Positions 1-32,100 of a stretch of DNA of 32,100 nucleotides are shown here, piece after piece. The DNA is taken from the NCBI GenBank assembly GCA_030533415.1, contig JAUNJE010000033.1, positions 1 through 32,100 of the forward strand, written 5' to 3'. Both the position numbers and the translations under genes were made by a program. The first letter of the stretch is position 1. Every line of letters starts with the position of its first letter. The DNA comes from Eubacteriales bacterium. GTDB taxonomy: Bacteria; Bacillota; Clostridia; Oscillospirales; Oscillospiraceae. The notes below the pieces were generated by a model. It had not been told where the DNA came from. It saw only the letters and a program-made list of their open reading frames with translations, and did no database searches.

Positions 1-1824
1 CCTTATATCCATAAGTATCCGGATTTTGACATTCCTTTGGGTGCTCCCACGCTGGAGGAAATCGTGCCGGATTATATCCGGCAGGATTTTATCCGTACTT
101 TTGACTATACCGAAACCATTGCTCTGGCCCGGGCTTCTGGCCGCACCACTGCGGCCCAATGGCTGGAGGATCTGAAAAAGCTCCTCCGGGAGTGTGACAA
201 CAGCCTGGTTCGGTGCAATCAAAATCTTGCCCATTTCTACCTGCGAGACAAAGGAGCATGCGGTATGTGCAAAGCGCAGAAGAGGTATGATGACTTTTTC
301 AGCAAACCGCCTAAGCCTGTTTCTCCTGTTCCCCCTGCTTCCCCTGTTCCATCTCCTCTGCCTGTTACTCCAGCCAAGCCAAAGCCATGGAAAAAGATTC
401 TGACTATAGCCGCAGTAGCCGCGCTGGTTGTATTTTGCTTTGCCGGCCTTCTATCAAAGAGAGGAGCCGTTGACAGTCGTGCTGCATCCCAGGCGCCCAG
501 TGTTCATACGGATAGAACCGGCGTACTAGGAATCCCGATGGATCAGGAGACTCTGTCCTTACTGGATTCCGAACCGGAAAGCTACGAGTATTTTGACGGC
601 AGCCGTCTGTTGATGTATTTTAATGTCGCCGGGGAGGAGCGCTGCCGGATGTACCGGGACGCCACAGACAACCTCCTGTACGTTTTTGTGGCGGATTACA
701 ATGATGCCGGAGATATCACCACCCATAGAACCTACGATGGGGAAGGTACGCTCCTGCGGACAGATCAATATACCTACAATGCAGGCGGCAACTGTGTGGA
801 AGTACAGATTATCCGGGGAGACGGGCGCCCCGGCCGCACCATCACCCGAACCTATGACCAGCAAGGGCGGCGGGTCAGTTATGAAGAAAAGGTTGATGAC
901 GGAACGGTGCTGGATCATACTGAAACCACCTACGGTACCGATGGCTGGGCCCACAGCACCTGGACGGAATATGGCGGGAACTACGGCGAGTCGATAAGTG
1001 ACGAAAATGGGAACCAAATTTCTTACACATCATGGAACCAAGACGGATCAATCGATTATAAGCATGAAAGCCTTTATGATTCTGAGGGACGGCAAACGCA
1101 AAGTGCCGGTAAATACAGTCTATCCGATGGCGGTTGGGGTTTCAGCACTGAGGCTTATCAGTATAACAGTAAAGGAAAAATTGACAAAATCCTGCACTAT
1201 AAAGCAGACGGAAGCTTGCAGTCTACCCAGTCCTATCTGTATGGACCCCATGACATTGTAATGGGCTACTCCTATGACTACAGTGAAAGCCAGTCAACTT
1301 ACGGGTATGTCGAAAGTATTGTAGGGACATATGTATACCGTGTATCAGTATATAGTTCAGACTCCTATTTTAGCTATAGAATTGCCCTGTATGACGTGAT
1401 GGGGAATTTACTGCGCTCTATCTCTGTTGATAAAGAAGGCAATGTACAGGACGATGAGGAATATTTTTATGATGACTATGATCAAGAAGTTCAGCGATAC
1501 TTTACCGATTACCATTCAGACGGCAGCAAAAGCCGCACGCGCTATGTATACGGTGAAAAAAACTATGACGTCACTATAACCGCTGACGGGGAGCAGAAGG
1601 ATCTGAGAAAATATTTTCATGATTACGACAGCAATGGCCGGCTAATCAAGGAGACCGCCTGGGATGAAAACGAAGAGATCATTTCCTGGACAGAGTACAC
1701 CCGGGATTATAGAGGCTGGGTCACCAAGAAGAAAACCTACGATGCCGATGGAAAGCTGAGTTTCTGGGTAGATATCACATATGACGAAAACGGAGAGCCG
1801 AACAGTGAATACCACTTCAATTAA
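1..1824 (+). CDS. Membrane-anchored YegI-like protein kinase with YD-repeat ectodomain (5' end outside window)
   Basis: The frame is open from base 1, so this is the 607-residue C-terminal part of a longer protein; the TTG at 37 is not a credible start. Residues 1-90 match the end of the kinase module in the next gene almost exactly, including a Cys-x5-His-x8-Cys-x2-Cys cluster (C72, H78, C87, C90) that could bind zinc. A Pro-rich linker (about 98-130) leads to one membrane helix (about 132-151). The remaining 455 residues carry many Y-D-x-x-G repeats of the RHS/YD or MORN-like sort, spaced by Tyr-rich beta strands, and would lie outside the cell. The family is known to pair an intracellular Ser/Thr-type kinase with other modules; sensing by the ectodomain is inference. 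The next kinase gene starts 24 bases downstream with an AGGAGG site, so the two are probably co-transcribed. Confidence 0.8.
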   Translation, partial: PYIHKYPDFDIPLGAPTLEEIVPDYIRQDFIRTFDYTETIALARASGRTTAAQWLEDLKKLLRECDNSLVRCNQNLAHFYLRDKGACGMCKAQKRYDDFFSKPPKPVSPVPPASPVPSPLPVTPAKPKPWKKILTIAAVAALVVFCFAGLLSKRGAVDSRAASQAPSVHTDRTGVLGIPMDQETLSLLDSEPESYEYFDGSRLLMYFNVAGEERCRMYRDATDNLLYVFVADYNDAGDITTHRTYDGEGTLLRTDQYTYNAGGNCVEVQIIRGDGRPGRTITRTYDQQGRRVSYEEKVDDGTVLDHTETTYGTDGWAHSTWTEYGGNYGESISDENGNQISYTSWNQDGSIDYKHESLYDSEGRQTQSAGKYSLSDGGWGFSTEAYQYNSKGKIDKILHYKADGSLQSTQSYLYGPHDIVMGYSYDYSESQSTYGYVESIVGTYVYRVSVYSSDSYFSYRIALYDVMGNLLRSISVDKEGNVQDDEEYFYDDYDQEVQRYFTDYHSDGSKSRTRYVYGEKNYDVTITADGEQKDLRKYFHDYDSNGRLIKETAWDENEEIISWTEYTRDYRGWVTKKKTYDADGKLSFWVDITYDENGEPNSEYHFN

Positions 1825-1847
1825 TCAGCAAACGCAGGAGGAATACA

Positions 1848-3842
1848 ATGCTTACAGAAAATTCCATTGCAACGGGTCTTAACAGTCAAGCCTACCGGCT
1901 TGGTAAGGAACTGGGAGTCGGTGGAGAAGGAACTGTGTACGAAATTCCCGGAACCAGCCTGGTAGCGAAAATCTACAAGCAGACAGCCCTGGAGCAGGAG
2001 CAAAAGCTCAAATACATGGTCTGGCATCCGGTATCCAACGTAGCAGATCAGCATGGGAACAAGATCATGACTCTGGCCTGGCCCAAGGATGTGCTGTATG
2101 ACGGCAATGGAAGCTTCGTAGGCTACACCATGCCCCGGGTGGAGGGTGGTGTGGAGATTTATGAAATTGAGCGGGGCTGTACAACTGCCGCAGCCCAAAC
2201 CATGTTTCCTGGTTATACTTGGCGGTTGAACGTACAGGTGGCCCGTAATCTGGCTGCGGCGGTGATGGCCCTCCACCAGCAACATTACGTCGTCGGCGAT
2301 ATGAACTGCAAGAACATCATGGTCAACTCCGATGGCTCCATCAGCATGCTGGACACAGACAGCTGCGATGTAACGGACCCCTCCACCGGCCATCACTATA
2401 AATGCTGCGTGGGTACCGAGGATTACCTCCCGCCGGAGCTTCAGGGAGTAGACCTACGCTCTCCCCGGGCCAACTTCACCTCTCAGACCGATGACTTTGC
2501 GCTGGCAGTCCATATCTTCCGGCTTCTCATGGACAACCGCCATCCCTTCACCTGCCGCCAGCTGGTCCAGCCTCAGAATTCCAACCATCAAAATCAGCTT
2601 CTGCAAAATGTGGCTCAGGGCAAATGTCCCTATATCCGCCAGATTCCGGGCTTTGGCATTCCCTTAGGTGCACCCACACTGGAGGAGATCGTACCGGATT
2701 ATATTCGGCAGGACTTTATCAGAACCTTTGACTATACCGATGCCACTGCCCTCGCCCGGGTTTCCGGCCGCACCACGGCGACCCAGTGGGTTCAGGATCT
2801 GAAAAGGCTCCTTCAGGAATGCGATGCTGAATTGGTCCGGTGCAATCAAAACCCGGCACACTTCTACCTGCGAAGCAAAGGCTCCTGCGGTATGTGCGCT
2901 GCCCGAAAGCGGCTTGACGACAGCATGGCGGTTGATCCCCAGGAGCTGTTCGACCGTGCCTGGGCATATGAGCGGCAGGGTAATATGTCCGAAGCCGTTA
3001 AGCTTTACCGTCAGGCGGCGGAGCACGGGCATAGCTTTGCCCAAAACAACTTGGGCATATGCTATGAATTCGGTCGGGGAGTTTCCCCCAATATTTTGGA
3101 AGCTGTAAGGTGGATTCGCCAATCTGCTGGGCAGGGAAATGCGGTTGCCCAATGCAATCTTGGTTGGTACCTGTTCAACGGAAAAGGCATAGAGAAGAAT
3201 GTCAATGAGGCAGCTGACTGGTTCCGAAAGGCCGCCGTACAAGGCAACGCAAGGGCCCAAAACTGTCTTGGCATCTGCTATGCCAGAGGGGAAGGTGTTC
3301 CTCAGGACTATTTTGAGGCAACCAAGTGGTACCGATTGGCGGCGGATCAAGGCGAGGCATATGCGCAGAACAATCTCTCATGGCGATATGAGAACGGGGA
3401 GGGCGTCCCAAAGGATCTGGCGCAAGCCGTAGATTGGTGCAGAAAGGCGGCGGCACAGGGACATGAGGAAGCGATAGCCAGGTTGCCTCAGCTTGAGGCG
3501 CAGTTGAAGCAGGCTCTGCACCCTGTTGAAATTGACGGTCAGGTCCGCCTGGCCCCTAGGGTTGTCCAGATGGAGGCAAATGCTTCCACACTCTACATCG
3601 ATCCCAGCATATGCGTCTCCTGCGGAGCTTGTCAGGATGTGTGCCCAGCAGAAGCCATTACAGAGGGCATCCACGGCTTTGAAATCTCAAATGCATGTGT
3701 GGAGTGTGGAATATGTGAGGATCATTGCCCGGTAAACGCCGTGCGCCGGAGCAGCTCCAGCGAAACAAGGCAGGCCGCCAAGCCCGTCCCTGAGAAGAAG
3801 GGCCTGGGTTCATTCTTCAAAAAAATGAGGGATCGGCGCTAA
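1848..3842 (+). CDS. YegI-like protein kinase fused to Sel1 repeats and a 2x[4Fe-4S] ferredoxin domain
   Basis: 664 residues, ATG behind GCAGGAGGAATACA. Kinase domain about 15-290: Gly-rich loop G23-x-G25-G26-x-G28, Lys41 (VAKIY), catalytic D151 and N156 in GDMNCKNI, Mg-binding D169 in LDTDS at the usual 13-residue distance, PPEL in the activation segment, and D215/D216 for helix F. All core catalytic residues are present, so it is probably active. A Cys/His cluster follows (C332, H338, C347, C350). Residues 365-545 are about five Sel1/TPR-like repeats (LGICYxxGxGV, AAxWxRKAAxQG). Residues 585-635 hold two CxxCxxCxxxCP motifs, a bacterial-type double [4Fe-4S] ferredoxin fold. The tail is basic. 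No signal peptide or membrane helix, so cytoplasmic. Kinase plus ferredoxin in one chain is rare; a redox input or an electron-transfer role is inference. Confidence 0.9.
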   Translation: MLTENSIATGLNSQAYRLGKELGVGGEGTVYEIPGTSLVAKIYKQTALEQEQKLKYMVWHPVSNVADQHGNKIMTLAWPKDVLYDGNGSFVGYTMPRVEGGVEIYEIERGCTTAAAQTMFPGYTWRLNVQVARNLAAAVMALHQQHYVVGDMNCKNIMVNSDGSISMLDTDSCDVTDPSTGHHYKCCVGTEDYLPPELQGVDLRSPRANFTSQTDDFALAVHIFRLLMDNRHPFTCRQLVQPQNSNHQNQLLQNVAQGKCPYIRQIPGFGIPLGAPTLEEIVPDYIRQDFIRTFDYTDATALARVSGRTTATQWVQDLKRLLQECDAELVRCNQNPAHFYLRSKGSCGMCAARKRLDDSMAVDPQELFDRAWAYERQGNMSEAVKLYRQAAEHGHSFAQNNLGICYEFGRGVSPNILEAVRWIRQSAGQGNAVAQCNLGWYLFNGKGIEKNVNEAADWFRKAAVQGNARAQNCLGICYARGEGVPQDYFEATKWYRLAADQGEAYAQNNLSWRYENGEGVPKDLAQAVDWCRKAAAQGHEEAIARLPQLEAQLKQALHPVEIDGQVRLAPRVVQMEANASTLYIDPSICVSCGACQDVCPAEAITEGIHGFEISNACVECGICEDHCPVNAVRRSSSSETRQAAKPVPEKKGLGSFFKKMRDRR

Positions 3843-3880
3843 GCTGCCGGTATCTTTTCCAAAAAGAAGGGAGAAAGAAA

Positions 3881-4963
3881 ATGAAACGAAGATTCCAGAC
3901 TGCTTTTTTCGTACTAGTCACAGTGCTTCTGCTCACGGCCTGTGGCAAAGTATCGGAAACGGAGGAGGCCATTAGCCGTATCGGTGAGGTAACTATGGAG
4001 TCCGGGCAGCGGATCGCCTACGCCGAGGAGTTGTATAACGCGCTTCCTGCGGCAAAACAGACCAGAGTGGATAATGCCGGTATTCTCCGAGCCGCCCGTC
4101 AGAAGTATGACGATCTCTGCGGCATGGTGGAGGAAGCCATTGGCGCCATTGACGCCATCGGCCAGGTAACAGCGGACAGCGGTCCGCGTATTCAAGCGGC
4201 CCGAACCGCCTGTGCCAGTGCGGAGGAAGCGGGTTTGGGAAGTTATATCACAAATAAAAGCACCCTGCGTAAAGCGGAGGAAAGCTATGGGGCCATCCTG
4301 CTTCAACAAGCTCAGGAATTGCTCGACGGGCGAAATTACCAGCAGGCTTATGAACTGTTTGGAAAGCTTCGGCAAGAGTATCCCGGCTCCAGTGTAGCTT
4401 CCGCTGCTGAACAGGGACAGGCAGAGGCCTTAATCTGCACGGCGGAGCAGATGTTCAACAGCGGCGATCTGGAGGGGGCCGTTTCTGTCCTAGATACCAT
4501 TGATAAGCACTTTGGTTCCTCGGAACGAACCCAGTCACTTACGGAAAAGCTGGAAAAACGCCTTTCCTCGCAGCGGCCCACTACCGGGAGGAAATTTAAG
4601 GACGGGGTAGGCTGGGGCTATGGCCAGTTTACTGTTTCCGCCGGTTCTACAGATGCCTACGTCAAGCTGGAAAACATAGCCGATCCTACGAAATATACCC
4701 TCTTTTATGTCCGGGCGGGAGAACAGGCCACAATAAATGTCAAGGATGGGTCCTACCGGGTTAAATACGCCTGCGGGAAATACTGGTTTGGCCAGGACCG
4801 AATGTTTGGCGAAAAGACCGCCTTCACCATGGCAGAGGACACCATGGATTTTAGCACAACCCGGGAAGGGAGCTATATTTATTATTCCGATGTTTCCATT
4901 ACACTCTATGCCGTCCTCGGCGGCGACCTAGAGACTACCGAGATCGATCCGGAAGATTTTTAA
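3881..4963 (+). CDS. Secreted lipoprotein with TPR-like helices and a C-terminal beta domain
   Basis: 360 residues, ATG behind AAGAAGGGAGAAAGAAA. The N-terminus is a lipoprotein signal: KRR, a hydrophobic stretch, and the lipobox LTAC with Cys21. Residues about 30-130 are Ala/Glu-rich helices. Residues about 138-225 look like two TPR-type repeats (AQELLDGRNYQQAYELFGKL and a following copy with GDLEGAVSVLDTI). Residues about 235-345 form a beta-rich domain with DGSYRVKYACGKYWFG, a pattern that I associate with exported proteins near such kinases but cannot name. It lies between two kinase genes on the same strand with gaps of 38 and 18 bases, so it is likely part of the same operon and may act as the extracellular partner of a membrane kinase. 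Enzymatic function is not apparent. Confidence 0.8.
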   Translation: MKRRFQTAFFVLVTVLLLTACGKVSETEEAISRIGEVTMESGQRIAYAEELYNALPAAKQTRVDNAGILRAARQKYDDLCGMVEEAIGAIDAIGQVTADSGPRIQAARTACASAEEAGLGSYITNKSTLRKAEESYGAILLQQAQELLDGRNYQQAYELFGKLRQEYPGSSVASAAEQGQAEALICTAEQMFNSGDLEGAVSVLDTIDKHFGSSERTQSLTEKLEKRLSSQRPTTGRKFKDGVGWGYGQFTVSAGSTDAYVKLENIADPTKYTLFYVRAGEQATINVKDGSYRVKYACGKYWFGQDRMFGEKTAFTMAEDTMDFSTTREGSYIYYSDVSITLYAVLGGDLETTEIDPEDF

Positions 4964-4981
4964 GCGGAGGTCAGGAAATAC

Positions 4982-5581
4982 ATGCTGACGGAAAATTCCA
5001 TTGTTAAGGGAATAAACGGCGGGATCTACCGGCTTGGCAGGGAAATCGGTGCTGGAGGCGAGGGGGTTGTCTTCGCTATTTCGGAGACAAATCTGGTGGC
5101 GAAAATCTATAGGCAGACAGACCCAAACCAAGAGCGGAAGCTCAAATATATGGCCTGGAATCCGGTTCCCAATGTGGTTGACCAGAACATGAATCCCATC
5201 ATGACCTTGGCCTGGCCCAAGGACGTACTGTATGACACCGGTGGGCAATTCGTAGGTTATGCCATGCCCCGGGTGGAAGGCGGTGTGGAGATTTTTGAGA
5301 TCGAGCGGGGTTGTACTGGCGCTGCAGCCAAGGCTACCTTCCCCAATTACACCTGGCGGCTGAATGTATTGGTAGCCCGGAATCTTGCCGCGGCAATCAT
5401 GATCCTCCACCGGCAAAACTACGTCATCGGCGATATGAACTGTAAGAACATCATGGTTAACTCCGATGGCTCCATCAGCATGCTGGACACAGACAGCTGT
5501 GATGTGACAGATCAAGCCACCGGCCATCATTACAAATGCTGCGTAGGTACCGAGGATGTATCTGCTTCAGATCTGGTTTAA
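4982..5581 (+). pseudogene. Third YegI-like kinase, truncated in the activation segment
   Basis: 199 residues, ATG behind AAGCGGAGG. It matches the kinase at 1848 residue for residue in layout: Gly-rich loop (GAGGEG), Lys in LVAKIY, GDMNCKNIMV catalytic loop and LDTDS. The match stops after VGTED, just before the expected YLPPEL, and seven unrelated residues (VSASDLV) lead to a stop. Helix F and the rest of the C-lobe are missing, so it cannot fold as a complete kinase. At the break the DNA switches to an IS5-type transposase fragment in another frame, so the loss came from recombination with mobile DNA and not from a point mutation. Parts of the gene are identical at DNA level to the kinase at 1848 (41 bases around AACTCCGATGGCTCC), which points to recent duplication or gene conversion. 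A short expressed product is possible but I see no sign of selection for it. Confidence 0.8.
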
Positions 5582-5654
5582 TTTGTCTGATTCAGCAACA
5601 GAAGATGCGATCTACGATAGCTATGCCATGCGCAAATTCACTGGCATTGACTTC
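5556..5654 (+). mobile_element. Remnant of an IS5-family transposase gene (internal fragment)
   Basis: The frame starting at 5556 reads MYLLQIWFNLSD and then EDAIYDSYAMRKFTGIDF. This is the conserved N-terminal segment of IS5-family (IS1031/ISL2-like) transposases, which normally carry it about 50 residues from their start. Only about 33 residues survive; the sequence diverges after FTGIDF, and neither end of an insertion sequence nor the DDE catalytic region is present. It overlaps the end of the truncated kinase. The family call is from recognition of the motif, not from a search. Confidence 0.7.
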
Positions 5655-6112
5655 GTGATAGAATGGAATTATAAATTTATTATACTGCTTTTTTCAGGAA
5701 AAGGAAGAACCTGCTTCCCAATGAACCGCTCCCCGTCAAGGAAACAAATGAAAAAGCAAAAACCATTTTCAGAATCTCAGAAAGCTGTTTCAATTGTTAC
5801 TTCGTTTTGTTATTTACCGCCCGACATTACATCTGCGTGCTGCCATGCGAATATGTTACAGCAGACAGAAAAGGTTGCATTCCCCTGAATCTACGGTATA
5901 AGTATGGGACAGACGGTTTTGGGGAAATCCTACACAAAAGTTCTGTAAAAGCCGACTTTGGCGGAGTACCGATTTTGCCTGACCCAAACGCTGACCCAGA
6001 GAACGATATCTGCATATGGACGGTCTGGACATATTTGTTTAAAATTCTTTGTGTTCTGTACAATTCAGCATATAATGGACATAAAATAATTGGATTTTCA
6101 CCATATGACGAT
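5655..6112. other. Gene-free stretch between the IS remnant and the tRNA fragment
   Basis: No convincing coding sequence on either strand. Open frames here have poor composition and no ribosome sites. Two TGACCCA repeats occur at 5980-5986 and 5992-5998. The base composition is more AT-rich than in the kinase genes. Confidence 0.5.
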
Positions 6113-6157
6113 TTCGGGTCCAAGAGGCCTCGGGTTCGAATCCCGACACTCCGACCA
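6113..6157 (+). pseudogene. 3' fragment of a tRNA-Pro(CGG) gene, likely integrase attachment site
   Basis: The sequence fits tRNA positions 32 to 76: anticodon loop TTCGGGT (anticodon CGG with G37), the 3' strand of the anticodon stem (CCAAG), variable loop AGGCC, a perfect T stem TCGGG/CCCGA around TTCGAAT, acceptor strand CACTCCG, discriminator A and encoded CCA. The 5' half is absent: the bases before 6113 do not pair with CCAAG and no CGGAGTG acceptor strand is found upstream. A break at the anticodon loop is the typical crossover place for tyrosine integrases that use tRNA genes. The genuine tRNA-Pro would be expected outside the window. Confidence 0.8.
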
Positions 6158-6161
6158 GAAT

Positions 6162-6212
6162 ATCCGCCGTTTTTGCAGCATAAAAGTTGCAAAAACGGCG
6201 GATTTCTTTTGT
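6162..6212 (+). terminator. Strong Rho-independent terminator behind the tRNA fragment
   Basis: Perfect 16-bp inverted repeat, arms 6162-6177 and 6188-6203, loop of 10, followed by TTTCTTTTG. It begins five bases after the CCA end and is probably the original terminator of the tRNA gene. Confidence 0.85.
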
Positions 6213-6369
6213 AAAGGCTTCCAACTGTCCCAAATAAATCACTTCCCGAATTAGGGCAGCCACTCCCCACTCCCCTGCCTGACCCAGATTTGACCCAAAC
6301 GGGAGTGCTTTCACGAACCGTCGAAAAACGCCCAATTCCAAATGTTCGGAAAACTTCGTTTTTCAAAAC

Positions 6370-6400
6370 AGCCCCCGGTGCTGTTTCGGCACCGGGGGCT
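6370..6400 (-). terminator. GC-rich hairpin, probable terminator
   Basis: Perfect 12-bp arms (6370-6381 and 6389-6400, AGCCCCCGGTGC) with a 7-base loop. On the - strand it is followed by TGTTTTGAAAAA. It lies 138 bases beyond the stop of the leftward gene ending at 6538. On the + strand no T-run follows directly. Confidence 0.6.
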
Positions 6401-6537
6401 GCTGCGCTTGAGGCTTTATTTGTTTTCTTCGTTTTGTTAGTTTCTGTCTGGCGGTAACCAAGAGTTATGTTTGACGGTATGCCCTGTGAAGCTGGAATCT
6501 GTCAATGTTGTATTAGAACATAATTATCGTTATAGCT

Positions 6538-7110
6538 TTACTTTATGGTAGTCACCAAATAATCCGTTATATCTTTTGTCGCTATTGCATCCTTGTCGCT
6601 CATAATTTCCCATATAGGAGCTGCGCTGGGCTGTCCAGAAAAATATCTTCGGGCGCAACCCAGAACAGCGCTTATATTTTTTGTATCCAACATAATATCA
6701 TAGGCTTCATCGAAAATACACATATCACATTTGATGGGATCATCTTCGTTCAGTTCGATTTCAAAAAGCCGGATTTTCGCCCGCTCTTCTTCCGGTTCCT
6801 GCGCCCAGCCAGCTTCATATAATGTTTTGAAGTAATCAAGACTATCAAAAAAATAACTGCAATCTAATCGACTGGGTAAAGAAGGGAATTCGGTTTTTCT
6901 CACAAACTCGAATACTCCCTCAACACACCATTTCACATATTCACGCCATTCATCGTTTGGCAGCTTCATATCTGCTATCATGGATTGAAGATAGCTTTCG
7001 GAATGCTCTAATGCTTTCATAAACATATTACAACACTCCGTGTTTCCTCTATATCCCGCTTTCAATTTGTTGCCAAGTTGTAGTGTTTGGCTCATATGAT
7101 AAACTCTCAT
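6538..7110 (-). CDS. Hypothetical protein, DUF2441-like
   Basis: 190 residues, ATG behind CCAAGAGGTAAAA. The opening MRVYHMSQTLQLGNKL and the middle YFFDSLDYFKTLYEAGW with a later IWEIMSDKDAI recall DUF2441 proteins, which are of unknown function and often occur in accessory regions. The protein is acidic, soluble and lacks a signal peptide or membrane helix. A short open frame upstream (to about 7249, TTG start) overlaps its start and looks like a decayed fragment. Its position next to the tRNA fragment is compatible with acquired DNA. Family assignment is tentative. Confidence 0.65.
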   Translation of the reverse strand: MRVYHMSQTLQLGNKLKAGYRGNTECCNMFMKALEHSESYLQSMIADMKLPNDEWREYVKWCVEGVFEFVRKTEFPSLPSRLDCSYFFDSLDYFKTLYEAGWAQEPEEERAKIRLFEIELNEDDPIKCDMCIFDEAYDIMLDTKNISAVLGCARRYFSGQPSAAPIWEIMSDKDAIATKDITDYLVTTIK

Positions 7111-7422
7111 TTTTACCTCTTGGAAATTGACTTACAATTATTGTTTTGCTCTCACTGGGCACCCTCCTGAGCATTCGCCCAACGTATATTTTCCAATAAG
7201 CGTAACCCATACAGTAACCAAGCTCTGCATATTCGCATTTTTCACTCAACCGAACAACGCTGAAGTCTTTCAGTGTGTATCGTTTGTGTTCCTTCGTGTA
7301 ATCATTTTTATTCCTCCAGGGTGATATTATCTCGCTCAGCGAACCTTCCGATGCAATACAAAATCATGAGACGGCTTTTGCGTCAGTTTGCGGCAAACTG
7401 ACGCAACCCCCCATTAGGCGTA

Positions 7423-8373
7423 TTATTTGTTGTATTTGTAGAAGCCCTCACCGGAAGACGCACCAAGCTTCCCTTCATCAATATACTTTTTCAGCATTTT
7501 TTCCATGCCCTTGAAATTATAGGGGGCTAAGAACGAAGGAATCTTAACATACATTTTAACAATATTATATGCAGTGGTAAGGCCGACAGTATCCAGAATC
7601 TGGAAGGGGCCTTTGGGAGCGCCGGTTCCAAGGACCCAAGCTTTATCGATGCTCTCCGGGTCGGAGATGCCGTTGACATATAGATCCATACCAGAGAACA
7701 GCAGGGGAACCAGCATAGAGTTGAGCAAATACCCGGATTTTTCCTTGCAGACGGGAAGAGGGATCATTCGCATTTCCTCTGCGAAGGCGGTGACTTGGTC
7801 AAAATAGCTGCTGTCGGTTTTCGGCTGTGCCATGATCTCTGCGGTATTGTTCTTCCATATGGAGTTGGCGAAGTGAAGGGACAGGTATTTTTCCGGCCGG
7901 CCCGTATATTTCGCGAACTTGGACGGAAGCAGGGTGGAGGAATTCGTGACAATGATTGTTTTCTCCGGCAGCAGAGGCGCCAGCTTCTGATAGAAGGCGA
8001 TTTTCTGTTCCGCGTCCTCCGCCATACTTTCGATGATCAGATCGGCGTCGGCCACTGCTTTGCTTAAATCAAGCTCTAACTTTAGTCCTCCGTAGGCTTT
8101 TTCAACCTTGTCCAGGCATGACGCTTCGTCGAAGGTTTCGTAGTCTGCGATACCTCTGGCCCAGATGGCTGGGGTCTGGCCTTCTGGCACCGCCATTTTG
8201 TGAATCGTATCAATATAGACCTCTCTAAGCTGATCCAGCTTGGGCTGTGTACGGGTGATGCTGCTTTCACTGCGTAACCAGATGGTCACATCAAACCCGC
8301 AATAGGCGGCCTGGAAGGCGATCTGGCTGCCCAAAACGCCGCCGCCCGCAACAACAACATGACGGATTTTCAT
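7423..8373 (-). CDS. 3-hydroxyacyl-CoA dehydrogenase, NAD-dependent
   Basis: 316 residues from the ATG at 8373, which has GAGGTGATAACG at good distance; the GTG at 8382 lies inside that ribosome site and is rejected. The N-terminal Rossmann domain has VAGGGVLGSQ (residues 8-17) and IIESMAED (113-120); NSSTL follows at 144-148. The catalytic His is H167 in LHFANSI and its Glu partner E179 in AEIM. The C-terminal helical domain includes KSGYLLNSMLVPLL and GPFQILDTVGL. Members oxidise 3-hydroxyacyl-CoA, as 3-hydroxybutyryl-CoA dehydrogenase does in the butyrate pathway. It is longer than classical Hbd (about 282) and stands alone without crotonase or acyl-CoA dehydrogenase neighbours, so the physiological substrate is uncertain. 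A palindrome lies just upstream. Confidence 0.88.
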   Translation of the reverse strand: MKIRHVVVAGGGVLGSQIAFQAAYCGFDVTIWLRSESSITRTQPKLDQLREVYIDTIHKMAVPEGQTPAIWARGIADYETFDEASCLDKVEKAYGGLKLELDLSKAVADADLIIESMAEDAEQKIAFYQKLAPLLPEKTIIVTNSSTLLPSKFAKYTGRPEKYLSLHFANSIWKNNTAEIMAQPKTDSSYFDQVTAFAEEMRMIPLPVCKEKSGYLLNSMLVPLLFSGMDLYVNGISDPESIDKAWVLGTGAPKGPFQILDTVGLTTAYNIVKMYVKIPSFLAPYNFKGMEKMLKKYIDEGKLGASSGEGFYKYNK

Positions 8374-8399
8374 CGTTATCACCTCATTAAGTATATTTT

Positions 8400-8421
8400 C
8401 AAAATTGGTTATACAATTTTG
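8400..8421. promoter_or_regulatory. Perfect palindrome upstream of the dehydrogenase, candidate operator
   Basis: CAAAATTG-GTTATA-CAATTTTG, 8-bp perfect arms, 27 to 48 bases before the start codon at 8373. On the - strand it overlaps a TATAAC sequence that could be a -10 box. The regulator is not in this window. Confidence 0.5.
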
Positions 8422-8506
8422 GCTGACTATGGTTTATGATCCTATTCTATCAGAACGGAATAGATTTGGCAATTATATTTTTCAATTGTTCGATCCTTCG
8501 GATGAA

Positions 8507-8627
8507 AATTTTATAAAGAAGGCACCGCCTGACGGCGTTGCCGTTTCCGTAATTTTCAAGACAGAAAATCACGAAAACCCGTCTTATTATGATCTTCCTA
8601 TTAAAATGTTCCATTCTGACGAATGAG
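8507..8627 (-). repeat. Structured intergenic repeat, copy 1 (inverted orientation)
   Basis: Read on the - strand this matches 22441-22575 almost throughout: hairpin around CATTCGTCAGAATG, the linker GGAAGATCATAATAAGACGG, a CGTTTTCGTGATTTT stem, the GGCAACGCCGTCAGGCGGTG hairpin, then CTTCTTTATAAAA. The final ATTTTTATAAAGA arm seen in other copies is lost here. Confidence 0.8.
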
Positions 8628-8646
8628 GTGAACCACATGAAACACT

Positions 8647-8712
8647 ATGAAAAGCTACTATGAGGACGAGTGTGCAGATGACTATGAGGATGAATGTGAA
8701 GAAATAGAATAA
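8647..8712 (+). CDS. Possible 21-residue acidic peptide
   Basis: ATG to TAA reading MKSYYEDECADDYEDECEEIE, 11 of 21 residues acidic. GAGGTG at 8626-8631 is better placed for an ATG at 8637 that opens an 8-codon frame (MKHYEKLL), so translation of the longer peptide would need re-initiation. A terminator follows seven bases after the stop. It may be a real micro-gene or chance. Confidence 0.25.
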   Translation: MKSYYEDECADDYEDECEEIE

Positions 8713-8718
8713 CCCACG

Positions 8719-8752
8719 AACGGTCTGCTTCGGCAGGCCGTTTCCCATTTTT
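8719..8752 (+). terminator. TTCG-loop hairpin, probable terminator
   Basis: Arms AACGGTCTGC (8719-8728) and GCAGGCCGTT (8733-8742) with one G-T pair around a TTCG tetraloop, followed by TTTCCCATTTTT. Confidence 0.6.
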
Positions 8753-8852
8753 ACCAGGAGGTAAGCGCACTGGCAACCACACATCTGATGCCCCGAATAG
8801 ATCCGTTTGCCAATGCAATCACTCTCCCCTGGCATAGATTCGACATGTCCAG

Positions 8853-9298
<446 letters not shown>

Positions 9299-10597
9299 TC
9301 AATCTGCGTGGAACAATAGGGTCCCATGGGGCATCACATTGCCTCTGACGGTATCGTATTTTACCATAACGAGAGTTTGGGACCACACTTCTACCATTTT
9401 TTCGGCATCAGCTACAAAATACCCATCCGGGAACATGTCTCTGCATTCTTCACAGAAAACGGTGATTTCCTGTCCCTCGTTTTTCAGGTTAAAGAGCGCG
9501 ATATAGTGCTCCCCTGTTTTGGGATCAACAGATGCCCAAACACATTTTTCTTTGTCGCGAAGCACCTGTTTGGACACGAACCGCCCATTCTCAAGTCGCA
9601 GCAGCTCTTCATTCTGAAGAAGCGACAGCGTCCAGTCATCCAGCATTGTCATCTCTGCCCCCAGCATCAGAGGGGACCCGAAAATACACCAGAGGGTCAT
9701 CATGGTCTTCTGCTCTTCCCGTGTAAAAAGCGTATCCCGTTCCTGACCGAAATGCTTGCCCACTTTTCCCAAAGGCAGCATATCGCAGTCCGGGTAACAG
9801 CCATAGGATACATGGTCCTGCCACTTTTCACACCGGTCGAACATATAGAGCAATGTCTCCCAGTTATCCCAGAAATCGTCGGTAATACGCCACATATTGG
9901 CATATTTTTTATAATGCCAGCTCTCTGTGACCAGCGCCGGTCCGGGAGACAGACTCAGTACAATGGATCTGCCACAATGCTCGATGGCTTTGTGGAGCAT
10001 TTCCACCTCGTGCCGCTCATTATACTGTTTTTCTTTGCCGAATCCGGTAGCACAGATATCATCGCATTTAATAAAGTCAACACCCCAGGCGGCATAGAGT
10101 TCCAGAATAGATTCGTAGTATTTTTGTCCTGCCTCGCAGTTGCGAATGCCGTACATATCCGGGTTCCAAGGAGCGATTGAAGAAGGGTCTGCCACCATAT
10201 CCGCAGTTACATCCGTTCCCAGTATAGGCAGATGGTTTTGTGCCGCAGCTCTGGGAATGCCCCGCATGATATGGATACCAAATTTCAGGCCAAGGGCATG
10301 GATTTTGTCAGCCAGCGGTTTAAATCCGGCACCATTCACAGAGGACGGGAATTTATCAGGACACGGAAGCAGTCTTCCAAATTCGTCCATCTCATTTTTT
10401 CCGAAGGGTATGTACTGGAACCGGTCACGCATGGATGCGGTGTTGTAGGCATACCACTGGATGTCAACCACCACATACTCCCAACCATAGGGCTTCAAAT
10501 GTTTTGCCATAAACTCTGCATTGGCCAACACATTAGCCTCTGTCACGTTGGTGTCATAATAGTCGTAGCTGTTCCAGCCCATTGGTGGACACTTCAC
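9299..10597 (-). CDS. GH27 alpha-galactosidase-like glycoside hydrolase, start region disturbed
   Basis: 432 residues from a GTG at 10597. The GH27 signature CPPMGWNSYDYYD opens the TIM barrel; the nucleophile is D179 in DFIKCDD and the acid/base D241 in WRITDDFWDNW; SPLMLGAEM and a C-terminal beta domain follow. Members hydrolyse terminal alpha-galactosides or beta-L-arabinopyranosides. No signal peptide. No ribosome site precedes the GTG; the frame stays open upstream as V-S-D-S-F up to a structured repeat at about 10606. Relatives usually start a few residues before PPMGWNS, so the native start and leader may have been displaced by that repeat, and expression is doubtful. The downstream GH51 gene is broken, which supports decay of the locus. 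Confidence 0.85.
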   Translation of the reverse strand: MKCPPMGWNSYDYYDTNVTEANVLANAEFMAKHLKPYGWEYVVVDIQWYAYNTASMRDRFQYIPFGKNEMDEFGRLLPCPDKFPSSVNGAGFKPLADKIHALGLKFGIHIMRGIPRAAAQNHLPILGTDVTADMVADPSSIAPWNPDMYGIRNCEAGQKYYESILELYAAWGVDFIKCDDICATGFGKEKQYNERHEVEMLHKAIEHCGRSIVLSLSPGPALVTESWHYKKYANMWRITDDFWDNWETLLYMFDRCEKWQDHVSYGCYPDCDMLPLGKVGKHFGQERDTLFTREEQKTMMTLWCIFGSPLMLGAEMTMLDDWTLSLLQNEELLRLENGRFVSKQVLRDKEKCVWASVDPKTGEHYIALFNLKNEGQEITVFCEECRDMFPDGYFVADAEKMVEVWSQTLVMVKYDTVRGNVMPHGTLLFHAD

Positions 10598-10605
10598 AAA
10601 GCTGT

Positions 10606-10682
10606 CTGATACGGATATTCAATTAAAAAGTTTCATACTGTCTCTTTATAAAAATGTTTCATTTTTATAAAGAGACAGTACT
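10606..10682. repeat. Structured intergenic repeat, copy 2 (partial)
   Basis: A short ATTCAATTAAAAAGTTTCAT piece (the first hairpin arm of the family) is joined to a perfect 21-bp inverted repeat, arms 10636-10656 and 10660-10680, with the family core TCTTTATAAAAATG. It lies between the glyA stop at 10775 and the GH27 start and may end glyA transcription. Confidence 0.8.
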
Positions 10683-10774
10683 AAATAATCTTTGATTTCC
10701 TATGGCAAATAAAATCAAGAGTGAGCGAGGAGTAACGGATGAATAAAGACGGCTTGTAATATTGTCTCGGATGA

Positions 10775-12028
10775 CTACCTGTATAGGGGGAACCGCTGGC
10801 AGATTTCCGCCACCGTTTTCTGAACCTCCTCCTGGCTGCCTTCGAAATCCCCGGCGGTCAGGGCGATACAGTGGGCGATCTCTTTCATTTCCGCCTGGCC
10901 CAGGCCCCGGGTGGTGACGGCAGCGGTGCCGATGCGCACACCGCTGGTGACAGCGGGCTTCTCCGGGTCATTGGGGATGGCGTTTTTGTTCAGGGTAATA
11001 TGGTTGGCATCACAGCGAATCTGCAGTTCCTTACCCGTAATGTGCATGGGCCGCAGGTCGGCCAGCATCAGGTGGTTATCGGTGCCCCCGGTAACCAGGT
11101 CGAAGCCCTCTTCCAACAGGGCCTGGGCCATGGCCTGGGCGTTTTTGACTACGTCGTGCGCATAGGTTTTGAATTCCGGTGCCATGGCCTCCTTCAGGCA
11201 AATCGCTTTCGCCGCAATGACATGCTCCAGAGGGCCGCCCTGGGTGCCGGGGAAAACGGCGGAATTCAGTTTTTTTGCAAATTCTTCCTTCGCCAGAATC
11301 AGGCCGCCCCGGGGGCCACGGAGGGTCTTATGGGTGGTGGTGGTGACTATATCGGCATAGGGAACGGGACTCATATGCGCGCCGCCGGCAACCAAGCCCG
11401 CAATGTGGGCCATATCCACCATCAGCACGGCGCCAGCCTCATGGGCAATGTCCGCAAACAGCTTGAAATCAATGGCCCGGGGATAGGCGGACGCTCCCGC
11501 AATGATAAGCTTGGGCCTGCACTTTTTCGCCATATCCCGAATCTGATCGTAGTCGATCAGGCCCGTCTCACGGTTGACGTCGTAGGAAACCACATTGTAG
11601 TATTTTCCGGAAATGTTGGCAGGGCTGCCGTGGGACAGGTGGCCGCCATTGGCCAGGCTCATGCCCATCATGGTATCGCCGGGCTGCAGAACCGCCAGCT
11701 GAACCGCCATATTGGCCTGGGCGCCGGAGTGGGGCTGTACATTGGCAAATTCCGCGCCGAACAGCTGCTTTGCCCGCTGAATGCACAGGCTCTCGATCTC
11801 GTCCACATACTGGCATCCGCCGTAGTAGCGTTTGCCGGGCAGTCCTTCCGCATACTTATTGGTCAGAATGGTTCCCATGGCGGCAATCACTGCCGGCGAG
11901 GCAAAGTTTTCGGAGGCGATCAGCTCCAGGCCATCCTGCTGGCGGCCCAGCTCCCGGCCCATCATGGCGGCCAGCTCCGGGTCGTATTGGGATACAAATC
12001 CAATGGCGTCAACGGGTTTTCCGTACAT
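10775..12028 (-). CDS. glyA: Serine hydroxymethyltransferase
   Basis: 417 residues from the ATG at 12028, which has AGAAGGAACCTGACC before it; an open frame continues upstream through the riboswitch terminator but is not coding. The enzyme is PLP-dependent and converts serine and tetrahydrofolate to glycine and methylene-tetrahydrofolate. Visible family marks are [27 protein letters not shown], the Asp in VDMAHIAGL, and the PLP Lys234 in [14 protein letters not shown]. Length is typical. The gene is monocistronic, with its own promoter and a glycine riboswitch in the leader, so it is probably induced by glycine in the cleaving or balancing direction of one-carbon metabolism. Confidence 0.97.
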
Positions 12029-12060
12029 GGTCAGGTTCCTTCTTTCATCAAAATTGGAAA

Positions 12061-12090
12061 CAAAAAGAGCAGCCCCGGAAGGACTGCTCT
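12061..12090 (-). terminator. Riboswitch expression-platform terminator
   Basis: On the - strand AGAGCAGTCC-TTCC-GGGGCTGCTCT (12066-12090) followed by TTTTTG. It lies between the glycine aptamer and glyA, as expected of a transcription-control platform. Confidence 0.85.
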
Positions 12091-12107
12091 TCGCAAACAT
12101 GTGTCAC

Positions 12108-12190
12108 GCATCTCTGTCCGTTTGCCTGAGAGATTCGGCTTTCGCCTTGCACCTTCGGCACACAACCCAATGTGTTCTCCAGAGAGTCCT
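12108..12190 (-). promoter_or_regulatory. Glycine riboswitch, single visible aptamer
   Basis: Read on the - strand the leader has CTCTCTGGAGA, a variable hairpin (ACACATTGGGTTGTGT), then GCCGAAGGTGCAAGGC, GAATCTCTCAGGCAAACG and GACAGAG, the conserved glycine-aptamer core in the right order. Only one aptamer is seen; the 60 bases upstream do not repeat the core. It sits between the promoter at 12250 and the terminator at 12061, upstream of glyA. Glycine-bound riboswitches of this kind usually switch the gene on. Confidence 0.9.
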
Positions 12191-12249
12191 CCGCCTTCCG
12201 GTCTTTGCATTCCGAAAAGCTTCTTAGGGATATTTTGTTTTCTAAGCAT

Positions 12250-12277
12250 AGTATACACAGTTTTATAAAAATGTCAA
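12250..12277 (-). promoter_or_regulatory. glyA promoter
   Basis: On the - strand TTGACA (12272-12277), 16-base spacer, TATACT (12250-12255), with the transcript starting about 12243 just ahead of the riboswitch. Confidence 0.75.
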
Positions 12278-12336
12278 CCCTGCGGATTGCTTTGACAAAA
12301 ATTCTGTGCTATCATAAAAATAAGGAGGAAAAACCC

Positions 12337-12858
12337 ATGTTTGAAATTGAAACGGAACGGCTGCTGCTGAGAAAGCTTTTGCCCAAAGATAAAAATGATT
12401 TATTTGAAATTCTATCGGATGAACAGACCTGCCTGGATGACGGCGGGTTTCACGCGTTCCAGGCGCAGGATGAGGCCTTCTATGCCCTGTTTGCGCAAAT
12501 GCAGAGCCAAAGAAGATACGCCATTGAATTGAAAGATACCCATAAGCTGATTGGCCTGATCCATTTACAGGACGAAGAGCGGGCCGTCCCCGCTTATGAG
12601 CTGGGCTTTGTCCTGAATCCCAAATTCCGGCGCAAGGGCTATGCCTTTGAGGCCATCAGCGGTTTGATCGCCGCCTGGTTTGAACAGACGGATGTCCAGA
12701 TGTTCACCGCTTCTCATTTCCCCCACAATGAGGCATCCAAAAAGCTAATTCAAAAGCTGGGATTTACCTATGAGGGAACCGAACGGAAGGCGATGAAGCA
12801 CGCGGCTTATGGGCCCATCGATTTGGTTTGCTATTACAAGGAGAAGGAAGAACGATGA
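12337..12858 (+). CDS. GNAT-family N-acetyltransferase (RimJ/RimL-like)
   Basis: 173 residues from the ATG at 12337 with AAGGAGGAAAAACCC in front; the frame is open further upstream only across the glyA leader. The opening IETERLLLRKLLPKD is typical of RimJ/RimL acetyltransferases. The acetyl-CoA binding motif A appears as ELGFVLNPKFRRKGYAFEAI (about 89-108), and the motif B region as NEASKKLIQKLGFTYEG. Members transfer an acetyl group to protein N-termini or small amines; the substrate cannot be told. Its stop overlaps the start of the metallopeptidase-like gene (ATGA), so the two are translationally coupled. Confidence 0.88.
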   Translation: MFEIETERLLLRKLLPKDKNDLFEILSDEQTCLDDGGFHAFQAQDEAFYALFAQMQSQRRYAIELKDTHKLIGLIHLQDEERAVPAYELGFVLNPKFRRKGYAFEAISGLIAAWFEQTDVQMFTASHFPHNEASKKLIQKLGFTYEGTERKAMKHAAYGPIDLVCYYKEKEER

Positions 12859-13595
12859 AACACATTTTCGCTGTCCAGGAGGAAACGGAACTGCTGGCAT
12901 ACCAGTCCTTTCTCGCAGCGCACAAAGGAAGGCTGGAGCAATACCTGGATTTTTTAAGGGAAGAATACGCCGTGACAGAGCTGCCCCGGGCAGTCGTCTG
13001 GACAAATGCGGAAGCCGCGACCAGGCTTTTGGGCGATATTCCCATTCCCGCGTATACCAACGAATTTCGGACGGTGTTCTGCCCCGCGCTGGAAACCTGG
13101 AAAACAATTTATCTGCGGCAGTTGGATCATATCCGCAGTGATGAGGCGCGCAATTATTATGAAACCCGTTTATCCGAAAACCATGTGCTGCAAATTCTGG
13201 GGCATGAGTTTGTCCACCACAGTGCGCTGTTTCTGGACGAATTCGATGCCGGCTACGAAAACGGAATTTGGTTTGAAGAAGGCATGTGCGAATATATCAG
13301 CCGCAAGTATTTCCTGACCGACGCGGAATTTGACGAGGAGGCACGGATCAACGAACGACTGGTAGAACTGCTGCGAAAACAATATGGAAACCACTCCCTG
13401 GAGAATTTCGGCGCGGCCACTTACCAGGGGGACTATGCCAGCATTTTCTTCGAATATTGGCGCAGCTTCCTTGCTGTCCAGAATATCGTGAAGCAGTTTG
13501 CAGGAGACATCCAAGCGGTTTTCCGGGAATATCACCTGTGGGGCAGAAGCAATAGCGGGAAATCCCTGTCCGTGTGGTTTTCCCAGGAAAAATAA
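12855..13595 (+). CDS. Putative zinc metallopeptidase, gluzincin type (HEFVH)
   Basis: 246 residues. The ATG at 12855 overlaps the stop of the acetyltransferase (ATGA) and has GAAGGAAG upstream, so I prefer it to the earlier in-frame start at 12828. The zinc signature is HEFVH at 117-121 followed by a second His, with WFEEGMCEYIS at 139-149 supplying the downstream Glu ligand, as in Peptidase_MA-like proteins. No signal peptide or membrane helix, so cytoplasmic. Residues 150-246 are mostly helical and not assignable. The pairing with a GNAT is not one I recognise as a named system. A palindromic repeat copy follows the stop. Confidence 0.72.
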   Translation: MKHIFAVQEETELLAYQSFLAAHKGRLEQYLDFLREEYAVTELPRAVVWTNAEAATRLLGDIPIPAYTNEFRTVFCPALETWKTIYLRQLDHIRSDEARNYYETRLSENHVLQILGHEFVHHSALFLDEFDAGYENGIWFEEGMCEYISRKYFLTDAEFDEEARINERLVELLRKQYGNHSLENFGAATYQGDYASIFFEYWRSFLAVQNIVKQFAGDIQAVFREYHLWGRSNSGKSLSVWFSQEK

Positions 13596-13610
13596 AAATG
13601 ATCAAAATGA

Positions 13611-13657
13611 GGGATCTGATACTGTTTCATTTTTATAAAGAAACAGTATCAGATCCC
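13611..13657. repeat. Structured intergenic repeat, copy 3 (single hairpin, possible two-way terminator)
   Basis: Perfect 18-bp arms (13611-13628 and 13640-13657, from GGGATCTGATACTGTTTC) with ATTTTTATAAA between them. The right side AAAGAAACAGTATC is the end of the repeat family. It lies between convergent genes, with T-rich sequence beyond it on the - strand, and could stop transcripts from both. Confidence 0.8.
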
Positions 13658-13702
13658 CCGTTTACTTTATGCTCCTGGTGGGAATGGTTCCCGTATTTTT
13701 TG

Positions 13703-14572
13703 TCAGGCAAAGTCAGCCATTTTGTTTCCTTCCTTGATAAAGCCCATTTCCTTCAAAATCTGTGCCATTTTGCTGGTGGATTTTTCGTTGGTTAGGACAG
13801 GCTTGCCAAAGGTTTTTTGCAACCACTGAACGCTCAGTTCCTGCCACTGGGCAAAGGCGGAATCCACTGCCTGGGCGCTGCCATCGGCGGTCACCTCGTT
13901 GGCAAGGGAATATCCGTGGCGGCCATACTGGAAAATGTGCAGCTCATAGGGCATGCCCAAGTCGCTGTAAGCCTTGGCCACGGGCAGGGCGCCATAGCTG
14001 GTCAGCAGGTCCTCTGCGGTGGCTGCCAGGAATACCGGCGGGGCGTCCTTTGTGATTTTCTTTACCAGGTCGTACTTTTCCGCATCCGCGTCCGTTACCT
14101 CTTCCCTGCCCTCCAGCAGCTTCAGCATGAAATCCGCATGGAGAGGTGCGGAAGCCGCGGGGTAGCCAAGGATCATGGCGTTGGGTTTGTTTTCCGCCAG
14201 CAGCCCGGCGGACAGCGCCAGATGGCCCCCGGCGGAGAAGCCACAGACGGCGATTTTCTCAGGATCGATATGCCACTGCGCCGCATGCTCCCGGATATAG
14301 CCGATGGCCCAGGAGACCTCCGCCAGCGGCGCAAAGCCCTTGGCATCCCAGCCCACGGAATAGCGCAGGACAAACGCATGGAAGCCCCGGGCGGCATAGC
14401 TCAGGGCCACAGGCTCTCCCTCCCTGGGGGAACAATACAGGTATCCGCCGCCGGGACAGACCAGAATGGCGGGACGGTTGACTTCCTGACCGTAGGTGAT
14501 CTCGCAGTCCAGCAGGTAGCCTTCCAGGCTTGCCTCGGGATGCTCAGGAACGGTCATATGGATCATGTTCAT
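13703..14572 (-). CDS. Alpha/beta-hydrolase fold esterase (acetyl esterase/lipase type)
   Basis: 289 residues from the ATG at 14572 behind AAAGGAGAAATTTCC. The oxyanion region CPGGGY (39-44), nucleophile elbow GFSAGGH (Ser113), Asp188 in TAEDLLTS and His219 in YGRHGYS form the expected triad. It resembles the BD-FAE/COG0657 esterases that remove acyl groups from sugars. No signal peptide, so it acts inside the cell. It is the last gene of a leftward operon with the GH3 glycosidase and the HAD phosphatase (55-base gap to the latter), consistent with use of imported decorated oligosaccharides; that role is inference. Confidence 0.88.
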   Translation of the reverse strand: MNMIHMTVPEHPEASLEGYLLDCEITYGQEVNRPAILVCPGGGYLYCSPREGEPVALSYAARGFHAFVLRYSVGWDAKGFAPLAEVSWAIGYIREHAAQWHIDPEKIAVCGFSAGGHLALSAGLLAENKPNAMILGYPAASAPLHADFMLKLLEGREEVTDADAEKYDLVKKITKDAPPVFLAATAEDLLTSYGALPVAKAYSDLGMPYELHIFQYGRHGYSLANEVTADGSAQAVDSAFAQWQELSVQWLQKTFGKPVLTNEKSTSKMAQILKEMGFIKEGNKMADFA

Positions 14573-14627
14573 GGAAATTTCTCCTTTGGAAATGGGGCTG
14601 CCTTGCGGCAGCCCCGAAATTATGCGC

Positions 14628-15479
14628 TTAGCCGCCCAGGTTATGCAGGAACTCCTGCTTCTTCTGCGCGCCATACTCTGCGTACTCACCGGACTGGAGC
14701 TTGCCGAAGCCCACGGCAATGGCTTCCTCCCAGCTTTCCTTCTCGTGGTTCACCAGGATGGGATAATAGTGCACGCCGTTTTTCTCAGCGGCGTCACAGT
14801 CGCCAGGGGCGTCGCCCACCATGAGGACCTTATTCAAATCATAGCCAAATTCCAGCATTTTCGCAATGCAGGCCGCCTTGGAGCCAACGTCCTGGGCCAG
14901 AACGATATCCGTGTGCGCAAGCAGGCCAAATTTGCCCCACTCCTCTTCCACAGCGTCCCGGTTGGCGCTGGAAACCATGGCCACATCGGCAAATTCGTGG
15001 GCGGCGGCCAGGCCTTCCTTGGCCCCTGCATAGGGGATTTTCAGCTCCTCCGGCAGCTTGACGATGGAAGCATTGACGGCCTTGGACCAGCTCAGGGCCT
15101 TTCCCAGCACCAGCCTGGCATCGGGATCGGATGCCTCCGCCGCAGCCTTGGCAACAGCGTCATTGCTCAGGGCAGGCGCATTATCCACCCACTTCCGCAG
15201 GGCGGCAACGCCGGTAATGGGCTTATACGTTTCGTTGATCTCCTCCAGGGCCATGGCCAGGCCCTTGAAGCGGTTAATGCCCCGGGTCATGGAAAACAGG
15301 TTGATGACATTCCAGCGCTCCAGAATTGCCTCTTTCCATTCTCCCAGTTCCCATTCGTCCACCATACAGGGACCGAAGCAGTGGAAATGCTTGCAGTTCA
15401 TGGTATCCATGACGCAGCCGTCCGAGTCCACGCAGACCAGATAATCGTGCTTTTTTTCAAAAGTATCAAAGATAGACAT
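14628..15479 (-). CDS. HAD-superfamily hydrolase
   Basis: 283 residues from the ATG at 15479 with GGTGAAAAG close before it; an ATG at 15491 is the alternative. HAD motif I is VDSDGCVMDT (D18, D20), motif II VSSAN (S170), motif III K201, motif IV VGDAPGD (D223, D227), so the phosphatase residues are complete. A large helical cap (about 25-150) separates motif I and II. It is longer than ordinary phosphoglycolate phosphatases. Located between a GH3 glycosidase (stop 15 bases upstream of this start) and a sugar esterase, it may dephosphorylate a sugar phosphate from the same pathway; substrate not known. Confidence 0.85.
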   Translation of the reverse strand: MSIFDTFEKKHDYLVCVDSDGCVMDTMNCKHFHCFGPCMVDEWELGEWKEAILERWNVINLFSMTRGINRFKGLAMALEEINETYKPITGVAALRKWVDNAPALSNDAVAKAAAEASDPDARLVLGKALSWSKAVNASIVKLPEELKIPYAGAKEGLAAAHEFADVAMVSSANRDAVEEEWGKFGLLAHTDIVLAQDVGSKAACIAKMLEFGYDLNKVLMVGDAPGDCDAAEKNGVHYYPILVNHEKESWEEAIAVGFGKLQSGEYAEYGAQKKQEFLHNLGG

Positions 15480-15494
15480 TCTTTTCACCATCCA

Positions 15495-17270
15495 TTACAT
15501 GTGGGTGTCGATCATGCCGCAGTAGGCGTCGATGGGATCGGTACCCTTGAAGGCCTCAGGACCCGCCACCAGCGCATCCACCAAGGCATCCATGGTATCG
15601 TCATTGGAATCATAGGTGTTGATGTAGGTCTGCAGCATGGGGCAGTCGGCCAGCATCGTGGGCTTGTTCACGGAAATGCCGACGACGGGCAGCTCATGGA
15701 CGTACCAGGGAATCTCACCGCCGCCCTTGGACATGCCGAAGGCGGGATGGCCATTGGCGACGTTGAACAGGGTAATGACCACATCCTGACCGGCGACAAA
15801 CTCGGAGATGGCGTTCTTGCCCGCAAAATACAGGTTCAGGTTGAAGGGCTTTCCGGCTTTGACCTCCGCCAGCACCTTGTCCAGGGGACTGACATAAATA
15901 AATGCGTCAAAGCCCTTTTCGATCAGGCGGTCACGGAGCTTCTCAGCGGGGGTCTTCTTGGGAGCCGCGCCGCCCATCGCCATGGCGGCCAGGGCAGCCA
16001 TGGGACCGTCGGCACCCTTGACCTGTACGATCATGACCCGCTTGGTCTTTTCGGGAGACAGGGGCAGGACGCCTTCCTGCTTGTACTTGACCAGGGTCAG
16101 GGCATCCTTGGAAATGGCGGGGGCCACGGCCTTGAACGCGGGATCCTGCAGCACTGCCGTCATGTCCTCGGCCTTGGGGCACAGGTCCTCCTTTGCCTTC
16201 TTGTTCAGTCCCATGGCGGCCTTCAGGCCCAGAATGCGGGTCAGGGCTTCCACCATACGGCCTTCGCTGATAACACCATTGCGGTAAGCGTTCAGCATAG
16301 TGGTAAAGTCTTCCTCAGGATCGTTGAAGAACAGGAACATATCGCACCCGGCGTTGATGGCGGCAGGCAGCATTTCGGCGCGCTTCATCTGGTTGGTCAT
16401 GCCCACCATGTGGGAGGCATCGGTGACCACCATGCCGTTGAAGCCCAGCTTACCGCGCAGCAGGCCGGTCATGATCTCGGGGCACAACGTAGCAGGACGC
16501 AGCTCCTCGGGGGTGATGTCGGGGTTCAGCTCCTTCATGTACTCGGGCATCAGAATGTGTCCGCCCATGATGGCGGGCAGGCCGCCGTCGATCAGCGTCT
16601 TGTAAACATGGCCGTAGGTCGCCATCCACTTTTCCAGGCCGAAGTGGTTGACATTGTTGGACATATGGGCGTCACGGTAGTCCTGGCCATTGCCCGGGAA
16701 ATGCTTGGCGCAGGCAGCTACGCCCGCAGTCTCATGGACGCCGTCCATATAGGCCTTGGACATAACGGCAACCAGCTCATGGTCATTGCCGTAGGCACGG
16801 GACAGGACCTCTTCGCATTCCCAGTTGTAAGTAATGTCGGCCACGGGAGAGAAGGCCATGTTGCAGCCGGTGGCGGCAATCTGCGCACCGGAAACCCGGC
16901 CCATGGCCTGGGCGTATTCCGGCTTGCGGGTAGCGCCGATCTTGACCTGGCTGGAAACAAACGTACCGTCAACACAGACGCCATTGCCGCCGGTCTCCGG
17001 GTTGCAGGCGATGAAAATGGGGATCTTTGCATATTTCTGCAGGATACGGTTCTGCTCCAGGACCTTGGCGCCGGGCATGCCGTTATAGCGGCAGCCGCCC
17101 AGATGATACTTTTCCATCAGCTCCCGCAGGTAGCCCTCCTCCTGGGACGCCGTCAGCTGCCAGAACAGCTGGCCCACCTTCTCCTCGTCGGTCATACCGG
17201 CGATGGTGCTCTCCACCCAGGCAATGTCAGCGTCACTGAGGTTATATGGCTTTGCTCTTAAATCGACCAT
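15495..17270 (-). CDS. Glycoside hydrolase family 3 (NagZ-like beta-N-acetylhexosaminidase or beta-glucosidase)
   Basis: 591 residues from the ATG at 17270; GGAAAGGAAATG lies upstream, and the longer open frame runs across the promoter. The TIM barrel (to about 340) contains KHFPGNGQDYRDAH (189-202), the His-Asp dyad pattern of NagZ-type enzymes though with Asn for the second His, and the nucleophile D284 in VVTDASHMVGM. A C-terminal alpha/beta domain follows (about 370-591). No signal peptide, so cytoplasmic. NagZ enzymes release N-acetylglucosamine from cell-wall fragments; other GH3 members act on beta-glucosides. First gene of a leftward operon with a HAD phosphatase and an esterase, under a clear promoter at 17341. 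Confidence 0.88.
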   Translation of the reverse strand: MVDLRAKPYNLSDADIAWVESTIAGMTDEEKVGQLFWQLTASQEEGYLRELMEKYHLGGCRYNGMPGAKVLEQNRILQKYAKIPIFIACNPETGGNGVCVDGTFVSSQVKIGATRKPEYAQAMGRVSGAQIAATGCNMAFSPVADITYNWECEEVLSRAYGNDHELVAVMSKAYMDGVHETAGVAACAKHFPGNGQDYRDAHMSNNVNHFGLEKWMATYGHVYKTLIDGGLPAIMGGHILMPEYMKELNPDITPEELRPATLCPEIMTGLLRGKLGFNGMVVTDASHMVGMTNQMKRAEMLPAAINAGCDMFLFFNDPEEDFTTMLNAYRNGVISEGRMVEALTRILGLKAAMGLNKKAKEDLCPKAEDMTAVLQDPAFKAVAPAISKDALTLVKYKQEGVLPLSPEKTKRVMIVQVKGADGPMAALAAMAMGGAAPKKTPAEKLRDRLIEKGFDAFIYVSPLDKVLAEVKAGKPFNLNLYFAGKNAISEFVAGQDVVITLFNVANGHPAFGMSKGGGEIPWYVHELPVVGISVNKPTMLADCPMLQTYINTYDSNDDTMDALVDALVAGPEAFKGTDPIDAYCGMIDTHM

Positions 17271-17340
17271 GGGAATCACATTTCCTTTCCATTGTTTCAA
17301 AATGAATATTTTCGCTGCTGCTTTACAGGGAATCATAGTT

Positions 17341-17369
17341 ATTGTATCAGACATTCCGCTTTTTTGCAA
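17341..17369 (-). promoter_or_regulatory. Promoter of the GH3 operon
   Basis: On the - strand TTGCAA (17364-17369), 17-base spacer, TACAAT (17341-17346), leaving a leader of about 65 bases before the start at 17270. Confidence 0.65.
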
Positions 17370-17427
17370 CAGAAAAAGCAAAAAAAGCGTTAATATATTG
17401 TTAATTTTATACAATTTCAAAAAAACA

Positions 17428-17456
17428 TTGTACCCAAGGGGTAAGTATGATACAAT
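17428..17456 (+). promoter_or_regulatory. Promoter of the ZIP transporter gene
   Basis: TTGTAC (17428-17433), 17-base spacer, TACAAT (17451-17456), start codon 29 bases further on. It is back to back with the GH3 promoter. Confidence 0.6.
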
Positions 17457-17484
17457 AAATTGAAAATACGGAAAGGAGACACCC

Positions 17485-18240
17485 ATGAAACTTGTAATTC
17501 TTACCGCCCTTGGCGTTGGGGGTGCTACCGTCCTTGGCGGTATCATTGGGTTCGCGTTCAAAAGTATTTCCCGCCGGTTCAGCGATATTGTGCTGGCCTT
17601 CGCGGCGGGCGTCATGCTGGCGGCAGCCGTGCTCGGTTTGATCCTGCCATCCGTGGAATACGGCGGAAAGCTTGGCCTTTTCTACGCCATTAGCGGTATC
17701 TTTACCGGCGCGGTATGCCTGAACCTGATAGACCGGCTGGTGCCCCACATGCACCATCTGGTGGGCGGGGACACGGAACCCCATCATGGCAATGCCAATC
17801 TGAACAAGGTGCTGCTGTTTGTAACCGCTATTGCCATCCATAACCTGCCTGAGGGCATCGCGGCCGGCGTCAGCTTCGGCTCAGACAACACCTCTGAAGC
17901 CCTGCTGATTGCGGGAGGCATCGCCCTGCAAAATATCCCGGAGGGCATGGTCATCATCGCCCCCATGCTGGCAGCGGGCATCAGTCCCCGGCGCACCTTT
18001 CTGTGCGCGCTGGTCACCGGGCTGATCGAGGTGGTGGGCACGCTGCTGGGCTATTTTGCCGTCACCCTTGCCACCGCCATTCTCCCCTTTGCCCTGGCCT
18101 TCGCCGGGGGCACCATGCTGTACGTCATCAGTGACGAAATGATTCCCGAGACCCATTCTCACGGCGATGAAAGCGGTGCGACCTATGCGCTTCTGGTCGG
18201 CTTTTGCGTGATGCTGATATCGGATGTATTGTTGGGGTAA
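17485..18240 (+). CDS. ZIP-family divalent metal transporter (ZupT-like)
   Basis: 251 residues, ATG behind GGAAAGGAGACACCC. About eight hydrophobic helices with the paired metal-site signatures HNLPEG (H119-G124, helix 4) and QNIPEG (N150-E153, helix 5). A His-rich loop (PHMHHLV, EPHHGN, residues 87-102) lies between helices 3 and 4, as in zinc importers. Proteins of this family bring Zn2+, and less selectively Mn2+ or Fe2+, across the cytoplasmic membrane. No Zur or Fur box is evident. The next gene begins four bases after the stop, so a bicistronic message is likely. Confidence 0.93.
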   Translation: MKLVILTALGVGGATVLGGIIGFAFKSISRRFSDIVLAFAAGVMLAAAVLGLILPSVEYGGKLGLFYAISGIFTGAVCLNLIDRLVPHMHHLVGGDTEPHHGNANLNKVLLFVTAIAIHNLPEGIAAGVSFGSDNTSEALLIAGGIALQNIPEGMVIIAPMLAAGISPRRTFLCALVTGLIEVVGTLLGYFAVTLATAILPFALAFAGGTMLYVISDEMIPETHSHGDESGATYALLVGFCVMLISDVLLG

Positions 18241-18244
18241 CGCG

Positions 18245-18634
18245 ATGCGGAAAGCGGATATTGTTCAGCGGCTGAAAGAGCTGGAATTTGACAAAAACGA
18301 ATACTGGGTCATCACCGGCGGCGCCATGGTCCTGTACGGTCTGCGGGAAGAGACCCATGACATTGATCTTGGCTGCACCAGGAAATTGGCGGATACGCTG
18401 GCGCGGCGGGGCTTTCCCGTTTCCCTTCTGGAGGACGGCACCCGGAAGATCCGCTGCGGAGCGGATGTAGAGCTCTTTGAGAACTGGCTGTTTGGCGAAA
18501 TACAATGGCTGGACGGGATCCCCGTGATTTCCCTGGAGGGCCTGGCGGAAATGAAACGCAGTCTTGGCCGGGAGAAGGACCAGCGGGATATTCGCTTGAT
18601 TGAAGCTTTTCTTGCGGAAAAGAAATCCCCTTGA
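18245..18634 (+). CDS. Nucleotidyltransferase-fold protein (AbiEii/DUF6036-like)
   Basis: 129 residues from the ATG at 18245, four bases after the ZIP stop, with only GGGGTAACGCG as ribosome site. The pattern ITGGAMVLYGLREETHDIDLG gives the GG ... D-x-D of the minimal nucleotidyltransferase fold. It lacks the extra C-terminal domain of full AbiEii toxins, and no antitoxin gene is adjacent, so a stand-alone housekeeping or orphan role is as likely as a toxin. The end, LAEMKRSLGREKDQRDIRLIEAF, is the usual helical tail of the family. Function not known. Confidence 0.75.
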   Translation: MRKADIVQRLKELEFDKNEYWVITGGAMVLYGLREETHDIDLGCTRKLADTLARRGFPVSLLEDGTRKIRCGADVELFENWLFGEIQWLDGIPVISLEGLAEMKRSLGREKDQRDIRLIEAFLAEKKSP

Positions 18635-18659
18635 GAATCGGACCGGAATATGGTATCAT
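18631..18659 (+). promoter_or_regulatory. Candidate promoter of the HAD gene
   Basis: TTGAGA (18631-18636), 17-base spacer, TATCAT (18654-18659), 31 bases before the ATG at 18690; it overlaps the stop of the gene before it. Confidence 0.5.
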
Positions 18660-18689
18660 AGCAAAAACAAAAAAGGAAAGGACATTCCC

Positions 18690-19331
18690 ATGGTACAAAA
18701 AACGATCCTCTTCGATTTGGACGGCACCCTGACGGATTCCGGTGAGGGCATCATCAACTGCGCCATTCTGGCATTGCAGCACTTTGGCCTTCCCATCCCC
18801 TCCCGGGAGGAAATGCGGGTATTTGTCGGTCCTCCCCTGCAGGAATCCTTTATCCGGCACGGCGTCCCCGCTGACCGGGCCGAGGAAGCTGTCCGCATTT
18901 ACCGCAGCCGCTACATCCCCATCGGTAAATTCGAGAATACCCCCTACCCCGGCATCCGGGAAATGCTGGAAGCACTGAAAGCAGACGGCCATAAGCTGTA
19001 TGTGGCAACCTCCAAGCCGGAGGCCATGTCCATAGAAATTCTGGAACATTTTGACCTTGCCCGGTATTTTGACCAGATCTGCGGCGCTACCATGGATTTT
19101 TCCCGCAGCTCCAAGGAGGCTGTCATTGCCTATCTTCTGGAACAGAACGGCAGGTCGGACAACACTGTAATGGTTGGCGACACCAAATTTGACATACTCG
19201 GTGCCGCATCGCACGGTATTCCCGCCATTGGCGTAGCCTGGGGCTACGGCGAAACCGCCGATATGGAAGCCGCCGGAGCCGCGGCCATTGCCCACAACCC
19301 GGAGGAGCTGCTGGAACTGCTTCGCAGATGA
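18690..19331 (+). CDS. HAD-IA hydrolase, phosphoglycolate phosphatase-like
   Basis: 213 residues from the ATG at 18690 behind AAAAGGAAAGGACATTCCC. Motif I FDLDGTLTDS (D9, D11), motif II VATSKPE, the catalytic Lys region SSKEAV, and motif IV MVGDTKFDI are all present, with the small four-helix cap between I and II typical of Gph and related enzymes. The reaction is hydrolysis of a small phosphate ester; 2-phosphoglycolate or pyrophosphate are likely but not provable. It has its own candidate promoter and is followed by 160 non-coding bases. Confidence 0.9.
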   Translation: MVQKTILFDLDGTLTDSGEGIINCAILALQHFGLPIPSREEMRVFVGPPLQESFIRHGVPADRAEEAVRIYRSRYIPIGKFENTPYPGIREMLEALKADGHKLYVATSKPEAMSIEILEHFDLARYFDQICGATMDFSRSSKEAVIAYLLEQNGRSDNTVMVGDTKFDILGAASHGIPAIGVAWGYGETADMEAAGAAAIAHNPEELLELLRR

Positions 19332-19397
19332 CTGTTTTCTGTGAAAGCTTCGCATTCACCGGAAATATTGAAATCCAGTGCCGCCGTAAAAGCCCCA

Positions 19398-19428
19398 TGC
19401 ACCAAATTCTTTCATCCATTTTGGTGCA
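19398..19428. other. Inverted repeat between the HAD and epimerase genes
   Basis: Perfect 9-bp arms TGCACCAAA (19398-19406) and TTTGGTGCA (19420-19428), 13-base loop, no T-run. It lies 64 bases before the epimerase start and could be an operator or RNA hairpin. Confidence 0.35.
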
Positions 19429-19491
19429 CTGCGGCAACGCACGGGGATTTATTGACAAACTATCCGCCACTGAAAAAGAAAGGGACCATTT

Positions 19492-20592
19492 ATGAAGATC
19501 ACTGCCATCCGTCTGGGACGCATTTCCGTTCCTCTGCGCACACCCTTCAAAACCGCGCTGAGAAGTGTCAGCAGCGTGGAGGATGTGATCGTGGAGATTC
19601 ACACTGACTGCGGCGCGGTGGGATACGGCGAGGCGCCTCCCACCGGGGCCATTACCGGCGACACCACGGGGGCCATTACAGGAGCCATTCAGGACCACAT
19701 TGCAAAGACCATCCTTGGCCGGGACGTGGAGGAATTGGAGCCGCTGCTGCAAGCCGTGCAGAAGTCCATCGTGGGCAATTCCAGCGCCAAGGCCGCCGTG
19801 GACATGGCGATTTGGGATCTGTACGGCCAGCTGTACCGCATCCCTGTGTACAAGCTGCTGGGCGCCGCCCGAAAGCAGATCGTCACTGACATCACCATCT
19901 CCGTCAACGACCCGGAAATCATGGTCCGGGACGCCCTGCTTGCTGTGGAACGTGGATACGACTGCCTGAAAATGAAGGTAGGCGTAAATCCCCAGCTGGA
20001 TGTGGCCCGGCTCAGTGCCGTGCGCAATGCCGTGGGCAGGGATGTGGTCATCCGCATCGACGCCAACCAGGCCTGGCAGCCCAAGGAAGCCGTCCGGCTT
20101 CTGAACCAGATGCAGGAGCGGGGCCTGGACATCGAGCTGGTGGAGCAGCCCGTCAAGGCCCACGATTACGAGGGGCTGAAATATGTCACCGAGCGCAGCT
20201 ATGTGCCCGTGCTGGCGGACGAGGCCGTATTCTCCCCTGAGGACGCCATGACCATTATGAAAATGGGCGCGGCCGACCTGATCAACATCAAGCTGATGAA
20301 GTGCGGCGGTATCTACAATGCCCTGAAAATCGCCTCCGCCGCCGAGGTCTTTGGCGTGGAGTGCATGATCGGCTGCATGCTGGAGGCCAAAATCTCCGTA
20401 AATGCCGCCGTCCATCTGGCCTGCGCCAAAAATATCATCACCAAGGTGGATCTGGACGGGCCTGTGTTGTGCAGCGAAGATCCCATTCTGGGAGGCGCCG
20501 TATTCGACGAAAAGCGCATTACCGTCTCCGATGTCCCCGGCCTGGGCATCCGGGGCATTGAACCGGGGCGGCTGGTGTATATCGGTGAATAA
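19492..20592 (+). CDS. L-Ala-D/L-Glu epimerase (enolase superfamily dipeptide epimerase)
   Basis: 366 residues, ATG behind AAAGAAAGGGACC. The capping domain and barrel carry the muconate-lactonizing subgroup signature: K160-M-K162, metal ligands D190 (IRIDANQAW), E218 (VEQP) and D243 (LADEAV), and the opposite base K267 (NIKLMKCGG). The C-terminal DLDGP and the GAITGD loop fit dipeptide epimerases such as YcjG and YkfB, which invert the Glu in L-Ala-D-Glu from peptidoglycan for degradation. Related muconate or o-succinylbenzoate enzymes are less likely given these motifs. It complements the GH3 enzyme 2 kb away in a cell-wall salvage theme. Confidence 0.88.
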   Translation: MKITAIRLGRISVPLRTPFKTALRSVSSVEDVIVEIHTDCGAVGYGEAPPTGAITGDTTGAITGAIQDHIAKTILGRDVEELEPLLQAVQKSIVGNSSAKAAVDMAIWDLYGQLYRIPVYKLLGAARKQIVTDITISVNDPEIMVRDALLAVERGYDCLKMKVGVNPQLDVARLSAVRNAVGRDVVIRIDANQAWQPKEAVRLLNQMQERGLDIELVEQPVKAHDYEGLKYVTERSYVPVLADEAVFSPEDAMTIMKMGAADLINIKLMKCGGIYNALKIASAAEVFGVECMIGCMLEAKISVNAAVHLACAKNIITKVDLDGPVLCSEDPILGGAVFDEKRITVSDVPGLGIRGIEPGRLVYIGE

Positions 20593-20654
20593 GCCCCAAA
20601 GGGGTGTCCGGTTGGAAGCCTGCTGGTTTGGTGCAGAGACGAAAGTATCAAAAT

Positions 20655-20683
20655 GGGGCGGCAGCAATTCTCGCTGCCGCCCC
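20655..20683 (-). terminator. Strong GC hairpin between convergent genes
   Basis: Perfect 11-bp arms GGGGCGGCAGC (20655-20665) and GCTGCCGCCCC (20673-20683). On the - strand it is followed by ATTTTGATACTTT, so it best fits the flavin reductase gene. A second hairpin with two mismatches lies at 20711-20745. Confidence 0.6.
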
Positions 20684-20776
20684 TTGGCTGCCTATCTGCA
20701 AAGCTGGGCAGGGCGGCGTGTGAAAATAGGTTTCACTTGCCGCCCGCTGGACCGGCTGGGTTTGCTATTTTGTCAC

Positions 20777-21280
20777 TTACTTCTCCTGCGCCGGAGCGAC
20801 TTTTGCATAGCCGTCCCATGCAAATAGTGCGTCCCTGCTTTCGTCTGCAACCATTTTTTCAATATTACAGAGATACATATAGTGGTCGCCACATTCAACT
20901 GTCTGTGCCAGAGAAACAACAAAAGCAATTCTTGAATCTTCTGGGATTTGAATATTGCTCCCTTCAACACTTTGCAGGGGAATCGGCATTTCCTTCATCT
21001 TGTCTTTCTGAGCGCCGTTTGCAGAACCATACGCCATTACCGCTTCTTTCAGACTGATACCCGGTGCTGCCAGAACCGCCTTTTTTGTTCTGCGGATATT
21101 CTCTCCGGAGTTTGCTTTTTTTCCCAGTGCAAATGCAAGCATGGGTGGGTTGAAGGAAGCATACATGAAGAAAGAAACAGGAGCCATATTGAGAGTGTCA
21201 TCCTCTTTCTTTGTGCAGACCAGTACCAACGGGTCAGGAGAAGTAATTGCTGTTGCTTGTCCGATGTTAATTTCTTTCAT
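20777..21280 (-). CDS. Flavin reductase-like FMN-binding protein
   Basis: 167 residues, ATG behind GGAAAGGATGGTCAAATT. The pattern of the flavin_reduct/flavoredoxin domain is visible: PLVLVCTKKEDDTLNMAPVSFFMYASFNPPM (start of the split barrel), then NSGENIRRTKKAVLAAP and DHYMYLCNIEKMVAD. Members bind FMN and move electrons between NAD(P)H or ferredoxin and flavin substrates. It is transcribed away from an HxlR-type regulator with 172 bases between, the usual arrangement for a redox- or electrophile-controlled pair. Confidence 0.88.
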   Translation of the reverse strand: MKEINIGQATAITSPDPLVLVCTKKEDDTLNMAPVSFFMYASFNPPMLAFALGKKANSGENIRRTKKAVLAAPGISLKEAVMAYGSANGAQKDKMKEMPIPLQSVEGSNIQIPEDSRIAFVVSLAQTVECGDHYMYLCNIEKMVADESRDALFAWDGYAKVAPAQEK

Positions 21281-21351
21281 AATTTGACCATCCTTTCCTA
21301 TGTGGAATGTTTTTTTCAGCGCAATCTTAATTGACTTTCACTGATATATTT

Positions 21352-21379
21352 ATTATACTAATTCCAGATTTAAGTTCAA
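21352..21379 (-). promoter_or_regulatory. Promoter of the flavin reductase gene
   Basis: On the - strand TTGAAC (21374-21379), 16-base spacer, TATAAT (21352-21357). Confidence 0.7.
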
Positions 21380-21400
21380 GTACGCAGATTATTTATACAT

Positions 21401-21420
21401 AGTACATTACAGTGTACTGT
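21401..21420. promoter_or_regulatory. Candidate HxlR operator between the divergent genes
   Basis: AGTACA-TTACAG-TGTACT (21401-21418) is a perfect 6-bp dyad, overlapping ACAGT-GT-ACTGT (21409-21420). It is just upstream of the -35 box of the flavin reductase and 33 bases before the hxlR-type start. HxlR regulators bind dyads with TAC/GTA half sites, so autoregulation is likely. Confidence 0.55.
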
Positions 21421-21452
21421 CACCCAAATTCAGGAAAGGATGCAAGGCTAAA

Positions 21453-21806
21453 ATGACATATGAAGAATTTACAAAAAGAGTAGGCAGTATTATATTAACA
21501 GAAAACGGGAATTGTCCAGTAACACCAGTAATCGCTATGCTGCAAGGAAAATGGAAATTACAAATCCTCTATGAGTTATGTATCAAAAGTCCTCTACGTT
21601 TTGGTGAGTTAAAGAAAATCTTAAATGGCATAACAAATACTATGCTTACCAATGCTTTACGGGAATTAGAAGCAGACGGACTTATATGCAGGAAACAATT
21701 CAATGAAATTCCGCCCCATGTGGAATATTCCCTCACGGAAAAAGGAACGGATTTATTACCTGTTTTCCATGCAATAATGGAATGGGGCTTAAAATATATA
21801 TCGTAA
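21453..21806 (+). CDS. HxlR-family transcriptional regulator
   Basis: 117 residues, ATG behind CAGGAAAGGATGCAAGGCTAAA. The winged helix includes CPVTPVIAMLQGKWKLQILYEL, LRFGELKKILNGITNTMLTNALRELEADGLI and the wing EYSLTEKG. C21 in NGNCPVTP sits at the conserved N-terminal Cys position that senses quinones or disulfide stress in YodB, CatR and QorR. These proteins act as dimers and often repress a divergent reductase gene, here the flavin reductase. Start chosen by ribosome site and conserved length. Confidence 0.92.
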   Translation: MTYEEFTKRVGSIILTENGNCPVTPVIAMLQGKWKLQILYELCIKSPLRFGELKKILNGITNTMLTNALRELEADGLICRKQFNEIPPHVEYSLTEKGTDLLPVFHAIMEWGLKYIS

Positions 21807-21872
21807 TCTCAAGTTCCTGTGTTCTTTACCACACATGTGCATTTCGTTACCACCTGTCATATATAGTTTTTG

Positions 21873-21901
21873 TTGAAAATGCCGTAATTCCATGCTATAA
21901 T
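21873..21901 (+). promoter_or_regulatory. Promoter of the DUF4180 gene
   Basis: TTGAAA (21873-21878), 17-base spacer, TATAAT (21896-21901), preceded by a T-rich stretch. Confidence 0.7.
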
Positions 21902-21969
21902 GCTTAGAGCGTTACCAACGGCGATAGCGCGGGATTTGGTCTGCAATTCATGGAAAGAGAGGTACAGGC

Positions 21970-22338
21970 ATGAAGTTTGAAAAAATTGATTGCGGCAGCG
22001 GAATTGTAGCTGTTGTGTCAAGCGAAAATAAAGTGATTACTGATGTCGATTCTGCGCTTGACTTGCTTATGTCTGCCAAATATGAAGCAGGCGCGGAACG
22101 TATCGTCGTGGATAAAAAACTGATAGCAGAAGATTTCTTTGTTTTAAGCAGCGGCTTAGCTGGGGAAATTCTTCAAAAATATATCAATTACGGCAGGAAA
22201 ATTGCTATATACGGTGACTTTTCTCACTATACAAGCAAGCCATTGAAAGACTTCATCTATGAGAGTAACAAAGGAAAAGATTTTTTCTTTGTGGCCACAA
22301 AGGACGAAGCACTCAAAAAATTAACTGAAACAATCTAA
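21970..22338 (+). CDS. DUF4180 family protein
   Basis: 122 residues, ATG behind GAAAGAGAGGTACAGGC. The conserved features VITDVDSALDLLMSAKYEAG, LIAEDFFVLSSGLAGEILQKY and LKDFIYESNKGKDFFFV match DUF4180 throughout and at normal length. The family is small, cytoplasmic and of unknown function, often placed near regulators; a STAS-like fold is plausible from the alternating strands and helices. It has its own promoter and terminator, so it is a single-gene unit. Confidence 0.85.
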   Translation: MKFEKIDCGSGIVAVVSSENKVITDVDSALDLLMSAKYEAGAERIVVDKKLIAEDFFVLSSGLAGEILQKYINYGRKIAIYGDFSHYTSKPLKDFIYESNKGKDFFFVATKDEALKKLTETI

Positions 22339-22385
22339 CAGATAAAATCCCCGTATCCAAAAGTTGTGTATTAACCCAGCGCTTC

Positions 22386-22417
22386 AGCGGTCATGCTCCA
22401 CAGCATGGCCGCTTTTT
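22386..22417 (+). terminator. Rho-independent terminator of the DUF4180 gene
   Basis: Arms AGCGGTCATGCT (22386-22397) and AGCATGGCCGCT (22402-22413), one wobble pair, loop CCAC, then TTTTT. Confidence 0.85.
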
Positions 22418-22435
22418 CCATGCTCAAATTTATAC

Positions 22436-22602
22436 TGATATTCCATTAAAAAGTTTCATTCGTCAGAATGGAACTTTTTAATAGGAAGATCATTATGAGA
22501 CGGGTTTTCGTGATTTTCTATCTCAAAAATCACGAAAACGGCAACGCCGTCAGACGGTGCCCTCTTTATAAAAATGTAATATTTTTATAAAGAAACAGTA
22601 TT
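22436..22602 (+). repeat. Structured intergenic repeat, copy 4 (most complete)
   Basis: Four hairpins in order: ATTAAAAAGTTTCATTC with GAATGGAACTTTTTAAT (22446-22482); CGTTTTCGTGATTTT with AAATCACGAAAACG (about 22505-22540); GGCAACGCCGTC with GACGGTGCC (about 22540-22562); TCTTTATAAAAAT with ATTTTTATAAAGA (22563-22593), ending AAACAGTA. It contains no credible gene and is the model for the other copies in the window. Confidence 0.85.
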
Positions 22603-22800
22603 AGGCGGTAAAGGACGGTTTTCTGTCTGGCTGCGTTTACCGCTTCCAGCACTATCATCATCTTATCGGCGGCGGTTTGGTTACGGCTGCGCCAGTTCGC
22701 CGCTGCTTAAATTATAATCCTAGTTTACCGTGCATGAGCATTCCCAAACCGCTTAACAAAACAATAAAACGGCATGACGTTGGCCATGCCGTTTTGCTTG
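22603..22800. other. Non-coding stretch with one terminator-like hairpin
   Basis: No supported gene. A perfect hairpin AAAACGGCATG/CATGCCGTTTT (22766-22776 and 22785-22795) is followed by GCTTGT on the + strand and flanked by A-rich sequence on its left, so it could terminate in either direction. Confidence 0.5.
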
Positions 22801-22862
22801 TATTGACGCCGTTAGGCGGTGTCTTCTTTGTAAAAATGAAACATTTTTATAAAGAAACAGTC
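22801..22862 (+). repeat. Structured intergenic repeat, copy 5 (last two hairpins)
   Basis: GACGCCGTTAGGCGGTGTC is followed by TTCTTTGTAAAAATG (22824-22838) and CATTTTTATAAAGAA (22842-22856), then ACAGTCTC. It touches the stop codon of the CarD gene and may end its transcript. Confidence 0.8.
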
Positions 22863-23369
22863 TCAGGCGTCCTCTTTTAATCTTTCCCGAATATATTTGC
22901 GCACCTGGTCGGATTCCATATTCAGTACAATGGAAATCTCACTGGTCAGCAGCTTTTCCGCGTCCCGAAGGAAATTTTCGTCACAGATGTGGCATTTTCG
23001 GCCTGCGGCAGCCTGGGCAGCCTTATGACGGTAGAGCGTTCGCACCATGCACATCAGCTTGGTGCGGTCACCGCTGTTGATCAGCTCCCGGTAAGCCTGC
23101 TTACGCTGGTTTTCATCCTTGATCCAACCGTCGGCGCGGACCTCCTCGGATTCCAGCATCGTCTCCAGCTCTTCCCGGGAGAGCATACGCCGCAGCTTTG
23201 CCATGGCGGCCGCATTCTGGGTGGGCACCAAAAATTTCGAACCGTCCTGCCCCACCGGCTCCAAGGCCAAATAGGTCAGGCGTTTTCTGTCAACAAGCCG
23301 TTCTTCCTGATCGACCACACGGCACACGCCGTGGATTCCATACACAACCGTATCTCCTACCTGATACAT
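22863..23369 (-). CDS. CarD/CdnL-family transcription factor
   Basis: 168 residues, ATG behind AGGGGGTAACATGGA. The N-terminal RNA-polymerase interaction domain is clear: MYQVGDTVVYGIHGVCRV and YLALEPVGQDGSKFLVPTQN (about 1-55), followed by an all-helical C-terminal domain with the basic and Trp-containing segments typical of CdnL. These proteins bind the polymerase beta subunit and steady the open complex at many promoters. A Cys pair (CHIC near residue 129-132) in the helical region is less usual and could be a metal or redox site; that is a guess. Single-gene unit with an extended -10 promoter. Confidence 0.9.
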   Translation of the reverse strand: MYQVGDTVVYGIHGVCRVVDQEERLVDRKRLTYLALEPVGQDGSKFLVPTQNAAAMAKLRRMLSREELETMLESEEVRADGWIKDENQRKQAYRELINSGDRTKLMCMVRTLYRHKAAQAAAGRKCHICDENFLRDAEKLLTSEISIVLNMESDQVRKYIRERLKEDA

Positions 23370-23418
23370 TCCATGTTACCCCCTGTAAAAAAGCCCAATT
23401 TCCCTTCATACACTATGT

Positions 23419-23427
23419 ATTATAGCA
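23419..23427 (-). promoter_or_regulatory. Extended -10 promoter of the CarD gene
   Basis: On the - strand TGC directly before TATAAT, with no good -35 box. Transcription would begin about 45 bases before the start codon. Confidence 0.55.
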
Positions 23428-23495
23428 CAAATGTCTTTTCTTTTCATGTGGGGAAAACGCTGAATTTTCCGGCCTGTTTTTTCAGGAAAAGATAA

Positions 23496-23534
23496 CAAAA
23501 ATGCTGCCATGGACCTTCTTTTCCATGGCAGCAT
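23496..23534 (-). terminator. Rho-independent terminator of pyruvate kinase gene
   Basis: Perfect 13-bp arms ATGCTGCCATGGA (23501-23513) and TCCATGGCAGCAT (23522-23534); on the - strand followed by TTTTG, 55 bases after the stop. Confidence 0.85.
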
Positions 23535-23588
23535 CCGCACTGGTCCGGGCACTGAAAAAAACGCGCGGCGTGTCCGTATGGGGCAGCG

Positions 23589-25001
23589 TCAGATCACTTC
23601 GATCTTGATGGTGTTGGTATTGCCCTGCTGGCCGTTGATGGGGCCTCCGGTGAGCAGAATGTTATCTCCGGGCTGCAGCTGGAACACATCCACAGCGGCT
23701 TTCTTCGCGTAATAGAACATGACATCCATACTGGGGAACTGGTCCGCCATAACGGGGGTCACACCCCAGCTCATGGACAGGCGGCGCCAGATTTTGCGGT
23801 CCGTGGTCATGCCGATGATGTCCACGGGAGTGCGGAAACGGCTGACCAGCATGGCGGTTTTTCCGGAGACGGAGCAGACCACAATGGCCTTGGCGTTGAC
23901 GTCGATGGCCATGGAGCAGACAGCGTGGGACAGGCAGTCCAGATTGTTCTTGCCGGCGTATTCCGTGGCAAGGAAGCGGTGCTTGTAATTGGTGTGGTGC
24001 TCGGTAAATTCAGCGATCTGGGCCATTGCCTTCACGGCTTCCACCGGGTATTTGCCGGCGGCGGATTCCCCGGACAGCATGACGCAGGAGGTGCCGTCGT
24101 AAACGGCATTGGCCACGTCGGAAATCTCGGCACGGGTGGGCCGGGGGTTCTGAATCATGGACTCCAGCATCTCCGTGGCGGTGATGACCCGCTTGCCCAT
24201 CATGCGGCAGATCCGGGTCAGCTTCTTCTGAACCGCCGGCACCTCCACATAGGGGATCTCCACGCCCAGGTCGCCCCGGGCGATCATGATGCCGCCGCAG
24301 GCGGAGCAAATGTCTTCCACATTGTCAACGCCCGACTGGTTTTCGATTTTTGCCACGATTTCAATATCGCTTCCGCCATTGGCGTCCAGCAGCTGGCGGA
24401 TATCCAGAACATCCTGCTTGGTGGAGACAAAGGATGCGGCAATGAAATCCACACCGTGCTGAATGCCAAAAATGATGTCCGCTTTGTCCTGCTCCCCCAG
24501 GTAGGGGCCGGACATGACCTTCTTGGGGAAGGACATGCTCTTGCGGTTGCTCAGCTCACCGCCCACCAGGCACTTGCAGATAATATTGCTGCCCTCGATC
24601 CGCTGGACCTCAAACTGGACCATGCCGTTATTGACGGTGACAATATCGCCTGGCTTCAAGTCCTTGTTCAGATCCTTATAGCTGACGCTGACCTTTGTCT
24701 CGTCACCCTCCAGCTCGTCGGTGGTGAAGGTGAAGGTACTGCCGTCCTGGATGGTCACCTTGCCACTGGCAAAGGTCTTGATGCGGTATTCCGGCCCCTT
24801 GGTGTCCAGCATAATGGCAATGGGCAGGCCCAACTTCTCCCGCACGCGCTTGATCAGCTCGATCTTCTGCTCGTGCTCCGGGTGGGTGCCGTGGGAGAAA
24901 TTCAGCCGGGCTACATTCATACCGGCCAGGCACATTTGCGTCAAGGTCTCTTCATTTTCACTGGCGGGGCCAATGGTGCAGATGATTTTTGTTTTGCGCA
25001 T
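23589..25001 (-). CDS. pyk: Pyruvate kinase
   Basis: 470 residues, ATG behind GCAGGAGGCATTTTCT. Transfers phosphate from phosphoenolpyruvate to ADP in the last step of glycolysis. The N-terminus RKTKIICTIGPASEN, NFSHG (substrate and K+ site), IMLDTKGPE, the active-site IVAKIENQSGVDN with the catalytic Lys, and GDLGVEIPYVEVPAVQK with the metal-binding Asp are all present; the C-terminal allosteric domain ends at the normal place for the 470-residue form, without the extra PEP-utiliser domain of many Bacilli. Single-gene unit with its own terminator. Confidence 0.97.
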   Translation of the reverse strand: MRKTKIICTIGPASENEETLTQMCLAGMNVARLNFSHGTHPEHEQKIELIKRVREKLGLPIAIMLDTKGPEYRIKTFASGKVTIQDGSTFTFTTDELEGDETKVSVSYKDLNKDLKPGDIVTVNNGMVQFEVQRIEGSNIICKCLVGGELSNRKSMSFPKKVMSGPYLGEQDKADIIFGIQHGVDFIAASFVSTKQDVLDIRQLLDANGGSDIEIVAKIENQSGVDNVEDICSACGGIMIARGDLGVEIPYVEVPAVQKKLTRICRMMGKRVITATEMLESMIQNPRPTRAEISDVANAVYDGTSCVMLSGESAAGKYPVEAVKAMAQIAEFTEHHTNYKHRFLATEYAGKNNLDCLSHAVCSMAIDVNAKAIVVCSVSGKTAMLVSRFRTPVDIIGMTTDRKIWRRLSMSWGVTPVMADQFPSMDVMFYYAKKAAVDVFQLQPGDNILLTGGPINGQQGNTNTIKIEVI

Positions 25002-25095
25002 AGAAAATGCCTCCTGCTTTTGTAAATAGTAACATATTTCCCAGTATTATTTTACCATACGCGTCTTTTCCCGTCAATGCACAATCCGGTAAAGG

Positions 25096-26913
25096 TTAAT
25101 AACAAAATTCCACCTTATTATGGCGCAGCCAGAAGTCCAGCTGGCACAGATAGGCCATGGTCTGAGGCCGCCGCATCAGCTGTCCATACCAGGGCCACTG
25201 GGTTTCCCGGGCAAGCAGCTTTTTCACTTCTTCCCTGCTGACCAGCTGCCACAGCGGCGCTTCCGGGTCCGTCGCCAGGGCGTCCAGCCGGGCGGATATC
25301 AGCTGCTCATAGCGGGGGTCAAAGGTCTTGGGATAGGGGCTTTTCTTTCGCTGCAGCACCTCCTCCGGCAAAAGCCCCGCCACCGCATGGCGCAGAAGTC
25401 CCTTTTCCTTGCCCTGGTAATCCTTAAATTCCCAGGGGACACCGTAAAGGTATTCCGCGATCCGGTAATCACAGAATGGGACACGGACCTCCAGGGAATG
25501 ATACATACTCATCCGGTCCTTCCTATCCAAAAGCGTCTGCATGAACCAGCGGAAATTCAGATTCACCATCACCTTCATTTGGCGCTCGGTTTCGCAGGTT
25601 CCGGGCAGGATATCGCTCTCCCGGCAGGTCTGGTTGTAGGCGTCCATGACAAAATCCTGTGCGTTGACGGCGATGGACGGCGCCAGAATGCCGGCACGGT
25701 CCAGGGTGTTCTGTGCCCAGGGAAAGCCCACCCTTGCGCGCACCTCGGGATCCCGGTACCAGGGATAGCCCCCGAAGATCTCATCGGCGCACTCCCCGGA
25801 CAGGGCAACCTTGACATGGCTGCGAATCTCCTTGCAGAAGGCCAGCAGGGAAAAGTCCACATCCGCCATCCCCGGAAGGTCCCGGGCAATGGTGGCATCC
25901 TCCAGCGCATCCACCAAATCCTCAGGCGCAAGCACCGTCCAGCTGTGATCCGTATTCAGTGCGTCCACCATGATTTTAATGTAGGAATTGTCGGAATTGG
26001 GCTGGAATTTATTGGACCGGAAATAGCGGTCGTTGTCCTTATAATCCACGGAGAAGGTTTTGAGCCGCTCTCCCCTGCCCTGCATCTCCCGGGCGCAGAC
26101 AGCGGTGATAATGCTGGAATCCAGGCCTCCGGAAAGGAAGGTGCCGATGGGAACATCGGAGACCATTTGCCGGCGGATGGCATCCTGGACCAGATAGCGG
26201 ACACATTCAGAGGTTTCCGCAAAGCTTTCCCGGTGCTCCCGGTCCTTCAGCTGCCAGTAGCGGCAAAGTGTCAGCTGTCCCCGCTCATAGTAACCGCAGC
26301 AGCCCGGCTCCAGCTCACAGATATCCTGAAAAACGCCGCTGCCCGGCAATCTGCCGGGGCCAAGCAGAATCAGCTGCGCCGCCCCCGTTTCATCCAGCCG
26401 GGCCTGCACCGTGGGATATGTCAAAATCGTCTTTATCTCCGAAGCAAAGATCAGACCGCCTTCATGCTGCTTATAGAACAGGGGCTTTACGCCGATACGG
26501 TCTCTTGCCAGAAACAGCCGCCTGCGCTTTCTCTCCCAAACGGCAAAGGCGAAGATGCCGTTGAGCCGCTCCACGCAGTCCGCGCCATACGCGGCATAGG
26601 CATGGAGCAGCACCTCCGTATCCGAATGGCCGAAAAAGCTGTGTCCCGCAGCGGCCAGCTCATGGCGCAGTTCCTCCGTATTATACAATTCCCCATTGTA
26701 GACCAAAATGTAGTCCTCCCCAGCCCAATGCAGCTGCATGGGCTGCCTGCCGTTGTCCGGGTCAATGATGGCCAGACGGGCATGGAGCAGGGTGATGTCC
26801 TCATCCTGAAAAACGCCTGAGTCGTCCGGTCCCCGGCGGTGCATGGTCGCAAGCATTTTCCGGATGCTGCCGGCATCCGCCGCCAGCCCGATCATCCCGG
26901 AAATCGCGCACAT
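25096..26913 (-). CDS. asnB: Asparagine synthase (glutamine-hydrolysing)
   Basis: 605 residues from the ATG at 26913 (AAAGGATGTGATCATT in front), because Cys2 must be N-terminal after Met removal; the start three codons earlier would bury it. Class II glutaminase domain: CAISGMIGLAA, RRGPDDSG, YNGELYN and SDTEVLLHAY (about 1-190). Synthetase domain: PP-loop SGGLDSS near 255 and the ADEIFGGYPWY segment. It makes asparagine from aspartate, ATP and glutamine. Length and layout fit the AsnB family; similar enzymes also amidate cell-wall or natural-product substrates, but no such cluster is nearby. Divergent from the small helical gene at 26992. Confidence 0.94.
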   Translation of the reverse strand: MCAISGMIGLAADAGSIRKMLATMHRRGPDDSGVFQDEDITLLHARLAIIDPDNGRQPMQLHWAGEDYILVYNGELYNTEELRHELAAAGHSFFGHSDTEVLLHAYAAYGADCVERLNGIFAFAVWERKRRRLFLARDRIGVKPLFYKQHEGGLIFASEIKTILTYPTVQARLDETGAAQLILLGPGRLPGSGVFQDICELEPGCCGYYERGQLTLCRYWQLKDREHRESFAETSECVRYLVQDAIRRQMVSDVPIGTFLSGGLDSSIITAVCAREMQGRGERLKTFSVDYKDNDRYFRSNKFQPNSDNSYIKIMVDALNTDHSWTVLAPEDLVDALEDATIARDLPGMADVDFSLLAFCKEIRSHVKVALSGECADEIFGGYPWYRDPEVRARVGFPWAQNTLDRAGILAPSIAVNAQDFVMDAYNQTCRESDILPGTCETERQMKVMVNLNFRWFMQTLLDRKDRMSMYHSLEVRVPFCDYRIAEYLYGVPWEFKDYQGKEKGLLRHAVAGLLPEEVLQRKKSPYPKTFDPRYEQLISARLDALATDPEAPLWQLVSREEVKKLLARETQWPWYGQLMRRPQTMAYLCQLDFWLRHNKVEFCY

Positions 26914-26991
26914 AATGATCACATCCTTTCCATCCTTTTATACTATGCATGGTTTCCGGGAAAATGTGCATAATAAAGCCGGTGATGTAAA

Positions 26992-27420
26992 ATGAAAAAC
27001 AGCAAAGAAATTCTTTCCTCCGTTCTGAAAACTACCCAAATGGGACAGGTAGGCATCCGCAGTGTGCTGGATACCAGCATGCGCCCCGGATTGCGCAAGG
27101 CGCTGGAATCCCAGCTCCATGAATATGATTCCATTGAAACGGAAGCCCATTCCATCGCGACCCAGCGGGGCTGGGAGCTGTCCGAGCTGGACCCGGCAGT
27201 GCGGTTTATGACGGATATGACGGCCCGGATGAAGCTCAACGGCCGGAATTCCGACTCTAAAATCGCCGGAATGATGATTCAGGGAAACACCAGGGGCATG
27301 ATCAAGGGACTGAAAAACATCCACCAGTTTGGCCAGCAGGACGAGCAGATCCACATTCTCTCCCAAAAGCTTCTGGACTGCGAAACGGCAAACATCCGGC
27401 AAATGCAGGGATTCTTGTAA
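26992..27420 (+). CDS. Small helical protein of unknown function
   Basis: 142 residues, ATG behind GGTGATGTAAA. No signal peptide or membrane helix. The whole chain is predicted helical, with alternating hydrophobic residues and acidic/His positions (QLHEYDSIETEAHSIA, MIQGNTRGMIKGLKNIHQF), compatible with a ferritin-like or DUF2383-like four-helix bundle, as in several clostridial hypothetical proteins of this size. I cannot name it with confidence. It is divergent from asnB, and a MITE-like repeat starts directly after its stop. Confidence 0.7.
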   Translation: MKNSKEILSSVLKTTQMGQVGIRSVLDTSMRPGLRKALESQLHEYDSIETEAHSIATQRGWELSELDPAVRFMTDMTARMKLNGRNSDSKIAGMMIQGNTRGMIKGLKNIHQFGQQDEQIHILSQKLLDCETANIRQMQGFL

Positions 27421-27615
27421 GAGTGAAGAGTGAGGAGTGGGGAGTTAGAAGTTAGGAGCTGAAATGGAAAAAGCTGGCTGATCTAAACTCCATAAACCGT
27501 GTTGTTATCCCTGATATCAGCATAACAGGATCATTTATTCCGCGTTCCCCTATGGCACCATCACTTCCTAACTCCTAACTCCTAACTCCCAACTCTTCAC
27601 TCTCCACTCTCCCCC
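27421..27615. repeat. MITE-like inverted-repeat element
   Basis: Left end 27421-27458 (GAGTGAAGAGT ... GGAGTTAG) is the imperfect reverse complement of right end 27564-27615 (three CTAACTCC units, then AACTCTTCACTC). The interior of about 105 bases has a second palindrome, TGTTAT-CC-CTGATATCAG-C-ATAACA (27503-27527). No coding sequence. The element begins at the base after a stop codon and ends about 60 bases before the next gene. Confidence 0.7.
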
Positions 27616-27674
27616 TGTAACCTTGCCAAGCCTTTCCGCATATGATAATCGAGAACGTGAAAGGAGTGATTCTC

Positions 27675-28055
27675 TTGCCAGCCACAGGTTACATACAGGT
27701 GCGCGCGTATGCCAGCACCGCCCGGTTCCCCCTGAAAGATGTGGCCATTACCGTCACCGCCACGGACGGAACCGCCATCGCCATGCGGCTTACGGACCGG
27801 AACGGATTGATCACCCCCATTGAGATTCCCGTCCCGGACAAATCGGAAAGTCAAGCCCCTGATCCCAACGAAAAGCCCTATACCTCCGTCAACCTATACG
27901 CCCGCCTCAAGGGCTATGAACAGGTAGAGGCGGAAAATTTGCAGGTATTCGCCGGCACGACCACCAATCAGGATTTGGAATTGGTCCCGCTGTCGGAGCT
28001 GCCCAACCAGTGGGATCAAACTGTCACTTTCGATACACCTCCCCAAAATCTTTAG
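27675..28055 (+). CDS. Small beta-sandwich protein (carboxypeptidase-regulatory/Ig-like)
   Basis: 126 residues from a TTG at 27675, chosen because AAAGGAG stands eight bases before it; the upstream ATG at 27642 has no ribosome site. Residues about 5-100 show alternating strands (GYIQVRAYASTARFPLKDVAITVTA, then YTSVNLYARLKGYEQVEAENLQVFAG) like the CarboxypepD_reg or peptidase-associated folds seen on exported proteins, but no signal peptide is visible. First gene of a three-gene operon: the SpoIID-like gene starts 10 bases after its stop. A structural role with the wall-binding proteins, perhaps in spore formation, is inference. Confidence 0.75.
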   Translation: MPATGYIQVRAYASTARFPLKDVAITVTATDGTAIAMRLTDRNGLITPIEIPVPDKSESQAPDPNEKPYTSVNLYARLKGYEQVEAENLQVFAGTTTNQDLELVPLSELPNQWDQTVTFDTPPQNL

Positions 28056-28065
28056 GAGGTCTGCC

Positions 28066-29292
28066 ATGCCCACAGTCATTCCTTACATACCGCAGCGGAT
28101 TACGGTGCATCTTGCCGCACCGGATACCCCCGCCCAAAATGTCACGGTCAGCTTTGTAGACTATGTAAAAAACGTAGCCTCCAGCGAAATTTACCCCACC
28201 TGGGAGGAAAGCGCACTCCGGGCCAACATTCTCGCCATTGTCTCCTTTGCCCTGAACCGGGTGTACACCGAGTTCTACCGCAGCCGCGGCTACAATTTTG
28301 AAATCACCAGCTCCACAGCCTACGACCAATTTTTTGTCAACGGGCGCAGCTTCTTTACCAATGTTTCCCGGCTTGTTGACGAGCTGTTTGATGATTATCT
28401 GCGCCGCCCGGGATTTGTAGAACCGCTGGCGGCAAAGTTCTGCAACGGCACCACCGTCACCTGCGATGGACTGAGCCAATGGGGCAGTCAGAATTTGGCC
28501 CGCCAGGGTTACACAGCACCGGAAATCCTGCGAAGCTACTATGGCAGCGTGGAAATCGTAAACAATGCCCCTGTCCGGGGTATTACCTCCTCTTATCCCG
28601 GAACTCCCCTGCGGCGGGGCTATACCGGTCCCGCCGTGGTGGTAGTGCAGGTAGAATTAAACCGTATTTCCCAGAATTACCCCGCTATTCCCAAAATCTC
28701 CCCCGTCGATGGGATCTTTGGCGCGCAGACAGAAGCCGCTGTCCGAAAATTCCAGGAGATCTTCAACCTGACCGTAGACGGCATTGTCGGGCGCTCTACC
28801 TGGTATGCCCTGGTCCGGTACTACATTGCCGTTACCAGCATGGCCGAGCTGCGCAGCCAGGGCCAGCGCTTCTACGCCAATTCCTGGGCAACCACCAACC
28901 CCATTCAGCAGGGGGATCAGGGTGTCAGGGTTGAGCATCTGCAATATATGCTGAGCGTTTTGTCCTCCTACATTCCCGAGATCCCCCCCATCACCGTAGA
29001 CGGCATTTATGGCAGCGCTACCCGCAATGCCGTTCTTGCCGCGCAGCGGCGGTTCGGACTGCCGCAGACCGGCATCGTGAACTACGAAACCTGGACAGAA
29101 ATTTATGACCAGTTCTCCGGCATCGAAACCACCAGCTGGCGAAACCCGGAAAGCTTCCCCTACACCGCCGCCATTATCAGCGGCACCAATCCCAGGACCC
29201 GCTATTCCAATACCAGCACCATGACCCAATTCCCGGGAAATAACCTGCGAACCGGGAATCAGGATCCCGTCAGACAGGAGGCACCGCGATGA
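28066..29292 (+). CDS. SpoIID-like domain protein with two peptidoglycan-binding domains
   Basis: 408 residues, ATG behind TAGGAGGTCTGCC. Residues about 28-162 look like the SpoIID (amidase enhancer/lytic transglycosylase) domain: EESALRANILAIVSFALNRVY and a late GLSQWGSQNLARQGYTAPEILRSYYG. Two PG_binding_1 repeats follow (about 183-253 and 283-352), each with DGI(F/Y)G, a FQ or AQRRFGL helix and a final TW. The tail (355-408) is Ser/Thr/Asn-rich and probably disordered. No signal peptide is visible. The SpoIID fold cleaves denuded glycan strands during engulfment; the catalytic Glu is most likely E48 (EESALRAN). It overlaps the next gene by ATGA. Confidence 0.85.
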   Translation: MPTVIPYIPQRITVHLAAPDTPAQNVTVSFVDYVKNVASSEIYPTWEESALRANILAIVSFALNRVYTEFYRSRGYNFEITSSTAYDQFFVNGRSFFTNVSRLVDELFDDYLRRPGFVEPLAAKFCNGTTVTCDGLSQWGSQNLARQGYTAPEILRSYYGSVEIVNNAPVRGITSSYPGTPLRRGYTGPAVVVVQVELNRISQNYPAIPKISPVDGIFGAQTEAAVRKFQEIFNLTVDGIVGRSTWYALVRYYIAVTSMAELRSQGQRFYANSWATTNPIQQGDQGVRVEHLQYMLSVLSSYIPEIPPITVDGIYGSATRNAVLAAQRRFGLPQTGIVNYETWTEIYDQFSGIETTSWRNPESFPYTAAIISGTNPRTRYSNTSTMTQFPGNNLRTGNQDPVRQEAPR

Positions 29293-29831
29293 GACCACCC
29301 GAATCCTTTATCGGCCAGCCCATCCGCAGCCTGCAGACCATGCTGCAGGTGATCGCGGAAAATGATTCCAGTCATGTAAAAATCATTCCTGACGGTATTT
29401 ACGGCCCCGAAACGACCCGGGCGGTTTCCGTATTCCAGCGCAACCATGGCCTGCCCGTCACCGGCGTTACCGACCAAACCACCTGGGAAGCCGTTGTAGC
29501 CGTCTATGAGCCGGCCCTGGTGGAACAGGACGCGGCCCAGGAGCTGGGGATCATTCTGAATCCCAAGCAGGTGATCCGGAAGGGCGAACGGAGTCCGCAC
29601 CTTTACCTCGTCCAGGGTATGCTGATGGTGCTGTCATCCGTATACAATAGTGTGGGCCAGCCCAGCCAATCCGGCATTCTGGATGAATGCACAGCGGATG
29701 CCCTCTCCTCTTTCCAGTGCCTGTGCGGCCTGCCCATGACCGGAAATCTGGATAAACACACATGGAAACATCTGGCGCTGCAGTACCCTTTGGCTGCCAA
29801 TCTGCAGAATCTTCCGGATTCCTCCAGGTAA
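29289..29831 (+). CDS. Peptidoglycan-binding protein with two PG_binding_1 domains
   Basis: 180 residues, ATG overlapping the stop of the SpoIID-like gene (ATGA) and preceded by GGAGGCACCGCG. Two PG_binding_1 repeats: FIGQPIRSLQTMLQVIAEN with DGIYGPETTRAVSVFQRNHG (about 1-70), and SPHLYLVQGMLMVLSSVYN with CTADALSSFQCLCGL (about 98-165). No catalytic domain, signal peptide or membrane anchor is visible. It is probably translated together with its neighbour and may extend its wall-binding reach, or be a split-off of the same ancestral chain. Its stop is followed by an AT-rich region and the promoter of the phosphatidyltransferase. Confidence 0.85.
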   Translation: MRPPESFIGQPIRSLQTMLQVIAENDSSHVKIIPDGIYGPETTRAVSVFQRNHGLPVTGVTDQTTWEAVVAVYEPALVEQDAAQELGIILNPKQVIRKGERSPHLYLVQGMLMVLSSVYNSVGQPSQSGILDECTADALSSFQCLCGLPMTGNLDKHTWKHLALQYPLAANLQNLPDSSR

Positions 29832-29875
29832 ATATTTCTATTTTATGAATTTTTACCGTTCCCAGAAGGTTGCAC

Positions 29876-29904
29876 TTGATAAAGCCCGCAAAAATGTCTA
29901 TAAT
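29876..29904 (+). promoter_or_regulatory. Promoter of the phosphatidyltransferase gene
   Basis: TTGATA (29876-29881), 17-base spacer, TATAAT (29899-29904), 44 bases before the start codon. Confidence 0.75.
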
Positions 29905-29948
29905 ATATTCACTGTTTATGGCAATGGTTTCTTGCGGAGGAAAAATCC

Positions 29949-30530
29949 ATGTTTATCAAAGACTGGAAAAAGGAAATATTTACCATACCAAATCTGCTCA
30001 GCCTGTTCCGGCTGGTGTTGATTCCTGTGTATGCCTATATTTACCTGCATGCAACGGAAGATTGGCAGTACCTCATCGCGGGAACCATTATGGCCGTATC
30101 CTGTATCACGGATATGATCGACGGAAAGATCGCCCGGCGCTTTAACATGATATCCACCCTGGGAAAAATTCTGGATCCTCTGGCGGACAAAATCACCCAG
30201 TTCACCCTGACCCTGTGCCTTTCGCTGAAATATCCCATCCTGTATCCGGTGCTGGCACTGTTTCTGGTCAAGGAGCTTTTTCAGGTGATTGCCGGTATTT
30301 CCCATCTGCGCAAGGGCAAAATGCTCCCCGGCGCGCTGATGGCGGGCAAGGTCTGCACCACCATTTTATTCATCAGCCTGATTGCCCTGGTGCTGTTTCC
30401 CAATATGAATCCCAGACTGGTAAACGGCATTGCCCTGGTCGATTCCATATTTCTGAGCATTTCCTTTGTCAGCTACATTCTTGCCTACTTCGGCAAAAAC
30501 ACGAAGGTGCAGGATATGAAAACCGAATGA
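29949..30530 (+). CDS. pgsA: CDP-alcohol phosphatidyltransferase (PgsA-type)
   Basis: 193 residues, ATG behind GCGGAGGAAAAATCC. The family signature D-x2-D-G-x2-A-R-x8-G-x3-D-x3-D is complete: D55, D58, G59, A62, R63, G72, D76, D80. NIPNLLSLFRL-like opening (here FTIPNLLSLFRLVLIP) and about six membrane helices fit glycerol-3-phosphate phosphatidyltransferases, which make phosphatidylglycerol phosphate from CDP-diacylglycerol. Cardiolipin synthase of the CDP-alcohol type has the same signature, so the symbol is probable and not certain. A terminator follows seven bases after the stop. Confidence 0.85.
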   Translation: MFIKDWKKEIFTIPNLLSLFRLVLIPVYAYIYLHATEDWQYLIAGTIMAVSCITDMIDGKIARRFNMISTLGKILDPLADKITQFTLTLCLSLKYPILYPVLALFLVKELFQVIAGISHLRKGKMLPGALMAGKVCTTILFISLIALVLFPNMNPRLVNGIALVDSIFLSISFVSYILAYFGKNTKVQDMKTE

Positions 30531-30536
30531 GAAAAG

Positions 30537-30570
30537 CGTCCGCTGGCTTTCTTACCGGCGGACGTTTTTC
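30537..30570 (+). terminator. Rho-independent terminator of the phosphatidyltransferase gene
   Basis: Arms CGTCCGCTGG (30537-30546) and CCGGCGGACG (30555-30564), one wobble pair, then TTTTT. Confidence 0.85.
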
Positions 30571-30589
30571 CATAAAAGAGGAGATTACC

Positions 30590-31354
30590 ATGGCGCATCA
30601 AGAACATATCCAGCAGTGGCTGGAAGAGGAGAAAACCGCCCACATCAAGGGCTGGGATTTTTCTCACATCGCGGACCGGTACGAGGAAGCGCAGGACCTT
30701 CCCTGGAGTTACCGGGAAACCGTTTGCAAATACTTGACCCCGGACGCTATGCTTCTGGATATGGATACCGGCGGAGGAGAATTTCTGCTCTCCCTGCATC
30801 ACCCCTGGAAAAACACCTGCGCAACGGAAGGGTTTCCCCCCAACGTGCGCCTATGCCGGGAGACTCTGCTTCCCCTGGGCATCGACTTTCGGGAGGCGGA
30901 CTGTGGAAAGGCCCTTCCCTACGGGGATAACTGCTTCGATGTGGTCATCAACCGCCACGGCAATTTCCAGGCGGAGGAAATTTTCCGGGTCCTGAAGCCC
31001 GGCGGGGTGTTCATCACTGAGCAGGTGGGTGCGGAAAACGACCGGGATCTGGCGCAAATGCTGCTGCCCGCTCCCATCGCCCCGCCATTTCCGGAGCAAT
31101 ATCTGAATATCGCATCCGAAAAATTCCGAAAAGCCGGTTTTTCCCTGCTGGAAGCGGACGAGGCCTTCCGTCCCATCCGGTTCCGGGATGTTGGCGCCCT
31201 GGTATGGTTCGCCCACATCATTGAATGGGAATTTCCCGGCTTTTCGGTAATGGACAGCCTGGATCAGCTGCTGCAGCTGCAGGCGGTACTGGAAAAAGAT
31301 GGTGTGATCGAGGGAAGAATACACCGCTTTCTGCTGGTGGCCAGGAAAACATAA
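30590..31354 (+). CDS. Class I SAM-dependent methyltransferase
   Basis: 254 residues from the ATG at 30590 behind AGAGGAGATTACC; the longer open frame upstream runs over pgsA and is not used. Motif I is LLDMDTGGGEFLLSL (about 54-68), followed by CFDVVINRHG (motif IV region) and FRVLKPGGVFITEQVG, as in the Methyltransf_11 fold. The middle FPEQYLNIASEKFRKAGFSLLEADEAF and the ending IEGRIHRFLLVARKT resemble the COG2226-like small-molecule methyltransferases of Clostridia. The substrate is not known. The gene stands between two terminators, with no clear promoter of its own, so it may use read-through from pgsA. Confidence 0.88.
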   Translation: MAHQEHIQQWLEEEKTAHIKGWDFSHIADRYEEAQDLPWSYRETVCKYLTPDAMLLDMDTGGGEFLLSLHHPWKNTCATEGFPPNVRLCRETLLPLGIDFREADCGKALPYGDNCFDVVINRHGNFQAEEIFRVLKPGGVFITEQVGAENDRDLAQMLLPAPIAPPFPEQYLNIASEKFRKAGFSLLEADEAFRPIRFRDVGALVWFAHIIEWEFPGFSVMDSLDQLLQLQAVLEKDGVIEGRIHRFLLVARKT

Positions 31355-31489
31355 AAATACAGCGGCTCAAAAGAGAGCCGCTGTCCGTCTTATGTCCTCT
31401 ATCTGGGGAAGCAGCGTGTCACAGGGCCGCCGTCGGGTTATCCGCAGATATTTCCGCGGCATCGGCTTTCCTCATTGCTTCCGCTCCGT
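31355..31489 (-). ncRNA. Candidate small RNA with own promoter and terminator
   Basis: On the - strand an extended -10 box TGC-TATACT (31496-31504) would start a transcript near 31489. It runs about 135 bases to the hairpin ACAGCGGCTC-TCTTTT-GAGCCGCTGT (31359-31384) and ATTTTTATG. Inside, GGAAGCA and TGCTTCC form a long-range closing stem, with further GC-rich hairpins within. An 18-codon frame (MRKADAAEISADNPTAAL) with GGAGCGGAAGCA in front also lies inside, so it could instead be a micro-gene. It fits no RNA family I recognise. Confidence 0.45.
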
Positions 31490-31560
31490 ATCATTAGTAT
31501 AGCAGATTCTGGCCGCATTTGGTGAAGAATCCTTGAACATTGCAAAAAGAAAAATTGAAG

Positions 31561-31602
31561 GGCACAAAAAACGGGACAGCGGCGAAATCCGCTGTCCCGT
31601 TT
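31561..31602 (-). terminator. Rho-independent terminator of the membrane protein gene
   Basis: Perfect 14-bp arms AAACGGGACAGCGG (31569-31582) and CCGCTGTCCCGTTT (31589-31602); on the - strand followed by TTTTTTGTGCC. Confidence 0.85.
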
Positions 31603-31608
31603 ATACGT

Positions 31609-32031
31609 CTATGCCGGATAGGTGTTGCTCAGCAGAAGCAGCAGCGGCAGCGTCAGCGTAAAGATGCTGATTGCCCAGGGATAGATGGTCTTGCGGGAAC
31701 AGAACATCAGCAGCAGGCACGCCAGTGTCAGCCCCAAAGGCCCCGTGACCGCCAAATTGCGGCTGATGGTTTGGGCAAATTCGCCGGTAGCCTGCAGGTC
31801 GATGCCCACCTGCTCCGGCAGATGCGCCGTATTATAGGAGGCCAGCTTCAGGGCAACATACACCACCGGCGCGGCCATTACGATTTTGCGCAGGCGGAAC
31901 AGCCACACACCGATCAGATTGATCACATAATTGGTTTTGGAGACCACGGCCTTGAATTTCTCAAAACCGCTCACCTCAGCGGTCTGGACAGCTTCTCCCT
32001 GCTGTTCGGCCGTACCACCGGATTTTTTCAT
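31609..32031 (-). CDS. Small membrane protein of unknown function
   Basis: 140 residues, ATG behind CCGGAGGTACAAT. The first 30 residues are polar and acidic. A hydrophobic stretch at about 36-62 (YVINLIGVWLFRLRKIVMAAPVVYVAL, broken by basic residues) and two clear membrane helices at about 90-110 (LAVTGPLGLTLACLLLMFC) and 115-136 (TIYPWAISIFTLTLPLLLLL) suggest three membrane segments. I do not recognise the family. It has its own terminator; no upstream partner can be seen because the window ends 69 bases beyond the start. Confidence 0.75.
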   Translation of the reverse strand: MKKSGGTAEQQGEAVQTAEVSGFEKFKAVVSKTNYVINLIGVWLFRLRKIVMAAPVVYVALKLASYNTAHLPEQVGIDLQATGEFAQTISRNLAVTGPLGLTLACLLLMFCSRKTIYPWAISIFTLTLPLLLLLSNTYPA

Positions 32032-32100
32032 ATTGTACCTCCGGAAACTAGAACGTATCTGAAAACTATTTCACTTTAACCAAGTTGCACAAAAGGCCGA

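Follow-up and report, generated by a model that had tools for sequence, protein, structure and literature searches.

A duplicated kinase array of the YegI/TerY-P kind in a Clostridia genome, with one kinase carrying Sel1 repeats and a predicted iron-sulfur tail

The E. coli kinase YegI autophosphorylates and PphC reverses this modification; the conditions under which yegI and pphC are expressed are given as undefined in the cited portion of the report (PMC13232886). The TerY-P triad, as outlined in the cited section of its description, consists of a TerY-like vWA protein, a PP2C phosphatase and an STK with a C-terminal zinc ribbon (PMC11090510). An analogue from actinobacteria is PknG, for which the cited excerpts report an iron-binding domain, helical repeats, and a lipoprotein and membrane sensor coupled to kinase output (PMC6069109, PMC8546545). 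Here, we describe an array of kinase genes of the YegI/TerY-P kind located at the end of a contig from a Clostridia genome.

The window, meaning the whole stretch of 32,100 nucleotides that was analyzed, is an entire contig (C52) of a 2.72 Mb assembly that is divided into 80 contigs and is 88% complete. Bases 1-5581 contain four open reading frames on the forward strand that are separated by gaps of 23, 38 and 18 bp. K1 (1-1824) is the C-terminal part of a YegI-type kinase with a zinc ribbon, a membrane helix and a YD/RHS-like ectodomain. K2 (1848-3842) is a YegI-type Ser/Thr kinase with a zinc ribbon, Sel1 repeats and a predicted 2x[4Fe-4S] ferredoxin part. LP (3881-4963) encodes a lipoprotein that combines helical repeats/TPR with a beta-rich C-terminal part, and K4 (4982-5581) is a truncated kinase remnant that reaches from the N-lobe to the activation segment only. 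K1 and K2 are 73% identical and K2 and K4 are 75% identical, compared to 46%, 51% and 54% for the best matches of K1, K2 and K4 outside the window among 83 surveyed loci. The array of kinases and a lipoprotein that an earlier note had described from the sequence of the window is real. That note had also assigned the kinases a common kinase module and Cys/His cluster; the ribbon is present in K1 and K2, but K4 ends before it and the start of K1 is cut, as contig base 1 falls inside this gene. No PP2C or vWA gene was found within the window, which begins inside K1, in agreement with the note. Divergence between K1 and K2 (dS 1.01, dN 0.20, dN/dS ~0.2) and between K2 and K4 (dS 1.13, dN 0.165, dN/dS ~0.15) indicates past purifying selection, and makes the duplication in the window an old and constrained one.

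K2 is one unbroken frame of 664 codons, with Pfam matches to Pkinase (2.7e-9), Sel1 (2.6e-41) and Fer4 (1.5e-10), bearing out the claim of a kinase that ends in Sel1 repeats and a ferredoxin, and no membrane helix is predicted within it by a simple hydropathy scan. Alignment to E. coli YegI, ribbon included, gives 31% identity over 347 columns and 131 bits (E 3e-36, the value for a single comparison). Judged by its sequence, K2 is a YegI-family kinase, the affinity that the note had given to the kinases. Across 16 aligned kinases, K41, D151, N153, N156, D169, D171, C332, C347 and C350 are invariant and H338 is near-invariant, and K2 retains every one of these catalytic and ribbon residues. N156 is not universal, because E. 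coli YegI carries a Ser at that position. By our reading of the alignment, Asn occupies the HRD-K position and DTD replaces DFG. The zinc ribbon (2841-2897) has the arrangement C-x5-H-x8-C-x2-C (residues 332, 338, 347 and 350) that is common to YegI and is predicted to bind zinc, and the STK with a C-terminal zinc ribbon that characterizes TerY-P is found in both K1 and K2 (C332, H338, C347 and C350 in K2 numbering). It is followed by a Sel1 repeat superhelix (2934-3515), recognized by Pfam, the AlphaFold model and Foldseek, and by a ferredoxin-like part (3576-3755), recognized by Pfam Fer4 and a motif scan. The AlphaFold model of K2 has a mean pLDDT of 81.6 and is confident for the kinase, the ribbon and the Sel1 arm; it is not confident for residues 571-664, where the ferredoxin part is modeled with pLDDT <50. 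The top PDB matches of the model in Foldseek are Sel1 proteins, followed by kinases such as BRAF.

The tail of K2 contains two CxxCxxCxxxCP motifs with eight cluster cysteines. Our survey of kinase ORFs comprised 104 in 83 loci, or 102 once two duplicate loci were removed, with 99 scoring >100 bits. The tail motif CxxCxxCxxxC is present in one of the 102, K2 itself, and in none of the other 101, bearing in mind that 13 of the 102 lose their 3' end at a contig edge; nor is it present in any of 22 kinase-like ORFs from the 21 loci of a class search. Searching 391 class genomes with the K2 tail (E 1e-15, at most the best six candidates scored per genome) returned matches in 36 genomes, own genome included. 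Among the matches listed, none but K2 spans both Sel1 and ferredoxin: the others extend to tail residue 191 at most, whereas ferredoxin starts near tail residue 212-217 in K2. The closest Sel1 repeats among these listed matches, at 57%, are those of an HSP70-Sel1 array. A ferredoxin ORF that adjoins a kinase at locus L154 was rejected, being an RnfB-like protein as judged by eye. No kinase with a Sel1 and ferredoxin fusion was found in the papers searched, nor among the 10 of 46 titles listed in a broader search. Within the sets examined, the putative Fe-S-tailed kinase is unique, and the locus that holds it is of the known YegI/TerY-P kind.

Because K1 opens at contig base 1, only its final ~105 kinase/ribbon residues are visible. 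These include the zinc ribbon (at about 214-270), in which the residues that are invariant or near-invariant across the aligned kinases are retained. After the ribbon come a Pro-rich linker, a membrane helix (at about 388-450) and an ectodomain of ~460 residues with YD-like motifs. From the earlier description of K1 as a membrane helix plus YD-repeat ectodomain, the helix stands and the ectodomain has seven matches to a YD-like pattern, which was our own choice, but the Pfam RHS_repeat match is below threshold at 19.3 bits against a cut-off of 22. The identity of K4 to K2 holds up to the activation segment, and similarity at the DNA level stops near 5558-5563, so that one kinase is indeed broken, as the note had stated. 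K4 retains the conserved kinase residues within its reach. A frameshift in K4 was considered and dropped: the similarity just stops, and the single-base gap at its extreme end offers too little sequence for such a call. K4 is a dead copy, which makes the locus a partly decaying one.

LP, located between K2 and K4 as the note had placed a TPR-like lipoprotein, has the lipobox LTAC and a match to Pfam TPR_19. Its single-sequence model is poor, with a mean pLDDT of 62.9, and the predicted strands of the C-terminal part come from this low-confidence model. A full-length homologue, 45% identical over 363 columns, was found in one of 135 other genomes of the genus (G058), and in four other genus genomes the match is confined to residues 10-141. 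In G058, the homologue is part of a gene run that reads kinase, vWA, PP2C, TerY_C (PF15616) protein, LP homologue and F5/8-type lipoprotein. Both full-length LP genes in the genus are therefore located at kinase loci of the TerY-P kind. The G058 kinase is a distant family member (E 5e-19 to the profile). Some match to LP was detected in 23 of 200 family genomes, own genome included, and four stretches fetched around LP-like proteins of other genera (L177-L180) showed no match to the kinase, PP2C or vWA profiles. In L178 an LP-related ectodomain is fused to an FHA domain, and in L180, by eye, to zinc-ribbon-like parts and a membrane helix. The link of LP to kinases is drawn from two genomes, and the kinases of these two are only distantly related. 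A general association of lipoproteins with these kinases was not upheld, with a lipobox ORF within 3 kb at four of 30 loci, including the window.

We examined partner genes in relatives of the array kinases. A single-protein contig scan gave 17 pattern matches and no relative. The profile scan that followed found 323 relatives, and their 79 best-scoring loci, not a random sample, were searched over stretches of up to 10 kb on either side. The kinase, PP2C and vWA profiles were seeded from G002, G005, G148 and E. coli, without a vWA seed from G005 and with K2 in the kinase profile, and the seed loci of G005 (L060) and G002 (L062) are counted among the 79. Both PP2C and vWA genes are present at 64 of the 79 loci, PP2C only at four, and neither at 11, six of which are stretches of <9 kb. 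Pfam confirms PP2C_2 and VWA domains in the seeds and in three further sampled loci. The note was therefore right to name PP2C and vWA as the partners of YegI-type kinases, and the pattern of only isolated kinases with unrelated neighbours, which it had held to speak for a local duplication and against a system, did not emerge when looked for at these loci. The gene neighbourhoods in relatives support the view that the parts of the array belong together.

Within the genus, the kinase is found in three of 136 genomes (E 1e-15), namely our own, G002 and G005, and within the class in 22 of 391 (E 1e-12), again including our own. The order in G002 is kinase-PP2C-vWA, with the PP2C gene directly after the kinase. 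G005 has a kinase, a membrane protein and a PP2C before the contig ends, and this membrane protein has zinc-ribbon-like cysteines by eye and no Pfam match. In G148, from the same order, the arrangement is vWA-PP2C-kinase. The genome of the window itself has three PP2C matches, located away from the array on contigs C77 and C36. C77 was rejected as a partner location because its PP2C is paired with a PASTA kinase next to rlmN- and rsgA-like genes, and C36 because it is an FHA/PP2C/kinase cluster, both judged by eye. VWA matches are found on C62 and C49, also away from the array, in frames that are 939-1495 codons long. No PP2C or vWA of the TerY-P type was recognized in this genome, which is 88% complete and was searched with a VWA model that scores even the G002 protein at only 9.6e-5.

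Two or more kinases scoring >100 bits occur at 12 of the 79 loci (best of 323), with a maximum of four at L071. Tails at multi-kinase loci range from none to one or several membrane helices, YARHG (L067), Sel1 (L118) and TPR-like repeats (L121). The gene row of L118, from a Thermoplasmata archaeon, is TIR-Sel1, Sel1, vWA, PP2C, kinase and kinase-Sel1 fusion. The combination of Sel1 with a TerY-P kinase is therefore not unique to the window. At L063 and L065, FHA proteins come after the triad. A tree was built of 52 kinases, namely YegI and 51 of the 96 that passed a length and score filter; in it, bare kinases fall in three places, and the label needs three changes compared to a shuffled mean of 10.2, suggesting that bare and tailed kinases are old separate lines. 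K2 is located in a well-supported set of six together with kinases from single-kinase loci, indicating that the duplication in the window is an event of its own. The recurrence of same-family kinases with different tails within one locus bears out part of the note's reading. Its idea of a diversifying system is not supported beyond the architecture, and the paralogues of the window are also the product of a duplication within their own lineage. TerY-P triads expand to multi-kinase loci in several Clostridia, and the Sel1, FHA and lipoprotein neighbours at some loci suggest candidate readers and inputs.

To the right of the array, bases 6113-6157 are the 3' end of tRNA-Pro(CGG). On the forward strand, this copy of the last 45 bases of the tRNA gene together with the following 322 bp (6113-6479) is likely an attachment-site copy. 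Contig C20 carries the intact tRNA-Pro(CGG) and, after it, an integrase gene that is cut off where the contig stops, and alignment of 6113-6479 to C20:12899-13266 shows 67 bp that are identical and 90% identity over about 369 columns. When the tRNA-end copy was used as a query on 101 genus genomes, own genome included, 86 matched, mostly through the tRNA itself. Among the matches listed in other genus genomes, none extends past base 100 of the 367-base query, and the shared downstream stretch therefore looks element-borne. We infer that the end of C20 and the start of the window flank one integrated element, of which the array would be the right end, and the array is probably carried in an element integrated at tRNA-Pro. 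In a search for the empty site, the right neighbour, a 3-hydroxyacyl-CoA dehydrogenase gene (7423-8382), matched only its own genome among 61 (E 1e-60), and no such site came to light. By blastn, nine of 19 tRNA-Pro loci from the genus share the left flank of C20, and all 19 match the window only within 6113-6210, save for a distant gene-to-gene match in L051 (at 29949-30395 of the window). The right half of the window is thus not established as the original chromosomal flank, and a tandem element is possible. Regarding other mobile carriers, one PHROGs family of unknown function matches the kinase and ribbon of K2 (1.2e-33), indicating that distant relatives occur in viruses or prophages. No close phage-borne system was found in PHROGs, phage records or viral contigs: the phage records gave three weak matches, one of which spans 98% of the query at 25.9% identity, and the viral contig scan gave 52 pattern matches with no relative among them. 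Plasmid matches came from 58 records, every one at <60% identity.

On balance, we lean toward the view that what can be seen of the array is one end of a TerY-P/YegI-type locus, probably carried by an integrated element, whose duplicated kinase has acquired different inputs. We regard it as a multi-input phosphorylation locus in which one branch is equipped with Fe-S. Normally in such triads, the zinc-ribbon kinase would phosphorylate itself and its targets, the PP2C would reverse this, and the vWA protein may act as a metal-dependent scaffold. Here, the kinase gene would have been duplicated and its copies, for which catalysis is predicted, joined to different inputs. K1 would be a membrane kinase with an ectodomain that senses the cell surface, and K2 a cytosolic kinase whose Sel1 superhelix may dock partners and whose two predicted [4Fe-4S] clusters could tie activity to redox state, oxygen or iron. 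As a surface lipoprotein, LP would supply a kinase with a ligand from outside or a signal from the cell envelope, K4 would be a dead copy, and a shared PP2C/vWA pair, presumably encoded in the missing sequence, would reset the system. A more specific proposal, which we put forward tentatively, is that K2 is a redox-gated Ser/Thr kinase in which two [4Fe-4S] clusters carried at the tip of the Sel1 arm switch it on or off in response to oxygen, redox or iron, with the sister kinases, served by the same phosphatase, reading the surface. If true, this would make the locus a phosphorylation hub with several sensors and would give PknG, with its rubredoxin-kinase-TPR design, an independent counterpart. 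To our knowledge, the stimulus of YegI/TerY-P kinases is still open in the field. With the same kinase core attached to different sensors, the branches can be compared to test what these kinases sense, and the ferredoxin tail points to one concrete stimulus.

Several of these features could also result from a mostly decaying local duplication in a mobile element, leaving one working kinase and leftovers with no coordinated multi-input function. This would account for K1 and K4 being nearer to K2 (73% and 75%) than to other surveyed kinases (46% and 54%), for the truncation of K4, for the sparse occurrence of the kinase in the genus (3/136, E 1e-15) and for a locus that stops at an attachment-site copy. 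However, a dS of ~1 with dN/dS of 0.15-0.2 reflects long constraint on the duplicates, the tails of K1 and K2 are wholly different, and multi-kinase loci recur elsewhere (12/79, best of 323); we consider a mostly decaying array unlikely. It is far less probable still that K2 is an artefact, of assembly or of a rare strain, in which a kinase gene was joined to an unrelated Sel1-ferredoxin gene. The fusion was met once, in one fragmented assembly, and no other listed K2-tail match in the 391 class genomes spans Sel1 and ferredoxin, but the frame is uninterrupted over its 664 codons, L118 offers a parallel to the kinase-Sel1 junction, and no donor Sel1-ferredoxin gene was seen in the own genome or among the listed class matches (E 1e-15, best six at most per genome).

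The note had further called the system defence-type, and kinase branches that sense infection and halt phage growth by phosphorylating a target would constitute such a system. The cited parts of two reports describe a TerY-P triad as active against T7-like phages (PMC7699616) and triads as accompanying CoCoNuT restriction systems (PMC11090510); according to the latter, stand-alone defensive modules have an OB-fold that replaces the zinc ribbon, but K1 and K2 keep the ribbon. No OB-fold is among the Pfam families listed for K2 (25 of 26) and K1 (one). The TIR-Sel1 gene upstream of the Sel1, vWA, PP2C and two kinase genes of the relative L118, and the sparse, probably mobile distribution, would be in keeping with defence, as would PADLOC matches to PD-T4-6, MkoA and mad6 through the kinase domain. 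However, these matches reflect shared kinase-domain similarity to other kinase families only (best 1.1e-9), no relative came from the scan of viral contigs, and a surface ectodomain and lipoprotein would better suit envelope sensing. We know of no defence role for E. coli YegI. Anti-phage defence is thus improbable here, and what supports the defence label is indirect. What we describe is a real multi-kinase member of the YegI/TerY-P kind, partly decayed, for which defence is unproven.

In comparison with YegI-PphC-YegL of E. coli, the multi-kinase locus described here shares the GDxN/DxDS motifs and the C..H..CxxC ribbon, and relatives of K2 keep PP2C and vWA neighbours, whereas E. coli has a single kinase with another C-terminal part and no Sel1, ferredoxin or YD-like ectodomain. 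The likeness to the TerY-P triad, as far as the cited section describes it, lies in the STK-zinc ribbon of K1 and K2 and in the triad being present in relatives; unlike the triad, the window has several kinases with different tails, an Fe-S tail and a lipoprotein, and no PP2C or vWA is visible. Close arrangements among the surveyed loci are L064 and L067-L073 from Lachnospiraceae and Oscillospiraceae, in which two to four kinases of the same family with bare, membrane or other tails lie beside a PP2C gene and, except at the cut contig L073, a vWA gene. They differ from the array in that each holds a bare kinase, none of which is seen in the window, and in that no ferredoxin tail or LP homologue was found in them, two of their kinases being cut by contig ends. 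PknG-GlnX-GlnH of actinobacteria is an analogue only: in the cited excerpts it too comprises a cytosolic kinase, equipped with helical repeats and a regulatory domain that binds iron, co-encoded with a lipoprotein and a membrane protein. PknG, as described there, belongs to another kinase subfamily and has rubredoxin before the kinase core and TPR after it, whereas K2 begins with the kinase and has its predicted 2x[4Fe-4S] part at the C-terminus. Amino-acid binding is not a known feature of LP, and the membrane partner in the array, K1, is itself a kinase.

The source genome carries a tRNA-Pro(CGG) gene adjoining an integrase gene (G000:C20:12867-13666, locus L037), and a second copy of the 3' end of this tRNA is found in the window, within the stretch 6113-6479. 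Taken together, the tRNA gene, the neighboring integrase gene and the second 3' end probably represent an integrated element. Extra partial tRNA 3' copies of 21 and 34 bp are located near the same tRNA-Pro in two further genomes of the genus (L045 and L053, respectively). Immediately right of the likely attachment-site copy in the window is a DUF2441-like open reading frame (6538-7110), which also matches a PHROG family of unknown function.

A different, second cluster of the same genome contains two PP2C genes (L036, G000:C36:24000-39636); several kinases and FHA-like proteins, identified by eye, are also present there. At loci of kinase relatives, Pfam Dynamin_N matches mark dynamin-family GTPase genes beside the TerY-P triad of vWA, PP2C and kinase genes (L061:4855-7566; L065:5159-7213 and 17569-19353). 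FHA-domain proteins, PrsW-FHA and trypsin-FHA, immediately follow the triad (L063:5857-7206; L065:14531-16048) and are candidate readers of phosphorylation. The L065 triad is also followed by a lipoprotein (16065-17555) whose N-acetylmuramoyl-L-alanine amidase domain hints at a cell-envelope output.

Among the candidates scored in 391 genomes of the class, the Sel1 repeats nearest to those of K2, the Sel1-ferredoxin kinase of the window, belong to three HSP70-like genes that lie in succession (L211:2818-11958, G493:C33). The one examined by Pfam, in L192, is fused to approximately 20 Sel1 repeats. In a Thermoplasmata archaeon (L118:3679-13505), consecutive genes encode TIR-Sel1, Sel1, vWA, PP2C, kinase and kinase-Sel1 proteins, an arrangement that ties a TIR protein to the TerY-P triad.
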